A stretch of DNA of 64,000 nucleotides, taken from the NCBI GenBank assembly GCA_017387565.1, contig JAFOEY010000004.1, positions 62,001 to 126,000 of the forward strand. Reading direction: 5' to 3'. A program made the position numbers and the translations under genes. The number at the start of each line of letters is the position of its first letter. The stretch's first letter is position 1. Positions 1 to 64,000 of the stretch are shown here, one piece after another. The notes under the pieces were generated by a model. That model worked only from the letters and a program-made list of their open reading frames with translations. It did not search any database and was not told the origin of the DNA. This DNA is from Lachnospiraceae bacterium (GTDB taxonomy: Bacteria; Bacillota; Clostridia; Lachnospirales; Lachnospiraceae).

Positions 1-3000
1 AGTGCATTTGCCGTATCTAAGCTTGTCAGACAATTGACACCGGTCTCAATTGCGGTTCTTCTGATTAAGAAACCGTCTCTTGACTTATCCCGTCCCTGTG
101 TCGGTGTATCAATTACCAGGTCAATACGGTGTCCAAGCAGTAAATCCATAACCGTCGGTGATTCCTGTTGGATTTTATTAACCTTTCTGGCTGCGACGCC
201 TGCATCTTTTAATGCCTTTGCCGTAGAACGTGTTGCATAAATGGTATATCCCAGCTTTTCAAATCGTCTGCCGATTTCAATGGCCTCTCCCTTGTCCGCA
301 TCTTTTACGGTAATAATCAACTGCTTGTGCTTCGGAAGATCAATACCGGCTCCTAAAAACGCTTTGTACAAAGCTTCATCAAAGCTCTCGGCAATGCCAA
401 GACATTCTCCGGTAGACTTCATTTCCGGTCCTAAGCTGATTTCCGCACCACGGATTTTTTCAAACGAGAATACCGGCATTTTGATTGCAAAGTAATCGGC
501 TTTGGGCTGAAGTCCGGGCTCATAGCCCAAATCCCTGATTTTTTTACCGATAATGACTTCCGTTGCCAGATCTACAATCGGAATTCCCGTCACTTTACTG
601 ATATAGGGAACGGTACGCGAGGATCTGGGATTGACTTCAATAACATAAACCTCATCACCCATGGCAATAAACTGAATATTAATCAGACCGATAACATGTA
701 GCGCTTTTGCGAGACGTCTGGAATATTCTGCAATCGTCTCTCTGACTTTATCGCTGATTGTCGGTGCCGGATATACGGAAATACTATCTCCGGAATGTAC
801 ACCGGTACGCTCAATATGTTCCATAATACCCGGAATTAAGATATCGGTTCCGTCACAGACAGCATCGACTTCCAACTCTTTTCCCTGCAAATATTTATCT
901 ACCAAAATCGGATGATCCTGGGCATAACGGTTGATAACCGCCATAAACTCTTCAATCTCGGCATCATTTAACGCAATCTGCATGCCCTGTCCACCCAATA
1001 CATAGGACGGACGAACCAGTACCGGATAACCAAGTCTGTTGGCAACTTCTTTGGCTTCTTCTGCTGTATATACGGTTCCGCCTGCTGCCCTCGGAATACC
1101 GGTCTCTTCCAAAATCTTATCAAACAATTCTCTGTCTTCGGCAGCATCCACATCTTCGGCCTTGGTACCTAAAATCGGAACTCCCATCTTCATCAGGCTT
1201 TCCGTTAATTTAATTGCTGTCTGACCACCGAACTGAACCACGGCTCCATCCGGTTTTTCAAGACGGACAATGTTTTCCACATCCTCCGGTGTCAGAGGCT
1301 CAAAATACAATTTATCTGCGATATCAAAGTCAGTTGAAACTGTTTCCGGATTGTTATTTACGATAATGGTTTCATAGCCCGCTTTTGAAAACGCCCATGT
1401 GGCATGAACGGAGCAATAGTCAAATTCCACACCCTGACCGATACGGATAGGACCGGAGCCCAAAACCAGAACTTTCTTTTCCGGTCTTGTTTCTACGGCT
1501 TCATTTTCCGAACCGAATACCGAATAATAATAAGGGGTTGCCGCCTCAAATTCTGCGGCACAGGTATCTACCATCTTGAAAGCGGCAACGATACCATTGT
1601 CATAACGCATCTGACGAATTTCTGTCTCACTCTTTCCGGTAAGCTTTGCAATCACATTATCCGGGAATTCCAGACGCTTTGCCTCTTTCAATAACTCTAC
1701 CGTGAGGTCAGAGTTTTTCAATTGTTGTTCCATTTCAACCAGAATGGCGATTTTATCAATAAACCAGATATCAACTTTGGTAATATCATGAATGGTTTCA
1801 TAATCAATCCCCTTGCGGATTGCTTCCGCAATGATAAAGATTCTCTGGTCATCCACAATTTTCAAGCGTTCTTTTAAGTCTTCAACGGAATATTCCGAAA
1901 AATCATAACTCATTAAAGAATCGACATGCTGCTCCAATGAGCGGAGTGCTTTCATCAAAGCACCTTCGAAATTGTTACAGATACTCATGACCTCACCGGT
2001 CGCTTTCATCTGTGTGGTAAGCGTACGCTTTGCGGTAATGAATTTATCAAAAGGAAGTCTTGGCATCTTTACGACACAATAGTCCAGTGTCGGTTCAAAG
2101 CTGGCATAGGTCTTGCCGGTAATGGCATTTTTGATTTCATCGAGTGTATAGCCTAACGCAATCTTTGCTGCAACTTTGGCAATGGGATAACCCGTTGCTT
2201 TGGATGCCAGTGCCGAAGATCGGCTTACACGGGGATTAACTTCGATAACACAGTATTCAAAACTCGTAGGGTGCAATGCAAACTGGACATTGCAGCCACC
2301 GGTAATCTGAAGCTCATCGATAATATTGAGTGCGGCAGTACGAAGCATCTGGTACTCTTTATCGCCCAATGTCTGGGAAGGTGCCACAACAATACTGTCA
2401 CCGGTATGAACACCGACAGGATCGATATTTTCCATATTACATACGGTAATACAGTTACCCGCACTATCACGCATCACTTCATATTCAATTTCTTTCCAGC
2501 CGGCAATACAACGCTCAACCAAAACCTGTCCGACACGGGATAGACGAAGGCCGTTTTCCAGAATTTCTTCCAGTTCTGCCTGATTATGTGCAATACCGCC
2601 GCCGGAACCGCCAAGCGTATATGCCGGGCGAAGTACCACGGGATATCCGATGGTATTGGTAAATGCAACACCGTCTTCCACATTTTCCACAACCAAAGAT
2701 GCAGCACAGGGTTCTCCGATTTTTTCCATCGTATCTTTGAATTCCTGACGATCCTCTGCTTTTTTGATGGTTGCGGCTGTCGTTCCGAGCAAAGTCACAT
2801 TGTGGGATTTTAAGAATCCGCTTTCCTCTAACTCCATACCCAGATTGAGTCCGGCCTGTCCTCCAAGGGTCGGTAAGATACTGTCCGGTTTTTCTTTTTC
2901 AATCAGTTGCTCTAACACCTTAACAGTCAGAGGTTCAATATACACTCTGTCCGCAATATTTTTATCGGTCATAATGGTGGCAGGGTTGGAATTGACCAAA

Positions 3001-3134
3001 ACAACCTCCACACCTTCTTCTTTTAGCGATCTGCAGGCCTGTGTTCCCGCATAATCAAATTCTGCTGCCTGACCGATAACAATCGGTCCGGAACCAATTA
3101 CGAGTACTTTTTTAACATTGGGATTCTTAGGCAT
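1..3134 (-). CDS. carB: Carbamoyl-phosphate synthase large subunit, 3' end cut by window edge
   Basis: Makes carbamoyl phosphate from bicarbonate, ATP and ammonia delivered by CarA, feeding pyrimidine and arginine synthesis. The reading frame starts at the ATG at 3132-3134 (MPKNPNVKKVLVIGSGP), preceded by a GGAGGTGG ribosome site, and stays open to base 1, about 1044 codons. The family is normally about 1060-1075 residues, so only the last few tens are missing. The two tandem ATP-grasp halves are visible, and the last readable part (TSLDTANAL) belongs to the C-terminal allosteric MGS-like domain. The start overlaps the carA stop by 8 bp, so the pair is translationally coupled. Identity is secure; regulation is not visible inside the gene. 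Confidence 0.97.
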   Translation of the reverse strand, partial: MPKNPNVKKVLVIGSGPIVIGQAAEFDYAGTQACRSLKEEGVEVVLVNSNPATIMTDKNIADRVYIEPLTVKVLEQLIEKEKPDSILPTLGGQAGLNLGMELEESGFLKSHNVTLLGTTAATIKKAEDRQEFKDTMEKIGEPCAASLVVENVEDGVAFTNTIGYPVVLRPAYTLGGSGGGIAHNQAELEEILENGLRLSRVGQVLVERCIAGWKEIEYEVMRDSAGNCITVCNMENIDPVGVHTGDSIVVAPSQTLGDKEYQMLRTAALNIIDELQITGGCNVQFALHPTSFEYCVIEVNPRVSRSSALASKATGYPIAKVAAKIALGYTLDEIKNAITGKTYASFEPTLDYCVVKMPRLPFDKFITAKRTLTTQMKATGEVMSICNNFEGALMKALRSLEQHVDSLMSYDFSEYSVEDLKERLKIVDDQRIFIIAEAIRKGIDYETIHDITKVDIWFIDKIAILVEMEQQLKNSDLTVELLKEAKRLEFPDNVIAKLTGKSETEIRQMRYDNGIVAAFKMVDTCAAEFEAATPYYYSVFGSENEAVETRPEKKVLVLGSGPIRIGQGVEFDYCSVHATWAFSKAGYETIIVNNNPETVSTDFDIADKLYFEPLTPEDVENIVRLEKPDGAVVQFGGQTAIKLTESLMKMGVPILGTKAEDVDAAEDRELFDKILEETGIPRAAGGTVYTAEEAKEVANRLGYPVLVRPSYVLGGQGMQIALNDAEIEEFMAVINRYAQDHPILVDKYLQGKELEVDAVCDGTDILIPGIMEHIERTGVHSGDSISVYPAPTISDKVRETIAEYSRRLAKALHVIGLINIQFIAMGDEVYVIEVNPRSSRTVPYISKVTGIPIVDLATEVIIGKKIRDLGYEPGLQPKADYFAIKMPVFSFEKIRGAEISLGPEMKSTGECLGIAESFDEALYKAFLGAGIDLPKHKQLIITVKDADKGEAIEIGRRFEKLGYTIYATRSTAKALKDAGVAARKVNKIQQESPTVMDLLLGHRIDLVIDTPTQGRDKSRDGFLIRRTAIETGVNCLTSLDTANA

Positions 3135-4302
3135 CTTTCTCCACCTCCATCATCTGAATAAAACGGTCAAACAAGTAACCCGAATCCTGAGGTCCGGGAC
3201 ATGCTTCCGGATGGAACTGGACTGTGAAAATATTTTTGCCCGTATAGGCAAGTCCTTCACAGGTGCCGTCGTTTACATTGATAAATGCCGGAGTGGCAAT
3301 GGAAGGGTCAAGTCTCTCCATATCTACAACATATCCGTGATTTTGTGAAGAAATATAAACTCTTCCGGTCGCTAAATCTTTAACCGGATGATTACCGCCC
3401 CTGTGGCCGTATTTCATCTTGTAAGTATCTGCTCCGGTTGCAAGTGCCATCAACTGATGTCCTAAACAAATGGCAAAAATCGGAACGTTGCTATCATATA
3501 ACTTTTTGATATTTTCTATTACTTCTGTACAAGTCTTGGGATCTCCCGGTCCGTTTGATAACATGATGCCGTCCGGCTGATCTGCCAAAATTTCTTCTGC
3601 AGGAGTGCGTGCCGGATAAACCGTCACATCGCATCCTCTCTGAACAAGATTTCTCGCAATATTATCTTTGGCTCCCAAATCTAAAAGCGCGACTTTTTTT
3701 CCGGCACCGTTTAATACTCTGACTAAAGACGGTCTCATTTCTTTTTCACCGGTATATTTGGCAGAACCGGATATCGGGCCGTTTTCTGAAAGCTCCAAAG
3801 AACCTTTTAAACTATATTTTTGCTCACATGTAACAATATCAACCACATTACCTACCGTATAGGCTCTTAACTTTTCTTTTATCAACTCAAGATCCGTAGG
3901 CTCATGGGTTGTAATCATTCCGTTCATGGTGCCCTTTTCACGTAAAATCTTTGTCAGGGCTCTTGTATCAATACCGGCAATCCCCGGAATATCATACTCA
4001 CACAAAACATCCTGAATTGTTGCATTACAACGAAAGTTACTGGGAATACGGGAAAGTTCCCTGACGATAAATCCGTCAGGCCAGATCTTTCTTGATTCCA
4101 TATCCTCTCTGCATATACCATAGTTGCCAATTAACGGATAGGTCATGCAAACCGCCTGTCCCGCATAAGAGGGGTCGGTTAACACTTCCAGATATCCTGC
4201 CATCGAAGTATTGAATACAATCTCGCTGATAATCTCTTTTTCAGCGCCGATATGCGTTCCTTCAAAAACAGTACCATCTTCCAAGATTAAAAATGCCTTC
4301 AT
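3127..4302 (-). CDS. carA: Carbamoyl-phosphate synthase small subunit (glutamine amidotransferase)
   Basis: Hydrolyses glutamine and channels ammonia to CarB. The protein is 391 residues with the CPSase small-chain domain first (about 1-140) and a class I glutamine amidotransferase domain after about 200. The nucleophile is Cys279 in FAICLGHQ and the triad is completed by His364 and Glu366 in FHPEACPGP. An upstream in-frame ATG at 4329 exists, but it lies only about 10 bases from a TATAAT box. The ATG at 4302 follows AGGTGA at good spacing, so I place the start there. It is the first gene of carA-carB. pyrE and pyrF lie elsewhere in the window, so the pyrimidine genes are scattered here. Confidence 0.96.
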   Translation of the reverse strand: MKAFLILEDGTVFEGTHIGAEKEIISEIVFNTSMAGYLEVLTDPSYAGQAVCMTYPLIGNYGICREDMESRKIWPDGFIVRELSRIPSNFRCNATIQDVLCEYDIPGIAGIDTRALTKILREKGTMNGMITTHEPTDLELIKEKLRAYTVGNVVDIVTCEQKYSLKGSLELSENGPISGSAKYTGEKEMRPSLVRVLNGAGKKVALLDLGAKDNIARNLVQRGCDVTVYPARTPAEEILADQPDGIMLSNGPGDPKTCTEVIENIKKLYDSNVPIFAICLGHQLMALATGADTYKMKYGHRGGNHPVKDLATGRVYISSQNHGYVVDMERLDPSIATPAFINVNDGTCEGLAYTGKNIFTVQFHPEACPGPQDSGYLFDRFIQMMEVEKDA

Positions 4303-4338
4303 TGCTGTCACCTGCTTATCCTTTCGCATAATCGACTA

Positions 4339-4368
4339 ATTATAGCACATACAGCCATCCGTTTTCAA
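4339..4368 (-). promoter_or_regulatory. carAB promoter
   Basis: On the minus strand TTGAAA (4363-4368) is followed after 18 bases by TATAAT (4339-4344), with a TG one base before the -10 (extended -10, TGCTATAAT). The predicted transcript would start at or next to the upstream ATG at 4329, which supports the internal start of carA at 4302. No obvious attenuator or PyrR-type hairpin fits in the short leader. Confidence 0.7.
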
Positions 4369-4446
4369 CTATCTTGGTCTGTTTTCTACTGATTTTCGCC
4401 ATGAAGAAAAAACATTTTTCAACAGTTTTTTGCTGAATGCGGGGGT

Positions 4447-4674
4447 GTCCTTACAGAAATCTATATCTTTATCCGCCTCGTACTTCGGTTTTTAGTCATT
4501 CTAAGCGGCATGCTCACAAAATGTATACTAAATGCCCGGTTTCAAAACTCAGACTTCGTCTTCAAACAGTTGAAACCGGGCATTAATTTTGTTCGCCATG
4601 CCGCTAAGAATGACACAAAACCTCGTAAAAGCCGGCGGGTAAAGATATAGATTTCTGTAAGGACGATTTGCTAT
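4447..4674. repeat. Family B long palindromic element, copy 1
   Basis: A 228-bp near-palindrome lying between the divergent carA and moxR genes. The outer arms (4447-4477 and its complement ending at 4674) match over about 31 bases. A middle stem uses TCATTCTAAGCGGCATG and its complement, and an inner stem uses AATGCCCGGTTTCAA and its complement. The tip contains AGACTTCGTCT. A second full copy lies at 59907-60111 and a decayed part at 44922-44967. There is no ORF of note, no transposase and no clear target duplication. It could be a MITE-like element or a structured RNA. The repeat itself is certain, its function is not. Confidence 0.85.
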
Positions 4675-4764
4675 CCCCCTAAAGTTACAAAAAAGTAAGA
4701 GATGTCGGCAAAATATATTCTCTCTGGAAACACAAATTCGAAAAGAGAATTTATATATTTTTTC

Positions 4765-4793
4765 TTGCCTAAGATAAGTATATAACATATGAT
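4765..4793 (+). promoter_or_regulatory. Candidate moxR operon promoter
   Basis: TTGCCT (4765-4770), 17 bases, then TATGAT (4788-4793). It lies in an AT-rich stretch about 190 bases before the moxR start, so the transcript would carry a long leader. Other AT-rich hexamers nearby make the exact choice uncertain. Confidence 0.4.
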
Positions 4794-4820
4794 ATATACA
4801 GGGTCAAAAATTATAATTTA

Positions 4821-4900
4821 TTGTCCCGCTCACACATGTGCAAGTAGTGATTTTCGCCAGAAAATCAACAGATTGCGAAAGCCGCATGGTAGCGGAGCAA
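4821..4900 (+). promoter_or_regulatory. Possible structured leader RNA before moxR
   Basis: The leader can fold: TTGTCCCGCT (4821-4830) pairs with AGCGGAGCAA (4891-4900) apart from one mismatch. Inside it TGATTTTC (4848-4855) pairs perfectly with GAAAATCA (4860-4867) around a GCCA loop, extended by GCAA/TTGC. An alternative CCGC/GCGG hairpin (4882-4885 with 4892-4895) would compete with the outer stem. I do not recognise a known riboswitch class. It may be chance folding. Confidence 0.3.
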
Positions 4901-4990
4901 TTCATATATCATTTTATCAGTTTTCCAAAAATAAAACAGTCACTCAATTTAGAATAAGGATTAAAATTTTACAATAAAAAGGAGTTTGAT

Positions 4991-5920
4991 ATGAATCAGG
5001 CATTAGCATCCGTAAAAGAAGAAATTAAAAAGGTCATCCGGGGCAAAGATGATGTACTGGACGTGGTATTATGTACTCTTCTTGCCAAAGGTCATATTCT
5101 TTTAGAAGATATTCCGGGAGTCGGCAAAACCACACTGGCAGTTGCTCTAAGCCGTGCTATCGGCTTATCCTACAAAAGAATGCAGTTTACACCGGACGTT
5201 TTACCAAGTGATATTCTCGGTTTTTCCATGTACGATAAAGAAACCGGCAATTTTGAATTCAGAAAAGGCGCTATTTTCACCAATCTGTTTTTAGCCGATG
5301 AAATAAACCGGACTTCACCCAAAACACAGTCCGCTTTATTAGAGGTCATGGAAGAACGACGGGTCAGCATCGAAGGCGTGACTTACAGCTTAGAGCCGCC
5401 TTTCTTTGTCATCGCCACGCAAAATCCCATTGGTGCATCCGGCACCCAGAAATTACCCGATTCACAACTTGACCGTTTTTTTGTGCGTCTAAGTCTCGGT
5501 TATCCTGACCATAAATCGGCAACCGAAATTTTAAAAGGTCATTCCATGGAACATATTGACGAAGTCTCACCCGTTATGAATACGGCAGATTTGTTAAATC
5601 TTCAAAAAAAGGCAGATTCTGTTTTTGCGAGTGATGCTATCTGTGATTATATTGTATCCCTTACTGAAGCAACCAGAAACACGGATTTACTGACCCAGGG
5701 GATTTCCCCCCGAGGCTCCCTTGCGATATTAAAAATGGCAAAGGCATATGCCTGCTATCAGGACAGGGATTATGTCATTCCGCAGGATATTCACAAAATA
5801 TTCTATTCGGTATGCAACCACCGTATGATTTTATCCACCAAAGCCAAAGCATCCGGAAAGGACACTGCCGATATTGTACAGCAGACATTGGAGCTGATTC
5901 CTATCCCCGAGCTTTCCTGA
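4991..5920 (+). CDS. MoxR-family AAA+ ATPase
   Basis: A cytoplasmic AAA+ ATPase of the MoxR type, thought to act as a chaperone or activator for partner proteins encoded next to it. It has 309 residues, usual for the family. Walker A is GVGKTT (about 43-48) and Walker B is FLADEINR (Asp103-Glu104), followed by sensor and lid regions. The start ATG at 4991 follows AAGGAG. It is the first of three genes (MoxR, DUF58, transglutaminase-like membrane protein), a widely conserved cluster. The neighbours have no von Willebrand domain protein beyond the DUF58 partner. Its substrate cannot be told from sequence. Confidence 0.93.
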   Translation: MNQALASVKEEIKKVIRGKDDVLDVVLCTLLAKGHILLEDIPGVGKTTLAVALSRAIGLSYKRMQFTPDVLPSDILGFSMYDKETGNFEFRKGAIFTNLFLADEINRTSPKTQSALLEVMEERRVSIEGVTYSLEPPFFVIATQNPIGASGTQKLPDSQLDRFFVRLSLGYPDHKSATEILKGHSMEHIDEVSPVMNTADLLNLQKKADSVFASDAICDYIVSLTEATRNTDLLTQGISPRGSLAILKMAKAYACYQDRDYVIPQDIHKIFYSVCNHRMILSTKAKASGKDTADIVQQTLELIPIPELS

Positions 5921-5990
5921 TTTTTACGCTTTCCTATTTTTCTTTTTCTCGCTTATTTACTGCGTTTTATGAAATCGGAGGCTTTTGCAT

Positions 5991-7058
5991 ATGAAAAAAC
6001 ACTTTGCGCCAAGTATTCCTGGTTCTTTTATCTCATATTTGTTCTTTATTTTGATGTCTGTTTTTTTTGCTTTCTTCTATCAACAGACTTTCTTTTATAT
6101 GCTTGTCATTTTAGAACTGTGTCTTCCTGCCATCTCCTATTATCTGTCTAAACGTTGTTTTAATAAGCTCCAGCCTGTTTTGATGATTCATCCGAATACG
6201 ACCCAAAAAGGCTGCACTGCAAATATCATCGTACAGATAAAAAATCCTGTAAAGTTACCCTTCTCTTCGATTGCAGCAACCATATCTTTCTGCTCTTTTT
6301 TCTACCACGATGAAGATAAAAAAACACATTTGCTTTCTCTGCGGCCTCATTCCGATAATCAGCTCATATTTCCGGTTACTCTTTCAAAATGCGGCTTATA
6401 CGAGGCTTCGATTTTACAGTTGGAAGGTTATGATTACCTGCATCTTTTTCGTTTTCAAAAGAATTGTGATTTAAAAGCGCAGATACGTATATTTCCGACT
6501 TTTCAGGTTGAGGAAAACAGGCATGAAGCAATTTATACAGAGGGGTTTGATGAATTTGAAGAAGCGGAAAAAAAGGGAAATGTATCCTCCAATGTGACCG
6601 ATATCCGTGAATACAGGCCCGGTGACCGCTTGCAGAAAATCCACTGGAAGCTTTCTTCCAAAATTGACAAACTCATGGTAAAAGAAAACGAGGCCACATC
6701 GACCAATGAATTCTTTTTACTCTTAGAGTTATACCAACCGTCCAAAGACACATGCGCTCTTGATGCATCTTTATCTGATGTACTCGATCGCGCTTTGGAA
6801 GAAGCACACAGTCTGGCATTGGAGTTGATAGAAGCACAGGAAATTTTTGTTTTTGCCTTTTATTCCACAACGCGGGAAGATTTTGTTATGTCAACCGTTC
6901 GATGCGAAGAAGATTTAATAAATGCATTCTCAGAATGCTTTTATGAAAAAGCCTATGAAACCGAAAATCTGGCACTTGATATCTATGAAAAAACCGGTCT
7001 TTGCAAAGGAACCCTGTTACATGTAACCCACAAAGGAGTCGATGATGTCACTGCTTAA
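5991..7058 (+). CDS. DUF58 domain membrane protein, MoxR partner
   Basis: A 355-residue protein with two hydrophobic segments near the N terminus (about 12-32 and 34-53) and a cytoplasmic or surface region ending in the DUF58 signature YRPGDRLQKIHWK (about 208-220). DUF58 proteins are von Willebrand A-like and are regularly encoded beside MoxR ATPases. The biochemical role is unknown. The ATG at 5991 follows CGGAGG at 9 bases; a TTG six bases earlier is less likely. Its last 17 bases overlap the start of the next gene, which indicates coupled translation. Probably one component of a membrane-bound MoxR-dependent complex. Confidence 0.88.
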   Translation: MKKHFAPSIPGSFISYLFFILMSVFFAFFYQQTFFYMLVILELCLPAISYYLSKRCFNKLQPVLMIHPNTTQKGCTANIIVQIKNPVKLPFSSIAATISFCSFFYHDEDKKTHLLSLRPHSDNQLIFPVTLSKCGLYEASILQLEGYDYLHLFRFQKNCDLKAQIRIFPTFQVEENRHEAIYTEGFDEFEEAEKKGNVSSNVTDIREYRPGDRLQKIHWKLSSKIDKLMVKENEATSTNEFFLLLELYQPSKDTCALDASLSDVLDRALEEAHSLALELIEAQEIFVFAFYSTTREDFVMSTVRCEEDLINAFSECFYEKAYETENLALDIYEKTGLCKGTLLHVTHKGVDDVTA

Positions 7059-9585
7059 TCTGTCATTATTCCAAAAAAAGAATATTATTTCGCAGGAAGT
7101 TCAACCATTTTCGGGCTTTATCCTGCATGATAATCAAAATCATGATGCCAATGATACACTTATTCATTGTTTTGTAAAAGGTACCATCATCTGTTCTGCG
7201 ACATTCGGAGCAATTCATGGCATCCTGACAGAATTTGATATTTCATACAACTATGCTTTGGTCTTTGCCATTATTTTTCTGGCATCCATGGCATTATCCT
7301 TCATGCATATGAATAAGTGGATTTTTAATATCGGTTATCCGCTTCTGTTTATATTGTTTGCAAGCTCCCTGTTTAAAAACCGTACACTTGCAAACAGCGG
7401 TTTTCAGGCTTTTATCAACATTTTCAACGAAGCTTACAGTAAACACTTCCTGCTCAATTTCACCCGTGAATCAACCGAGCTTGTATCCAATCGATTTTTG
7501 TCCGTAACCACAACTTCCATATTCGTCGGAATTTTCATCGCCATATTGGTCAATGTTGCTATCTTTCATGATATGTACTATCTGTCTGTATTTAACTTTA
7601 CCTTCTGGCCATTGCAGTTAGGTATTTATATCGGTCAATATCCATCTTATGTCGCTTTCGTCTTTGTTTTTTATGCTTATTTTGCGACCTGTTTTCTAAA
7701 GCTAAGCGGTCACTATCATTTTATTGGCTCCGGTAAAAAGAAAACCTATCATTTTGCATATCAGATAAAAGAAGAAGCTTACATCTTTCATAAATCAAAT
7801 GCACGTACCATGGCCGGTTTATGTACATTTGCAGGAATAATAGCACTCTTCTTTTCCATCTTTTGCTCATTAAGTGTAAAAAATTCAGAAACCGAATCCA
7901 TGCATTCCGGAGCTCTGAAAAGCTCCCTGGATGAAAATGTCAAAATTCTGGTACAGTCCGGCATTTCCGGAATGTTTAACCGCTATGAGGCAACCGGTGG
8001 AATTAGCGCCGGCAAACTGGGTGGTATCAGAAGTGTACGACCTGATTACGAAACCGATTTAATAGCAACATTTGTTCCTTATGCATATGAACGGATTTAT
8101 TTAAAGAGTTATACCGGTGCATTCTATACTTCAACCGAATGGATGGCTCCCACAAAAGAAAACGGTTATATTTATAGTAATATTGACGAAAATCAAATTG
8201 CTTTTACAGAAAGTAAGACCATGTATGAACTGATGAATAATCAGATAACACCCCTGATGAGTGCAAAAATGCTGATTGAAAACGTAGGCGCATCCACCAA
8301 TTATCAATACCTTCCGTATTTTGTCGAATCGCTTCCTGAGCACAGCCATATAACAAAAGAAAGTACTTTGACAGGTATTTCTCCCCTTAACCGGACCGTC
8401 GAAGTTTCTTTCATTCCTTATTCCGTAACTAATTTTGGAATTTCAAATTCTGATTCTAACTTATATGATTTTTATAAAACAGAGGAAGAACAGGAAATGG
8501 CTCGCGCATACAAGACAGAAGCCTATAATAACTATTTGTCTATTCCCATGTCTATTCAGGATGAAATTGACTCCTACCATGAACTTATTGGCGAAAGTCC
8601 GGATATGGATGAGCAGATTACCTTAATCCGTAATTTTTTGTATTCTAATTACACCTATGATATGTCTCCGGGGTCAACTCCATACAACAAAGACTATGTC
8701 ACTTATTTTCTGGGTGAACAAAAAAGAGGATACTGTGCACATTTCGCAACAGCAGCAACCCTGCTGTTACGTTCCTACGGTATCCCTGCCCGCTACGTTG
8801 AGGGCTATGTCATTGATCAGAGTGACATCGCAGAAAAAGGAAAGATTACGGATTATTCATTCAATGATTTCTTTACCGGCACCAAATTTCTTACCGGCAA
8901 TCAGATTATTTCCGTGGAAATTCCTGATGGAAATGCCCATGCATGGACCGAAGTTTATATTGACAATTTTGGCTGGATTCCGGTAGATATGACACCCCCC
9001 TCTACAGATAAGGAGGAAATCAGCTACAACGAATTTTTATCAGCTCTCTCCGGCCTCCTTTCCGGCAATATGGGCGAAAACCAGACACAACAGATTGAAT
9101 ATACCGGAAATGATTACAGTGATTTATTTAATTCCATTCAGATTGGAACATCTCCGGTTTTCATCTGTTTTCTCATCACAATATTTCTGGTCTTGTCTGC
9201 ACCGATAACAATAAAAGGAATACAGATTTATTTTGCTTACCGCAAACGTCATAAGGATTATTGTCACGGGATATATAAAAGCTCTATTGCTTTTGCATAT
9301 CGGCAACTAAAAAACAGAGTGGAAAAATACACAAACAGACATGGTTTTAAAGCCTCAATTCACCTGCCGGAAGATTTATGCGAACAAATATGTGATTTTA
9401 TTGGCAAAAATCAGAAAAATAAAAAAGTCCGTCATCTGGAACATTTTTTACAAAAGCAAAAAATATCCATAAACGAACTTTTTTCCTTAACCCAGCAATG
9501 TATTTATTCTAATGCTCACATTAATAAAAAAGAGGCCGATGTCCTAATTGAGTTTTATCGGATTGCCAATAAAATGATTTCATAA
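7042..9585 (+). CDS. Transglutaminase-like membrane protein (TgpA type)
   Basis: An 847-residue membrane protein: a cluster of N-terminal transmembrane helices (about 40-270), a large extracytoplasmic part with a transglutaminase-core fold (about 500-660), one more helix near 710-735 and a cytoplasmic tail. The Cys-His-Asp triad is intact: Cys565 in GYCAHFAT, His633 in NAHAW and Asp649 in PVDMTPP. This matches the TgpA-like proteins found with MoxR and DUF58. Known members act at the cell surface, but the natural substrate is unknown. The start (ATG-ATG at 7042/7045) follows AAAGGAG. The gene converges on the 9609 gene with 23 bases between stops. Confidence 0.9.
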   Translation: MMSLLNLSLFQKKNIISQEVQPFSGFILHDNQNHDANDTLIHCFVKGTIICSATFGAIHGILTEFDISYNYALVFAIIFLASMALSFMHMNKWIFNIGYPLLFILFASSLFKNRTLANSGFQAFINIFNEAYSKHFLLNFTRESTELVSNRFLSVTTTSIFVGIFIAILVNVAIFHDMYYLSVFNFTFWPLQLGIYIGQYPSYVAFVFVFYAYFATCFLKLSGHYHFIGSGKKKTYHFAYQIKEEAYIFHKSNARTMAGLCTFAGIIALFFSIFCSLSVKNSETESMHSGALKSSLDENVKILVQSGISGMFNRYEATGGISAGKLGGIRSVRPDYETDLIATFVPYAYERIYLKSYTGAFYTSTEWMAPTKENGYIYSNIDENQIAFTESKTMYELMNNQITPLMSAKMLIENVGASTNYQYLPYFVESLPEHSHITKESTLTGISPLNRTVEVSFIPYSVTNFGISNSDSNLYDFYKTEEEQEMARAYKTEAYNNYLSIPMSIQDEIDSYHELIGESPDMDEQITLIRNFLYSNYTYDMSPGSTPYNKDYVTYFLGEQKRGYCAHFATAATLLLRSYGIPARYVEGYVIDQSDIAEKGKITDYSFNDFFTGTKFLTGNQIISVEIPDGNAHAWTEVYIDNFGWIPVDMTPPSTDKEEISYNEFLSALSGLLSGNMGENQTQQIEYTGNDYSDLFNSIQIGTSPVFICFLITIFLVLSAPITIKGIQIYFAYRKRHKDYCHGIYKSSIAFAYRQLKNRVEKYTNRHGFKASIHLPEDLCEQICDFIGKNQKNKKVRHLEHFLQKQKISINELFSLTQQCIYSNAHINKKEADVLIEFYRIANKMIS

Positions 9586-9608
9586 TCACGCTCTGCCCGG
9601 AATTCCTT

Positions 9609-10544
9609 CTATTCATGCAGACGGTGAATCAGTCGATAAACAATGTCTCCTTCATTAACTAAAGGCTCCGTATGAGAAAAGAATACGATTCCTTCCGTAT
9701 CAGCAACAATGGTTTCTATCACGTCGCCAAGAAACGGATCTATTACATAGCCCAGTTCCTGACCATAACGAACCTCCTGTCCCGTTTCAATCAGGCGTTT
9801 AAAAATACCGCTTTTTGTGGAAGAAACATTGCTTAAATCCTCCTCCAAAATAATATGGGAAATATAACCACTGTGACTTTCATATTTTATCAATCCCATA
9901 CGGGTCAAAAATCTCAAAACCGCAGCAACAGCCTGTTTTGCGCTTTTCTCATCAATCCGGTCGTTGGCATTGGTATAAACCGAAAATGCAGCTGTCATCT
10001 CATTCTGCCAATTATAATTTAATGTTTTGGTATCAATTGGCTGTGGCTTTCGAACCACAACATACGGCAGTCCAAACAAATTGGCAAGCGACGTGTTCTG
10101 GTATCCGGTTTCCATCATCCGGACATGTGGCACAAATTCTCCATTCAGATAAAAAGAAGCAAACTGAATTCCATAACTGTAGTCTTTGATTGCTTTTAAC
10201 AGACCACTGGCAATTCGCGAAGAAGTACTCTCTTCATCATTTCCCGGAAACATCCGGTTAATATCGGTATTATCCACCGGCCAGAATTTTCTCCCCACAT
10301 TCATGGAATAATAATTGATACAAGGAATAACCATGATTTCTTTATTGTTGGTAATACATCCGTTCTTTTCAAGTTCTCGTAATGCTTTAATCAACTGTGA
10401 ACAGATATAAAGCTGTTGTATCTCATTTCCTCTGACAGGACCTAAAATACATGCACTTTTCATCCCTTTTCCAAAGGAATAGCCTTTGATTTCAAAATCT
10501 TCCCGATAAGGAGCTTTCATGGAAAAAATGATCTGTTCTTTCAT
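9609..10544 (-). CDS. M14/AspA-like deacylase paralogue without zinc ligands
   Basis: A 311-residue relative of the succinylglutamate desuccinylase/aspartoacylase (M14) family, paired with the homologous gene upstream. In active members an H-x2-E motif and a later His bind zinc. Here the first motif reads PVRGNE, so the His is Arg38 while Glu41 remains. The second His position, aligned by the conserved V-R following the P, is Ala129 (IQFASF against IDVHAS). DxNRMFPG is kept (about 94-101). It is therefore probably catalytically dead, or works without zinc, perhaps as a subunit or scaffold of its neighbour. Its start overlaps the upstream stop as ATGA. The C-terminal barrel-like domain looks intact. 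Confidence 0.75.
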   Translation of the reverse strand: MKEQIIFSMKAPYREDFEIKGYSFGKGMKSACILGPVRGNEIQQLYICSQLIKALRELEKNGCITNNKEIMVIPCINYYSMNVGRKFWPVDNTDINRMFPGNDEESTSSRIASGLLKAIKDYSYGIQFASFYLNGEFVPHVRMMETGYQNTSLANLFGLPYVVVRKPQPIDTKTLNYNWQNEMTAAFSVYTNANDRIDEKSAKQAVAAVLRFLTRMGLIKYESHSGYISHIILEEDLSNVSSTKSGIFKRLIETGQEVRYGQELGYVIDPFLGDVIETIVADTEGIVFFSHTEPLVNEGDIVYRLIHRLHE

Positions 10545-11488
10545 GATTTTTTCTCCGTTTCTTCTTTCAAAATGCGACCTATAAGAGCACCTTCATAAGC
10601 AAGCGGATGTTCACGGAGTGTAAACAGCCTTCCATCACACGGAGCCTTTACCTGATAGATAACTTCGCCAAGAAGTGGATTAATCATCTCACCTAATACC
10701 ATCCCTTTGGTAACATAGGAGTCATTCTCGGCAAGAGGCATGAAAACACCCGATTCGGAAGCTCGGATAAAAGAAATATCGTCATTGCGGATAATGCGTG
10801 GTTCCATAACCGGAATCCCTTCATCTTCCCATAAACCAAGCTTGTTCATCAGATGAAGGATACCATCCACAACCTGCTCTCCATATTCTCTGTTAATACG
10901 ATTTCCAAGACCCATTTCCATGATAAGCGCAGGAACTCCCAGTTTGCACATACTGTATGCCAGACTCGATTCATGAACCGTTGCCGCTGCATTTATCCAA
11001 ATTAAATCGACATTTAGTTGTTTCGCATACGGAACCATCATATTCTCAAATTCTTCACTGATACGTACCTGTGGAATCTCTTTCACAAACGTATCGGATG
11101 CATGTACATCAATCACCACTTCTGCGCCTTTTAAAGAATCAACTATGGACGCAATTACTTTATCCATCATAGTTCCGTCCTTTTGTCCCGGGAACATATG
11201 GTTTAAATCCATATCTAAAATCGGTACTGTTCTCACTCCGGTATCCATTCCTAATGGATTTAATGCCGGATAAATATCGACCGTACCTCTCAACTTATAT
11301 TTTTGGGCTTTAATACGTCTAATTAATTCATAACATACAAACTGACCTTCTAATTCGTCTCCGTGAGCACCGGTGACCACACATATCCGACCACGATTCT
11401 CATTTCCGTTTTCCGGACATATACGATTTCTTCGAATTACAAGGTTTTCTTTGACATATAATGCTGCTTTTGTAACATTCTCTATCAT
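10541..11488 (-). CDS. Succinylglutamate desuccinylase/aspartoacylase-family (M14) deacylase
   Basis: A 315-residue metal-dependent amide hydrolase-like protein. Zinc ligands are visible: His42 and Glu45 in GAHGDE, and His129 in VIDVHAS. DLNHMFPG (about 94-101) and a glutamate in LIMEMGLGN fit the family. The real substrate is unknown; relatives remove acyl groups from amino acids. It starts one base after the TetR stop (TAG-T-ATG) and ends overlapping the next gene, so it is the third member of a tight operon whose fourth product is its zinc-less paralogue. The pairing suggests a heteromer, which is inference. Confidence 0.82.
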   Translation of the reverse strand: MIENVTKAALYVKENLVIRRNRICPENGNENRGRICVVTGAHGDELEGQFVCYELIRRIKAQKYKLRGTVDIYPALNPLGMDTGVRTVPILDMDLNHMFPGQKDGTMMDKVIASIVDSLKGAEVVIDVHASDTFVKEIPQVRISEEFENMMVPYAKQLNVDLIWINAAATVHESSLAYSMCKLGVPALIMEMGLGNRINREYGEQVVDGILHLMNKLGLWEDEGIPVMEPRIIRNDDISFIRASESGVFMPLAENDSYVTKGMVLGEMINPLLGEVIYQVKAPCDGRLFTLREHPLAYEGALIGRILKEETEKKS

Positions 11489-11489
11489 A

Positions 11490-12077
11490 CTACGTTTCTT
11501 CTTTCAGAAGTCCTTTCATCAAATAAAGGATTTCTTTATTGACCGCTTTTTCACTAATGCCAACTGTCTGGGACATCACACGCAGTCCTTCTAAAACATA
11601 CATCATATTACTGGCATATCCCTTAGGATCAGCACATACAAATTCCCCTGTTCTAACTCCGTCCGAAATAAGCTTTTCAATAATCTGTACGGCTGCATCA
11701 AATTGCAGTTTTAAAGGATTCTCTTTTAATGGATATTGGTTTTCAAAGAAAAATTCATAGGTTGCCCGAATCAGGCTCTCTTTTTTCTGGCATAATTCCT
11801 TCTTTTGTTCCTTCAAAAATAAAGCCAGAATGTCTGAACTGCTGGCCCTGTGAGAAACGGCTTTTGAAAAAACATCGTCTTCATCATCTTCCGAATCATT
11901 CAGAACTGCCAGAAAAATATCTTTTGTGCTGTCAAAATACAGATATAATCCACCACGACTGATTTCACATGCTTCTACAATATCCTTCATGGTAACGTCT
12001 TTATATCCTCTTTTGGAAAACACTTCTCTGGCTTTCTTTATTATATATTGTCTTTTTTGTGCTGATTTCTCGCCCAT
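11490..12077 (-). CDS. TetR-family transcriptional regulator
   Basis: A 195-residue repressor-type protein. The N-terminal DNA-binding domain is clear (about 10-56: REVFSKRGYKDVTMKDIVEA, then ISRGGLYLYFDSTKDIF). The C-terminal half is a helical ligand-binding or dimerisation domain without recognisable specificity. Its ATG overlaps the stop of the upstream gene as TAATG, and the next gene begins one base after its own stop, so all four genes share one transcript. A perfect 14-bp palindrome just downstream of the predicted operon promoter (13429-13442) is a reasonable autoregulatory operator. The inducer is unknown, perhaps linked to the deacylase substrate. Confidence 0.9.
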   Translation of the reverse strand: MGEKSAQKRQYIIKKAREVFSKRGYKDVTMKDIVEACEISRGGLYLYFDSTKDIFLAVLNDSEDDEDDVFSKAVSHRASSSDILALFLKEQKKELCQKKESLIRATYEFFFENQYPLKENPLKLQFDAAVQIIEKLISDGVRTGEFVCADPKGYASNMMYVLEGLRVMSQTVGISEKAVNKEILYLMKGLLKEET

Positions 12078-13381
12078 TATTCCTCTGACTCCGTTTCATC
12101 ATCATCACACAATTCTTCAACATTCTCTTCTGCCGGCTCTTCTGCAGTCTCTTCTGCCGATTCTTCTTCCAGCTCTTCCGCCGATTCTTCTTCCGGCTCC
12201 TCTGCAATCTCTTCTATCGATTCTTCTGCCGTCTCTTCTGCAGTCTCTTCTATCGTTTCTTCTTCCGGCTCTTCTGCTATCTCTTCTTCCGGCTCTTCTA
12301 CAGTTTCTTCAACCGCTTCTTCCGGCTCTTCTGCTGTCTCTTCAACCGATTCTTCTGCTGTCTCTTCAACCGTCTCCTCTGCGGTCTCTTCTACCGGTTC
12401 TTCTTCCGGTGCAAAAACAACTACAACTCCATTTTCTCTCTCATAATGAAGTCTGGGAATATCATCCGGATTAAGCTCCCCAGCAAGCACTGCTGCAAAC
12501 TCTTCATCCGTCCAATCCTCATCATCGACCGGTGTGAATTCATAATCACGGGGCAGTTCCACTTCAAATACAACTACAACCCCATTTTCTCTCTCATAAT
12601 GAAGTTTAGGAATATCATCCGGATTAAGTTCCCCTGCAAGCACTGCCGAAAATTCTTCATCCGTCCAATCCTCATCATCAACCGGCGGAAATTCATAATC
12701 AAAAGGCAATACAACTTGGGGAATATTTGAGGAAGCCGTTCCCTCAGAAGCCTCCGTCGTACCATGCTCTTTTTCCCATCGAAGTCTTGGTATATCATTC
12801 GGATCCAATTCTCCGGCAAGCACCGCAGCAAACTCTTCGTCCGTCCAGTCTGCTTCATCTACCTCCGGATATGTAAATTCCTCCTCTTCAGGATAACCCT
12901 CTGCAGGAATTTCATCTTCAATAATTAACGGTTCACTCCAAAATTCAACAATCTGGCGTGCCTTTTTCAATATATTAACAAAAATACGATGTTCAACACC
13001 GTCTTTCCACAGATATGCTTTGACCATTCCGCCAAATACATAACGTGATAATATGCATTGCAAAATATCCATGTGCATAATATCGGCTTTTTCAATCAAA
13101 GCAAGTTCATCCTCATAACTCTGAATATGTTTTCTGGTGTAAAAGTATTGGTAATTCTGCTCCATAAAGACTGTTGTACTGGCATCATTTAAAAATGCCA
13201 ACAAAATGGAATCATAAACCGGAAAAGACAAAGTATGTGCCATTTTTTCGCCGTCTTTATAGTATTTTGAAACATCCGCCCCGCTTTTTTCTTCCAGCCA
13301 CGGAATATATTTGGAAAGCCTGATCACATCCTGTTTAAACATTTCCAAAAATTCTTCTCTGCTAAATTTCTGTTTTTGCAT
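12077..13381 (-). CDS. Acidic repeat protein of unknown function, first gene of the TetR/deacylase operon
   Basis: A protein of 434 residues. The N-terminal 160 residues form a helical domain (RLSKYIPWLEEK, YILLAFLND-like segments) that I do not recognise. Then come three units of about 45-70 residues built on DWTDEEFAAVLAGEL followed by DIPRL; the second and third are nearly identical, also at DNA level, so the duplication is recent. The last 105 or so residues are low-complexity glutamate-rich (repeats of the EETAEE type). No signal peptide or membrane segment. The ATG at 13381 follows GGGGA; a GTG at 13399 lacks a ribosome site. Repeat number may vary between strains. It is coupled to the TetR gene by TAATG. 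Confidence 0.75.
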   Translation of the reverse strand: MQKQKFSREEFLEMFKQDVIRLSKYIPWLEEKSGADVSKYYKDGEKMAHTLSFPVYDSILLAFLNDASTTVFMEQNYQYFYTRKHIQSYEDELALIEKADIMHMDILQCILSRYVFGGMVKAYLWKDGVEHRIFVNILKKARQIVEFWSEPLIIEDEIPAEGYPEEEEFTYPEVDEADWTDEEFAAVLAGELDPNDIPRLRWEKEHGTTEASEGTASSNIPQVVLPFDYEFPPVDDEDWTDEEFSAVLAGELNPDDIPKLHYERENGVVVVFEVELPRDYEFTPVDDEDWTDEEFAAVLAGELNPDDIPRLHYERENGVVVVFAPEEEPVEETAEETVEETAEESVEETAEEPEEAVEETVEEPEEEIAEEPEEETIEETAEETAEESIEEIAEEPEEESAEELEEESAEETAEEPAEENVEELCDDDETESEE

Positions 13382-13428
13382 ACAAATCCCCAACTTCACT
13401 CATTTTTGTTAGACCTTGGTACCACTTA

Positions 13429-13442
13429 TGACATAGATGTCA
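13429..13442. promoter_or_regulatory. Perfect palindrome, candidate TetR operator
   Basis: TGACATAGATGTCA is a perfect 14-bp inverted repeat starting a few bases after the predicted transcription start of the acidic-repeat/TetR/deacylase operon, the usual place for an autoregulating TetR repressor. A second shorter palindrome, TGGTACCA, lies next to it at 13417-13424. Binding is inferred from position and symmetry only. Confidence 0.5.
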
Positions 13443-13452
13443 ATCTAAAAAA

Positions 13453-13481
13453 AGTATAGCATATTATCTTGATTTTGCCAA
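13453..13481 (-). promoter_or_regulatory. Promoter of the acidic-repeat/TetR/deacylase operon
   Basis: On the minus strand TTGGCA (13476-13481), 17 bases, then TATACT (13453-13458) with an upstream TG (extended -10). The -35 box lies inside the last codons of the VanZ gene, so this operon has its own promoter even though VanZ lies just upstream on the same strand. Confidence 0.65.
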
Positions 13482-13994
13482 TGGTGCAAAAATCGTTTTA
13501 CGCCCAATAAATCCGAATATTCTGGTAACAAAAATCCCCAATATCGCCCCGGAACTGTCAATCATCACATCCTTTTTAGACGGCGTCCTCCCTGCAATAA
13601 AAGACTGATGATATTCATCCAGATAGGCAAATCCTACACAAAGCGCTCCCGCAAAAATAACAAGCCAGATCCCACGCATTCCATAGACATAAAGCGGAAA
13701 CGCAACAGATACGGCAAGCAGGAAATATTCCGTAAAATGTGCCAATTTTCTCACATAATAGTGATATTCATCTGCTTTACTTTGAATTTGTGCATCACTC
13801 CAGTCCTTGTCCAGAACAATATTGGCAACTTCCACCATGGCTACACTGACCTTTCTGCTAAGTGCAGCAGAATCGGCTCCATTCTGTGCTGAAAAATTGA
13901 ATATCACATACATCATAATGATGGCAGGCAAAAAAGACAGCGGTTTTAACAGCATGCGCAATAATGTTTTAATGAATAACCAGATATATCGCAT
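13464..13994 (-). CDS. VanZ-family membrane protein
   Basis: A 176-residue membrane protein with about four hydrophobic segments. Family marks are present: FNFSAQNG near residue 33, YYVRKLAHFTEYFLL in the middle, then DEYHQSFIAGRTPSKKDV and DSSGAILG. VanZ proteins occur in many Firmicutes; one is tied to low-level teicoplanin resistance, but most have no known role, so resistance should not be assumed. The start follows AAGGAGAGGA. No van gene cluster is near; the downstream operon has a separate promoter. Confidence 0.9.
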   Translation of the reverse strand: MRYIWLFIKTLLRMLLKPLSFLPAIIMMYVIFNFSAQNGADSAALSRKVSVAMVEVANIVLDKDWSDAQIQSKADEYHYYVRKLAHFTEYFLLAVSVAFPLYVYGMRGIWLVIFAGALCVGFAYLDEYHQSFIAGRTPSKKDVMIDSSGAILGIFVTRIFGFIGRKTIFAPLAKSR

Positions 13995-14040
13995 ATTATC
14001 CTCTCCTTACAATCCAAATCATTTTATAATCTACAATTTC

Positions 14041-14151
14041 ATGATACCCGGATCAAAAGGTCAAAACATGAGAAAACAGCCCGAACAGGGCAGATTTCGA
14101 ATGTTTTAGTATTGCGAGAGCACAATGCGCGTAACAATCCGTTGGTATCAT
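14041..14151 (+). repeat. Family A dispersed repeat, internally deleted copy
   Basis: Starts ATGATACC and ends GGTATCAT like the complete copy at 23686-23873. It contains the AACATGAGAAA, GCCC-x-GGGC and ATTGCGAGAGC modules but lacks the first large hairpin and the last GGGTC hairpin. It lies between the VanZ start and the htpG terminator. Confidence 0.85.
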
Positions 14152-14212
14152 GAGAAAGAATCTCACTGAAATTTCAAATGAAAACACAGTGTATTTTCCT
14201 CGTTTGCGCAAC

Positions 14213-14253
14213 AAAAATTAGCATAGGCTAACTTCTTGTCAGCCTATGCTAAT
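14213..14253 (-). terminator. Intrinsic terminator of htpG
   Basis: Perfect 13-bp stem ATTAGCATAGGCT / AGCCTATGCTAAT with an 11-base loop. On the minus strand it is followed by a short T-run (TTTTT). It lies about 65 bases after the htpG stop. Confidence 0.8.
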
Positions 14254-14316
14254 TATAAATCATTTTTCTGTTTTGTCAAAATCTATGCTCAAGAACTTTT
14301 ATAAGAACCAACCCGA

Positions 14317-16404
14317 TTATTTTGTTAAAAGCATCATAATCTCATTGCTACGGGCAATAAACTTGGTCATTGCTTCCGGCGCAAGAGGTGCATTCTGCAA
14401 CTGAGCCAGATCATAGAGTTGTTCACAAATCATCTGTGTATGGTCTCCGTCTTCATGCTCCATAATGTATGCAACCAAAGGATGATTTGCATTTAATACA
14501 AGTGTCTCACCTTCATTGCCAAACATGCCCATATCCATTCCGCTTGAAGCATACATCTGCATCATATCCTGCATACGACGCGCATCTTCTGAAACTGTAA
14601 GAACAGATGAAACCTTCTTGTTTTTCAGTTTTTCAATCTTAACAGTCAGTTTGTCTTTCTTTAAAGCCTTCTTCATTTTCTTGGAAATGGATTCTGCTTT
14701 GGAATCGTATTCTTCCTGTGCTTTTTTCGAAGTCTTTGTCTTGAAAACGTCAGTTAAATCCGCATCAATACGGCTGAATTTAATGCCTTCATTTTTACTT
14801 TCAAGCTGTTGAACAAACGGTTGATCAATACGCTCAGTCAGATATACCGCATCCATCTTGGCCTGCTTAAACATATTAATATACTGACTTTGCTGCTTTT
14901 CATCTGTAACATAGTAGATGACTTTTTCTTTTGCTTCTTCTGTTTCCTCTGAAACCTCGTTATCCTTCTCTGCTTCATCTACGACTTCAGCTTCTACTTT
15001 TTCACCGTTTTCATCCACAGCATTTTCTTCATTGTCAGGATCAATCGGTTTTACTTCCAGACATTCGGGAAGTGTCATGTAATTGCCGTCTAAGTTTTTA
15101 AACAGAATATAATCTGTCATCTTTTCACAGAACTTGTCATCTTTTAAGCAGCCGAATTTGATAAACGGAGCAATATCATCCCAGCATTTTTCATATTCTT
15201 CTTTGTCCGTCTTGCACATACCGGAAAGCTTATCTGCAATTTTCTTACTGATAAATTCGGAAATTTTGGTTACAAATCCATCATTCTGCAATGCTGAACG
15301 TGATACATTCAAAGGAAGATCGGGACAATCGATGACACCCTTTAATAACATCAGGTATTCAGGGATTACTTCTTTGATATTGTCAGCAATAAATACCTGG
15401 TTATTATATAATTTGATTTTCCCTTCAATGGATTCATATTCCATATTGATTTTCGGGAAATAGAGAATTCCCTTTAAATTGAAAGGATAATCCATATTCA
15501 GATGGATCCAGAATAAAGGCTCTTTATAATCATGGAATACTTTTCGGTAGAATTCCAGATATTCTTCTTTCGTGCAATCTTTTGCATTTTTTGTCCACAG
15601 AGGATGCGTATCATTTACCAGCTCGGGGCGTTTTTTAATACGAACCTTTTGTTCCGGCTCTTTGGGATTGCCATCAGCATCCTTTTTATCCTCTTCCTTG
15701 GGCTCGATTTTTTCTACCACTTCATCCGTCGTAAGAACTTCCTCTTCTTTTACAACTTCCGTATCGGTTGTCTGGTATTTTCCAACATAAATTTCATAAG
15801 GCATAAATGCACAGTATTTTTTGATAACTTCTTTTGCTTCATATTCATTACAGAACTTGAGACAGTCTTCATTTACATGCAAGGTAATCTTTGTACCAAC
15901 CTCCTGCATGTCGCCGTCAGCCATATCAAACTCTGTACCACCATCACATTCCCAGTGAACTGGTGTAGCTCCTGCCTGATAAGACAACGTATCGATATCA
16001 ACCGTATCTGCCACCATAAATGCAGAATAAAATCCTAAACCAAAGTGACCGATAATCTGATCTTCATTTGTTTTATCTTTATACTTTGAAATAAAGTCCG
16101 TTGCACCGGAAAAAGCAATCTGGTTAATATACTCTTCTACTTCATCCGCAGTCATTCCAAGACCGTTATCCGTAATGGTAATTGTCTTATTCTCAGGACT
16201 TACTTCTACCTTAATCATCGGTTTGTAATCAGCCGGAAGTTCGTATTCTCCCATCATATCCAGCTTCTTTAATTTTGTAATAGCATCACAGCCGTTTGAA
16301 ATCAATTCTCTGTAAAAAATATCGTGATCAGAATATAACCACTTCTTAATCACAGGGAATATGTTATCGCTGTCGATTGATAAATTGCCATGTTTGTTTG
16401 CCAT
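14317..16404 (-). CDS. htpG: Molecular chaperone HtpG (bacterial Hsp90)
   Basis: An ATP-dependent cytosolic chaperone that helps client proteins fold under stress. The N-terminal GHKL ATPase domain is clear (SDNIFPVIKKWLYSDHDIFYRELISNG, ITDNGLGMT, GHFGLGFYSAFMV), followed by middle and dimerisation domains. It is 695 residues, longer than E. coli HtpG, because of acidic inserts (a charged linker near 230-265 and another near 490-530), common in Clostridia. The ATG at 16404 follows GGAAAG and begins MANKHGNLSI; an upstream in-frame ATG at 16467 would overlap the promoter. A perfect CIRCE operator lies upstream, so HrcA control is likely. Confidence 0.96.
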   Translation of the reverse strand: MANKHGNLSIDSDNIFPVIKKWLYSDHDIFYRELISNGCDAITKLKKLDMMGEYELPADYKPMIKVEVSPENKTITITDNGLGMTADEVEEYINQIAFSGATDFISKYKDKTNEDQIIGHFGLGFYSAFMVADTVDIDTLSYQAGATPVHWECDGGTEFDMADGDMQEVGTKITLHVNEDCLKFCNEYEAKEVIKKYCAFMPYEIYVGKYQTTDTEVVKEEEVLTTDEVVEKIEPKEEDKKDADGNPKEPEQKVRIKKRPELVNDTHPLWTKNAKDCTKEEYLEFYRKVFHDYKEPLFWIHLNMDYPFNLKGILYFPKINMEYESIEGKIKLYNNQVFIADNIKEVIPEYLMLLKGVIDCPDLPLNVSRSALQNDGFVTKISEFISKKIADKLSGMCKTDKEEYEKCWDDIAPFIKFGCLKDDKFCEKMTDYILFKNLDGNYMTLPECLEVKPIDPDNEENAVDENGEKVEAEVVDEAEKDNEVSEETEEAKEKVIYYVTDEKQQSQYINMFKQAKMDAVYLTERIDQPFVQQLESKNEGIKFSRIDADLTDVFKTKTSKKAQEEYDSKAESISKKMKKALKKDKLTVKIEKLKNKKVSSVLTVSEDARRMQDMMQMYASSGMDMGMFGNEGETLVLNANHPLVAYIMEHEDGDHTQMICEQLYDLAQLQNAPLAPEAMTKFIARSNEIMMLLTK

Positions 16405-16458
16405 AAAAAAATCACTTTCCTTTCCTAAAACAAGTGCCTGTTGCACCCGACATTTAGA

Positions 16459-16487
16459 AGTGTACACCCTGTCTGAAAGAATTTCAA
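16459..16487 (-). promoter_or_regulatory. htpG: htpG promoter
   Basis: On the minus strand TTGAAA (16482-16487), 17 bases, TACACT (16459-16464). It lies between the CIRCE element and the htpG start codon, with the CIRCE ending 8 bases before the -35 box. Confidence 0.6.
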
Positions 16488-16494
16488 CACCAAA

Positions 16495-16521
16495 TTAGCA
16501 CTCAATTTGCACGAGTGCTAA
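16495..16521. promoter_or_regulatory. CIRCE operator (HrcA binding site) of htpG
   Basis: TTAGCACTC, nine bases, GAGTGCTAA: an exact match to the CIRCE consensus, which is bound by the HrcA repressor at groE and dnaK operons. It sits about 90 bases before the htpG start. In Bacillus subtilis htpG is not a CIRCE gene, so this places htpG in the HrcA regulon here. Confidence 0.93.
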
Positions 16522-16583
16522 TAAATCTCTTGAAACCCTTGATTTTACTGGGGTTCCACAATTGTAAATTTTTTATAAAATGC

Positions 16584-16684
16584 TGATACCAGGGTCCAAA
16601 AGTCATACTTTTCATGCTTGCATGAAAAAGTATGACCTTGGGACCCGCAAAACATGAGAAAGTAGCCCGCTAGGGCGGATTTCA
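16584..16684 (+). repeat. Family A dispersed repeat, left-end copy
   Basis: Contains GATACCAGGGTCC, the hairpin TCATACTTTTCATGC with its complement, CCCGCAAAACATGAGAAAG and the GCCC-x-GGGC module, then stops at GGATTTCA. The right-hand modules are missing. Its end falls on the stop codon of the foldase gene at 16682, so the element abuts or forms that gene's 3' end. Confidence 0.85.
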
Positions 16685-17731
16685 CTGTAGTTTCAGTTCG
16701 CCCAAATACTGATCATAAACATCAAAAAAGTTAGAAGTCCGAATCTCTTCATCCTCAAATAATTCTATCTTTTTCCAACAGCTTTCATTCAATTGCGTAA
16801 TTTGTTCCCGCGCAAAAGATCCATATACATCATTAAATGCTTCTTTTTTTCGTTGCTCAACCATTCTGATTTTATTTTCATCCGTTTCCTGTCGATTGAG
16901 TGTACTCACACATCGTAGAATATAATATCCATCAATACAAAAGATTAAATCACTGATTTCTCCTTCTGCAAGATTAAATGCCACATTTTCTATTTCAGGA
17001 CTTTCCACACCTTTATAAAATGAATGGGTTAATACAGGATCATCACTGTATTCATTTGCAACAGTTTCAAAATCTTCTCCTGACTGCAGCTTTGCAAGGA
17101 CATCATATGCCTTTTGTTTTATTTGAAAATCATCAACCGGCGATTTCAAATATATCCAGTCTACCGTTACCGTTCTTGCTTCGTCATCACTGATTTCCGG
17201 GTTGATATCACGGATAATGTAAGTATAAACCTTATGTGCAATCAGATACTCAGTATAATACTCCGCAACATGTTCCTGTGTTAGATTCAATGCATCAATC
17301 TCATGCGGATTCAAAGAGGAATAATACTCCTTTGCTGCAGCTTCAACCAGCTTTTTTTCTTCCTCTGTTATTGTTACATGATTTTCTTTCGCTAAAAGAT
17401 TCATGATTTTAATCTGGGCCAGCTGCGCACCGACCATATCTTTCATCTTATCCTCCAGCGTTTGATTTTCCGAAGCAACGCTCCAAATTTCACTTCCATA
17501 GATTTCTTCATACCGATTCTGCGTATTGGTCAGATAAAGCATAAATTCATCCACACTACACACAGCCGTGCCAATCCGAAATACCCCATCCTTGTCAAAT
17601 CCGGTTGTCAATACCACCTTATCTATGGAACGATCAGAGAAAGGCAGCCTGCACCCAGTCAACATTGTCGTTAAACTGACAAATACTACAATAAATATCA
17701 AATACTTTTTCCGTTTTTTGTCCACAACCAT
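16682..17731 (-). CDS. Peptidyl-prolyl isomerase lipoprotein (PrsA/SurA-like)
   Basis: A surface-anchored foldase of 349 residues that should help secreted proteins fold outside the membrane. The signal peptide ends in the lipobox LTGC (Cys about 27). A SurA-type N-terminal region is followed by a parvulin-type rotamase domain near 190-285 (VDWIYLKSP, GEDFETVANEYSDDP, GEISDLIFCIDGYYILR). The start at 17731 gives a good charged N-terminus (VVDKKRKKYL), although its ribosome site is weak. The TGA stop coincides with the edge of a family A repeat, so the present C-terminus could have been altered by that insertion. Confidence 0.88.
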   Translation of the reverse strand: MVVDKKRKKYLIFIVVFVSLTTMLTGCRLPFSDRSIDKVVLTTGFDKDGVFRIGTAVCSVDEFMLYLTNTQNRYEEIYGSEIWSVASENQTLEDKMKDMVGAQLAQIKIMNLLAKENHVTITEEEKKLVEAAAKEYYSSLNPHEIDALNLTQEHVAEYYTEYLIAHKVYTYIIRDINPEISDDEARTVTVDWIYLKSPVDDFQIKQKAYDVLAKLQSGEDFETVANEYSDDPVLTHSFYKGVESPEIENVAFNLAEGEISDLIFCIDGYYILRCVSTLNRQETDENKIRMVEQRKKEAFNDVYGSFAREQITQLNESCWKKIELFEDEEIRTSNFFDVYDQYLGELKLQ

Positions 17732-17806
17732 ATATTTTCTAATTTTCCTTTTTCTGTTGGTTTTATTTTTGTAATATGGCCTACTCAGGTTATCTTATTC
17801 ATTCTA

Positions 17807-19153
17807 TTACTTACCGGCATTTTCAAAAATCAGCTTTAACTGCTCTTTCAGAACCTCATAATGTTCCATGAGTGACGCATGATGAGTCTCTATATAGTTT
17901 TCATTTTCAGCTTTTGCTGCCATTTCCAGTTCCTCCGCTTCTTTGGAAAGAGTCACAGCTCCCACTGTCTTAGAAGTACTCTTTAATGCATGTACTATCG
18001 TACGGTATTTTCCCCAGTCTTTCTTTTCAAACAAATTTTCCAGATCCGCTTTTTTATCGGAATTCAGATAATCTTTCAGTACCTCTAAATAAAAATCCCG
18101 ATTCATACAATAACCAATACCGATTTCCACATCCAGTTGCGCTTCCTCTTTCAAACGCAGGAGAATATCCTTTTTTTCGTCAGTACGATTTTCCTCCAAT
18201 GATATATCCGGTTCCACATCCGATTGCTCATTCACCGGCTCTATTGCAGCTTCTATATCATTCCCATCCGACTGCAGATCCGGCATCTTTTCCTTAGGAT
18301 ACATCTTTTCTCCCAGATATTTCACCAGTATATCATGAATCTCTCTTTCCTTAAATGGTTTTGCCAGATAATCGGTAAAGCCCGCCTTTAGATATTCCTG
18401 CCTTGCGCCTCGTGTTGCATTTGCCGTAAGCATGATAACCGGCGTCTGTTTATTGAACTGTGTTTCCAGAGTTTTCATTTTCTGCAGTGTTTCAATACCA
18501 TCCATTTCCGGCATCATATGATCTAAAAAGATTAAATCATACTGCTTTTTCTGAACATATTGCAGGCATTTTTCACCGCTTTCCGCAGTGTCAATCTGCA
18601 TCTGCGTCTTTTTCAAAAGACCCTTCATAACCTTCAGATTTATCTCTACATCATCGACTACCAAAATTTGTACATCAGGAGCAATAAATACTTCTCCTTT
18701 TGTTTCTGTTGTTTCCAGATAATGGTGATACCTCTTTTCAAAATCGCCCATCGGTTCCGGATTCATAACCTTCTGCGGTATTTTGGCTTTAAAGCAGGAG
18801 CCTTCACCATAAACACTTTCTACCGTTATTTCTCCACCCATCATCTGCACAAGTTTCTGGGTCAGATTTAAACCAAGTCCGGTTCCTTCTATATTACGGT
18901 TCCGTTTTTCTTCCAGACGTGTAAAAGATTGGAACAATTTTTTTAAATCTTCTTTTTTAATTCCAATTCCGGTATCACGCACGGACACAACCAACATAAT
19001 CTGACGGCTGCTGACCGATTCGTAATCAACAGAAAGCGTGATACTTCCTTCTTTTGTATACTTCACGGCATTGGACAAAAAGTTATTGATAATCTGCCGG
19101 ATGCGGACTTCATCGCCATACAGATGGGTAGGAAGATTCGGCTCCACCATCAT
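17807..19153 (-). CDS. Hybrid histidine kinase, C-terminal part (HATPase-receiver-Hpt), cut off by in-frame stop
   Basis: Carries the HATPase domain (IINNFLSNAVKYTKEG, DTGIGIKKED, GTGLGLNLT), a receiver domain (LVVDDVEIN, LIFLDHMMPEMDG, LAKPF) and a C-terminal Hpt domain (IVHALKSTSKTVGA). It lies in the same reading frame as the gene just upstream. The 24 codons between the upstream TAA (19226-19228) and this ATG read as good kinase sequence (ASVINDCCNIAKVRADSKEL). So this is the back half of one hybrid kinase, not an independent gene. No strong ribosome site precedes the ATG at 19153. Alone it lacks the phosphoacceptor His domain. Confidence 0.85.
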   Translation of the reverse strand: MMVEPNLPTHLYGDEVRIRQIINNFLSNAVKYTKEGSITLSVDYESVSSRQIMLVVSVRDTGIGIKKEDLKKLFQSFTRLEEKRNRNIEGTGLGLNLTQKLVQMMGGEITVESVYGEGSCFKAKIPQKVMNPEPMGDFEKRYHHYLETTETKGEVFIAPDVQILVVDDVEINLKVMKGLLKKTQMQIDTAESGEKCLQYVQKKQYDLIFLDHMMPEMDGIETLQKMKTLETQFNKQTPVIMLTANATRGARQEYLKAGFTDYLAKPFKEREIHDILVKYLGEKMYPKEKMPDLQSDGNDIEAAIEPVNEQSDVEPDISLEENRTDEKKDILLRLKEEAQLDVEIGIGYCMNRDFYLEVLKDYLNSDKKADLENLFEKKDWGKYRTIVHALKSTSKTVGAVTLSKEAEELEMAAKAENENYIETHHASLMEHYEVLKEQLKLIFENAGK

Positions 19154-19225
19154 ACGGAAAGAAAGCTCTTTACTATCAGCTCTTACTTTTGCGATATTAC
19201 AACAGTCGTTAATGACGGAAGCCAG

Positions 19226-20647
19226 TTAATATTCCACGGGAAGAATTTCGAGTTTTCCTGCCTCAATCTTCGAAATATCCAGAATGTCATTAATAACGGA
19301 AAGCAGTGATTCTCCCGCACTTTGAATGTTTCTTGCACATTCCTTCAGATTTTCATCTTTGCACTCTTCCAAAAGAATTGCATCCATTCCCAGAATGCCA
19401 TTTAACGGTGTCCGAATTTCATGCGACATATTGGCAAGAAACCGGCTTTTTGCAACATTGGCGGCAATCGCATCATTTTTTGCCTTTTCCATAAATTTCA
19501 CATGCTCGTGCATCATCTGGATCATATAAATAATCAGTGTACAAACTGCAAAAACACTTACACCATACCGGCTTGCCTTTCCCAAATCGCCAACCTTGAT
19601 TGTATAAGCTCTGATAATATCGACAAAAGCACCGACCATCATACTGGCGCATCCAAAAAACCGGACTACCATCTCCATGCTCTTTTCTTTACGCGCCATT
19701 TGTCCCAAAACCACAACATTTATAATAATCAATACAACAATGATTCCATGGGATATAAAAGACATTTCCATGAAATCCACAAACCCACCGATTTGCAAAA
19801 CTAATTGCACAACAATATTTATAATCGAAAGAGCAATTGCAATAAAAAACGTCTTAGACAACTTTGGAAATGCTTCACTACAATAAGTTTCAAAAAACAA
19901 AGGAGCTGTCATTAAAATAATAAAAATCAGATTGGAATACAACGTCTGATTTCCGTAAAAAACCTCCAACACCTTAGTTTCAATCAAATAATAAAAGCTC
20001 ATTAACAACAAATAAACACTTAAATATTCAATTCCACCGGTTTTTCTACGAAGCATTTTCTGTGTAATTGCCAAAATCAAAAAGATTACAGCTGACATAA
20101 AAATAATCAGACTTAAGATAAGATCAAATGATTTCTGTGTGATAAAATGAAGAATAGCCACATCTCTTTTAGCAACTGATATTTCCGTTAAATACGTGGC
20201 ATAATTTGCATAAGGTGAGCACATTTCAATACGGATTTCACCTTTGTCGCACTCAGACGGCAGATCGGCAAATACAATGACACTGCCCGGTGTCCGACCA
20301 AATAGCCTTTGATCATTCATACCAAAAGAATAAATCAATTCATCATCGACGAAAATGCGCAGAGTTTTGTCAGCCGATAAAAAAGTCAGAGTTTTACCAA
20401 AGTATTCTTTGGGAATCGTATTTTTTAGTATAATCTTTTCATTCGGACTGCTAATTGTATTATTGGGAAGATTTTCCAAATCCGTCTCGGTTCCGTCTTC
20501 CCGAATCAGTTTCCACCCGGAATTAAACGACTGTACATCTCCTTTTGCAAGTGTTATATCATCCACCTTTGCATAAAGAAAGGAAGCCAAAATTACAATC
20601 AACTGTATAAAAAAGATAATCCAGATGAAACGAAAGTTCTTTTTCAT
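19226..20647 (-). CDS. Hybrid histidine kinase, N-terminal part (sensor and HisKA), ends at premature TAA
   Basis: A 473-residue membrane sensor: signal/TM segment (about 8-27), an extracellular jelly-roll-like region (about 40-165), seven or so membrane helices (about 175-385) and the dimerisation/phosphoacceptor domain with His409 in [13 protein letters not shown]. It stops at TAA right after [10 protein letters not shown], where the ATPase domain should follow; the reading frame then continues in the next entry. One base change from GAA, CAA or AAA could make the TAA. The layout matches the 1316-residue kinase at 48717-52667. It starts 6 bases after the HD-GYP gene, with AGGAT before the ATG. 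Confidence 0.85.
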
Positions 20648-20653
20648 AGCATC

Positions 20654-22633
20654 CTATACTCCTTCGATAATTGGATGATGTCTGTCTGTTTTATGGTTCA
20701 TACTTAAAAAGTCATTCCAATTATCCCAATTATTTGTAATACTTTGAATGGTTTCTTTTACGACATATGCATGTAACGGTTTTGTCAGATAATCGTCAAT
20801 TCCAAGCTGTCTGATTTTTTCAACTGTCTCGATACTCCTGTCTGCGGTCACAAGCACAATCGGAATATTATACTTTTGCCGAATCATATTATAAAGTTCA
20901 AAACCATCAATATCCGGCATAATCAAATCCAATAAAATAATACTGATTTCCTGCTTTTCCAATATTGAAAAAGCTTCTTCTTTATTATTCACACCGATAG
21001 TATGAAATTCCGGTTCATCTTTGAAAATATGCTCCACCACTTTGATATTCATGATTTCATCATCAATCACAAGAATATTCTGAACATTCTTTTTTGATTG
21101 ACACATCAGATAATGCTCGTCCTCATCAATCATCTGTATCATGATATCCGCAATTTCTTTATCAAACTGCTGTCCACGTCCTTTTTCGATTTCCGAGCGG
21201 ACCTTTTCTTGTGGAAGTGCTTTTCGATAACTTCTGTCACTGGTCATGGCATCATATGCGTCAGCAACACCGATAATCCGTGAAATTTCAGGGACACTTT
21301 CACCTTCCAGTCCATTCGGATATCCTTTTCCATCATATCGCTCATGATGATATTTCGCCCCCTGGGCAATCTGCTCATCATCATGTATTCCTTTTAAAAT
21401 ATGATAACCGCTGATGGGATGAACCTTAATCTGCTCAAATTCATCCTCTGTCAGTTTTCCCGGTTTATTAATAACCTCCTCAGGAATCCTGATTTTACCA
21501 ACATCATGCAAAAGTCCCGCATAATATATAATTCTTTGCTCTTCTTCGCTTTTACCCATTCTTTTTGCAATAGCAAGAGAATAATCTGCCACTCTCTGGG
21601 AATGTCCACTGGTATAACGGTCCTTTGCATCAATCGTATGCGTGAGCGAACGAATGATATTGGCATTCATATTGTCCAGTTTCTCTTTACTCTCATGCTC
21701 TTTTTTCTGATATTGATCAATAATTCTTGCAGAAATGGAGCAAAAAACAACAATGATTAGAAAAACAATCAAAGTAATGAAAATACCAATCATCATTTGC
21801 ATCCGCAGGTCATGAAACAATCTGGTATTGCTGATAACCATTACTACATACCATTCATCCATGACCTGATCAAAAAACACCGTACAATCCTCGTCCTGGA
21901 TTGACATTTCAAAGCTTTCCTTGTCCGGATCAAAAATGTTGGCAAGCATTATTTCCTGCTCTTCATTGGTCGGATATACTTTTCCTTTTTCACTTTCATC
22001 AAAATGAGCAATGATTAGTCCCGACTCATCCATAATAAAGCCATATCCCATACCATTCATCGTCATTTCCTCGGTAATGGTCTGGACTTCATTGAGTGCA
22101 ACATCCAGTGATACAACACTTTCTCCGTCTGAAAGCAGCTGACTGACGGAAAACATCACGGTATTGGTCTGTGCGTCAAGATACGGAGCGACAATGGTAG
22201 CCTTTCCTCCTGCTTCTTTTGCCGCAATATACCAGTCTCTTGTTTTCGGATCATAATCTTTTGGAGGAACCCAGCCAATACCATCTAAATACTCCCCGTT
22301 GATGTAACCGTATATTCCGGTAAAGTTTTCATCAATCTGCTGAGTTTTATGCTCTGCTTCGATTGTTAAATACTGAAGAATCTCTTCGGATGAGGCACCA
22401 TTTTCAATCATATAGTTGACCGTATCCGCAGTTACCCATAAAACATCCATACTTTTATTGAGGTAGTTTTCAATCATGGCAGATTCGCTTTTCATATTGC
22501 TAACACCCAGTTCTTCTATTCTTTTAACCGAACTGTAATAGAATGAAGAAAAAATATAGACTGTCATAAATACAAGCAAACAGAAAATGGCTATAATTGT
22601 AATCAAAAACTGCTTCGATATTTTATTTTTCAT
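20654..22633 (-). CDS. Cache-sensor HD-GYP phosphodiesterase with C-terminal receiver
   Basis: A 659-residue protein. A membrane helix (about 8-30) and a second one (about 280-300) flank an extracellular Cache-type ligand-sensing domain with the typical DPKTRDWYIAA motif (128-138). The HD-GYP domain follows, with His376-Asp377 in LLHDVGKI and GYP at 437-439, which should hydrolyse cyclic di-GMP. A receiver domain ends the chain, with Asp569 in ILLDLIMPD. A receiver at the C-terminus means the enzyme could accept phosphate from a kinase, and the split hybrid kinase starts 6 bases downstream. The ATG follows AGGGGATG. Confidence 0.92.
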   Translation of the reverse strand: MKNKISKQFLITIIAIFCLLVFMTVYIFSSFYYSSVKRIEELGVSNMKSESAMIENYLNKSMDVLWVTADTVNYMIENGASSEEILQYLTIEAEHKTQQIDENFTGIYGYINGEYLDGIGWVPPKDYDPKTRDWYIAAKEAGGKATIVAPYLDAQTNTVMFSVSQLLSDGESVVSLDVALNEVQTITEEMTMNGMGYGFIMDESGLIIAHFDESEKGKVYPTNEEQEIMLANIFDPDKESFEMSIQDEDCTVFFDQVMDEWYVVMVISNTRLFHDLRMQMMIGIFITLIVFLIIVVFCSISARIIDQYQKKEHESKEKLDNMNANIIRSLTHTIDAKDRYTSGHSQRVADYSLAIAKRMGKSEEEQRIIYYAGLLHDVGKIRIPEEVINKPGKLTEDEFEQIKVHPISGYHILKGIHDDEQIAQGAKYHHERYDGKGYPNGLEGESVPEISRIIGVADAYDAMTSDRSYRKALPQEKVRSEIEKGRGQQFDKEIADIMIQMIDEDEHYLMCQSKKNVQNILVIDDEIMNIKVVEHIFKDEPEFHTIGVNNKEEAFSILEKQEISIILLDLIMPDIDGFELYNMIRQKYNIPIVLVTADRSIETVEKIRQLGIDDYLTKPLHAYVVKETIQSITNNWDNWNDFLSMNHKTDRHHPIIEGV

Positions 22634-22820
22634 CTTGCATCCCCTAACACATTTTACTCCAAAAGAAGCAAAAACGAATTCACCTTTTGTATCATTACAC
22701 TATGAATAAATGATACCATTTACCTTCTTTCTTTACAAGATTACAATCTATATGAATAGCATTTTCCGTTAAAATGTCGAAAAACATCTATATGTTCCAA
22801 GTGCCTGATATATACGCCTA

Positions 22821-22829
22821 TGTTATAAT
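22821..22829 (+). promoter_or_regulatory. Extended -10 promoter before the 22855 micro-ORF
   Basis: TGTTATAAT, an extended -10 box, 25 bases before a tiny ORF with its own ribosome site. No good -35 is seen. The rest of the 22634-23037 gap holds a palindrome at 22995-23010 (AAAGGACCGGTTCTTT) and nothing else I recognise. Confidence 0.4.
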
Positions 22830-22854
22830 AAAAAAAGCAAACGGAGATGATGTT

Positions 22855-22920
22855 ATGACATACGAAGACTACTGTGAAATGTATGAAAACGGATTTGATG
22901 AAGTTAGAAGGAAATCATGA
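22855..22920 (+). CDS. Possible 21-residue micro-ORF
   Basis: Starts MTYEDYCEMYENGFDEV and ends with TGA at 22918-22920. It has ACGGAGATG upstream at workable spacing and an extended -10 promoter, which is more than chance usually gives. It could equally be the surviving front end of a longer gene whose remainder is lost. No homologue recognised. Confidence 0.25.
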   Translation: MTYEDYCEMYENGFDEVRRKS

Positions 22921-23037
22921 CTGTGACATCCCAATGCAAAAAGAATGACAAAATAAAAGAATCGAAAACTTCCCTGATTCAGCATATCAAGAAAAGGACC
23001 GGTTCTTTATTTTGCCATTTTTTAACTTGTAAAGCAA

Positions 23038-23271
23038 TCAGATATCATGATATGCAAGATACAAATACCCTCCATAAAATCCAACATACACCATAGGATA
23101 TCCCAAAAAGCAAAGCATCCACTGCATATCTGACCAAATAACTCGTCCTGCAAGCAGCCAGAAGACCAAACCTGACGCTGCACAAATCAAAGAAAAACAT
23201 AACAGGAACAGATATCGTTTCCATCGGATACTTATGTTTAATTTATTTACCATGTTCCATACTAATTTCAT
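23038..23271 (-). CDS. Small two-helix membrane protein of unknown function
   Basis: A protein of 77 residues beginning MKLVWNMVNKLN, with AAAGGAGCG before the ATG at 23271. A longer reading frame upstream (to 23322) lacks a ribosome site. Two hydrophobic stretches (about 20-42 and 50-72) suggest a hairpin in the membrane with a short basic N-terminus. I recognise no family. It stands alone between the micro-ORF region and the tRNA-Trp gene. Confidence 0.55.
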   Translation of the reverse strand: MKLVWNMVNKLNISIRWKRYLFLLCFSLICAASGLVFWLLAGRVIWSDMQWMLCFLGYPMVYVGFYGGYLYLAYHDI

Positions 23272-23481
23272 ATTTATACACGCTCCTTTGTATTTATCAT
23301 AAAGAAGACATGTAAATATCATTTTCTTATCAGGTAAAATGTTTGTAAAATATATCCCGCGTTTATTATTCCTAATTTCTCCAAGATTATTAATTTCAAC
23401 TACCTTAATGAAACCAGTCTTTTAAAGAATTAATCATCCCTTATTTCCCCTAGTTTTGTTATAAAAATATTCTGAAAAAAC

Positions 23482-23509
23482 AAAAAACCTTGAAAAATCA
23501 AGGTTTTTT
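23482..23509 (-). terminator. Intrinsic terminator of tRNA-Trp
   Basis: Perfect 12-bp stem AAAAAACCTTGA / TCAAGGTTTTTT with a four-base loop, starting two bases after the tRNA 3' end on the minus strand and giving a T-rich tail. Confidence 0.9.
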
Positions 23510-23511
23510 AG

Positions 23512-23582
23512 CAGAGGAAGAGGGGATCGAACCCCCGTTAACGGTTTTGGAGACCGCCGCACTACCACTGTACTATTCCTCT
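23512..23582 (-). tRNA. tRNA-Trp, anticodon CCA
   Basis: On the minus strand the acceptor stem AGAGGAA / TTCCTCT closes perfectly with discriminator G. The T arm contains GGTTCGATCCC and the anticodon loop CTCCAAA gives CCA (complement of 23548-23550), decoding UGG. The 3' CCA is not encoded. It is 71 nt, with its own promoter and terminator, so it is a single-gene unit. Confidence 0.95.
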
Positions 23583-23618
23583 ATACATATTATTTGGCTT
23601 TGTTAACCGCCGAAGTTG

Positions 23619-23648
23619 ATTATAACATAGTATATTGAAATAATGCAA
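23619..23648 (-). promoter_or_regulatory. tRNA-Trp promoter
   Basis: On the minus strand TTGCAT (23643-23648), 18 bases, TATAAT (23619-23624), with TG one base upstream of the -10. Confidence 0.7.
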
Positions 23649-23685
23649 GCTATTTTTTCTTTGCTTTTTATATTCTCATATTTAC

Positions 23686-23873
23686 ATGATACCAGGGTCA
23701 AAAGGTCATACTTTTCATGCTCGCATGAAAAAGTATGACTTTGGAACCCGCAAAACATGAGAAAGTAGCCCGATTAGGGCGGATTTCGATTGTTTACGGA
23801 TTGCGAGAGCACAAAGTGCGTAGCAATCCGTTGGTATCATGGGGTCAAAATACCTTTTGACCCCAACATCATT
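23686..23873 (+). repeat. Family A dispersed repeat, complete copy
   Basis: The fullest copy in the window. In order: ATGATACCAGGGTC; a hairpin of 15-16 bp (TCATACTTTTCATGC, 23706-23720, with 23723-23738); GGAACCCGCAAAACATGAG; GCCCGATTAGGGC; a hairpin CGGATTGC (23797-23804) / GCAATCCG (23823-23830) with inner GCAC/GTGC; TGGTATCAT, complementary to the first nine bases; and a last hairpin GGGGTCAAAA / TTTTGACCCC (23841-23864). It carries no protein; the 84-codon frame inside it is spurious. Other copies start near 14041, 16584, 39385, 43604, 48325, 52701 and 57338. Confidence 0.92.
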
Positions 23874-24176
23874 TACATACATATATAGCAATGTATAACA
23901 TTTGGCCCCCCCGTGACCAAAGAACCGTCCTACAAAAAATGTCCCCACAAACAAATAAGCCGAACGCATTCAATGCGCTCGGCCTACCTGTTTGTGTAAA
24001 AGGGGAATTCTTCCGGAATTGCTAATTAGCAAGTTCAACTCTCGTTGAACCTTTTTTATTGTATCTAAAATATCTACTTTTTTCTACAAATATATTGCTC
24101 AAAAATTGTAATATATTGCGCAATCACGACACTATATGTTCAAATTCAGCACTTTTTTATGACAAAATTGCTATTC
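23874..24176. other. Intergenic stretch with REP-like motif and hairpins
   Basis: No gene seen. It holds GTGACCAAAGAACCGTCC (23912-23929), similar to short palindromic motifs scattered in clostridial genomes. A hairpin follows, built on GCCGAACGCATT / AATGCGCTCGGC. A plus-strand terminator-like stem (TTCAAC-TCTC-GTTGAA followed by a T-run, about 24032-24059) has no plus-strand gene in front of it. It may be the remains of a lost gene. Confidence 0.45.
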
Positions 24177-25550
24177 CTACTCCGCACCAATCAGCGAAAC
24201 CGCTTCCATAATATTTTTTACCGCATATAACTTCATATCTTTGACATCCGCAAGTTGTTTTTGGTTGGCGAATGGCACCACACAGCTTTGATACCCCATT
24301 TTTTTTGCTTCCATCACGCGCTGTTTTACCATGGATATTCCTCTTACTTCTCCGCTCAGTCCGACTTCTCCAAACACAATCATCTTGTCATCCACCGGCT
24401 TATTCCGATAACTCGATACCAGTGCCATAACAACGGCCAAATCCGTTGCCGGTTCCGATACCCGCATTCCACCTGCAAAATTGATATAAGCATCCTCATG
24501 TCCAAGCGGGATCCGAATCCTTTTCTCAATTACGGCAATCAATAAATTCATACGGTTAAAATCACACCCGGTTGCCTGTCTGCGTGGTATCTGAAAGTTG
24601 GTATCACAGACTAAAGCCTGCACTTCCATAAGCATCGGCCTGGTTCCTTCCATACAACAGGTGACCACAGAACCATTTGCTCCCTCCGGCTTTCCGCTGA
24701 TCATAAATTCCGAAGGATTCTTGATTTCGCGAAGTCCTCCTTCTTCCATTTCAAAAACACCAATCTCATTGGTCGAGCCAAAACGGTTTTTGACGCCTCT
24801 TAAAATACGATATATATCCTGTTTATCACCTTCAAAATACAGGACAGTATCCACCATATGCTCTAATACTCTGGGACCTGCTACCGTACCTTCTTTTGTC
24901 ACATGTCCCACAATGAGAACCGCAATATTTTCACCCTTTGCAAGCTGCAATAAAACAGAAGTTGATTCCCGAACCTGGGAAACACTTCCCGGTGCGGCAT
25001 TGACCTCTTCATTATACATGGTCTGAATCGAATCAATGACAACAACATCCGGTTTTGCACTTTTTACGGTTTCTGCAATCACATTGAGATTGATCTCCGT
25101 AAGCAGCTTAAATTTGTCCTGAAACATCCCGATCCGGTCTGCCCGCATTTTAATCTGGGAAAGCGATTCCTCTCCCGAAATATAAAGTACTTCTCTGCCA
25201 GAATCCGATAATTGTTTACAAACCTGTAAAAGTAAAGTGGATTTCCCAATTCCGGGATCTCCACCCACTAACGTAAGGGAGCCGGGGACGATACCGCCAC
25301 CCAGCACCCTGTCAAATTCTTCAATATTGGTTGTAAAACGCTCTTCCTTATCACCTTTAATTTCATTAATGGAAACTAACGCTTTTTTCTCTGTCCGGAT
25401 GGAACCGGATGAAATGTGGGTACTTTTTGTAACCCGCTCCTCCACAAAACAGTTCCACTCATGACAGGCGGGACATTGTCCCATCCATTTGGAAGATTCA
25501 TATCCGCAATTCTGACAAAAGAAAGCACTGCCTGCTTTTCCTTTTGCCAT
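24177..25550 (-). CDS. radA: DNA repair protein RadA
   Basis: A RecA-like ATPase that promotes branch migration during homologous recombination. It is 457 residues, normal length. The N-terminal zinc finger has Cys12, Cys15, Cys26 and Cys29 (FCQNC, CPACHEW). Walker A is GGDPGIGKST, the RadA-specific motif KNRFG is followed by STNEIGVFEM, and the C-terminal Lon-protease-like domain is complete (GEVGLSGEVRG). It starts 3 bases after the small protein gene upstream. clpC-radA proximity is conserved in Firmicutes (ctsR-mcsA-mcsB-clpC-radA in Bacillus), though ctsR and mcsAB are absent here. Confidence 0.97.
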   Translation of the reverse strand: MAKGKAGSAFFCQNCGYESSKWMGQCPACHEWNCFVEERVTKSTHISSGSIRTEKKALVSINEIKGDKEERFTTNIEEFDRVLGGGIVPGSLTLVGGDPGIGKSTLLLQVCKQLSDSGREVLYISGEESLSQIKMRADRIGMFQDKFKLLTEINLNVIAETVKSAKPDVVVIDSIQTMYNEEVNAAPGSVSQVRESTSVLLQLAKGENIAVLIVGHVTKEGTVAGPRVLEHMVDTVLYFEGDKQDIYRILRGVKNRFGSTNEIGVFEMEEGGLREIKNPSEFMISGKPEGANGSVVTCCMEGTRPMLMEVQALVCDTNFQIPRRQATGCDFNRMNLLIAVIEKRIRIPLGHEDAYINFAGGMRVSEPATDLAVVMALVSSYRNKPVDDKMIVFGEVGLSGEVRGISMVKQRVMEAKKMGYQSCVVPFANQKQLADVKDMKLYAVKNIMEAVSLIGAE

Positions 25551-25553
25551 AGC

Positions 25554-25967
25554 TTATACCTCAACTACTCTTACTTCTACTTCTCCTGCTTCTGCAAGTT
25601 CAACGGAAAGATTTAACTTGCCGCTCATTCCGGTATTCATCTTTCCCACACTGGCTCCGGCAACAAAGACTTCGTATTCGGTATCCTCTTTTAATCCCAG
25701 CGTAATCTGGGCATCTTCATTGCCTTCGACCAAAAAGCTCATTCCGTCTGCACTTTCAACCAGATTGTTGACACTGGTTCCTGGTACGGATTCATATAAA
25801 AACATGCCATTCTTTTCTAATTTAGTCATTGTCTGAAATGTTTTTACTTTATAGAGATCTCCATTATGCGGAAAATCCTCTAATTTTGCTTTTGCAGCTA
25901 ATGAATGGTTTCCAAAACTAATACTTCCGTCTGCCTCTGAACGAAGCAATTCTGCAACTACTGCCAT
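25554..25967 (-). CDS. Conserved 137-residue protein of unknown function
   Basis: Begins MAVVAELLRSEADGSISFGN after AGGAGG at 8 bases, so the start is 25967 rather than the longer frame to 26003. It is mostly beta-strand in pattern and acidic, with no signal peptide or membrane segment. Similar proteins occur in Lachnospiraceae and, from memory, are sometimes labelled endosialidase, a name with little support here: no catalytic motif is visible. It sits between clpC and radA with its own candidate promoter and is probably co-transcribed with radA. Confidence 0.65.
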   Translation of the reverse strand: MAVVAELLRSEADGSISFGNHSLAAKAKLEDFPHNGDLYKVKTFQTMTKLEKNGMFLYESVPGTSVNNLVESADGMSFLVEGNEDAQITLGLKEDTEYEVFVAGASVGKMNTGMSGKLNLSVELAEAGEVEVRVVEV

Positions 25968-26045
25968 ACTCGTATCCTCCTGGTACTTATACATTACCAC
26001 CACAAAATCTTGCGGTAAAATTATGTTTTTTCACTAGATAATCTT

Positions 26046-26074
26046 AGTATACCTTATTTTCTTCCTATGGTAAA
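26046..26074 (-). promoter_or_regulatory. Promoter for the 137-residue protein and radA
   Basis: On the minus strand TTTACC (26069-26074), 17 bases, TATACT (26046-26051), starting directly after the clpC stop codon. It would allow radA to be expressed apart from clpC. Confidence 0.55.
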
Positions 26075-26076
26075 TA

Positions 26077-28509
26077 CTATTCCTTTACAGAAAAGACAAC
26101 TTTTTTATCCTGTATTCCTGCTCTGATTTTTTGTCCCGATTTTATATTGCCAGCCAGAATCTCTTCTGCCATGACATCCTCAATTTCTGTCTGGATAGCT
26201 CTCTTAAGCGGTCTTGCCCCCATCTTTAAGTCACTGAACTTATCGACAATGTAACTCTTTAGGGCCGGCGTAATGGTCAGATCAATATCCATTTGATTTT
26301 TGCATCTGGTGCAAAGATTTTTGGATAACAACGTCACAATCTTTGTCATGTCTTCTTTATTTAACTGATGGAATACCATAATCTCATCAATACGGTTAAT
26401 AAATTCCGGCTTGAAAAGACGTTTCACTTCTTCCATGACATTGTCTTTCATCTTGTTGTAATTTTGCTTTTCTGTCGTCGTTGCCGCAAAACCAAGATTT
26501 TTGGGCTCCACAATTCTGGATGCACCGGCATTGGAAGTCATGATTAAAATCGTATTTTTGAAATTCACTTTTCTTCCCTTGGAATCAGTAATATGTCCTT
26601 CATCCAAAACCTGAAGCAGTATATTGAAGACATCCGGATGTGCTTTCTCGATTTCATCAAACAAAATCACAGAATACGGATTTCTCCGGACTTTCTCACT
26701 TAACTGCCCACCGTCATCGTGTCCGACATAGCCCGGAGGGGAACCAACCATTTTCGCAACAGAATGCGGTTCCATATATTCCGACATATCAACACGAATC
26801 AAGGCATTTTCCGAACCGAACATCGCTTCCGCAAGTGCTTTGGACAATTCCGTTTTTCCGACACCGGTCGGACCTAAAAACAGAAAAGAACCTATCGGCT
26901 TATTGGGATCTGCAAGTCCGACACGGCCTCTTCTCATGGCCTTGGCAACAGCCGTTACCGCTTCCTTCTGTCCGATGACACGTTTATGCAGGATGCTCTC
27001 TAATCGAAGCAGTCTCTCGCTTTCTTTTTCTGCAAGCTTGCTGACCGGAATTTTTGTCCACATGGATACGACATCTGCAATGTCATTTTCATTGACAACG
27101 AGGCTTCTATCTTCCATTTTCATTGCATGCCGCTCTTTTAACCGGTTATATTTTTTAACCAGTTCATCCTGCTGTATTTTAATCTCATGTGCCTGCATAA
27201 AAGCATCAAATTTAAAGGATCTTTCAATCTGTAGATCCATTTTCTTAATCTGCTCTTCCAACTCATGACATTGAGGTGGCAGATTCATTCCTTTTAAGCG
27301 AATTGCGGCAGCTGCTTCATCAATTAAATCAATAGCCTTATCCGGCAGATTCCTATCATTGATATAACGTTTGGATAATTTGACCGCTGCTTCCACTGCC
27401 TCATCGGAAATCGTAACCATATGATGCTCTTCATACTTATGCTTGATTCCCTGCAGGATTTCAATGGCCTCACTTACGGTCGGTTCTTCTACGTTAACAG
27501 GTTGAAAACGACGTTCAAGCGCAGCATCTTTGGATAAATACTTTCTATATTCCTCAATCGTAGTCGCACCAATCAGCTGAATCTCACCACGGGCAAGCGA
27601 GGGTTTTAAAATATTGGAAGCATCAATCGAACCTTCCGCACCTCCGGCACCGACAATGGTATGAATCTCATCCAAAAATAAAATAATATTGCCGGCCTGA
27701 ATCACTTCGGCGATTACTTTCTTAATTCTTTCCTCAAATTCTCCACGATATTTACTGCCGGCAACTAAAGCTGATAAATCAAGTGTCACAACTCTTTTAT
27801 CAACCAGTGTCTGCGGTACTTCTTTGGCAGCAATCCGCATGGCAAGACCTTCCGCAATTGCCGTTTTACCAACTCCGGGTTCACCAATCAGACAGGGATT
27901 ATTCTTCGTTCTGCGACTGAGTATCTGAATCACACGCAGAATTTCATTTTCTCTTCCGATAACGGGATCTAACTTTCCTTCCGCTGCCATCTTTGTCAGA
28001 TCTTTACTGTACTGGTTTAAGGTTTTGGTAGGATTATTTTTCTTTTTTGCATTCAAGTCATCTTTTGCCAGATTGGGATCTTCTCCCATGGCAATCAAAG
28101 TATCTACATACAGCTTTTGTAGATTAATGCCAATGGTAAACAATAAACGTGCGGCAATATTATCGCCCTCTTTGATAATGGCAAGCAGAATATGCTCCGT
28201 ACCCGTCTGACTGCAGCCAAATCGCTCCGCCTGCTTATCCGCATCTTTTAAAATCTGCAAAGCACGGGGAGAATAACCGTCTCTTTCCAAAACCGATACA
28301 TTTCCGGAAGGTGCAATCAATTCCTTGATTACTTCCATGATTTTTTGTTCTGTTACTCCGCTTTTTGCCAAAAGTTTTGCAGCAACACCGCTGTCTTTAT
28401 GAATGAGACCGAGCAAAATGTGTTCTGTTCCTATATAATTCTGTCCGGTCTTTTTTGCCATTCGTTTTGCAATTGCCAAAGCTGATTTGGCATTTTCTGT
28501 ATAGGCCAT
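26077..28509 (-). CDS. clpC: ClpC-type AAA+ unfoldase, Clp protease ATPase subunit
   Basis: Unfolds proteins and feeds them to the ClpP protease. It is 810 residues with a double Clp N-domain ([33 protein letters not shown]), AAA1 with Walker [10 protein letters not shown], a coiled middle region (about 415-470) and AAA2 with Walker [10 protein letters not shown] and a C-terminal sensor domain. A ClpP-binding loop is expected in AAA2. The ATG follows GGAGGG. It begins 16 bases after the cadherin-like gene, so the two appear co-transcribed. The usual ctsR and mcsAB genes are not adjacent, and I see no clear CtsR operator upstream. Confidence 0.94.
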
Positions 28510-28525
28510 TTAAAGCCCTCCGATC

Positions 28526-30403
28526 TTAGTCATCCTCAAAATGAATAAATTCAAATTCAAAATCATCATCGATACCGCTTGGTTCCGACTCTCGTGATAA
28601 ATTAATCATCTTAAACTCCGGGCGTCGGATACTTCCGGTTGCTTCTTTTTGTACAATAGCTTCCTCTTTTGGCTGTTTTGTCTCCGGCATGCCGTCATCT
28701 TCCTCAAACATTTCCGGACTAACATGAATTGGAAATTGCTCCTTTATCAAATCATCATCTATATCATTCTCAACATCCGTTTCTTTTACATCGCTCTGAG
28801 AGAAATCGTCCGCAAAAGCATCGGAAGCAGAATCATCCTGATCCGTATTATATAGATCCGAAGCATCGCTATCTTCGTCGATATCTTCATCGTCATCTTC
28901 GTTGTCATCGTCATTATCATCGTCATCGTCTCTTACATCATCATACGAATCGGAATCATCATCTTCTCCACTGAAATCAGGATCATATTCTTCCAGATCA
29001 CGTTTTAGTTCCCTGTTCTTCATATAAAGATTGACGATTACGAAAATTGCAAGTAACAACAAAACGGACAAGATACACATAATCACAAATCTCTGATGTG
29101 ACATATCTTTATATTTGAAATAAGACTGGTCCAGATCATAAGAGGTGTCTCTTTCAACATATCTCTGATAAGTCCCTTCTTTCCAGTCATAGAGATAAAA
29201 GTTTTCTTCACCACTGTTATTCATACCGTAAAACAAATAGAATTCCGGCATTTCATCCAATGTATCCACCATAACTGGATCAGCATCAGCCGTAGATTCA
29301 CCGGGCTGAAGGGTATCCTTGGTTTCCATTCCTTCCTGGACAGATAAAGGATTTCCGGTCAATTCTGTATATATATAACAAGATACAACCTTTTTTTCAA
29401 AAGGCATATAACTGCCGGTATAATTTAACGGAACCGGAATCTGAGCCTGATATCTGACAGGAAAAACATAGCCGTTATAGCCTAAAAACGGGACAAAATC
29501 CAAAACATCTTTATCGTCTTCGTAGTATATACGAAGACCGGCATTACTTCCTTCTTCAGATTCTGAATAAAGCAGGCGGATATCTCCGGCCGCTAAATAT
29601 GCAGACTGCACAGTTGCTCCGTTAAAATTGTACGGTTCTACAACAAAACCTTCCGGAAGCAAAGAAGTATCAAACGTTGAAGTCACATAATAATCAGCAT
29701 AAATCGAGTCTCCGCCAATTAAATAACGCTCACCTGATCCCGGTAATTCTGCCATGATTGGTACGGCCTGCAATCCATCTGTTTCTGTAGCATCAGTTTC
29801 TGTTGTCTCTGTCCCGGCATCAGTTTCGGAAGGATCGGTTTCAGTAGTATCCACTGAATTATCGTTATTCACACTTTCCTGTGTATTGGAAAGATCTGTC
29901 GAAACATCTGTTGTCGGCTGCGGTGCCGGTGTTTGCGTTGTTGAATTTGTCGTAGACGGATTCGTAGCCAGTGTGATACCTGCACCTTCTGCCGGATTAG
30001 TGGCTTCTGACAGATTACCCCTTACAATGGTAATATTATAGCTGCAGATTGTTCCACTCGGCCCTTTAACCTTGATAACTGCAGTATTATTTCCCATTTT
30101 CAGGTCTTTAAATCCCTTTGCTTCCGTCACTGTCGCATTTGCATCAGCAGTACTACAGGTTACATTCAGTTTATCAACGTCTGCAGGAACCGTTACCGTG
30201 TAACTGGTCACCATCGGAGAAAAAGACGGTGTCATTGTACCCGGGGAAGCCGTAAGAGTCTTAAGATAAGCATCGGATCCCTGCATCTGCGTAGTTTCTG
30301 TAGCACATACTGTCTGAATACTTTCGCCTCCATAAAACATCAACAAAGACACAAGTAACAACATGCTAACAACTCGTAGTCCTTTTTTCTTCCTAAACAT
30401 CAT
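28526..30403 (-). CDS. Membrane protein with cadherin-like beta-sandwich domain and acidic cytoplasmic tail
   Basis: A protein of 625 residues. A signal peptide (about 10-34) leads to a cadherin-like beta-sandwich domain of the PF12733 type (about 42-130: DAYLKTLTASPGTMTPSFSP, YTVTVPADV, YNITIVRG). Next are a Thr/Ser/Glu-rich spacer (about 135-215), a further extracellular region, one membrane helix (about 443-465) and a tail of about 160 residues dominated by Asp and Glu. Such proteins are common in Lachnospiraceae; function unknown, perhaps cell-surface interaction. The start follows GAAAGGG. Placement directly before clpC is unusual and probably means shared transcription. Confidence 0.75.
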   Translation of the reverse strand: MMFRKKKGLRVVSMLLLVSLLMFYGGESIQTVCATETTQMQGSDAYLKTLTASPGTMTPSFSPMVTSYTVTVPADVDKLNVTCSTADANATVTEAKGFKDLKMGNNTAVIKVKGPSGTICSYNITIVRGNLSEATNPAEGAGITLATNPSTTNSTTQTPAPQPTTDVSTDLSNTQESVNNDNSVDTTETDPSETDAGTETTETDATETDGLQAVPIMAELPGSGERYLIGGDSIYADYYVTSTFDTSLLPEGFVVEPYNFNGATVQSAYLAAGDIRLLYSESEEGSNAGLRIYYEDDKDVLDFVPFLGYNGYVFPVRYQAQIPVPLNYTGSYMPFEKKVVSCYIYTELTGNPLSVQEGMETKDTLQPGESTADADPVMVDTLDEMPEFYLFYGMNNSGEENFYLYDWKEGTYQRYVERDTSYDLDQSYFKYKDMSHQRFVIMCILSVLLLLAIFVIVNLYMKNRELKRDLEEYDPDFSGEDDDSDSYDDVRDDDDDNDDDNEDDDEDIDEDSDASDLYNTDQDDSASDAFADDFSQSDVKETDVENDIDDDLIKEQFPIHVSPEMFEEDDGMPETKQPKEEAIVQKEATGSIRRPEFKMINLSRESEPSGIDDDFEFEFIHFEDD

Positions 30404-30464
30404 AAAATAGCCCTTTCGCTTTTTCCTTGATTATTTTCCTCGTCTGCTAAACATGACCAAAATT

Positions 30465-30533
30465 TTCTTTCTGTCGCTCTATACTTTATCAGTCGCTTTA
30501 TGCTTATCAGTCGCTTTACGCTTCATCAATTGC
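30465..30533. repeat. Short tandem repeat at the purD 3' end
   Basis: Two clear 18-bp units (TTATCAGTCGCTTTATGC type) plus degenerate flanks, the last flank overlapping the final codons and stop of purD. It lies between purD and the cadherin-like gene. Confidence 0.5.
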
Positions 30534-31787
30534 CTTACCGATATCATGTCTCATATATTTATTATCGAAATCAATCCATTCGGTGGCCTCATATGCCTTT
30601 CTTCTGGCATCTTTTAAATCTTTTCCTTTTGCCGTAACACCAAGAACACGACCACCGTTTGTCACAAAACCGTCATCGGTCTTTTTCGTACCTGCATGGA
30701 AAACATAATAATCATCTTTATCATCAAAGTTTTCAAGTCCTTTGATGACAAATCCCTTTTCATAAGAAACCGGATAACCGTCTGAAGCTAATACAACGCA
30801 GACAGCCGCATTATCTTCAAACTGTAAATCAACCTGATCCAAAGTACCGTCAATACATGCTTCGGCAACTTCGATCAAATCATTTTTCATACGTGGAAGA
30901 ACAACCTGCGCCTCAGGATCGCCAAATCTGGCATTGTATTCCAGTACTTTAGGACCATCTTCGGTTAACATAAGTCCAAAGAAAATAACTCCCTTAAATT
31001 CTCTTCCTTCTGCAGCCATAGCATCAACCGTTGCCTGATAAATGTATTTTTTACAGAATTCATCCACTTCCTTTGTATAAAAAGGACTGGGGGAAAAGGT
31101 TCCCATTCCACCGGTGTTTAATCCCTCATCTCCATCTTTGGCACGTTTATGATCCTGTGCAGAAGACATAATCTTGATGGTTTTTCCGTCGACAAAAGAC
31201 AGTACACTGACTTCACGTCCCGTCATAAATTCTTCAATGACCATCTGATTTCCGGCAGTACCGAATTTTTTATCCAGCATAATGGATTTGACACCGTCTT
31301 TTGCTTCCTCTAAAGTATTGCAGATAAGCACACCCTTACCGAGTGCAAGACCGTCTGCTTTTAAGACAATCGGGAATTTTGCAGTTTCCAGATATTCCAA
31401 AGCTTTATTAGGATCATCAAAGTTTTCATAAGCCGCTGTGGGAATATTGTATTTTTTCATTAAATCTTTTGAGAATGCCTTGCTTCCTTCCAGAATAGCC
31501 GCATTTTTGCGTGGTCCAAAAGTACGGATGCCTGCCTTTTCCAATTCATCAACCAGACCACCGACCAACGGATCATCCATACCGACAATTACCAAGTCGA
31601 TATCATTAGTCTTTGCAAAATCTACAATTTTATCAAATTCCATAGCACCAATTGCAACACATTCTGCAATTTCCCCAATTCCGGCATTACCGGGTGCGCA
31701 ATAGATTTTATCAACTTTTTCACTCTTTGCTACACTGTGTGCAATTGCATGTTCTCTTCCACCACTACCTACGATTAAAACTTTCAT
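30516..31787 (-). CDS. purD: Phosphoribosylamine-glycine ligase (GAR synthetase)
   Basis: Second step of purine synthesis: joins glycine to phosphoribosylamine using ATP. It is 423 residues, normal length, beginning MKVLIVGSGGREHAIAHS with AAAGGAT upstream. The ATP-grasp fold is complete (PIVLKADGLALGKGV, FGDPEAQVVLPR). It is the last gene of purE-purM-purN-purD and is separated from purN by 270 bases that contain an 18-bp tandem array. No purF, purH or purL lies in the window. Confidence 0.97.
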   Translation of the reverse strand: MKVLIVGSGGREHAIAHSVAKSEKVDKIYCAPGNAGIGEIAECVAIGAMEFDKIVDFAKTNDIDLVIVGMDDPLVGGLVDELEKAGIRTFGPRKNAAILEGSKAFSKDLMKKYNIPTAAYENFDDPNKALEYLETAKFPIVLKADGLALGKGVLICNTLEEAKDGVKSIMLDKKFGTAGNQMVIEEFMTGREVSVLSFVDGKTIKIMSSAQDHKRAKDGDEGLNTGGMGTFSPSPFYTKEVDEFCKKYIYQATVDAMAAEGREFKGVIFFGLMLTEDGPKVLEYNARFGDPEAQVVLPRMKNDLIEVAEACIDGTLDQVDLQFEDNAAVCVVLASDGYPVSYEKGFVIKGLENFDDKDDYYVFHAGTKKTDDGFVTNGGRVLGVTAKGKDLKDARRKAYEATEWIDFDNKYMRHDIGKAIDEA

Positions 31788-31898
31788 CTTGTTATCCTTT
31801 CATATGTGTTATGTAAACAAATATTAGTACTATTACATAAAACGGTTCATGTAAAAATTCTATTTGCAATCCCATTCTGCCATATCATCATCTCATGA

Positions 31899-32060
31899 AC
31901 AATCCGACAGAAATAAACTATCCGACAGAAATGAACTATCTGACAAAGATAATCTATCTGACAGAGATAATCTATCTGACAGAAATAATCTATCTGACAG
32001 AAATGAACTATCTAACAGAAATATACTATCTATATAGATATAAGCTATCTAATAAAATCA
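31899..32060. repeat. 18-bp tandem repeat between purN and purD
   Basis: Seven good units and two degenerate ones, each 18 bp, consensus close to CTATCTGACAGAAATAAT. The array begins right at the purN stop codon and runs toward purD. The six-residue periodic frame on the plus strand is a by-product of the unit length. Likely polymorphic. I see no hairpin or CRISPR-like spacer. Confidence 0.92.
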
Positions 32061-32681
32061 TTTTATGTAAACCGCATTATCCTCTACAGAAATTATACCA
32101 TTTGCAATCAGGTCAATTGTTTTGGGTAAAATTACCCATTCTGCCTGCTCCATGATACGTCTCTGAAGAACTTCGGGTGTATCGCCCTGCATCACCTCAA
32201 CGGCTTTTTGCATAATAATCGGACCGGTATCCGTTCCCTCATCCACAAAATGAACCGTGGCACCGGACACCTTTACTCCACGGGCAAGGGCTTTTTCATG
32301 AACTTTGAGTCCATAGCATCCTACTCCGCAGAAAGAAGGAATCAAAGACGGATGAATGTTGATGATGCGATTTCGAAATGCCTGAATCATTTGAGGCGGA
32401 ATATTGACCAAGAATCCGGCCAGTACAATCAGATCCGGTTTTAATGTCAAAACTCCATCCAATAATGCATCATTAAATATCTCGCGTGTCTCATAATCTT
32501 TCGGAGAAATACATACAGCGGAAATTCCCGCTTTTTTCGCTCTTTCCAATGCATATGCATTTTTATTATTGCTGATTACTCCGACAATTTCGGTATTTGT
32601 AATGGTTCCATCGGCAATACCATCAATAATTGCCTGAAGATTGGTTCCTCCACCGGAAACACAGACAACAATTTTTAGCAT
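32058..32681 (-). CDS. purN: Phosphoribosylglycinamide formyltransferase
   Basis: Transfers a formyl group from 10-formyltetrahydrofolate to GAR. It is 207 residues, usual size. MLKIVVCVSGGGTNLQAIIDG at the N-terminus binds the phosphate. The catalytic Asn-His-Asp set is visible in INIHPSLIPSF and the later HFVDEGTDTGPI. Its start overlaps the purM stop by 7 bases (coupled translation). Its TGA stop lies in the first degenerate unit of the 18-bp tandem array. Confidence 0.96.
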   Translation of the reverse strand: MLKIVVCVSGGGTNLQAIIDGIADGTITNTEIVGVISNNKNAYALERAKKAGISAVCISPKDYETREIFNDALLDGVLTLKPDLIVLAGFLVNIPPQMIQAFRNRIINIHPSLIPSFCGVGCYGLKVHEKALARGVKVSGATVHFVDEGTDTGPIIMQKAVEVMQGDTPEVLQRRIMEQAEWVILPKTIDLIANGIISVEDNAVYIK

Positions 32682-33706
32682 AAGATAACTCCTTTATCAC
32701 CTGCAACGACAGAACCTACTACATAGGGCGTATCCCCTGTCGCTTTAATTGCTTCCATCGTCTTTTCTACATCTTTTTCATCTACGGCAATGACCATTCC
32801 CAGACCCATGTTGTATGTGTTATACATCATCTGTTCTTCAATGCCGCCTGTTTTTGCAAGCAATTTGAAAATCGGTGGAATTTCATAGCTGTCTTTTTGA
32901 ATTTTTGCAGCAACTCCGTCCGGAAGCATACGCGGTATATTTTCATAAAAACCGCCACCTGTAATATGACTGCATCCCTTAACGGTCACGCCTGCATTTT
33001 TGATACTCTTTAATGCTTTTACATAAATTCGTGTCGGTGCAATCAAAGCTTCACCAAGTGTTGTGCCGAGCTCATCATAGTATGTATCAAGACTTTCTTT
33101 TGTCATCTCAAATACTTTACGTACCAAAGAAAAGCCATTGCTGTGTACACCGCTGCTTGCCATACCGATTAAAACATCACCGGGTTTAATATTTTCACCG
33201 GTAATCATATCTTTTTTATCTACCACACCAACCGCAAAACCTGCCAGATCGTAATCATCTTCCGGCATCAGTCCGGGATGCTCAGCAGTCTCACCGCCAA
33301 CCAATGCACACTCTGACTGGATACAACCCTCTGCAACACCGCTTACAATCGTTGCAATTTTTTCGGGATAATTTTTTCCGCATGCAATATAGTCTAAGAA
33401 AAATAACGGTTCCCCGCCGGAGCAGGCAATATCATTCACACACATGGCAACTGCATCAATACCTATGGTATCATGCTTATCCATAACAAATGCAAGTTTG
33501 ACTTTGGTTCCGCAACCATCGGTTCCGGACAATAAAACCGGTTCCTCCATGTCTTTTATTTTAGAAAGATCAAATGCACCTGCAAAACCTCCAAGACCAC
33601 CTAACACTTCCGGTCTCATCGTCTGCTTTACATGTTTTTTCATTAATTCCACTGATTTGTATCCGGCTTCAATATCAACTCCGGATGTTTTGTAATCCAT
33701 TGCCAT
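32675..33706 (-). CDS. purM: Phosphoribosylformylglycinamidine cyclo-ligase (AIR synthetase)
   Basis: Fifth purine step: ATP-dependent ring closure to AIR. It is 343 residues. DYKTSGVDIEAG at the start, LLSGTDGCGTKVKLA and GIDAVAMCVNDI mark the PurM/AIRS fold, and a second domain begins near 170. The ATG at 33706 follows AAGGAG at 8 bases. It lies 12 bases downstream of purE and overlaps purN, so it is in the centre of the operon. Confidence 0.97.
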   Translation of the reverse strand: MAMDYKTSGVDIEAGYKSVELMKKHVKQTMRPEVLGGLGGFAGAFDLSKIKDMEEPVLLSGTDGCGTKVKLAFVMDKHDTIGIDAVAMCVNDIACSGGEPLFFLDYIACGKNYPEKIATIVSGVAEGCIQSECALVGGETAEHPGLMPEDDYDLAGFAVGVVDKKDMITGENIKPGDVLIGMASSGVHSNGFSLVRKVFEMTKESLDTYYDELGTTLGEALIAPTRIYVKALKSIKNAGVTVKGCSHITGGGFYENIPRMLPDGVAAKIQKDSYEIPPIFKLLAKTGGIEEQMMYNTYNMGLGMVIAVDEKDVEKTMEAIKATGDTPYVVGSVVAGDKGVILC

Positions 33707-33718
33707 TTTGGTTTCTCC

Positions 33719-34219
33719 TTAATAATTTTTGTATCCTACTTCCTGTAGCTTTTCATCTTTTGCTTCAACCTGATTTTTTAATTTTTCAGAATAAGCTTTT
33801 AATCTATCCAATAATGCGGCATCTGATGTAGCTAAAATTTTGGCTGCTAAAAGACCTGCATTGGCGCCTCCGTTGATAGCAACGGTTGCCACCGGGATTC
33901 CGCTTGGCATCTGTACGATGGAATATAACGAATCGCGTCCTCCCAAAGATGTTGTATGCATCGGAATACCGATAACCGGCATCGGGAAAATTGCCGCACA
34001 CATACCGGGTAAATGCGCTGCCATACCGGCACCTGCGATAATTACCTTAAAACCTTTTTCTTCTGCCGTCTTTGCATATTCAAAAAAGACATCCGGCTCT
34101 CTGTGCGCGGATATAATGCGCATTTCATAGGAAATACCCAGTTCCTCCAAAATATCTGCTGCTTTACTCATGATGGGCATATCCGAATCGCTGCCCATGA
34201 CAATACCAACCTGTGCCAT
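33719..34219 (-). CDS. purE: N5-carboxyaminoimidazole ribonucleotide mutase
   Basis: Class I PurE moves the carboxyl group of N5-CAIR to give CAIR. It is about 166 residues, beginning [17 protein letters not shown]. The active-site motifs SAHREP and AGMAAHLPG are present. An ATG two codons earlier (34225) is also possible, but 34219 has better spacing to AAGGAG. It is the first gene of purE-M-N-D. A purK partner is not in the window. No guanine riboswitch is visible in the roughly 25-base leader. Confidence 0.97.
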
Positions 34220-34249
34220 AATCATGCCACTCCTTTACGTAATTAATCT

Positions 34250-34277
34250 ATTATAGTTTACAAAAAATAGCAGTCAA
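34250..34277 (-). promoter_or_regulatory. purE operon promoter
   Basis: On the minus strand TTGACT (34272-34277), 16 bases, TATAAT (34250-34255). The start codon is about 30 bases downstream, so the leader is too short for an aptamer. Confidence 0.75.
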
Positions 34278-34330
34278 GTGCAACCTTTTTAAGGGTTTTC
34301 TTATGCTTTTCTTGTCCTTTTTTGCGTGCA

Positions 34331-36415
34331 TCAAAGAGCATCATTCAACAATTCCGTGCCCGGTAGCACAAAACGTCCGTTTTCAATGATCATAATCCTG
34401 TTTCCATCTTTGGTCACACCATATAATTGTCCCAGCTCATCATATGGAATTGTGATGTCCGTATGACACTGAAAATATGCCTTTTCCTTTTTCTCTTCAT
34501 CCTTTCTGAGAAGGGAAATCTCATTATCGCGTGCGACAATCTCTTTTCCGTCCGGATTGAATACCGCAACATCCTCTGCATGAGAATAACAGGTATCTCC
34601 AACCGCAAAATGAGGTCCGGTCTTTTCTGCAATTAAAATAGGCAGTTTATCTTCGATTTTGTATTTGCGCCCCATGGTGTATGCGGTTGTATTGGTCCCA
34701 ATGGCAAACTCGCCCATGGGAATCGTCTCGTGATGATATAAGATATGATCTTTGATATACTTCACATTTTTTTCATGTTCCTCATAATTGGTACAATCAT
34801 AATCATCAACCATACCATCCTTGAAGGTTATTTGCAGATTGTCAAATGAAAGCTCATTTAAAAATACTTTTTTCACATGCAATGTGCCGTTCGTTCCTTT
34901 TAAAACCGGCGAAGTAAACACTTCACCAACCGGAATGTTGACATCTGCAACACAATTTTCAAATTTTGTCATCTTATCCGGATTTTCCAATTTACAAAGA
35001 GCCACCGTAAGATCCGTCTTATTGCCATTCATGCCAAGGACCTTTACGTATTCGCAGGTATCCAGTGCATCAATGATAATTTGCTGTACATCCTCATACA
35101 ACTGATAAGGAAGCGTATTGAGTGCAATGGTCTCTTTCATGATTTTACGATAGTCAAGTCCGATTTCGGCAATCGGAAAAGCTATGATGGTAAAACTTCT
35201 TTCCTCTCCGGGTATATAGGTATTGATGATTTTTCCTGACCGGATGGCATAGAAAGTCGCATATTCCTGCTGTTTTTTACTATAATGGCATGCTGTATCT
35301 TTATCCTGCGGTTCAAAATTCTGTTCGCCAAATACCTCAATCCAGGCAGGACCTGCGTGCTTTTGGGAAATGTCTTCAAACCGGATATAAGCTTCTTTCA
35401 ACACTTCCAGTTTCCGGTTCATCAGCTTTTTATCCAAAAACAGTGCATCATCTTCCCTGTGGTCATAATCAAACTGCCGATTTGGACTCGTGGAATAATA
35501 GCCGTTTACCCTGCCTGCACGTTTAAAAAAGATGCTGTGTGAATTGCGCATCAGGGTAGGTTTTAATCCCATTTTTTCAAAATTCTCAATTGCAAGCTTT
35601 ATTACCTTTTCAAATCCGAGCGGGTAAATGATATTCACAACTTTCTTCCTGGATAAATCTTTATTGCCCTTAACGAAACCAATTCGATACCCTTCCGTAT
35701 AGGTATCTGCCATTTTCTTTAGCTCTTCGTGTGGCATTTCATTGAGCAGACGTACCGTTTCGATTTCGTTTTCTGAAATATACTCTCCATATCGGTACAA
35801 ATAATCCGGCGAAGACAAATCTGCTTCCATGATCAGACGGTATGCAAAATCATAAGCAGGGTCCACCTTTTCTCCAACCCTTTTTTCTGTTTCCACATCA
35901 TAATAATCACTGATAAAATAGTAACAGCATTCCCATGCAGATTGTTCTATTTCCTCTATGGTTGCATCATCCTGCATACAGATGCAGTATAACTCTACAA
36001 ACCACTCCATACGAATCAGAATTTCAAACAAATCTGCCTCAGCTGCATAAACAGGCAGGGCATACATCTCAGCATATACAAAGGATAAAAGCTGCCCCAT
36101 TCTCTTTCCGAATTTTGGGGCTGCGTAATCCGGATTCAAATACGAGTTTACATAATTATTTTCTCGTAAATCAGCGTAAAGACCTTCGATTGTCTTTTCG
36201 TTCCAGATTTCCTGATTATTTTTGGAAAATAACGGTTCTTTCCGTCTCCTATCAGGTTCTGTTTCAAAATCTTCATCCACCACATCACATAATGCTGCTG
36301 CATTCAAAACAAAAGAAGCCACTTCACGAAAGTAGCTTCCCCATTTTGTCTGCAAAGATGTCTCGGATTGAATTTCATCGATGCGTTCGATACACAAATT
36401 CCATCTTTCTTTCAT
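34331..36415 (-). CDS. M29-type aminopeptidase, long form
   Basis: A protein of 694 residues whose C-terminal 350 or so resemble the metal-dependent thermophilic aminopeptidase family (M29): MGEFAIGTNTTAY, AEKTGPHFAVGDTCYSHAED. The first 300 residues are an extra helical domain, seen in clostridial long forms. Predicted cytosolic, trimming N-terminal residues of peptides. The ATG at 36415 follows TTGGAGG by 5 bases; the preceding ATG at 36418 is too close. It starts 15 bases after the small membrane protein gene (stop at 36431), so they share a transcript. Whether every metal ligand is kept needs an alignment. Confidence 0.8.
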   Translation of the reverse strand: MKERWNLCIERIDEIQSETSLQTKWGSYFREVASFVLNAAALCDVVDEDFETEPDRRRKEPLFSKNNQEIWNEKTIEGLYADLRENNYVNSYLNPDYAAPKFGKRMGQLLSFVYAEMYALPVYAAEADLFEILIRMEWFVELYCICMQDDATIEEIEQSAWECCYYFISDYYDVETEKRVGEKVDPAYDFAYRLIMEADLSSPDYLYRYGEYISENEIETVRLLNEMPHEELKKMADTYTEGYRIGFVKGNKDLSRKKVVNIIYPLGFEKVIKLAIENFEKMGLKPTLMRNSHSIFFKRAGRVNGYYSTSPNRQFDYDHREDDALFLDKKLMNRKLEVLKEAYIRFEDISQKHAGPAWIEVFGEQNFEPQDKDTACHYSKKQQEYATFYAIRSGKIINTYIPGEERSFTIIAFPIAEIGLDYRKIMKETIALNTLPYQLYEDVQQIIIDALDTCEYVKVLGMNGNKTDLTVALCKLENPDKMTKFENCVADVNIPVGEVFTSPVLKGTNGTLHVKKVFLNELSFDNLQITFKDGMVDDYDCTNYEEHEKNVKYIKDHILYHHETIPMGEFAIGTNTTAYTMGRKYKIEDKLPILIAEKTGPHFAVGDTCYSHAEDVAVFNPDGKEIVARDNEISLLRKDEEKKEKAYFQCHTDITIPYDELGQLYGVTKDGNRIMIIENGRFVLPGTELLNDAL

Positions 36416-36430
36416 CATTGCCTCCAAATT

Positions 36431-36751
36431 TCAAATATCATAAATGCCCATGTATAAAAGGCAGATTATGATAAATAAACTCAACGAATTCAAAATTAGT
36501 CCGATATTCGGAAATAAATAAAACTTATCTTTTTCCATGCGTGACATAACTCCCAAAATCTCACCCGCTATGGAAATTAAAAGTGCAAAAAAAGTCGCCG
36601 CCCCAAGCTTCGGACTCATAGCTCCCTTTAAGCGGTATGACAGATAGATTACCAGACACATGGACACAAAAGATATCAGTCCCAAAGCTGCCGACATCTT
36701 GCCATTGTCGGAATGACTTCTGCCGGTAAACATATAGCCTCTTCTATGCAT
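36431..36751 (-). CDS. Small membrane protein, DUF6142-like
   Basis: A protein of 106 residues with three hydrophobic segments (about 20-40, 48-68, 80-103) and an N-terminal HRRGYMFTGRSHSDNGKMS motif that I associate with DUF6142 proteins of Lachnospiraceae; the name is from memory and tentative. The start follows AAAGGATGAG. It sits between the small protein downstream of pyrE and the aminopeptidase, all on the minus strand. No function known. Confidence 0.65.
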   Translation of the reverse strand: MHRRGYMFTGRSHSDNGKMSAALGLISFVSMCLVIYLSYRLKGAMSPKLGAATFFALLISIAGEILGVMSRMEKDKFYLFPNIGLILNSLSLFIIICLLYMGIYDI

Positions 36752-36794
36752 AATCTCATCCTTTTTCTAAATATGAAGTTAAAAAATCAGCTCA

Positions 36795-36888
36795 ATTTTT
36801 AGTTCAAATCTCAATTTAAATTGAAATTCGAATTTTAGTCCAAATTTCAGTTTGAATTGTAGTCCAAATTTCAGTTAATATCAGAACA
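36795..36888. repeat. Imperfect 24-bp tandem repeat
   Basis: Two good units of AATTTTAGTCCAAATTTCAG type and one or two decayed ones. The array lies directly after the stop codon of the 50-residue membrane protein gene. Confidence 0.6.
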
Positions 36889-36893
36889 CAATT

Positions 36894-37046
36894 CTAGAAT
36901 AAAATGTCTGCCTTTTTTACCAACAATCTGCCACCTGTCACAATCATCAACACACCGGCGGTAAGACCAAATACGATCATCAGAATTCCAAGTGTAATAT
37001 TCATTCCACCGGAACGTTTCATTGTTTTATAAATCTTTTCTTCCAT
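36894..37046 (-). CDS. 50-residue single-helix membrane protein
   Basis: Begins MEEKIYKTMKRSGGMNITLG after AAGGAGG at 8 bases, so 37046 is the start rather than 37094. A hydrophobic segment covers about residues 16-40, ending in a basic tail (GGRLLVKKAD). It lies 13 bases after pyrE and is surely co-transcribed with it. No function recognised; conserved small proteins of this type occur in Lachnospiraceae. Confidence 0.65.
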   Translation of the reverse strand: MEEKIYKTMKRSGGMNITLGILMIVFGLTAGVLMIVTGGRLLVKKADILF

Positions 37047-37059
37047 CTGCAGTTCCTCC

Positions 37060-37740
37060 TTATTTTGCACCATACTGTTCATAATATGCATCAATTGCTG
37101 CTTTTAATGTATCATCAATCACAACTTTTCCCTGGCATTCGCGGTTGTATAAGTATTCCGTAACCTCTGCCATACTCACAATCGCATTGGTCTCAAACCC
37201 ATACAAATCCTTCACTTCATCGAGTGCCTTTTTCTCTCCGCCTTTGCCTACTTCCATACGGTCAAGTGAAACCATCAGACCTACAATCGTAACATCAGCC
37301 GCACCTCTTACTTTAGGTACGGTTTCTTCCATGGATTTTCCGGAAGTGGTAACATCCTCAATCATCACAACTCTGTCACCGTCTTTTAATTTGCTTCCTA
37401 AAAATGCACCCTTGTCCGCTCCATGATCCTTATCCTCTTTTCGGTCAGAACAATAGCGGATTTCTTTTCCGTACAATTCACTAAACGCGATTGCTGTTAC
37501 AACTGCCAGCGGAATTCCTTTATATGCAGGTCCAAACAGGACATCAAAATCATCACCGTATTTATCATGTATGGCTTTTGCGTAATATTCTCCGAGCTTT
37601 TTTAGCTGAGCTCCTGTTACATATGCTCCGGCATTCATAAAGAAAGGCGATTTTCTTCCGCTTTTTAATGTAAAATCACCGAATTTTAATACATCCGAAG
37701 CAACCATGAATTCGATAAATTCCTGTTTGTACTGTTCCAT
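37060..37740 (-). CDS. pyrE: Orotate phosphoribosyltransferase
   Basis: Joins orotate to PRPP to give OMP, the fifth step of pyrimidine synthesis. It is 226 residues. DVLFGPAYKGIPLA and the PRPP-binding motif RVVMIEDVTTSGKS are intact, along with the KxxKDHG loop (RKEDKDHG). The start follows AAGGAGG. A TATAAT lies about 60 bases upstream, without a convincing -35. The pathway partner pyrF lies 5 kb away on the same strand with unrelated genes in between. Confidence 0.96.
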   Translation of the reverse strand: MEQYKQEFIEFMVASDVLKFGDFTLKSGRKSPFFMNAGAYVTGAQLKKLGEYYAKAIHDKYGDDFDVLFGPAYKGIPLAVVTAIAFSELYGKEIRYCSDRKEDKDHGADKGAFLGSKLKDGDRVVMIEDVTTSGKSMEETVPKVRGAADVTIVGLMVSLDRMEVGKGGEKKALDEVKDLYGFETNAIVSMAEVTEYLYNRECQGKVVIDDTLKAAIDAYYEQYGAK

Positions 37741-37862
37741 ATGTAAAAGTCCTCCTTGTTTTGAGACATTTTTGTATCACACTATCCATCCAATATTATA
37801 TTTGAAGTTCCAACGTTGATTGCTTTTTCATCAGCAACCATAACCTTATTTTGGAAAACAGA

Positions 37863-38140
37863 TTAGCAAAGATATACTTGAAAAAGTATATCATCAAACC
37901 CTTTATTTTTCAACTGACAAATCCATGTTATATATCTTATACACAAATCCATGTTATATATCTTATAAATATCGTCAATCGTAAAATCTGGACTAATAAC
38001 CTGCTCTGCAATCATAATTATCCCTCGCTTTCCAATAATACAGAAGGATTCCATATTTCAATCATCTTATATTCTTCTAAGTTTGTAATTGCCCTTACAC
38101 CTCTGATTGCCTTTACATTTACACGATTATCTTCTCCGTA
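37863..38140 (-). pseudogene. Decayed coding remnants behind fic
   Basis: Directly after the fic TAG the same frame continues open for 40 codons (NRVNVKAIRGVRAITNLEEY, ending IWNPSVLLESEG) to TAA at 38018. An overlapping short ORF starts at 38015 (MIAEQVISPDFTIDDIYKIY). That second ORF is broken by a 26-bp tandem duplication (ACAAATCCATG unit, about 37916-37967). The sequences look protein-like and are reminiscent of toxin-antitoxin pairs, but I cannot name them. No ribosome site supports the first piece. Probably remnants. Confidence 0.45.
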
Positions 38141-38851
38141 CTAATCCTTCTTTATCGAATACTTCTCTCTAAATGCTTCATAATCTGCTTTCGCAATTTT
38201 ATACTGCTCTCCAGCTTGTTCTTCGTTCATGGAATACTTCGGCTCCTGTGCCTTACCTTGTAATGCATCGGAAATAATCTGTCTTAAGTACTCTTTCCGG
38301 TCATAATTTGCCATAACCAGCGAATCCCTCACATACATAGGATTATTCCGTAGCAATGCAACTTGAAAATCTACACCTTTTCCCTTTAGATAATGCCACA
38401 GAAATGTGATGCAAGTTCTGGTGTTTCCTTCTCTGAAAGGATGAATGCTCCATAATGCCAACAAAAAATCAGAAACCACATCTCCCTTTTCCATAGTCTT
38501 CATCCAATCAAAATCTACATATTCTTGCAACAATTTCTTCAAGCGTTTCTCAATCTCATGGTAGTCTGCATATTCTGCAGAACCACCAGATAAAACACGC
38601 TCGCTCTTAAACAGATTCTCTTTTCGAAATGTTCCTGCCCATTCATAAATATCCCCAAATAAATATTTATGAATGTTTACCATATGCTCTACATCATAAG
38701 TATAGGCAATCCTTGCAGGCTTCACATCCAACCCTAACAACTTCACAAATACTTTCTGTATTTCAAATTTTTCTAAAAGTTCCTTATCGCGAATGTTATA
38801 TTTATTGATAAGAACATCACAGTCTGGGTAACAATTCTTTCCGCCACTCAT
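38141..38851 (-). CDS. Fic-domain protein with non-standard motif (toxin candidate)
   Basis: A 236-residue Fic/Doc-fold protein. Fic enzymes usually transfer AMP to a target protein. The central loop reads HPFREGNTRTCI (137-148): the catalytic His137 is present, but the second Gly of GNG is Thr144 and the second Arg of the usual HxFx(D/E)GNGRxxR is Ile148. That second Arg is the one that contacts ATP phosphate and the inhibitory Glu in known members. The ATG follows GGGGGCG, 3 bases after the upstream antitoxin-like gene. It may use another nucleotide or chemistry, or be weakened. The region behind the gene is decayed. Confidence 0.85.
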   Translation of the reverse strand: MSGGKNCYPDCDVLINKYNIRDKELLEKFEIQKVFVKLLGLDVKPARIAYTYDVEHMVNIHKYLFGDIYEWAGTFRKENLFKSERVLSGGSAEYADYHEIEKRLKKLLQEYVDFDWMKTMEKGDVVSDFLLALWSIHPFREGNTRTCITFLWHYLKGKGVDFQVALLRNNPMYVRDSLVMANYDRKEYLRQIISDALQGKAQEPKYSMNEEQAGEQYKIAKADYEAFREKYSIKKD

Positions 38852-38854
38852 ATA

Positions 38855-39214
38855 TTACGCCCCCAAATACTCAAATCTATCAATCCTAACTTCCATTTCT
38901 TCCAACGTTATTTTCCCAAAAATGTAGGAATCCAGCACCTCTAAAAACAATTCATCTGGGCCATTTGTAGCACTTAACATAATAGCCATAGCATTTTCTA
39001 CACTCTTTCTTCTCGAATCACATGCATCCACATAACTTTGACTGATAAGCATCCCTTTATACTGTAAAATAGTTCTCATCATATTTATAACGTACGCCGG
39101 AGGATTTCTTCTTTCCTGTTCCCAATCTTTCAAAGTAGAAACCGGCACATCAAACATTTTGGCAAATTTGCTCTGACTTAATCCTGTTTGCAAACGCAAT
39201 TCTCTTACTTCCAT
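38855..39214 (-). CDS. Helix-turn-helix antitoxin-like protein with VbhA-like tail
   Basis: A protein of 119 residues. The first half is an XRE-type HTH (LSQSKFAKMFDVPVSTLKDW, about 12-31). The second half (about 68-115) resembles small Fic antitoxins of the VbhA type in helical pattern (SVENAMAIM, FGKITLEEMEVRIDRF). In VbhA an S-x3-E-G motif blocks the Fic site; the matching place here reads IMLSAT, so the inhibitory Glu appears absent. It would autoregulate the pair through the HTH. The ATG at 39214 follows GGAGGTAATAGC; the longer frame to 39259 has no such site. Confidence 0.75.
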   Translation of the reverse strand: MEVRELRLQTGLSQSKFAKMFDVPVSTLKDWEQERRNPPAYVINMMRTILQYKGMLISQSYVDACDSRRKSVENAMAIMLSATNGPDELFLEVLDSYIFGKITLEEMEVRIDRFEYLGA

Positions 39215-39384
39215 GCTATTACCTCCACTACTTAATTCTTTATATATAGTATACGGCATTGCCTACCATTATACAAGATTTATCCCCAAACTATCTTTTC
39301 TAAAAAAGCACCTTAAGAAAGATTATTCTTTCCGCTAGTGCTTTACTTGTTTTTTTTGCGTACGTTAAGTATTTATATTATTTT

Positions 39385-39571
39385 ATGATGTTGGGGTCAA
39401 AAGGTATTTTGACCCCACGATACCAACGGATTGCTACGCACTTTGTGCTCTTGCAATCCTAAAACATTCGAAATCCGCCCTGATCGGGCTACTTTCTCAT
39501 GTTTTGCGGGTCCCAAAGTCATACTTTTTCATGCGAGCATGAAAAGTATGACCTTTTGACCCTGGTATCAT
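39385..39571 (-). repeat. Family A dispersed repeat, complete copy in reverse orientation
   Basis: Carries every module of the 23686 copy in reverse: GGGGTCAAAAGGTATTTTGACCCC first, then CCAACGGATTGC, the GCCC-x-GGGC piece, and the AGTATGACCTTTTGACCCTGGTATCAT end. It fills most of the gap between the HTH gene and metY. The rest of that gap is AT-rich with nothing else recognised. Confidence 0.92.
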
Positions 39572-39710
39572 TTTATGCAACAATATAAAAATATATTCCC
39601 ATATAACGATCTATAAACGATGCAAAAAAACTTATGCAATGTAAGCTATTACAAAACATAAGTTTCTTGAAAGTTCAACAATAATCATTGTTCCGTTTTT
39701 TATCTGAATA

Positions 39711-40997
39711 TTATTTAACAGCATCCAATGCCTGAGCCAAATCGGCAATTAAATCTTCTTTATCTTCCAGACCACAGGAAATTCGGATCAGTCCGGCAGG
39801 AATACCGGCCTCGATTAACTGTTCCTCTGTCATCTGTCTGTGCGTAGATGTTGCAGGATTTAAACAACATGTGCGTGCATCTGCCACATGCGTTTCGATT
39901 GCAGCAAGTTTTAATTCTTTCATAAATGCCTCTGCAGCAGGCTTTCCACCCTTTAATTCAAAGGATACAACTCCACATCCACCATTGGGAAGATATTTCT
40001 GTGCAATTTCATAATACGGATCTGATTTTAATCCGGGATAATTTACTTTAAACACCTTGTCATGGCCTTGCAAAAATTCTGCAACTGCCTGTCCGTTTTC
40101 TACGTGTCTGGGCATTCTAACATGCAAAGATTCCAGACCTAGATTTAAAATAAAAGCATTTTGCGGAGACTGGATACATCCGAAATCTCTCATAAGTTGT
40201 GAAGTACATTTTGTAATAAATGCACCCTCTTTACCAAATTTTTCCGCATAGGTTACCCCATGATAAGAATCATCCGGTGTACAAAGTCCGGGGAATTTTT
40301 CAGCATGTGCCATCCAGTCAAAATTGCCGGAATCCACAATTGCTCCACCAACTGCCGCTCCATGTCCGTCCATATATTTAGTTGTAGAATGTGTCACAAT
40401 ATCAGCTCCCCATTCAATCGGACGGCAATTGACCGGTGTCGGGAACGTATTATCCACAATCAGCGGTACTCCATGTTCATGTGCTGCCTTTGCAAATTTT
40501 TCAATATCTAAAACAGTCAATGCCGGATTGGCAATGGTTTCCCCAAATACAGCTCTGGTATTATCTTTAAAGGCAGCATCCAGTTCCTCTTTGGTACAAT
40601 CAGGGGAAACAAATGTAACTTCGATTCCCATCTTTGCCATTGTTACGGATATTAAATTGAAAGTTCCGCCATAGATGGATGAAGAAGCCACAATATGACT
40701 ACCACATTCACAGATATTGAACAATGCAAAGAAGTTAGCAGCCTGTCCGGAGGAAGTCAGCATTGCTGCCGTTCCGCCTTCCAATTCCGCAATTTTTGCA
40801 GCGACATAGTCATTTGTCGGATTTTGTAATCTTGTATAAAAATAGCCGTCTGCTTCCAGATCAAACAATTTTCCCATATCCTCACTGGTTTCATAACGGA
40901 AAGTTGTAGACTGGATAATCGGAATCTGACGCGGTTCTCCATTTCCCGGCTGATAGCCGCCTTGTACACATTTGGTATTCATTTTGTATTCGCTCAT
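39711..40997 (-). CDS. metY: O-acetylhomoserine sulfhydrylase
   Basis: A PLP enzyme that makes homocysteine from O-acetylhomoserine and sulfide, giving methionine. It is 428 residues, typical of the OAH-specific branch. IQSTTFRYETSEDMGKLFD, the substrate-binding YFYTRLQNPTND, and the PLP lysine in HSTTKYMDGHG are all present. The start follows AAGGAG. It lies 24 bases after the FliD-like gene, an odd partner, so both may share a transcript. No SAM riboswitch or T-box is visible just upstream, since the upstream gene is so near. Confidence 0.93.
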   Translation of the reverse strand: MSEYKMNTKCVQGGYQPGNGEPRQIPIIQSTTFRYETSEDMGKLFDLEADGYFYTRLQNPTNDYVAAKIAELEGGTAAMLTSSGQAANFFALFNICECGSHIVASSSIYGGTFNLISVTMAKMGIEVTFVSPDCTKEELDAAFKDNTRAVFGETIANPALTVLDIEKFAKAAHEHGVPLIVDNTFPTPVNCRPIEWGADIVTHSTTKYMDGHGAAVGGAIVDSGNFDWMAHAEKFPGLCTPDDSYHGVTYAEKFGKEGAFITKCTSQLMRDFGCIQSPQNAFILNLGLESLHVRMPRHVENGQAVAEFLQGHDKVFKVNYPGLKSDPYYEIAQKYLPNGGCGVVSFELKGGKPAAEAFMKELKLAAIETHVADARTCCLNPATSTHRQMTEEQLIEAGIPAGLIRISCGLEDKEDLIADLAQALDAVK

Positions 40998-41021
40998 TGT
41001 TTTTTGAAACTCCTTATGAAT

Positions 41022-41720
41022 TTATGTAAAAGAATTGTATGTGCTTCCCTGCAGATAAGCACTGTAGGAACCACTTGCACCATATAATCCACTTGCCTTA
41101 AGGGCATCATCCTTTGCATAGCTGTTGATATAGGATGCCGAAGTATCTACCTTATAGGCAAAAGATCCAACGCCGCTAAAAACAGATTTAACTGCTGATG
41201 CACCGGCCTTTTTTAACGTATCTTCATCTAAAGAAAGCTTATTGTCCGACCCGATACTGATTCCAACCGAAGACAATAATTTATAGTTTGCAACAGTATT
41301 ATTTAACATTGATGAACCGGCACGAAGTATCTTATCATTGTCCGATGAATTGGTCGCATCAACCATGGAATTGTAATCCTTAACAAGTGTAGAAACCGCT
41401 TTGACCAGATCATCACGATTTTTTTCATCAAACAGTTTTTTCCCTTTTTCGGAATACAATGCTTTTGCCGAATCAGAAAGAGCAGAGGATGTTTCCTGCA
41501 ATTTTTTGATTTGCACGGTATCATCTTTACTTGCCACTTTACTACCGGCAACACTATTCACAAAGCTATTATCCGTATTCGCATAATAAGCTTTCATCAG
41601 CTTTTTATACGTGCCACTTTTAATCATGGCATAATCGGACAAAGAAAACGTATTTCCGGTTGTGGTATTTGTTGCATTGCCAAACAAAAAAGAATAATCA
41701 TTTTGAAATGAAATGCCCAT
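41022..41720 (-). CDS. FliD-like small protein, possibly flagellum-related
   Basis: A protein of 232 residues, rich in Ser, Asn and Lys, without signal peptide or membrane helix. The region LVKAVSTLVKDYNSMVDATN followed by VGISIGSDNKLSLDEDTLKKA (about 100-180) resembles the C-terminal part of flagellar cap protein FliD, but the protein is much shorter. It may be a secreted or capping relative, or a remnant family of Lachnospiraceae. The start follows CGGAGGTG and lies 16 bases after the upstream gene, with which it forms a pair. Confidence 0.55.
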   Translation of the reverse strand: MGISFQNDYSFLFGNATNTTTGNTFSLSDYAMIKSGTYKKLMKAYYANTDNSFVNSVAGSKVASKDDTVQIKKLQETSSALSDSAKALYSEKGKKLFDEKNRDDLVKAVSTLVKDYNSMVDATNSSDNDKILRAGSSMLNNTVANYKLLSSVGISIGSDNKLSLDEDTLKKAGASAVKSVFSGVGSFAYKVDTSASYINSYAKDDALKASGLYGASGSYSAYLQGSTYNSFT

Positions 41721-41736
41721 TGTTTACACCTCCGTA

Positions 41737-42348
41737 CTACTCAATGGAATCATTTTGAAAACTCGCTGCATAATCATCAAACATTTTTTCTACTGCATCA
41801 TAAGTATCCTTACTGATGGAAGGAAGTTCTTTTCCCCATGCAGACGTAGCCTGTTTAAATCCCTTTTCAAATGCAGAGCGCATTTTTTCCATCGCTTTTT
41901 CATCACCACCGGATAAAGCCATTGCAAAATCAAAAATACGCTGTGAGGTCTGTTTTACACCCCAGTATCCATCTTCTGCAATATCTGCCTGGGCCTGTGC
42001 TTTTGTAGCTGCATCAACCGTAAATTTACCACCGGCTAATATTTTCCACATATCATCAGCCGTTCCAATGGCAACTCCCTGTTTTTCCAGCATTTTAGTG
42101 ACAATACTTGTAAGCTGGTCTGTTCGCGACTGAACATCTGCTTTTAACTGTGAAACCAGTGCCGCACGGTCAGAATCAGACATTTTACCGACAGCCGCTC
42201 TTCCTTCTGCTGAGGCTTTAAATGATACCGCAGCTGTACCAGCGCTAGTCTTTGCCCCCTCTGTCTGTGTTGTGTTTTTTGTTTTGGAAGCACTGTAATT
42301 GCTGTATGCATCCGTATAATTGCTTCCAACTGAACTTACATTTGACAT
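41737..42348 (-). CDS. DUF5610-like protein, possibly flagellum-related
   Basis: A protein of 203 residues with a Ser/Thr-rich start and a helical C-terminal half. DGYWGVKQTSQRIFDFAMAL, then SGGDEKAMEKMRSAFEKGF and ELPSISKDTYDAVEKMFDD, resemble a domain found in flagellated bacteria and annotated DUF5610; I give this from memory. No signal peptide. The start follows GGGAGGATAAG. It pairs with the FliD-like gene. Function unknown. Confidence 0.55.
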   Translation of the reverse strand: MSNVSSVGSNYTDAYSNYSASKTKNTTQTEGAKTSAGTAAVSFKASAEGRAAVGKMSDSDRAALVSQLKADVQSRTDQLTSIVTKMLEKQGVAIGTADDMWKILAGGKFTVDAATKAQAQADIAEDGYWGVKQTSQRIFDFAMALSGGDEKAMEKMRSAFEKGFKQATSAWGKELPSISKDTYDAVEKMFDDYAASFQNDSIE

Positions 42349-42511
42349 AATCTTATCCTCCCTGATTGTGAAAATAGCAAATCCTTTTGCTGATTAATAG
42401 TTACCTGATTTTATATCCTATCTGTGCAGCAATCATTATTTTCTCATTGTAGGAAAATAACTGTATATCTACCTAACCAAACTGCTACTTAACAAACTGT
42501 CGCATTTCTTA

Positions 42512-42626
42512 TTTACAATATCGGTTCATTTACCGAAAAACTTTATACAAGAGACAATATCAGTTCATTTACCAATTATGCAAGAGACATTATCGGTTCA
42601 TTTATCAATTATACCAAAGACAATAT
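42512..42626. repeat. 33-39 bp tandem repeat behind pyrF
   Basis: Three related units (CAATATCAGTTCATTTACCA and so on), two of 33 bp and one of 39 bp, with a decayed fourth running into the pyrF stop codon. The remaining 42349-42511 stretch is AT-rich leader of the DUF5610-like gene. Confidence 0.75.
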
Positions 42627-42647
42627 CGAACCTTCCACCAAATATCT

Positions 42648-43571
42648 TTATGCCAGTGCACTTGCAATATCTTCTTTCATTGCTAAAACTGCTGCACGGG
42701 AAGCATCCGCGTAATTCTCAGGTGAATATTTCTCTTTGTATGCATCCTGCTGATAAGCTGCTATAATTCCTCTCGAAGAGTTGACAATTGCGCCAAGACC
42801 ATCTTTATTGAAGAAATGTACCAAATCCTTGCCTTTACCGCCCTGTGCACCGTATCCGGGCACCAGAATATAAGCTTTTGGCATAATCTTGCGCAAAACC
42901 TTACCCATTTCCGGATAAGTTGCGCCGACAACAGCACCGACATAGCTGTAAGAATCTCCCATAACTTCTGATCCCCACTGGTCTACCATGGCACCTACAA
43001 GCTCATATAAAGGTTTTCCATCAATCAGGCGATCCTGAAATTCGCCACTGCTTGGATTGGATGTTTTAACCAAAACAAAAATACCCTTTTTCTCTTCTTT
43101 ACAAACATCAATAAACGGTTTTACGCCGTCGGAACCGAGATAAGGATTGACCGTTACAAAGTCCTCATCAAAACCGGAAAACTGATTACTTCCCACCTGT
43201 ACTTTTCCGAGATGACCTACCGCATATGCCGTTGAAGTGGAACCGATATCACCTCGTTTAATATCTCCGATTACCACAAGTCCTTTTTCTTTACAATAAT
43301 CCACAGTCTTTTTAAATGCCTGTAAACCGGGAATGCCAAACTGTTCATACATGGCAATCTGCGGCTTTACGGCCGGAATTAAATCATAAACAGCATCAAC
43401 AATTCCTTTATTGTACTGCCAGATTGCTTCAGCAGCTCCTTCCAGCGTTTCTCCATATTCGGAAAATGCTTTTTCCTGAATATGCTTTGGCACAAATTTC
43501 ATCATCGGATCCAATCCCACAACAATCGGTGCCCCTGTTTTTTGAATTTTTGAAACTAACTGATTAATCAT
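42648..43571 (-). CDS. pyrF: Orotidine 5'-phosphate decarboxylase (type 2)
   Basis: Last step of UMP synthesis. It is 307 residues, longer than the type 1 enzyme and typical of the type 2 branch. The active-site segment GDIKRGDIGSTSTAYA contains the Asp-Lys-Asp array; VGLDPMMKFVP and VPGYGAQGGKG bind the phosphate and substrate. The start follows AAAAGGAGC. It stands between a family A repeat upstream and a tandem repeat downstream, apart from pyrE and carAB. Confidence 0.96.
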   Translation of the reverse strand: MINQLVSKIQKTGAPIVVGLDPMMKFVPKHIQEKAFSEYGETLEGAAEAIWQYNKGIVDAVYDLIPAVKPQIAMYEQFGIPGLQAFKKTVDYCKEKGLVVIGDIKRGDIGSTSTAYAVGHLGKVQVGSNQFSGFDEDFVTVNPYLGSDGVKPFIDVCKEEKKGIFVLVKTSNPSSGEFQDRLIDGKPLYELVGAMVDQWGSEVMGDSYSYVGAVVGATYPEMGKVLRKIMPKAYILVPGYGAQGGKGKDLVHFFNKDGLGAIVNSSRGIIAAYQQDAYKEKYSPENYADASRAAVLAMKEDIASALA

Positions 43572-43603
43572 TGTTCTGCTCCTTTTATTTAAAATTTAGT
43601 ATG

Positions 43604-43720
43604 ATGATACCAGTGTCAAAAGGTTATACTTTTCATGCTAACATGAAAAAGTATGACTTTGATACCCGTAAAACATGAGAAAGTAACCCGATTAGGGCGG
43701 ATTTCGAATGTTTTAGGATT
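43604..43720 (+). repeat. Family A dispersed repeat, left half
   Basis: ATGATACCAGTGTC, the TCATGCTAACATGAAAAAGT hairpin, CCCGTAAAACATGAG, GCCC-like module and GGATTTCGAATG, then breaks off inside TTTTAGGATT. It lies between pyrF and the TPR lipoprotein gene. Confidence 0.88.
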
Positions 43721-43745
43721 AATGTAAAAAGTATTTGAAAACATT

Positions 43746-44825
43746 TTATCTGGTACTTAAAAATACGGCTTCCCTGCGTGCATTTTCATCATCCGGATAA
43801 GCAGCCAGATATTCATCCAATAACGCCTTTGCTTTCGTAAAATTGGTAGCCTGCTCATATGCACAGATCTGATTATATTTTAAAGTCTGCGTCATCGTGG
43901 GATCTCCCAACGATAAGCCACTTTCAAAGGACTGAATGGCAGATGCCGTATCCCCAAGCTCTAACTGACAAATGCCCAACTGATTATAAATATTGGCATC
44001 CCCGATATTATCCTGCAGATATTCCGTATATAAAACACTGGCATAGTTATATTCACCTAACTGCTCATAGGTTTTTCCCAGCATATATACAATACTGCCC
44101 ATGTTTTTTCCTCCGGCCTGCTTTGCAAGACCCAGATGATTTCTTGCACTGTCATAATCTTTTAGATAAAAATACACAACGCCCTGCTCATAATCACTCA
44201 ACTTAGTACTGTCATCTAAAATACCCGTCAGATATTCACTGCCCTTTTCATCATATCCGTTGGAAGCCAGTTCCTCGAAAATACGGATTTTAATGGATTG
44301 CTGGTCTTTAGAATACTCTATGGCTTTATCAAAATGATAGATACCATTTTCATAATCTCCGGTCTCTAAAGCAATGCAGCCTCTCAAGAAATGGGCATCT
44401 ACATTATCCTTTTCACTCTCGATGATAATATCCAGAAGTTCTCCGGAATTGGTATACTGACCGTTTTTATACATGGCAGTCGCCATATAAAAATTGATAT
44501 CCCGCTCCAGATCACCGGCAAATAATCCGCCGTTGGCCAAAGCAGTCTCAAAAGCCTCGATGGCTTCTTCATATTTTGCCATTCCAAGATAAGTCATGCC
44601 GATGCCCCGATATGCTAACTGTGCATCTTCTCCTTCATCCACAGCTGTCTCAAAACACTGCATGGCGGTGGCATAATCCGACTGTTCAATTGCCGCAAAT
44701 CCGGCTTTTATATTCTCACCTTCTTTTTGTCCGCATCCTGTAAGAAACAATAAAGAAAACAAAAAAATAAAAGAAAGCAGCTTTTTTTGTATGCTGTTAA
44801 ATTGAAACTTTTTATTCAATATCAT
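43746..44825 (-). CDS. TPR-repeat lipoprotein
   Basis: A protein of 359 residues. The signal peptide ends in the lipobox LTGC (Cys about 31), so it is anchored on the outer face of the membrane. About eight tetratricopeptide repeats fill the rest (for example AYRGIGMTYLGMAKYEEAIEAF, ANIYNQLGICQLELGDTASA), forming a helical scaffold for protein binding. Partner unknown. The gene stands alone on the minus strand. Confidence 0.85.
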   Translation of the reverse strand: MILNKKFQFNSIQKKLLSFIFLFSLLFLTGCGQKEGENIKAGFAAIEQSDYATAMQCFETAVDEGEDAQLAYRGIGMTYLGMAKYEEAIEAFETALANGGLFAGDLERDINFYMATAMYKNGQYTNSGELLDIIIESEKDNVDAHFLRGCIALETGDYENGIYHFDKAIEYSKDQQSIKIRIFEELASNGYDEKGSEYLTGILDDSTKLSDYEQGVVYFYLKDYDSARNHLGLAKQAGGKNMGSIVYMLGKTYEQLGEYNYASVLYTEYLQDNIGDANIYNQLGICQLELGDTASAIQSFESGLSLGDPTMTQTLKYNQICAYEQATNFTKAKALLDEYLAAYPDDENARREAVFLSTR

Positions 44826-45379
44826 TGGTTTCTCCGATTTTTCATAGATAAATATAGTATATCAAATATTTTCAAAGAATAAAACACATTCCGACTTTTT
44901 TCTTAACATTTTCTCTTAAGACTGTCTGAAGGCGAAGTCTGCGTTTTGAAAGGGCATAAGAGCATGCTATTTTTGACATTCATTTTGCTATTTTTGACAT
45001 TTTAAATACTTTATTTCATATTTCATCAAATTTTTGTCTCCTGAAAATATATTTTGACCGGCTGAAATTCCAAAATAAAACATAAAAAGAAATTACAGCC
45101 ATATATCTAATATGCATGGTGCAAATTTGCTCCCTAATCCCACCAACTTTTAATACACTATCTGTATGGTTGACATAACGCGCACAACAGGGAAGGATTA
45201 CAAAAACCGCTCCGGCATCATTCGGACCGGTTTTGATACATATACACAAATCTGTCATCCTGTCTTTTTCATATCTGATATCACATCTTTTATCACCCTT
45301 CTCCTGCTGTGCGCTACAAAATTACAAAACATTTTGTATTTCCCCATCTAATTCACAGCACATCAGCAATTTAAACACA
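44826..45379. other. Intergenic stretch with a decayed family B fragment
   Basis: No convincing gene. At 44922-44967 CTGTCTGAAGGCGAAGTCTG and the following GTTTTGAAA match the tip and one inner arm of family B in reverse orientation, with the outer arms gone. Next to it TTTGCTATTTTTGACATT occurs twice. The rest (45000-45379) is AT-rich with no promoter or ORF I trust. Confidence 0.55.
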
Positions 45380-46111
45380 TCAGACGATTCCGGCTTGCTC
45401 AAGATAGGCGCAGATATTTTTATAATAAATCTGTCCAAAAGAAATTGAACGATCTGAGAAAATGATTTTATGGTGTTTCATATCAATTCCCGAAACACAT
45501 CTCATATTGACAACAACTCCTTTTGCACACAGGATAAAATCATAATTTTCAAATTTATGAAGCGTGTCATTTCCGGAACAGTTTGTAATACTGAATTGTT
45601 CCGTATAAGTATAGACCATTGCATATTTTTTATGGTGTTCTATGTAAAGTATTTCTGAAATACGAACACTTTTTATTACTCCACCACTTTTAAAATAGGC
45701 AAACTTTTTTTCTATTTTGTATTTATGGAATTTTAGTGCATTTTCAATGAGTTCCTGAGCATAGTTTTGGTCAAACTGGGGTTCCATAATTCCAAAACAA
45801 TGAAGTTCTCCCAGAAAATGCTGAATATTTACTTCATCTGTTGTAACCACAATAATTGGAACAAATGCCGTTTCTTCTTTTTGCCTCACCTGTTCAATAA
45901 AGCGAATTCGGGAATCGTCATAACGATGCTTCATAAATACTCTGACAAAAATCAGTTCAACATTTCTGCAAAATATAATGCGATACGCCTCTTCTAAATC
46001 TGTTGTCCGCAACACATCAGCGCTTTTGCACATTTCAGCAATCAATCTGCATAACCGGTCCAGCTGCTTGCTCTTTTCATCCAATACCAGTATTTGTTTT
46101 TTGTTCTCCAT
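45380..46111 (-). CDS. LytTR DNA-binding regulator with degenerate receiver domain
   Basis: A protein of 243 residues. The N-terminal domain has the receiver fold outline (QILVLDEKSKQLDRL, then VPIIVVTTDEV), but the phosphorylated Asp is missing: the strand reads ELIFVRVFM instead of LIFLDIxM. The C-terminal half is a LytTR domain (about 140-240: GVIKSVRISEILYIEHHKKY, LHKFENYDFILCAKGVVVN), which binds DNA. So it probably works without phosphorylation, or as a constitutive or ligand-driven factor. The ATG follows GAAGGAGGG. No histidine kinase or peptide pheromone gene is adjacent. Confidence 0.85.
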   Translation of the reverse strand: MENKKQILVLDEKSKQLDRLCRLIAEMCKSADVLRTTDLEEAYRIIFCRNVELIFVRVFMKHRYDDSRIRFIEQVRQKEETAFVPIIVVTTDEVNIQHFLGELHCFGIMEPQFDQNYAQELIENALKFHKYKIEKKFAYFKSGGVIKSVRISEILYIEHHKKYAMVYTYTEQFSITNCSGNDTLHKFENYDFILCAKGVVVNMRCVSGIDMKHHKIIFSDRSISFGQIYYKNICAYLEQAGIV

Positions 46112-46132
46112 TTAATAACCCTCCTTCAAAAT

Positions 46133-46178
46133 AAAAAATCCCCAAAACAAATAAACTGCATTTGTTTTTGAGGATTTT
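46133..46178 (-). terminator. Intrinsic terminator of argJ
   Basis: Stem AAATCCTCAAAAACAAAT / ATTTGTTTTGGGGATTT on the minus strand with one mismatch, followed by a run of T. It lies about 100 bases after the argJ stop and before the LytTR gene. Confidence 0.75.
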
Positions 46179-46278
46179 ATCTCAATACTTCGTATTTTTC
46201 ACTGTAGTTACAGTAACAAGTATCTTTTTTCCCAAAATATCATTTTCACTACGACTTTTTTATTTCATTTATGGATTT

Positions 46279-47523
46279 TTAAGAACGGTAATCACCATTT
46301 ATCTTCACATAATCATAAGTCAAATCACATCCCCATGCCTTTGCATGTTCTGTACCCTGATGCAAATCAATCTGAATAGATATCTCATCGGAAGACAGGA
46401 TTTTTGCCGCTTTCTCTTCTGAGAAATCAACCCCGGAGCCATTTTGGCAGACAGCGATGTTTCCAAACTCCGATTCCAGATCCACATCCACTTTGTCAAT
46501 ATCAAAATCAGCCTCTGCATATCCGATAGCACACAGAATCCGCCCCCAGTTGGCATCTTCGCCAAACATGGCACATTTAAACAATGGTGAGCGAATGACA
46601 CTTTTTGCAACAATGATGGCTGTGTCCTGATTAGGAGCTCCCTTTACTTCACATTCCAAAAGCTTTGTTGCTCCCTCGCCGTCTTTTGCAAGCATCTTTG
46701 TCAAATTCATCAGAACAAGGTACAATGCTGTGCAAAATGTTTCATAATCTTCATTTTCCGCATCAATCTTTGGATTCTGCGCGGCACCATTTGCCAGAAC
46801 ACAAAGCATATCGTTGGTGGACTGGTCACCGTCAACACTCAGACAATTATAAGTGATTTTTACAATCCGGCTCAGTGCTTTTTGCAACAGGGAGACATCA
46901 ATAGAAGCATCTGTTGTAACAAAATTCAAGGTAGTAGCCATATTGGGATGAATCATTCCGCTTCCCTTTGCCATTCCCCCGAGAGTCACTTTCTTTCCTT
47001 TGATTTCAAATGTAACGGCAACTTCCTTCATAACCGTATCCGTTGTCATTATGGCATATTCCGCTTTTCCGTGATTAGCTGCAGCTAACCCAGAAACCAG
47101 TTCATCGATATGGGATTCTATCGGTTCAATGGGAAGGATTTGTCCGATAACACCTGTAGATGCAACAATCACTTCATCGACCGGAATACTAAGGGCTTCG
47201 GCAGCCAGCTGCGCCATCCGCTCCGCCTTTGCTTCCCCGTCTGCATTGCAGGTATTGGCATTTTTACTGTTTGCAATGATGGCTCTTGCTTTATTACCAC
47301 TAAGCTGCAAATGTTTTTTGGTAACCAGGATCGGTGCGCCTTTTACTTTATTCTGTGTATAAACAGCAGCCGTATCACAGACCCGTTCACTATATACCAA
47401 TGCCAAATCGTTTTTTTCTTTATCCGGATTTAACCCGCAGTTTAATCCGTTTGCGACAAATCCCGATGCCGCACACACACCGCCTTCCACATAAGTAAAT
47501 CCAGGTTGTTCTGTAAATTTCAT
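46279..47523 (-). CDS. argJ: Bifunctional ornithine acetyltransferase/N-acetylglutamate synthase
   Basis: Recycles the acetyl group between N-acetylornithine and glutamate in arginine synthesis. It is 414 residues. The protein cuts itself into two chains at the Thr in MIHPNMATTL, which is present, near residue 195. Other motifs (GGVCAASGFVANGLNCG, GDQSTNDMLCVLANG) are intact. The start follows GAGGAGTTGGG. No argB, argC or argD is nearby, so the arginine pathway is dispersed. The terminator at 46133-46178 ends the unit. Whether it is bifunctional or only transfers acetyl groups cannot be told from sequence. Confidence 0.95.
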   Translation of the reverse strand: MKFTEQPGFTYVEGGVCAASGFVANGLNCGLNPDKEKNDLALVYSERVCDTAAVYTQNKVKGAPILVTKKHLQLSGNKARAIIANSKNANTCNADGEAKAERMAQLAAEALSIPVDEVIVASTGVIGQILPIEPIESHIDELVSGLAAANHGKAEYAIMTTDTVMKEVAVTFEIKGKKVTLGGMAKGSGMIHPNMATTLNFVTTDASIDVSLLQKALSRIVKITYNCLSVDGDQSTNDMLCVLANGAAQNPKIDAENEDYETFCTALYLVLMNLTKMLAKDGEGATKLLECEVKGAPNQDTAIIVAKSVIRSPLFKCAMFGEDANWGRILCAIGYAEADFDIDKVDVDLESEFGNIAVCQNGSGVDFSEEKAAKILSSDEISIQIDLHQGTEHAKAWGCDLTYDYVKINGDYRS

Positions 47524-47619
47524 AATCCCAACTCCTCTGTCGTTATCTTTATTATCCGATTCTGTCTTTTTTATTTAATTTCTCTACTATTTCACTTTCT
47601 TTTACGCTTTGCGATTTTG

Positions 47620-48300
47620 TTAGTGCAATTTTGTGATTTCACAGACTGTTAACGTCTCACCACAGACCGTAAATCGGATGTTGTATGATTCATAAGTCAA
47701 TCCCCATATACGTGTTTCGTCGTCAATAAATGCGGTTCTCGGATCCTGTTCCAACAGTTCAATCACGGTCTGCCTGATTCGCATGGGGAGTTTTTCTAAC
47801 AATTCATCCGGACACACAACATACAAATGATGCGAAAAAACTTCACCCGCAAAACCCATCGTTGCCTCCGGATAACTGTCTGCATATGGTAAATATGGTT
47901 TTATATCATAAATAGGTGTTTTGTCAAGCATATCCACACCGGAAACCCGCAATACAGATCCTTTTTTCTCATCTGATATTATTTCTTCCAATTTTACCAC
48001 CGACATCCCGATAGGATTGGGTCGGAAAGGTGATCTAGTCGCAAAAACGCCCATCCTTTTTCGCCCGCCTAATCGTGGTGGGGTCACCGTAGCGGCCCAG
48101 TGCTCTTTTTTTGATGCACAAAATTCCCACAAAACCCAGATATGGGAATATCCTTCCAATCCACGCAACGCCTCTTTACTGCGAAACTCCGGAAGAAATT
48201 CAATCAATCCCTGTGCGTCTTTTGCCAATCCACTCTGTCTGGGGATTCCAAACTTTTCCTTAAAGCCGGTATGAATGACCGCAATCTGTTTTATTTCCAT
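47620..48300 (-). CDS. trmO: tRNA N6-threonylcarbamoyladenosine methyltransferase TrmO
   Basis: Methylates t6A at position 37 of certain tRNAs using SAM. It is 226 residues. The family motifs are clear: LRGLEGYSHIWVLWEF, the signature GVFATRSPFRPNPIGMSVVK (about 93-112) and DMLDKTPIYDIKPYLPYAD. Its ATG has only a weak ribosome site, and a partial family A repeat lies 24 bases upstream, where its promoter should be. No obvious operon partner. Confidence 0.93.
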   Translation of the reverse strand: MEIKQIAVIHTGFKEKFGIPRQSGLAKDAQGLIEFLPEFRSKEALRGLEGYSHIWVLWEFCASKKEHWAATVTPPRLGGRKRMGVFATRSPFRPNPIGMSVVKLEEIISDEKKGSVLRVSGVDMLDKTPIYDIKPYLPYADSYPEATMGFAGEVFSHHLYVVCPDELLEKLPMRIRQTVIELLEQDPRTAFIDDETRIWGLTYESYNIRFTVCGETLTVCEITKLH

Positions 48301-48324
48301 GATGAACCAATTCCTATTTATATT

Positions 48325-48400
48325 ATGATGTTGGGGTCAAAAGGTATTTTGCCCCCATGATACCAACGGATTGCTACGCACTTTGTGCTCTCGCAATCCT
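48325..48400 (-). repeat. Family A dispersed repeat, right half
   Basis: ATGATGTTGGGGTCAAAAGG, TTTTGCCCCCATGATACCAA and CGGATTGC...GCAATCC modules in reverse orientation. The final hairpin is slightly mismatched. Its end overlaps the TAG stop of the CarD-like gene (48399-48401). Confidence 0.9.
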
Positions 48401-48695
48401 ATTCTTTATTTTGAGATTTTAAAACAAATGCAATCTCTTCCTGCCTAAGCTTTGGCATCTTCTCAACCTCTTCTTTTGAATAAGATCCCGCCTCATCGGC
48501 AGAAATCAGCTCACGCAAAAGAACCTCATGATGTTCAACAGGAATATAAGCATCCTGGACTTTTCCCGATACGGATTTTAAGTGATAATAGTATACACCC
48601 TCTCCGGCTTCTTTTTTAGCGGAAAGCTTTACAATATCTGCCACTTTACATACTCCCATTGATTCACTATATATATATTGTTTTTTTTCAAACAT
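48399..48695 (-). CDS. Small CarD/TRCF-type RNA polymerase-interacting domain protein
   Basis: A 98-residue protein with the CarD/CdnL Tudor-like fold: YSESMGVCKVADIVKLSA, then YYYHLKSVSGKVQDAYIPV and EVLLRELIS. CarD proteins bind the RNA polymerase beta subunit and tune promoter opening. This version is shorter than full CdnL (about 160 residues) and keeps mainly the polymerase-binding part. The start follows AGGAGA. The stop TAG lies at the border of a family A repeat, which may have trimmed the C-terminus. Confidence 0.75.
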   Translation of the reverse strand: MFEKKQYIYSESMGVCKVADIVKLSAKKEAGEGVYYYHLKSVSGKVQDAYIPVEHHEVLLRELISADEAGSYSKEEVEKMPKLRQEEIAFVLKSQNKE

Positions 48696-48716
48696 AGTAT
48701 CTCCTGTTCTTTTCTC

Positions 48717-51700
48717 TTATTCCGATCCGTTTAACTCCCGCATCAGGCGGATTAACTCATTTTTATCTGCAAAAAAAGTATCAAATAAAATCGGTTCAAA
48801 GGCCTCACCTCTGTCGTGTTTCATAATATCATATGCCTTTTCAAATGACATACCTTCTTTATACTGGCGTTTGGATACTAATGCGTCAAAAACATCCACC
48901 ACAGCCAGAATACGGGCGCACAACGGAATATTTTTACCGGAAAGCCCCTCCGGATATCCGCCCCCATTCCACTTTTCATGATGATGAGCTGCCAGCTTTT
49001 CAGCCATATCCACAAATTCCCTGTCAACAATTCTGGTCATATTATCCCGAATCAGCTTTCCGCCTGCGGCAGCGTGTCCTTTCATGATTTCGTATTCTTC
49101 AAAATCCAGCTTACCGGGCTTTTGTAAAATACGGTCCGGAACCGTAATTTTTCCAATATCATGAAGTGGAGAAGCCTTTTTCATATAATCGATAAAGGTT
49201 GGTGTCAAATCTTGTGTATACACATTATGCTCCAACATTTTATCCATAAGAAATCCCGCATAAATTGTAGTACGCTTAATATGTTCTCCGGTTGTACCAT
49301 CCCGACTTTCAATCAGGTTTGCCATACTGAAAATGATATCCTGCTGCAGCTGTGTAATCCGCTGCAACTGTTTTTGAACCATTCTTTCCAGATTTTTCCG
49401 ATAATCTTCCAACTCCAGGGTACGACGAACACGATGACGCAAAATTGCCGGAACAAACGGTTTCCCAATATAATCCACAGCTCCCATTTCAAAACAGGTT
49501 TCCTCTGTTTTTTCACTTCTGTCAGCTGTCAGGAAAATGACAGGAATATTACAATAACTACTGTGGGAACGTATCACGGACATAACAGCAAATCCATCCA
49601 TTTCCGGCATCTGAATATCAAGCAATATCAGATCCGGCTCCGTTGTTTCCAAAAATGCCAAGGCTTCAGATCCGGAAGAAACCGGTCTGACATCATAATC
49701 AGACGATAACAGTTTCTCTGCCATGGTCAGATTGATATTATCATCATCCACAACCAAAATCAGTTTTCTTGCGCGATAAGTCAAATGCTTTTGTGTTATA
49801 ATGGCTTCTGTTAAACGATCTTCGCTTTCTGATTCCAGTTCCCTTTTTATCACATTTTCATTGGGAACATCCTCTGTCTGTGTCGGTTCAACCATGGTCT
49901 GGATTTCATTTAACACACCCTCATAATGTGTGCACAATTCTTCAAATCCCGTATCAATAACAGCCACATCCATTGCTTTGGCTGCCATTTCCATCTTTTT
50001 AGCCTCTTCCGATAAATCCTTAGCCCCAATGCTTAAAGATGTACTCTTTAGTGCATGGACAAGTATCGCAAAATTATCCCAGTCCTTTTTCTCATAATAC
50101 TCACGCATGCCAAACATATATTTATCACGTTGCGACAAATATGTCTCCAGAATTTCCAGATACATCTCCTCACTGCCGGCACAATAGGTAAGTCCTGTCT
50201 GCGTATCGATTAAAGGTATTTTTTCATCTGCAGATTGCACAATCTCTTTGTTTTCATCTTCGGAATTTGTTTCTTCTGTGTCTGAATTCTCTTTTGATAA
50301 ATCAATCCACTTCTTTTTGGAAAGAACATTTTTCAACACAGTTTCAAGTGCTTCTGAATCCAGAGGTTTTGAAAGATAGTCGCTAAATCCCATGGACAAA
50401 TATCTTTCTTTGCTTCCCGTTACAGCATTTGCAGTCAGAATCACAACCGGTACATTCTCATATCCATCCAGTTTTCTAAGTTGCTGTAAGGTCTCTACTC
50501 CGTCCATTTCCGGCATCATATGGTCCATTAAAATCAAATCAAATGCATGTACCGAGCAAAGAGCCAGACATTCCTTGCCCCCCATCGCCGACATAATGGA
50601 GATTTCCGTTCCTTTCAAAAGTCCCTGAACAACTTTGATATTCATCTCATTATCATCAACCACCAAAAGTTCTACATCCGGCGCAATAAAAGAAAGTTGA
50701 TGTACTGTTTCTTCTTTTCTTATCAGATTATCTAAATCTCCCACAGTCTCTTTTCCGACTTTCTTTTGGGGTATGGCAACAAGAAAACGGGATCCTTTCT
50801 GATACTCACTTTCAACCCGGATTGTTCCATGCATTTCATCAACAAGACGTTTTGTAATACTAAGTCCCAGTCCTGTTCCCTCAATGGATCGATTTTTATC
50901 CGTATCTACGCGCGAAAAACTCTGATAAATAATTTCCTGGTCTTCTTTTTTAATACCACATCCGGTATCTTCAACTTCGATTAAAAGCTGTATGATATCA
51001 TGCTCGCATTCTGTCATACCAAAGAATAAAGAAACCGTGCCTTCTTTTGTATATTTTACAGCATTACTGGTCAGCTGATTGACAATCTGACGAATTTCCT
51101 TTTCATCTCCCTGTAAAACATTGGGAAGATTTTCATCCACACAAATTTTAACATTCAATTCATGTGCTTCTGCCTTGGCCTTCAAACTGCCTATTGCATC
51201 CCGAATCAAATCGGATAACAAATAGGGTTTCGGTAATAAATGAAGCTTTCCGGCATCTATCTCAGAAAAGTCCAATATATCTCTGATCAGGGACAGCAGA
51301 TTCTTCCCGGCATTTTGTATATTTCTCGCATATGACTGCACATTTTCATCACGGTTTTCCCTCAATATCATTTCATTCATTCCCAAAATCGTGTTAATGG
51401 GAGTTCGTAACTCATGTGATATATTTGCAAGAAATTTGGTTTTTGCCTCATTGGCAAGCATAACTCTCTGCTTATTGGATTCAGATACCAAAATATCCTG
51501 TCCCGTTTTCAAACACGCAAGAAAGAGCAAAATAATAATTCCCATACACATGGCAGTTCCGCTTCTTAAAAATGCCTGTTTGTAATACAGAATAATTTCG
51601 GTCAGACCGGAAAAAACCACTACCATAAGCCCAACTCCGACCAGACTGTATTCTTTAAACATTTTCTTTTTTATATCCACAAACATTGTCGATATAATAA

Positions 51701-52667
51701 CCACAACTGTTGCCAATATAAATACATGAGTTAAAACAAGACTATCCAGAAATTGAACCTTTTTTGTCAATTGCAAAACAGTAACAACAATCGTATCAAA
51801 TAAAGAATATGCCAATAAAACAGAATATATCTTTTCATACCGCTTCTTTTGAAGTTCATTCAAGTATAACACCAAAGACATCGGACCCAATATCAGTGAA
51901 TAAAAAGTCACCGCCACCATCATGGACACATTCGGAAACAAAAGCTGTCTGAATTCATTTTCCGAAAAAAGCCAGAAAGATAAGAAAAAAGTGAAAATTG
52001 CCAGATATTTGAGTTCAAATGGCTTTTTGAATACAGCGGTCAGAATTAAACAGACCACAACACAAAGAATGGATACAAACATAATAATAAACTGCAACAA
52101 AGTAACCATTCCGTATTGTTTAAATATTTGCAGCCAGATACTGTATTTATCACCAATCAGCACTTCACTGGTCTTTCCTGTAAAAGAGGAATCCGTGTGC
52201 ATTACAACAGTTATGGTTTTTCCGGCATCGGAAGCATGAATCGGAACAAAAACATAAGCTGTGGGACTTAGAGTCCCAAACGGTCTGCTATCCTTTGTCG
52301 AATAACTATATCTGTAAATACCGTCGACATAAAAGCTCATATCCTGCCAGTAGCTTTTAAAACAAAGATTCGTCTGCCCATATATAGCCTTTGGCAACGT
52401 CGTCTGATATACAACATTTTCACCACGGGCAGCATCAACTTTTCCGGGAAAATCTGCTTTTTCCTCTGTCCCATCCAGACAGATATGTATCCAGTCGGTC
52501 GCCAAAACAGAACATCCCTTTTCAGAAGATGTCTGCTGTAACGCTTGTGTCATACCTTCATCCGGCAGAAACATTTCGCCCAAAACAAAAAGCAAAATTA
52601 AAGAACATGCCAAAAATACAAATATATTTTTTATAAACCGAATCCATTTATTATCCTTTGTAAACAT
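48717..52667 (-). CDS. Giant hybrid histidine kinase with receiver-Hpt-receiver and HD-GYP output
   Basis: A protein of 1316 residues holding a whole phosphorelay. Order: TM (14-34), extracellular jelly-roll-like sensor (about 50-175), seven or so membrane helices (185-388), HisKA with His418 (ISHELRTPIN), HATPase (510-635), receiver 1 with Asp715 (LILMDHMMPEMDG), Hpt with His871 (VHALKSTS), receiver 2 with Asp1017 (LILLDIQMPEMDG), and HD-GYP with His1169-Asp1170 and GYP 1237-1239. The output should be cyclic di-GMP hydrolysis controlled by an external signal. The start follows GAGGA. A family A repeat lies just upstream. It has the parts of the split kinase plus HD-GYP pair at 17.8-22.6 kb in one chain. 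Confidence 0.93.
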   Translation of the reverse strand: MFTKDNKWIRFIKNIFVFLACSLILLFVLGEMFLPDEGMTQALQQTSSEKGCSVLATDWIHICLDGTEEKADFPGKVDAARGENVVYQTTLPKAIYGQTNLCFKSYWQDMSFYVDGIYRYSYSTKDSRPFGTLSPTAYVFVPIHASDAGKTITVVMHTDSSFTGKTSEVLIGDKYSIWLQIFKQYGMVTLLQFIIMFVSILCVVVCLILTAVFKKPFELKYLAIFTFFLSFWLFSENEFRQLLFPNVSMMVAVTFYSLILGPMSLVLYLNELQKKRYEKIYSVLLAYSLFDTIVVTVLQLTKKVQFLDSLVLTHVFILATVVVIISTMFVDIKKKMFKEYSLVGVGLMVVVFSGLTEIILYYKQAFLRSGTAMCMGIIILLFLACLKTGQDILVSESNKQRVMLANEAKTKFLANISHELRTPINTILGMNEMILRENRDENVQSYARNIQNAGKNLLSLIRDILDFSEIDAGKLHLLPKPYLLSDLIRDAIGSLKAKAEAHELNVKICVDENLPNVLQGDEKEIRQIVNQLTSNAVKYTKEGTVSLFFGMTECEHDIIQLLIEVEDTGCGIKKEDQEIIYQSFSRVDTDKNRSIEGTGLGLSITKRLVDEMHGTIRVESEYQKGSRFLVAIPQKKVGKETVGDLDNLIRKEETVHQLSFIAPDVELLVVDDNEMNIKVVQGLLKGTEISIMSAMGGKECLALCSVHAFDLILMDHMMPEMDGVETLQQLRKLDGYENVPVVILTANAVTGSKERYLSMGFSDYLSKPLDSEALETVLKNVLSKKKWIDLSKENSDTEETNSEDENKEIVQSADEKIPLIDTQTGLTYCAGSEEMYLEILETYLSQRDKYMFGMREYYEKKDWDNFAILVHALKSTSLSIGAKDLSEEAKKMEMAAKAMDVAVIDTGFEELCTHYEGVLNEIQTMVEPTQTEDVPNENVIKRELESESEDRLTEAIITQKHLTYRARKLILVVDDDNINLTMAEKLLSSDYDVRPVSSGSEALAFLETTEPDLILLDIQMPEMDGFAVMSVIRSHSSYCNIPVIFLTADRSEKTEETCFEMGAVDYIGKPFVPAILRHRVRRTLELEDYRKNLERMVQKQLQRITQLQQDIIFSMANLIESRDGTTGEHIKRTTIYAGFLMDKMLEHNVYTQDLTPTFIDYMKKASPLHDIGKITVPDRILQKPGKLDFEEYEIMKGHAAAGGKLIRDNMTRIVDREFVDMAEKLAAHHHEKWNGGGYPEGLSGKNIPLCARILAVVDVFDALVSKRQYKEGMSFEKAYDIMKHDRGEAFEPILFDTFFADKNELIRLMRELNGSE

Positions 52668-52700
52668 GTAAAATCCTCAATCTCTGTATTCGTGGATATC

Positions 52701-52776
52701 ATAATGTTGAGGTCAAAAGGTATTTTGCCCCCATGATACCAACGGATTACTACGCACTTTGCCTCCGGTATCATAT
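52701..52776 (-). repeat. Family A dispersed repeat, partial copy
   Basis: ATAATGTTGAGGTCAAAAGG, then CCCCCATGATACCAACGGAT, then a shortened inner hairpin and GGTATCAT. It is in reverse orientation, upstream of the giant kinase and downstream of the subtilase. Confidence 0.85.
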
Positions 52777-52837
52777 CCTAATTTTATCACATTGGAGAAA
52801 ATAGGAAAGAATAATTTTAATAAAAGAAGCAAATCTG

Positions 52838-54580
52838 TCATTCCGGATTTCTTAGACATAAGGCTCCGTATCCGGTCTTTTCATTGATGTCTATATCATC
52901 TTCCGGCAGTCTTTGGGCCCGCTTTGCCAAATATGCCTTACACTTTTCCCCATACATATAAGGATCCTTTCCCATAACAATTCCTTCCTGTAACAATCTG
53001 GCTGCCGCACCGGTTACAAACGGAGTTGCAAAACTGGTTCCGTTCACTCTCTCCGGTCCGCTTTCTGTCTGTGTCAACACCGATACGCCGGAAGCAACCA
53101 GCTCCGGTTTAACAAAAAAGAGATTATGATCAACAGCCTTTGCTACAAATCCTCTTCCGGAAAATTCCGCGTAAGCACGATAATTCATATTATATGCACC
53201 TACCGAAATTACTCTTTGTGCCGTTGCCGGTATCGTAATGGTTAGTTCCGGTGTGGGTTGCAAAAATACCGTATCCCTGCTTCTTGCCAAAGAAGACGGA
53301 AGATATAAATTATAATTTCCTGATTTTATAGAAACCTTTTCCAGTTCCAATTCCCAGGTGCCGGGATTAACTTCCGGATTTCCGGTAAAGGAAAAAAAGA
53401 TTTCTCTTTTCATTGTATAGGGCTGGGCTGTTCCGATATAAAGCAAAATATCCGTATTCTGAAGCGTGGTTCTGACAGTTTTTCCCCTGACATTATCCGT
53501 CTCAAATCTTATTGTTTCACCATTGGGCGAAATCAACCGAATATTATACTGGTCTACAGCCAGGAACCATAACTGCAGATTACTGGAGCGCTGATAATAA
53601 CCCATCTGAAAAAAAATACTTTTCCTGTTTTCAGTTAACATAAATCTGCCGCCGGTATGACCACCTGCAGCACCTTCGTTACCTGCTCCTACACATATAA
53701 CCATTTTTCCTGTTTGCGCGACTTCATTTATAAAACCTTCCAGAATGGAGGTTCCGTCATGAGGACCATAGGAATTACCAAAACTCAAATTCACAGCCAT
53801 CGGAAGATTTAATGCGATACACTTTCTTTGTACATAATCAAAAGCTCTCATGACGGATGTGGTCAAAGGAAAGCTTCTTTTGTTTTTTGTATCCAGTCTG
53901 ACTGCAATAAGCCATGCTTTTGGTGCTGCACCCATTAACTCCGGACTCACACTTCCGTCTTCTCTTCTTCCGTTTCCGGCTGCAATGGAAGCCACTCGTG
54001 TTCCATGCCCTGTTTCATCCCAGATGATACTGTTTTGTGTTGGCATTCCCCCTGCTTCCTTTTGTTGTCGGATATAAGCATTAATATCTTCCTGTGAATA
54101 TTCTGTCTTCGTCGTCTGGTCATAATAAAACAAAACACGACTGCTGCCATCTTCATTTTGAAAACAGGGAAGCATGACATCCAGACCACTGTCTATCAAG
54201 GCAATACATACACCTTCTCCCGTCAAAAGACTTCCGTCTTCTCTTCCTGTTAAGGAATTTTCCATGCATGCGGCAAGATTTCCCATCAGATCCTGCTCAT
54301 ACAATTCTTTCGGTTTTTCTGCATATTCTACCTGCTCATGTAAAAGAAACTCTTCGATTCGTTCTTCCGGTAAAGTCACAATTGCATATCCAAACTGCAA
54401 CGGTTCTATCCGAATTTCACGATCCTCAAACTGCAGAATATCCCCATGGTATTTTATAATAATTTCCCACCTTCCATCTGCTTCAATCCCTGCCGATAAC
54501 ACATCCGACTCTTCCAGTTCCTGCGTTGTGGCATCCATGGAAAGAATCAGAAGATCCTCTGCTTTCTGACTAATCTCCAT
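52838..54580 (-). CDS. Subtilisin-family (S8) serine protease, Csp-like
   Basis: A 580-residue protease with catalytic Asp130 (ALIDSGLD), His192 (GHGTRVASIA) and Ser516 (GTSFATPFVTGAA). An N-terminal prodomain-like region precedes about residue 110, and an inserted jelly-roll-like segment (about 330-440) resembles clostridial Csp-type proteases. No signal peptide is seen. The ATG at 54580 directly follows a strong hairpin and seven T, and its ribosome site AAGGG lies in the 3' arm of that hairpin. The alternative start at 54595 lies inside the hairpin. Substrate unknown. Confidence 0.88.
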   Translation of the reverse strand: MEISQKAEDLLILSMDATTQELEESDVLSAGIEADGRWEIIIKYHGDILQFEDREIRIEPLQFGYAIVTLPEERIEEFLLHEQVEYAEKPKELYEQDLMGNLAACMENSLTGREDGSLLTGEGVCIALIDSGLDVMLPCFQNEDGSSRVLFYYDQTTKTEYSQEDINAYIRQQKEAGGMPTQNSIIWDETGHGTRVASIAAGNGRREDGSVSPELMGAAPKAWLIAVRLDTKNKRSFPLTTSVMRAFDYVQRKCIALNLPMAVNLSFGNSYGPHDGTSILEGFINEVAQTGKMVICVGAGNEGAAGGHTGGRFMLTENRKSIFFQMGYYQRSSNLQLWFLAVDQYNIRLISPNGETIRFETDNVRGKTVRTTLQNTDILLYIGTAQPYTMKREIFFSFTGNPEVNPGTWELELEKVSIKSGNYNLYLPSSLARSRDTVFLQPTPELTITIPATAQRVISVGAYNMNYRAYAEFSGRGFVAKAVDHNLFFVKPELVASGVSVLTQTESGPERVNGTSFATPFVTGAAARLLQEGIVMGKDPYMYGEKCKAYLAKRAQRLPEDDIDINEKTGYGALCLRNPE

Positions 54581-54620
54581 AAAAAAACCCTTCATACATT
54601 TTTAATTATTGTATGAAGGG
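54581..54620 (-). promoter_or_regulatory. Hairpin with U-tract covering the subtilase ribosome site
   Basis: Minus strand: CCCTTCATACA, 11-base loop, TGTATGAAGGG, then TTTTTTT and ATG. The 11-bp stem is perfect. It looks like an intrinsic terminator of the receiver gene, but the U-tract touches the next start codon and the AAGGG in the 3' arm is the only ribosome site of the subtilase. Confidence 0.8.
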
Positions 54621-54646
54621 TCGTATTTTTTATTTCATGCAAAAAA

Positions 54647-55018
54647 TCACATCAATACTTTTTCCACGATGTCCCATAACTCCGGAGGTAAAATAGGCTT
54701 ATTAATATAATAAGCAACCGCTAACCGATTGGCATCCTCTTGTATCTCTTGTGCATTACCGGCACTTAAAAAGCAGACTTTCAGTTGTTTCCCTTTTTCC
54801 GCTTCCCGAATTTTATCCAATGTTTCAACACCATTCATTTCCGGCATTTCCACATCCAGCAAAATTAAATCATATTCATAATTCTGTTCCTCTAATTTTG
54901 CTAAACATTCCATCCCGGAAGCTGCCTTATCAACAAGATATCCTTTTTGAGATAAAATAAAATCAATCATCTTTAAATTGATCATGTCATCATCAACGAC
55001 CAGAATTCTTTTTTCCAT
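54647..55018 (-). CDS. Stand-alone receiver domain protein
   Basis: A 123-residue single-domain response regulator beginning MEKRILVVDDDMINLKMID. The acidic pocket, the phospho-Asp in LILLDVEMPEMNG (about residue 53) and a Lys in NKPILPPELW are present. There is no output domain, so it may pass phosphate within a relay such as the giant kinase encoded about 2 kb downstream, or bind a partner. The ATG at 55018 follows AGAGGTATG. A hairpin terminator or attenuator follows its stop. Confidence 0.88.
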   Translation of the reverse strand: MEKRILVVDDDMINLKMIDFILSQKGYLVDKAASGMECLAKLEEQNYEYDLILLDVEMPEMNGVETLDKIREAEKGKQLKVCFLSAGNAQEIQEDANRLAVAYYINKPILPPELWDIVEKVLM

Positions 55019-55073
55019 AAACATACCTCTTTTCCTTTGCAAGATTGTAATTACGGATTACTTCCTTAATTTT

Positions 55074-56492
55074 CTACTGATTTTGATTGACCAGATTTGC
55101 AAAAACTTCACCGCGCTCCTCAAAATTTTTAAAGATACCATAGCTTGCTGCTGCCGGTGACAAAATACAACTTCCACCCTTTTTTGTTATTTGTTTTGCA
55201 AGCTCCACAGCATCTTTTAGATGATCGACCACATACAACCGCTCCTTGTGCAAAAAATCCGGATAATCAGCCTGTATTTCTTCATAGATACGCTTACCGG
55301 TATCTTCCATCAGAATAATATGTGCGACATTGGATTCAGCCAGATATCGCTCAAGGTTTACATAACTTATACCCCGATCCATTCCGCCTATTAAAACCGT
55401 ATCTGCATTTTTGATGGTATTCAATGCCTGTATTGTTGTTTCATCAATGGTTGAAATCGAATCATCATAATATGCCACACCATCAACGGTTCCAATATAT
55501 TGCAGACGGTGTGGTAACGGCACATAGGATTTCAGACCCTTTATGAATTCTTCATCGCTAATTCCAAATTCACAACAAACACCATATACATAGGCAATGT
55601 CCAGATAGTTATGCGCGCCTAACAGACTGATTTTGGTTGTCGGTATCTTGCATTGGCGGTTTTTATAAACAATCGTTGGAGGCATTTGCTCCGAATCCAA
55701 TGGCATATATAATACGATATCCGTACCTTCATCCAATCCGGCATTGCAGTTTTTTATGTCAACCGTTTTGACATTGGCCCGACACCTTCCGTTCTCCGGT
55801 CTGACATCCGGATTAACAAAAAGATAATCTCCATCTTTTTGATTCTCATATATTTTTTCTTTGGAAGCAATATATTTATCCAGAGTTCCATAGTGATCCA
55901 GATGCTCTTCATAAATATTAAGTAAAATTCCCCATTTGGGTGACATAGTCATATATTCCAGCTGATGACAGGATAATTCAATAACAGGAATTGATTCATC
56001 TGTTATCTCATGCAGAATATCAAATACCGGAATTCCAATATTACCCGCAAGAATTGCAGGTCGTCCGCTTTCCTTCAAAATATGATACAAAAGTGTCGTG
56101 GTAGTACTTTTACCTTTGGTTCCGGTAATACCAATAATGCGGTCTCTATAAAACTCAAAAAAAAGCTGCATCTGAGATAAAATTTCGGTCTGATACATAG
56201 AAATCTCTTTCTTTAATACAATTCCCGGACTTTTCATCACAAGGTCATAATCGTCACAGGAATCCTGATATTGTGGACCGCAGAAAAATTTCAGTGCATG
56301 CAGATCATAATCTGCATATGCCTCATCAGCAAACACATCTGATTCAAGTGACAAAACTTTTTGATCGGCAATTGTTATATTTTTGGCACTTCCTGCTTCT
56401 AAAAATGTTTTTAATGTTGATTGTCCTTCACGTCCAAATCCCAAAATCAGAACATTTTTATTATTTATACGTTTTTTAATATATTCTATCAT
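55074..56492 (-). CDS. murD: UDP-N-acetylmuramoyl-L-alanine-glutamate ligase (MurD, possibly MurD2 type)
   Basis: An ATP-dependent ligase adding glutamate to UDP-MurNAc-L-Ala in peptidoglycan synthesis. It is 472 residues. The P-loop is GITGTKGKSTTTTLLYHIL, where the common MurD form is GTNGKTT; the central domain has GNIGIP, ELSCHQLE and HNYLDIA. As I recall, GTKGKSTT marks the MurD2 branch, which adds L-Glu and works with epimerase MurL. The neighbouring upstream gene looks MurL-like, which supports this. The ATG at 56492 follows GGATGG; a TTG at 56513 is weaker. It is not part of a dcw cell-division cluster. Confidence 0.85.
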   Translation of the reverse strand: MIEYIKKRINNKNVLILGFGREGQSTLKTFLEAGSAKNITIADQKVLSLESDVFADEAYADYDLHALKFFCGPQYQDSCDDYDLVMKSPGIVLKKEISMYQTEILSQMQLFFEFYRDRIIGITGTKGKSTTTTLLYHILKESGRPAILAGNIGIPVFDILHEITDESIPVIELSCHQLEYMTMSPKWGILLNIYEEHLDHYGTLDKYIASKEKIYENQKDGDYLFVNPDVRPENGRCRANVKTVDIKNCNAGLDEGTDIVLYMPLDSEQMPPTIVYKNRQCKIPTTKISLLGAHNYLDIAYVYGVCCEFGISDEEFIKGLKSYVPLPHRLQYIGTVDGVAYYDDSISTIDETTIQALNTIKNADTVLIGGMDRGISYVNLERYLAESNVAHIILMEDTGKRIYEEIQADYPDFLHKERLYVVDHLKDAVELAKQITKKGGSCILSPAAASYGIFKNFEERGEVFANLVNQNQ

Positions 56493-56516
56493 TTTGTTTC
56501 CATCCGTTTTCAATTG

Positions 56517-57209
56517 TTATTCATAATTCAATCCAAACAATTCTGCCACAAAATCAGCTGAATAATGAACCAAAAGATCTGATTGCATAGCACTTTGTCC
56601 TATCATTTTTTCATCCCGATTGTAACATACCGAAATCATCCTCCGATAGCCCAAATCATATAATGCAGACATAAAATCCGCATCTACATTTATGGTGTAT
56701 CCCACAATTGAAGTCAATTCAGCCTCAACCTTTGGCTCACCGGTTTCAATGATATTTTTATCCACAAAAACAAGTTTATCACTTCCGACTTTATGATTAT
56801 TTCTGTTATACGGAAGTTTTTCCTCGGCATTATTTACAATTGATACCCTATACATATGCTCTTTTTCCTGCTTGAAGTACAGAGAAGAAAAAATGGAATT
56901 AAAGCACTCCTCCCATTCCAAAATCTGCTCTTTACGAAGCAAAAAAGGTTCTATAACAACTTCATATGAACATTCTTTAATAAAGCATCCGGTAAGTTCA
57001 GCCATTCCCAACATAAAAATTTTCTCAAGAATGGCATCATCATCCAGAACATTCTCCTTTGCACAAGGGATTTCCCAGCTTGGAGAAAAAACAACACCTT
57101 GCGGTATTTCAAAATCATATGTAATGGTTATCTTTGCCGGAATATCGCCAATTGCAGGTGATTCCTCAACCTCAAATCCATAATAAATCAGTTTCAGCTT
57201 TTCATCCAT
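56517..57209 (-). CDS. Unrecognised protein, possibly MurL-like N-terminal domain
   Basis: A protein of about 230 residues beginning MDEKLKLIYYGFEVEES. No signal peptide, no membrane helix. The pattern ITYDFEIPQGVVFSPSWEIP, then FMLGMAEL and KEQILEWEECFNSIFSSLYF, reminds me of the front domain of the UDP-MurNAc-L-Ala-L-Glu epimerase MurL. The ATP-binding back domain of about 200 residues is not obvious, and LYDLGYRRMISVCYNRDE comes near the end. It lies 24 bases before murD, so a shared role in muropeptide synthesis is plausible. Start chosen at 57209 with AAAGGT upstream. The function call is tentative. Confidence 0.5.
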   Translation of the reverse strand: MDEKLKLIYYGFEVEESPAIGDIPAKITITYDFEIPQGVVFSPSWEIPCAKENVLDDDAILEKIFMLGMAELTGCFIKECSYEVVIEPFLLRKEQILEWEECFNSIFSSLYFKQEKEHMYRVSIVNNAEEKLPYNRNNHKVGSDKLVFVDKNIIETGEPKVEAELTSIVGYTINVDADFMSALYDLGYRRMISVCYNRDEKMIGQSAMQSDLLVHYSADFVAELFGLNYE

Positions 57210-57337
57210 AGTCATACCTTTCTTTTCGCCATAGCCGTTTACCTTTGCAGCATCACATATGCAATTATAATTCATTTTATATCATGAAACAATATGAATT
57301 CATATAGCCTTTATATCCCGATTTATGTTACAATACA

Positions 57338-57421
57338 ATGATACAAAGTAACCCGATTAGGGCGGCTTTCGAATGTTTTATTGGTATCATGAGGGCAAAA
57401 TACCTTTAGAGCCCAACTCAT
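57338..57421 (+). repeat. Family A dispersed repeat, twice-deleted copy
   Basis: ATGATAC joined to AAAGTAACCCGATTAGGGCG, then TTCGAATGTTTTA joined to TTGGTATCAT, GAGGGCAAAATACC and GAGCCCAACTCAT. The two large hairpins are removed, the ends kept. It lies upstream of the AraC gene, and the longest AraC reading frame runs into it. Confidence 0.85.
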
Positions 57422-57459
57422 ATTTTATAGAAAGATTCAAATATAAAGAGGATAAACAA

Positions 57460-58437
57460 ATGGAAGAAAATAGAAATTCCATAAGTAAATTAACATCAAA
57501 CGACACATATTTTTTAGATTTTAATCAGCGCTATCTGATTGATCAGGAAATATATCGGATTCGAAAACACGGGCACAACGATTATCCGGTCGACTTTTAT
57601 CGTCTGGATGCCAATGACAGCTTATTGGATATCATTCCCTGGCACTGGCACAAAGAATCCGAACTCGTTTTTGTAATAAGCGGTTGCGGTGAATTTCGAA
57701 TCAGTGAAGAATCCTTTTTCATCCATAAAGGTCAGGCTCTTTTTATAAATTCCCAGGCAATGCACTCCTTCTCTATTGCTCCCGATAATAAATGTTGTTC
57801 TTTTATTGATATTGTTTTTCATCCCGGCTATCTTATTCCACAATCACAATCTTCGCTATTTACCAAATATATCTCTCCAATCATAAATGCCACAAACTTA
57901 CGTGGGTATATTTTGTCAGAAGAGGAGCTAAAGAACGCCACTTCAAATCTGCAGATTTCAGATATTTTTGAAATGAATATAAATGAAACCGCCGGTTATG
58001 AACTTCTTACAAGAGAATTCATCATACGCATCTGGCTTCATGTATTAGAAAAAACAAAAATAAACCAACAATATCTGAGTAATGGAAAAAAAGCCAAATT
58101 CCCACTTGATGAACAGCGTGCCAAAGAAGCCATCCAGTATATTGAAAATCACTATATGGAAACTATTACTTTAGATGATATCGCAGAAAGTATCCATCTG
58201 AGTAAAAGTGAATGCTGCCGCTGCATCAAGCGATGCATGAATATGACACCGTTTGAATATTTGTTACAGTTTCGGATTCAGAAAGCAGCACAAATTTTAT
58301 CAAACAGCAAAAGGTCATTGTCCATCGCAGAGTTAGCATCTGCTGTCGGTTTCAATTCCTGCAGTTACTTTAACAAACTGTTTCGGAAATATATGGGCTG
58401 TACGCCATCACAATACAAAAAAAGAATGCGTGATTAA
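57460..58437 (+). CDS. AraC-family transcriptional regulator
   Basis: A 325-residue regulator. An N-terminal cupin sensor domain (IIPWHWHKESELVFVISGCG, FIHKGQALFINSQAMHSF) binds an unknown, often sugar-like ligand. The C-terminal double HTH (about 225-322: ITLDDIAESIHLSKSECCRC, LASAVGFNSCSYFNKLF, GCTPSQYKKR) binds DNA. The ATG at 57460 follows AGAGGAT; the earlier in-frame start at 57373 lies in a family A repeat and is unlikely. No sugar transport or hydrolase genes are beside it, so its target is unclear. Its stop overlaps the convergent small gene by 4 bases. Confidence 0.92.
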   Translation: MEENRNSISKLTSNDTYFLDFNQRYLIDQEIYRIRKHGHNDYPVDFYRLDANDSLLDIIPWHWHKESELVFVISGCGEFRISEESFFIHKGQALFINSQAMHSFSIAPDNKCCSFIDIVFHPGYLIPQSQSSLFTKYISPIINATNLRGYILSEEELKNATSNLQISDIFEMNINETAGYELLTREFIIRIWLHVLEKTKINQQYLSNGKKAKFPLDEQRAKEAIQYIENHYMETITLDDIAESIHLSKSECCRCIKRCMNMTPFEYLLQFRIQKAAQILSNSKRSLSIAELASAVGFNSCSYFNKLFRKYMGCTPSQYKKRMRD

Positions 58438-58724
58438 TGACATCCCGCATTCTTTGCATCTTCAAGCACATCAAAAGCCTGTCCCTTTGCCCATGGGCTT
58501 CCCACATCACAACGACCGTGATGTTGCACTTTGGCACTGGTTCCGGCTTTAAATTCATCCGAAACAATCACATTCATCCGGCTGGTTTCCGTCTTACTGA
58601 AGTTTTCCAGAATCGCAAGCATATTTTCAATATCTTCTTCGCTCACATCTTCCTGTTTTCTTTTTTCCTCTTCGGCATATGCCTCTAAATCAACAATAAA
58701 TACCGGTTCTTCCTTATTCATCAT
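58434..58724 (-). CDS. Conserved small acidic protein of unknown function
   Basis: A 96-residue soluble protein: a Glu-rich first half (LEAYAEEEKRKQEDVSEEDI) and a second half ending GQAFDVLEDAKNAGCH. I recognise no family. No clear ribosome site precedes either ATG (58724 or 58721), which lowers confidence. It converges with the AraC gene, overlapping by 4 bases. Confidence 0.45.
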   Translation of the reverse strand: MMNKEEPVFIVDLEAYAEEEKRKQEDVSEEDIENMLAILENFSKTETSRMNVIVSDEFKAGTSAKVQHHGRCDVGSPWAKGQAFDVLEDAKNAGCH

Positions 58725-58798
58725 AGTTTATTTTTGTAGCAGACTGTATTGTATGTCTTGTCTGCCATGTTCTCCTTTCCCTTTATTTCGATACCTAC

Positions 58799-58951
58799 AA
58801 TCTCTTTTACCACGGATTTCTATTTCCACAATCTCTCTTATCGCGGATTTCTATTTCCACAATCGTTTTTCCCATGGTTTTCTTTTTCCACAAATGTTTT
58901 CCCACGGTTTTCTTTTTTCACAATGGCTTTTCTCATACATTTCTATCTCAA
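58799..58951. repeat. 31-bp tandem repeat behind the DMT transporter gene
   Basis: Five units (58799, 58830, 58861, 58892, 58922), three of 31 bp and two of about 30, variants of ATCTCTTTTACCACGGATTT plus CTATTTCCACA. It lies between the small acidic protein gene and the transporter stop at 59005. Plus-strand reading frames here are periodic artefacts. Confidence 0.85.
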
Positions 58952-59004
58952 AAACAAATGCGATAAAAAGAAATACAATCATTCCAAAAGAAACAACCTG
59001 TTTC

Positions 59005-59859
59005 TTATGACGGATGGTTGCGGTATACCCATCGGAACACCGCTGCTCCTATAATAATAACATATCCAAGCAAACTGTAAATATCCGGAATTTGATTTAA
59101 AAATAAAAATCCTAAGATAGCAGCAAACAAAATCTGCGAATAATCATATACCGAAATATCTTTTGCCGGCGCATACGTATAAGCCGCCGTTATATTCAAC
59201 TGCCCGCCCATTGCCGCAAATCCTGCCAAAATCAGAATTAGCCACTGCTTCCACGACATGGGCGTATAATAAAACAACATTACCGGCGTAAGCATGAGTG
59301 TAGAAAACAGAGAAAAGAAAAAAACAATGACACTTCCCCGTTCTCCCCGATTACCAAGAAGGCGGACAAATGTATAAGCTACTCCTGCCCCAAGTCCACC
59401 CAAAGCTCCAATCAAAGCCGGCACAAAACTCATATGAAGCGACGGTTTCATCACAAATAAAGCGCCGATAAACGCAATAATAACGGCTGCCCAGTCTCTC
59501 TTACCTGCCCGCTCTTTCAATATAAAGATAGAAAAAATAATGGCAAAAAAGGGCGAAAGCTTGTTTAACATGTTAGCATCCGCAATATTTAACCGGTCAA
59601 TTGCATAGAAATTACAAATCAGTCCCGTAAATCCGCATGCGGCACGCAAAAACAAAAACGGCAAACTGCCTTTTTTTATATGAAATTTTTCTTCTGTTTT
59701 TAACAACATAACGGATGCGGCTATCAAAGCAACAATATTCCTGAAAAATGCTTTTTGGAACGAAGGAATATCGCCTGCAATGCGCACAAAAAAAGTCATC
59801 AGCGAAAAGAAAAAAGCCGCAGCAATAATATGAAGGATTCCTTTGGTTTTATCTGTCAT
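59005..59859 (-). CDS. DMT/EamA-family transporter
   Basis: A 284-residue membrane protein with ten predicted helices in two EamA repeats (ILHIIAAAFFFSLMTFFVRI first, then ALIGALGGLGAGVAYTFVRL). The family exports or imports amino acids, nucleotides or other metabolites; the substrate cannot be told. I start it at MTDKTKG (59859), though an ATG 6 codons earlier is possible. It is divergent from degV with a family B palindrome between them. Confidence 0.88.
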   Translation of the reverse strand: MTDKTKGILHIIAAAFFFSLMTFFVRIAGDIPSFQKAFFRNIVALIAASVMLLKTEEKFHIKKGSLPFLFLRAACGFTGLICNFYAIDRLNIADANMLNKLSPFFAIIFSIFILKERAGKRDWAAVIIAFIGALFVMKPSLHMSFVPALIGALGGLGAGVAYTFVRLLGNRGERGSVIVFFFSLFSTLMLTPVMLFYYTPMSWKQWLILILAGFAAMGGQLNITAAYTYAPAKDISVYDYSQILFAAILGFLFLNQIPDIYSLLGYVIIIGAAVFRWVYRNHPS

Positions 59860-59906
59860 TTTGTATTCTCTTTTCATCTTATTTTTAATTCCCTTTTCAA
59901 ATCTAT

Positions 59907-60111
59907 GTTCCCATTATATATCTTTATCGCCTCGTACTTCGGTTTCTAGTCTTTCTAAGCGCCATGCTCACAAAATATTCTTAAATGACCGGTTTCAAAA
60001 CTCAGACTTCGTCTTCAGACAGATGAAACCGGTCATTATTTTGTTCGCTTATGGCGCTAAGAAAGACACGAAACCTCGTAAAAGCCGGCGACAAAGATAT
60101 ATAATGGGAAC
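59907..60111. repeat. Family B long palindromic element, copy 2
   Basis: A 205-bp near-palindrome, between the divergent DMT transporter and degV genes. The outer arms GTTCCCATTATATATCTTTA and complement differ from those of copy 1 (GTCCTTACAGAAATCTATAT) yet pair with each other. The inner stem is AATGACCGGTTTCA with its complement, where copy 1 has CCC/GGG. AGACTTCGTCT is conserved at the tip. Each change on one arm is matched on the other. Confidence 0.88.
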
Positions 60112-60276
60112 GCAAATCCAGAAAGGAAAATTTTTAATATCTTTCAAACATAAACAATCATTTTCCTTGTGCCATTATAACACTTTTGATAAAATAATCC
60201 ATAGAATTACGGAAGTTACCTGATAACGAAGCAATTCGCACGGCACATTACCAAAGAAAAAACAGAAAGGACAAAT

Positions 60277-60291
60277 ATGTCGGAACAATGA
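60277..60291 (+). promoter_or_regulatory. Four-codon leader ORF overlapping degV start
   Basis: ATG-TCG-GAA-CAA-TGA with AAAGGAC upstream at good spacing. Its TGA overlaps the degV ATG as ATGA. degV itself lacks a ribosome site at normal distance, so it may be translated by re-initiation. A one-base deletion in a former start region is the other reading. Confidence 0.45.
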
Positions 60292-61157
60292 GAGAATTTA
60301 TTATTTCAACAGAAACAAACTGTGATCTTTCGGCAGAATTTATCAAAACAAACAAGATCTGCGTCATCCCCCATTACTATACGGTTGATGAGGAAGTTTA
60401 CGGTGCCGGAAAAGAACTGACAAACAAAGAATTTTATGACAAAATGCGCGACAAGCATAAAGTCGGCACCATGGCCAGCAATCCTGCTGTCATTGAGGAG
60501 ATGTTTACGGCAATTGCCAAAGAAGAAAAAGACATTATCCATATCAGCTTTTCTTCCGCATTAAGCGGCGGCTGTGGCAATGTACAGATGGTTTCCAACC
60601 AGATTATGGAAGCTTATCCGGATATGAAAATTATAGTCATTGATACACTGGCAGCATCCCTTGGCGAAGGTATTATGATTAAAAAAGCTTTGGAGCTGAA
60701 AGCAGAAGGTAAAACCATCGACGAAACCGTTTCCATTATTCAGGATTTATGTCCTCATCTTAATACGCTGTTTACCGTTGATGATTTAGATTATTTGTAT
60801 CGTGGCGGACGTCTTTCAAAAACGACTGCCATCGTCGGTTCACTGGTTAACATAAAACCACTTTTGAAAATCAACGAAGAAGGAAAACTGGTTGCCCATT
60901 CCAAAGTCAGAGGGCGAAACAAATCCATTCAGACGTTAGTCTCCCTAATGGAAGAACAAATCGGTTCCTACAAAGACAAACAGCTTGAAATCGGAATTAT
61001 CCACGGTGACTGCGAAAACGATGCCTTAACATTAAAAAAACTGGTGGAAGAAAAATTCGGCTATACCAATTTCATGATTGAGCCAATCGGTCCCAGTATT
61101 GGTGCACATTCCGGACCCGGAACATTAGGCATTGTCTTTTTAGGAGAACATCGTTAA
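60288..61157 (+). CDS. DegV-family fatty-acid-binding protein
   Basis: A 289-residue two-domain protein that in relatives (FakB) binds a fatty acid and presents it to the kinase FakA for phosphorylation. STETNCDLSAEFI at the start, VGTMASNPAVIEEMF, FSSALSGGCGNVQM and YRGGRLSKTTAIVG are the family motifs. The domain order is standard and no truncation is seen. A fakA gene is not in the window. Translation may depend on the four-codon leader ORF that overlaps the start. It is divergent from the DMT gene. Confidence 0.92.
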   Translation: MREFIISTETNCDLSAEFIKTNKICVIPHYYTVDEEVYGAGKELTNKEFYDKMRDKHKVGTMASNPAVIEEMFTAIAKEEKDIIHISFSSALSGGCGNVQMVSNQIMEAYPDMKIIVIDTLAASLGEGIMIKKALELKAEGKTIDETVSIIQDLCPHLNTLFTVDDLDYLYRGGRLSKTTAIVGSLVNIKPLLKINEEGKLVAHSKVRGRNKSIQTLVSLMEEQIGSYKDKQLEIGIIHGDCENDALTLKKLVEEKFGYTNFMIEPIGPSIGAHSGPGTLGIVFLGEHR

Positions 61158-61216
61158 TAAAGATTAGTGTGGTACAAATGTATTAAATTTAGTACGTTTT
61201 AACAGCACTGCAGATG

Positions 61217-61245
61217 TTGATAAAGATAATCATTATCAGTATAAT
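61217..61245 (+). promoter_or_regulatory. Promoter of the hydrogenase-like chemoreceptor
   Basis: TTGATA (61217-61222), 17 bases, TATAAT (61240-61245). A near-consensus promoter giving a leader of about 85 bases. A Fur-type box covers most of the -35 and the spacer. Confidence 0.8.
61219..61237. promoter_or_regulatory. Fur box overlapping the promoter
   Basis: GATAAAGATAATCATTATC matches the classical 19-bp Fur consensus (GATAATGATAATCATTATC) at 18 of 19 positions. It overlaps the -35 box and spacer, the usual position for iron-dependent repression. A PerR or Zur site is possible, because their boxes are similar. Confidence 0.8.
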
Positions 61246-61335
61246 AATGATGTAGTATAAATCGACGTCATATCCGTCAATTTGTATTACCTTGTAAAAG
61301 GAAAAAATATAATATGCTATATGGGGGATATACAT

Positions 61336-63294
61336 ATGAAAAAGGAAATCACAACAGGATTAATTCGTACCAACGAAAACTGTGTAGGTTGTAACAAATG
61401 TATCAGTGTCTGCAGCTGTAAAGGCGCGACCATCGCCGACAAAACAGAAGACGGCAGAAATGTTATCCGCGTTGACGGAGCCAAATGTGTTGCATGTGGC
61501 GCATGCTTTGATTCCTGTGAGCACAATGCCAGAGAATATGTCGACGACACCGAAGCATTCTTTGAAGCATTAAACCGTGGTGAACGCATTTCCGTATTGA
61601 TTGCACCGGCCTTTTTAGCAAATTATCCAAAAGAATATGAAAGTGTCCTGGGCGGACTCAAGCAATTAGGTGTCAATCGTTTCATCAGCATCTCCTTTGG
61701 TGCAGATATTACAACATGGGCCTATTTGAATTATATTAAAAAATACAATTTTCTAGGTGGCATATCCCAGCCATGTCCGGCTGTTGTCGGTTATATCGAG
61801 CACTATATTCCGGAATTACTGCCAAAGCTTTTTCCTGTGCAAAGTCCGCTGATGTGTGGTGCTATCTATGCTAAAAAATATATGGGTATTACAGATAAAT
61901 TAGCTTTTATCAGCCCTTGTATTGCCAAGAAAAAAGAAATCGAATCTCCCCGCGGACAAGGTCTGGTCTCTTATAACGTCACATTTGATCATTTCATGAA
62001 ATATGTCAGATCCCACAATATTTCAGGTCCATCCTGCAAGGATGAAATCGAATATGGTCTGGGCTCCATCTACCCCACTCCCGGTGGTTTAAAAGAAAAT
62101 GTCTATTGGTTTTTGGGAGAAGATGCATTTATTCGTCAGGTGGAAGGCGAAAAACATATGTATCATTATCTGGAAGAAAACAAAAACAAAATTGCGAAAG
62201 AACAACTCCCCTATGTTTTTGTGGACGCCTTAAACTGCGCTTCCGGTTGTTTGTACGGAACCGGTGTAGAAGAGGCAAAAACAAAAACAGATGATGCTTT
62301 GATCGAAATGATGCGGATTAAAGAACGCAGTAAAAATAATAAATTATTACATACATGGTCTAAGAAATTAAAACCGGAGCAACGATTCAAACAATTAAAC
62401 AAACAGTTTGCCGGTTTAAATCTGGATGATTTTATCTGTACTTATACCGACCGTTCGGCTGAATGCGCTTGGAATGAACCAAATCAGAAGGAACTGGATG
62501 CTATTTTTACAGAAATGAATAAAAATACCAAAGAATCCAGAAAAATCAACTGTTCCTGCTGTGGTTATGATACCTGTAAGGATATGGCCGTTGCCATTTT
62601 TAATGGCTTTAACCACAAAGAAAACTGTATTCACTTTGTCAAGAGTCAGGTGGAAATTGAAAAGGAAACCGCATCCAGTCTGGCAGTTCAGGTTGAACAG
62701 GAGAAAGATATTGTTGTGGCACAACAACAAAATATCATTGATACCATTTCCCGGATTAACAGCCAGTTTGAAAACGTTCATCGAGCTGTCGATGAACTGG
62801 CAAACGGAAACAACAACAATTCCAAAGAATGTGCCGATATTGCCAAGCATATGAATCATGTCAGTGATTTCTGCCGTCAGCTAAGTATTTCGATGAATGA
62901 AATCAATGATTTTGTAACAGAACTAACCGAAAACAATGCAGAGGTCGTTTCCATTGCCTCTCAGACCAATTTACTGGCATTAAATGCATCCATTGAAGCA
63001 GCGCGTGCCGGTGAAGCCGGACGGGGTTTTGCGGTTGTTGCGGATCAAATCAACAAACTTGCTGCCAATTCCCGTGAGACATCCACAAAGAGCGGCATCA
63101 CACAGGAAAAAATCCTGGCATCCGTTACAAAGCTTTTAGAAGATTCAGACAATTTACTAAAAACAATTACGGACGTAGACAGTCGAACCAAAAATCTGGC
63201 ATCCGTTGCAGAATCCATTGCCGAATCGGCTGAAATGATTCGCACCTCTACCGATGAAGTTAAGCACAACTTAGAAAAACTGGCAGAAAACTAA
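61336..63294 (+). CDS. [FeFe]-hydrogenase-like sensor fused to a chemotaxis signalling domain
   Basis: A soluble 652-residue protein. Order: two [4Fe-4S] ferredoxin motifs (Cys16/19/22/26 and Cys51/54/57/61); an [FeFe]-hydrogenase catalytic-type domain with the four H-cluster cysteines (Cys147 in QPCPAV, Cys195 in SPCIAKKKE, Cys301 and Cys305 in [11 protein letters not shown]); a small Fe-S domain (Cys406/409/414/431); and an MCP signalling domain (hairpin near 545-580, [20 protein letters not shown]). No membrane helix. The motifs match sensory, not bulk-energy, hydrogenases. It likely senses H2 or redox state and speaks to CheA. The start at 61336 follows GGGGGAT. A Fur box controls the promoter. 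Architecture is certain; ligand is inference. Confidence 0.9.
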
Positions 63295-63315
63295 TTGTTT
63301 TCTGCCAGTGTGCTT
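63280..63315 (+). terminator. Hairpin overlapping the chemoreceptor stop codon
   Basis: CTGGCAGAAAAC / GTTTTCTGCCAG, a perfect 12-bp stem with a five-base loop. The TAA stop is in the loop and the last four codons form the 5' arm. The T-run behind it is weak, so it may act as a terminator or a 3' stability hairpin. Confidence 0.6.
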
Positions 63316-63428
63316 TTCCTGCCATCATTTTTTCTTTATTACATCTACTGCATTTTGATTTGCATCTTTAACATTTCATTACACTGTCTTGTGTATTTTA
63401 ATTTGCATATTATATTTCTTTATGCCAT

Positions 63429-64000
63429 CTAACACATCCTTACAACAACTGTCACCTTAAATTCATTTTCTTTTTGATTGACAAATATATCACCGTTCAT
63501 ATTTGTCATTAACTGCCTGCATATGTATAGTCCCAATCCGCTTCCCGGCTTATTTTGGACATTGGAGCCTCGGTAAAAGCTGTCAAAGACTTTCATGATT
63601 TCCTCTGCCATCATACCTTCTCCGGTGTTGGAAACCATGATCAGACAACACCCTTGATCTCTTTCAAATGAAATGGTAATACGCTCACCATCTCCATATT
63701 TCAAGGCATTTTCCATGATATTTTGCAAAACTTCCAAAATTCTGTCTTCATCACCTTTTAGCAGACAGTTTTTGTACTCCTGTATCTCTAATTTTGTTTT
63801 ATGTAAACTAGTTTTATTTTCATATGTATCACGAAGTCTTTCGATAACATCAGCCAAATAGAAATCTTCTTCTTTCACACTCAAGTCCAGAAATTCTTCT
63901 CTGGATGCAGAAACAATATCCGTCACATACTTTTCAATCTCATCTACTTTGTCATTGATGGTAACAGCCGCCTGCATCCGCCGTTCTTCATCTTTATACA
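63429..64000 (-). CDS. Sensor histidine kinase, N-terminal part outside window
   Basis: The reading frame is open to base 64000, so the start lies beyond the edge; a methionine at 63977 is internal (YKDEERR precedes it). Visible are the end of a HisKA-like coiled region (EIEKYVTDIVSASREEFLDL) and a full HATPase domain: N-box LQNIMENALKYGD, G1 NTGEGM, F-box VFDSFYRG and G2 GSGLGLYICRQL. It converges with the chemoreceptor gene. Its partner response regulator is probably just outside the window. Confidence 0.9.
   Translation of the reverse strand, partial: YKDEERRMQAAVTINDKVDEIEKYVTDIVSASREEFLDLSVKEEDFYLADVIERLRDTYENKTSLHKTKLEIQEYKNCLLKGDEDRILEVLQNIMENALKYGDGERITISFERDQGCCLIMVSNTGEGMMAEEIMKVFDSFYRGSNVQNKPGSGLGLYICRQLMTNMNGDIFVNQKENEFKVTVVVRMC

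Follow-up and report, generated by a model that had tools for sequence, protein, structure and literature searches.

A soluble chemoreceptor with an [FeFe]-hydrogenase-like input module in a Lachnospiraceae genome, and what it may sense

What does a soluble chemoreceptor respond to when its input half resembles an [FeFe]-hydrogenase? The question is raised by a gene in a 64,000-nucleotide stretch of a Lachnospiraceae genome (GCA_017387565.1, contig JAFOEY010000004.1; hereafter the window), which a first-pass annotation had read as a receptor coupling H2 or redox sensing to CheA. The receptor is real, conserved and located in a chemotactic genome, and it belongs to a kind that has already been predicted, the class C2 of HydDB. 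As to its stimulus, we slightly favour a redox-receptor reading over H2 sensing, which is possible but finds no support in the genome within the searches made. The gene and its parts are laid out as follows:

61336..63294, + strand: receptor gene, 652 aa (open frame, Pfam and alignment)
61381..61413, + strand: first ferredoxin motif, C16/19/22/26 (Fer4_7; C16, C19 and C26 invariant, C22 at least 90%)
61486..61518, + strand: second ferredoxin motif, C51/54/57/61 (Fer4; all four cysteines invariant)
61588..62259, + strand: short [FeFe]-hydrogenase H-domain, residues 85-308 (PF02906; profile match to solved [FeFe]-hydrogenases)
62551..62628, + strand: C-terminal Cx2Cx4Cx16C iron-sulfur motif, C406/409/414/431 (PF04060; invariant)
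62638..63291, + strand: linker helix and MCP signalling hairpin with a 92-residue return arm (PF00015)
62992..63030, + strand: conserved tip of the MCP hairpin, 13 residues (read from the sequence)

The open frame around the gene spans 61282-63294, and its ATG at 61336, preceded by a ribosome-binding-like GGGGGA at 61323-61328, yields the 652-residue product; an in-frame ATG at 61321 is a possible alternative start. A Pfam scan recognised Fer4 (26.4 bits, cut-off 21.1), Fe_hyd_lg_C (PF02906, residues 85-308; 101.2 bits, cut-off 22.1, 9.3e-29), the FeS domain (PF04060, residues 403-432; 24.2 bits, cut-off 23) and MCPsignal (PF00015, residues 519-650; 80.8 bits, cut-off 34.6). The same scan gave no small-subunit domain match in the H-domain, and no PAS match occurred among the 21 Pfam families listed at E 1. 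The cysteines C147, C195, C301 and C305 as well as C406/409/414/431 are invariant in alignments of 16 and of 40 rows, and no stretch of the receptor exceeded the hydrophobicity threshold used for membrane segments. Pfam, the alignments and the hydrophobicity profile thus agree with the initial description of two ferredoxin motifs, four H-cluster cysteines, an extra Fe-S domain and an MCP hairpin in one soluble chain. Furthermore, homologues 28-66% identical to the receptor can be aligned over almost its full length, which argues that the frame is neither a chance one nor chimeric.

The sequence around the gene offers modest candidates for its control:

61217..61245, + strand: promoter-like TTGATA-N17-TATAAT, 11/12 (consensus match only)
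61219..61237, + strand: Fur-box-like palindrome, 18/19, overlapping the promoter-like site (consensus match)
63279..63309, both strands: terminator-like hairpin at the gene end (sequence pattern)

Promoter-like sites in the region number 4, against 6.5 expected, and the window holds three overlapping Fur-box-like matches with at most three mismatches, where chance would give 0.11 on average. The best sites ahead of 36 homologues differ from the 15-base box at three positions or more, which would confine any iron control to the window species. Sites resembling the sigma-28 consensus were absent upstream of the gene in the window, and two unconvincing ones were seen in 29 loci.

The chemotactic setting is plain. 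The genome encodes a CheA with five Pfam domains (Hpt, P2, dimerisation, ATPase and CheW) plus CheW, both of which the first-pass annotation had named as a check on its proposal. The same 20-kb stretch (L045) carries frames which, read by eye, we take to be FliM, FliY, FliR, FlhB, FlhA, FlhF and FlhG, together with others that presumably encode CheB, CheC, CheD and a sigma-28 factor. Across 200 genomes of the family, CheW is present in 41 of the 42 receptor carriers versus 66 of the 158 others (Fisher p 4e-12), an association that would be expected for any MCP; the sole carrier without CheW, G446, holds two kinase fusions. The return arm of the hairpin measures 92 residues in the window receptor. 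In most of its family the length is similar (84-99 in 38 of 41 members), whereas the arms of eight other receptors encoded in the window genome run to 127-156 (eight of its ten other MCP matches, L004, with no tip by pattern, and C41:27577 being set aside). Given this shorter arm, we infer that the receptor would not pack in register with the others over its whole length.

How widespread is such a receptor? Among 391 genomes of the same class, 18 (its own included) gave a match at E 1e-80 or better, and among 200 genomes of the same family with a completeness of at least 95%, 42 carried one at E 1e-60 or better. Forty-one of the 50 family matches listed extend beyond residue 600, i.e. into the MCP domain. 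In a named collection, the listed matches to the hydrogenase part include at least five Lachnospiraceae MAGs, one Clostridium MAG and one Bacteroidales MAG (L063-L068 and L105, read for motifs only). A maximum-likelihood tree of 78 ferredoxin-plus-H domains placed the window protein in a 53-row clade, split with 100/100 support from 13 other sensory-type, six group B and six group A rows; we name this clade QPC, a label coined here after its L1 motif. Alignment A2 and the tree omit L147 (in-frame stop, partial), L151 (short) and L028 (contig end), A2 alone further omits L019 and L155, L068 was kept out of the Pfam scan owing to a stop inside the matched range, and L032 was replaced by a longer frame in L049.

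Within the clade the module feeds 43 MCP fusions, seven histidine-kinase fusions and two GGDEF-EAL fusions, one row having no output; Pfam backs these assignments, with mostly hybrid kinases, both GGDEF-EAL proteins and one MCP joined to a receiver domain. The same fusion, which the first-pass annotation had suggested looking for, thus recurs in other genomes of the family. Six changes of the MCP label are needed on the 78-row tree, which suggests that sensor and outputs have been re-joined several times. The 13 other sensory-type rows include a Ruminococcus albus protein, and PAS was found in both of the two rows scanned. Within about 1.5 kb of the gene, no flanking open-frame family recurred in three or more of the 29 loci compared.

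Several members of the clade are worth recording in their own right. The GGDEF-EAL fusions lie at L177:1986-4544 and L178:2588-5155, and a FIST-domain gene immediately precedes each. At L155:1090-3462, a QPC-MCP fusion bears a C-terminal response-regulator receiver domain and has the histidine-kinase fusion L170 as its sister on the tree, and in G331 (L048:7181-11161) two QPC-MCP receptors from distant branches of the clade stand in tandem. A further fusion of the clade resides on NZ_CP154629.1, a 2.63-Mb record of Acetoanaerobium noterae that is labelled a plasmid and has four annotated features.

Whether the H-domain could house a complete H-cluster is best judged from its three loops:

61768..61776, + strand: L1 motif Q145-P146-C147, with proline replacing the proton-relay cysteine (CpI C299) (alignment)
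61912..61929, + strand: L2 motif SPCIAK, with serine at CpI M353 and lysine at K358 (alignment)
62224..62250, + strand: L3 motif DALNCASGC, with leucine at CpI M497 and the cysteines C301 and C305 (alignment)

Counted over 52 rows of the QPC clade, with CpI numbering transferred by alignment, the ligand positions C300, C355, C499 and C503 are cysteine in all 52. P231, S323 and P324 are likewise kept in every row, and K358 in 50. In contrast to group A, the proton-relay position C299 is proline in 51 of 52 rows, a replacement found in about 10% of HydDB sensory sequences according to the passages seen of the TmHydS paper (PMC10055695); M353 has become serine in 50 and M497 leucine in 51. The position of the group D glutamate E252 (V423 in CpI) is leucine in 48 of 52 rows and Leu252 in the window protein, in a register drawn from the description in the passages of PMC10407848, where group A has valine, rather than from an aligned TamHydS sequence. 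Variants of TamHydS at E252 are reported there to evolve H2 at 10-20%, and to oxidise it at <0.01%, of the original activity. From these replacements we infer that H2 turnover by the window protein would be slow or absent, which would suit a sensor, or else a site without the diiron unit. The leucine at M497 was considered as an argument against the cluster and dropped, as TamHydS also has leucine there (PMC8163306, in the part seen).

Comparison with known systems narrows the assignment. The HydDB entry for class C2, "Chemotactic (putative)", predicts H2 sensing via methyl-accepting chemotaxis proteins (PMC5037454); the passages of that description at hand do not state whether domain and MCP form one chain, as they do in the window protein through PF00015. 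Compared with the class description rather than by the HydDB classifier, the window protein agrees in being a sensory-type homologue linked to an MCP, with four H-cluster cysteines and a place on the tree apart from groups A and B, but differs in that H2 sensing is predicted for the class while maturases were not detected in the window genome. The curated group A and group B models score the receptor at 81.5 and 122.8 bits, far below their cut-offs of 406 and 450. Profile matches and tree bear out the earlier assignment to sensory [FeFe]-hydrogenase-like proteins.

TamHydS (group D, M2e) comes close, at least by the passages seen of PMC8163306, PMC10407848 and PMC13104023: it lacks PAS, has Cx2Cx4Cx16C, serine at M353 and leucine at M497, and is without the relay cysteine. 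It differs in having alanine rather than proline at C299, and those passages describe no MCP domain for it. Membership of group D was rejected, because E252, the key glutamate of that group, is leucine in the window protein. TmHydS (group C, M2f) shares the ferredoxin motifs, the H-domain and tyrosine at F417 (PMC10055695, in part), but group C carries PAS after the FeS motif, for which the window protein has no match. RUMAL_RS17375 of Ruminococcus albus, a group C protein encoded beside a SpoIIE phosphatase, similarly has ferredoxin motifs and an H-domain, yet falls in a tree set outside which the window protein lies. In its MCP hairpin on a chain without a membrane segment, the window protein resembles soluble chemoreceptors. 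As for the first-pass view that such a receptor is unusual, the chemotactic class is already listed in HydDB, and in literature judged mostly by titles and the beginnings of abstracts we noticed no experimental study of an [FeFe]-hydrogenase/MCP fusion. In an acetogen survey, C2 and [NiFe] 4f are named as the main subgroups of those hydrogenase calls that did not pass its checks (PMC9431212, in part), and a passage in PMC4266047 mentions hydrogen taxis in Methanococcus maripaludis. In the literature passages available we did not see described the clade signature, the missing maturase association or the GGDEF-EAL outputs.

A [2Fe] unit would call for maturases, and here the initial proposal of H2 sensing runs into difficulty. 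In the window genome (99.5% complete, and the only one searched for HydE), HydG gave no match at E 0.001, HydF gave 14 matches with none over cut-off, the top eight covering its GTPase part alone, and the best HydE match reached 60.8 bits against a cut-off of 254.6. Taken at face value this speaks against H2 sensing, and it is an outcome that the first-pass annotation had itself listed as refuting its proposal; however, we do not regard the absence as final, since the same genome encodes two [FeFe]-hydrogenases with canonical motifs. (Its group A enzyme, at L047:3795-5831 in G000:C41, is fused to rubrerythrin with rubredoxin-like ends and resembles a Clostridium perfringens chimera described in PMC11926857.)

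Across the 200 family genomes HydF exceeded its cut-off in 111 and HydG in 88, and 24 genomes had HydF without HydG. Of the 42 carriers, 22 have HydF and 18 have HydG, with odds ratios against the other genomes of 0.85 and 0.94; in 20 carriers both are missing over cut-off. The HydF label on 28 receptor-tree rows (28 of the 42 carriers, ten full-length matches without a locus being left aside) needed ten changes against a shuffled mean of 9.3, no fewer than by chance. In two carriers, G554 and G569, no hydrogenase is matched at the limits used for group A (E 1e-90) and for group B (E 1e-100), and neither HydF nor HydG exceeds its cut-off; the G554 receptor is 88% identical in its ferredoxin-plus-H region to the copy of G087, which has both HydF and HydG.

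Do such absences mean what they seem to? HydF or HydG was found in 111 of 184 hydrogenase-bearing genomes versus one of 16 others, so that the maturase search is not blind. Nevertheless, neither exceeded its cut-off in 73 of the 184 genomes that show a hydrogenase match of group A or group B, the window genome included (by the E-value limits of the presence lists, 141 genomes count for group A and 152 for group B, against 140 and 151 over cut-off). As a control we compared ten group B and ten group A proteins from genomes without HydF or HydG matches with equal numbers from genomes with them. C299, C355, K358, M497, C499 and C503 are identical in both sets, and the enzymes from genomes without HydF/HydG keep their motifs in nine of nine group B rows (L190 of this set not counted) and ten of ten group A rows read. 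The ligand position C300 is serine (TSCSP for TSCCP) in eight of ten group A rows with HydF/HydG (L211-L220) and two of ten without (L201-L210), and M353 is threonine in two of ten rows of the set without. Canonical enzymes in such genomes imply either that the absence calls are wrong or that maturation proceeds by another way, and the absence of maturases as proof in itself of a missing H-cluster was accordingly discarded. Missing calls are also commoner in assemblies of more than ten contigs (70/162 versus 3/22, Fisher test, contig counts read by eye from tables), and in Monoglobus and Bacteroides hydG occurs on records labelled as plasmids; assembly gaps or unbinned replicons may therefore account for some absences. 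A. noterae has HydG alongside its QPC-clade fusion. By motif, hydG was not found in five of eight Clostridium acetogens (PMC9431212, in the part seen). A literature search on missing maturases returned nothing.

Taken together, we put first, at barely short of an even chance, the reading of the window protein as a cytosolic redox receptor for CheA that does not need the [2Fe] half of the H-cluster. It draws on the domain architecture and its conserved cysteines, on CheA and CheW in the genome and the tie between domain and CheW across the family, on HydE, HydF and HydG staying below cut-off, on HydF and HydG being no commoner among carriers than elsewhere, on the scattered HydF label and the carriers G554 and G569, and on relay residues that are gone, the cysteine of group A (C299 to P) as well as the glutamate of group D (E252 to L). 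It is weakened by the [2Fe]-pocket residues P231, S323, P324, K358 and C503 that are kept, by the hydrogenase-bearing genomes that also lack HydF/HydG, by the fragmented assemblies and plasmid-borne hydG, and by A. noterae with fusion and HydG. The last of these, together with the four ligand cysteines, the retained pocket, the HydDB description and the carriers that do possess HydF or HydG, favours an H2 sensor instead, in which a full H-cluster would bind H2 or turn it over slowly and hydrogen would be signalled to CheA. TamHydS and TmHydS, which take up the cluster despite missing or changed group A relay residues (PMC8163306 and PMC10055695, as far as seen; in TamHydS with the Leu/Ser pair at M497/M353), add to its case. 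With maturases below cut-off in the window genome, no association of the domain with HydF or HydG and both relay residues gone, we consider the H2 sensor a serious contender that is, on balance, somewhat less likely than not.

The domain might alternatively dock a specific redox protein, be it a ferredoxin or either hydrogenase of the genome, and report its flux with or without a [2Fe] unit. Two ferredoxin-type motifs precede the domain, as such docking would have it, and 40 of the 42 carriers hold a group A or B hydrogenase, yet so do 144 of the 158 others, and no neighbour is conserved in the 29 loci; we deem this unlikely. That the receptor has no function in the window species is more improbable still, and very much so: the undetected maturases speak for it and nothing beyond, against an intact frame, conserved motifs and hairpin tip, and promoter-like and terminator-like matches.

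Under the favoured redox reading, the soluble chemoreceptor would carry as its input half a sensory module derived from an [FeFe]-hydrogenase, with a predicted content of up to four [4Fe-4S] sites, namely a pair of ferredoxin type, the cubane of the H-domain and a C-terminal one. This module would take up low-potential electrons, most likely mirroring the state of reduced ferredoxin in the cytosol, and a conformational change may then pass through the C-terminal FeS domain into the coiled coil, which would set CheA activity at the hairpin tip, path and direction both being presumed. The [2Fe] half of the H-cluster would be dispensable, at least in the window species, and the receptor would serve redox or energy taxis. 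The step through the C-terminal cluster is weakened by TamHydS, whose C-terminal cluster shows no H2 response and for which signalling by redox change was judged unlikely (PMC13104023, in the passages seen).

Extended to the family, the QPC clade as a whole may consist of sensors that descend from hydrogenases and have given up the [2Fe] half, i.e. a four-cubane redox sensor set on MCP, hybrid histidine kinase and GGDEF-EAL outputs and usable by bacteria without any hydrogenase, a proposal we hold tentatively and with some doubt. For the stimulus of the chemotactic sensory [FeFe]-hydrogenase class and its need for an H-cluster, the 88% identical copies of G087, a genome that matches HydF and HydG, and G554, one that does not, offer material for a direct comparison. 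If these receptors work without a diiron site, the H2-sensing label of the HydDB class needs revision; if the diiron site is needed, about 40% of the hydrogenase-bearing relatives sampled (73/184) have maturases overlooked by assemblies or profiles or mature their enzymes otherwise.
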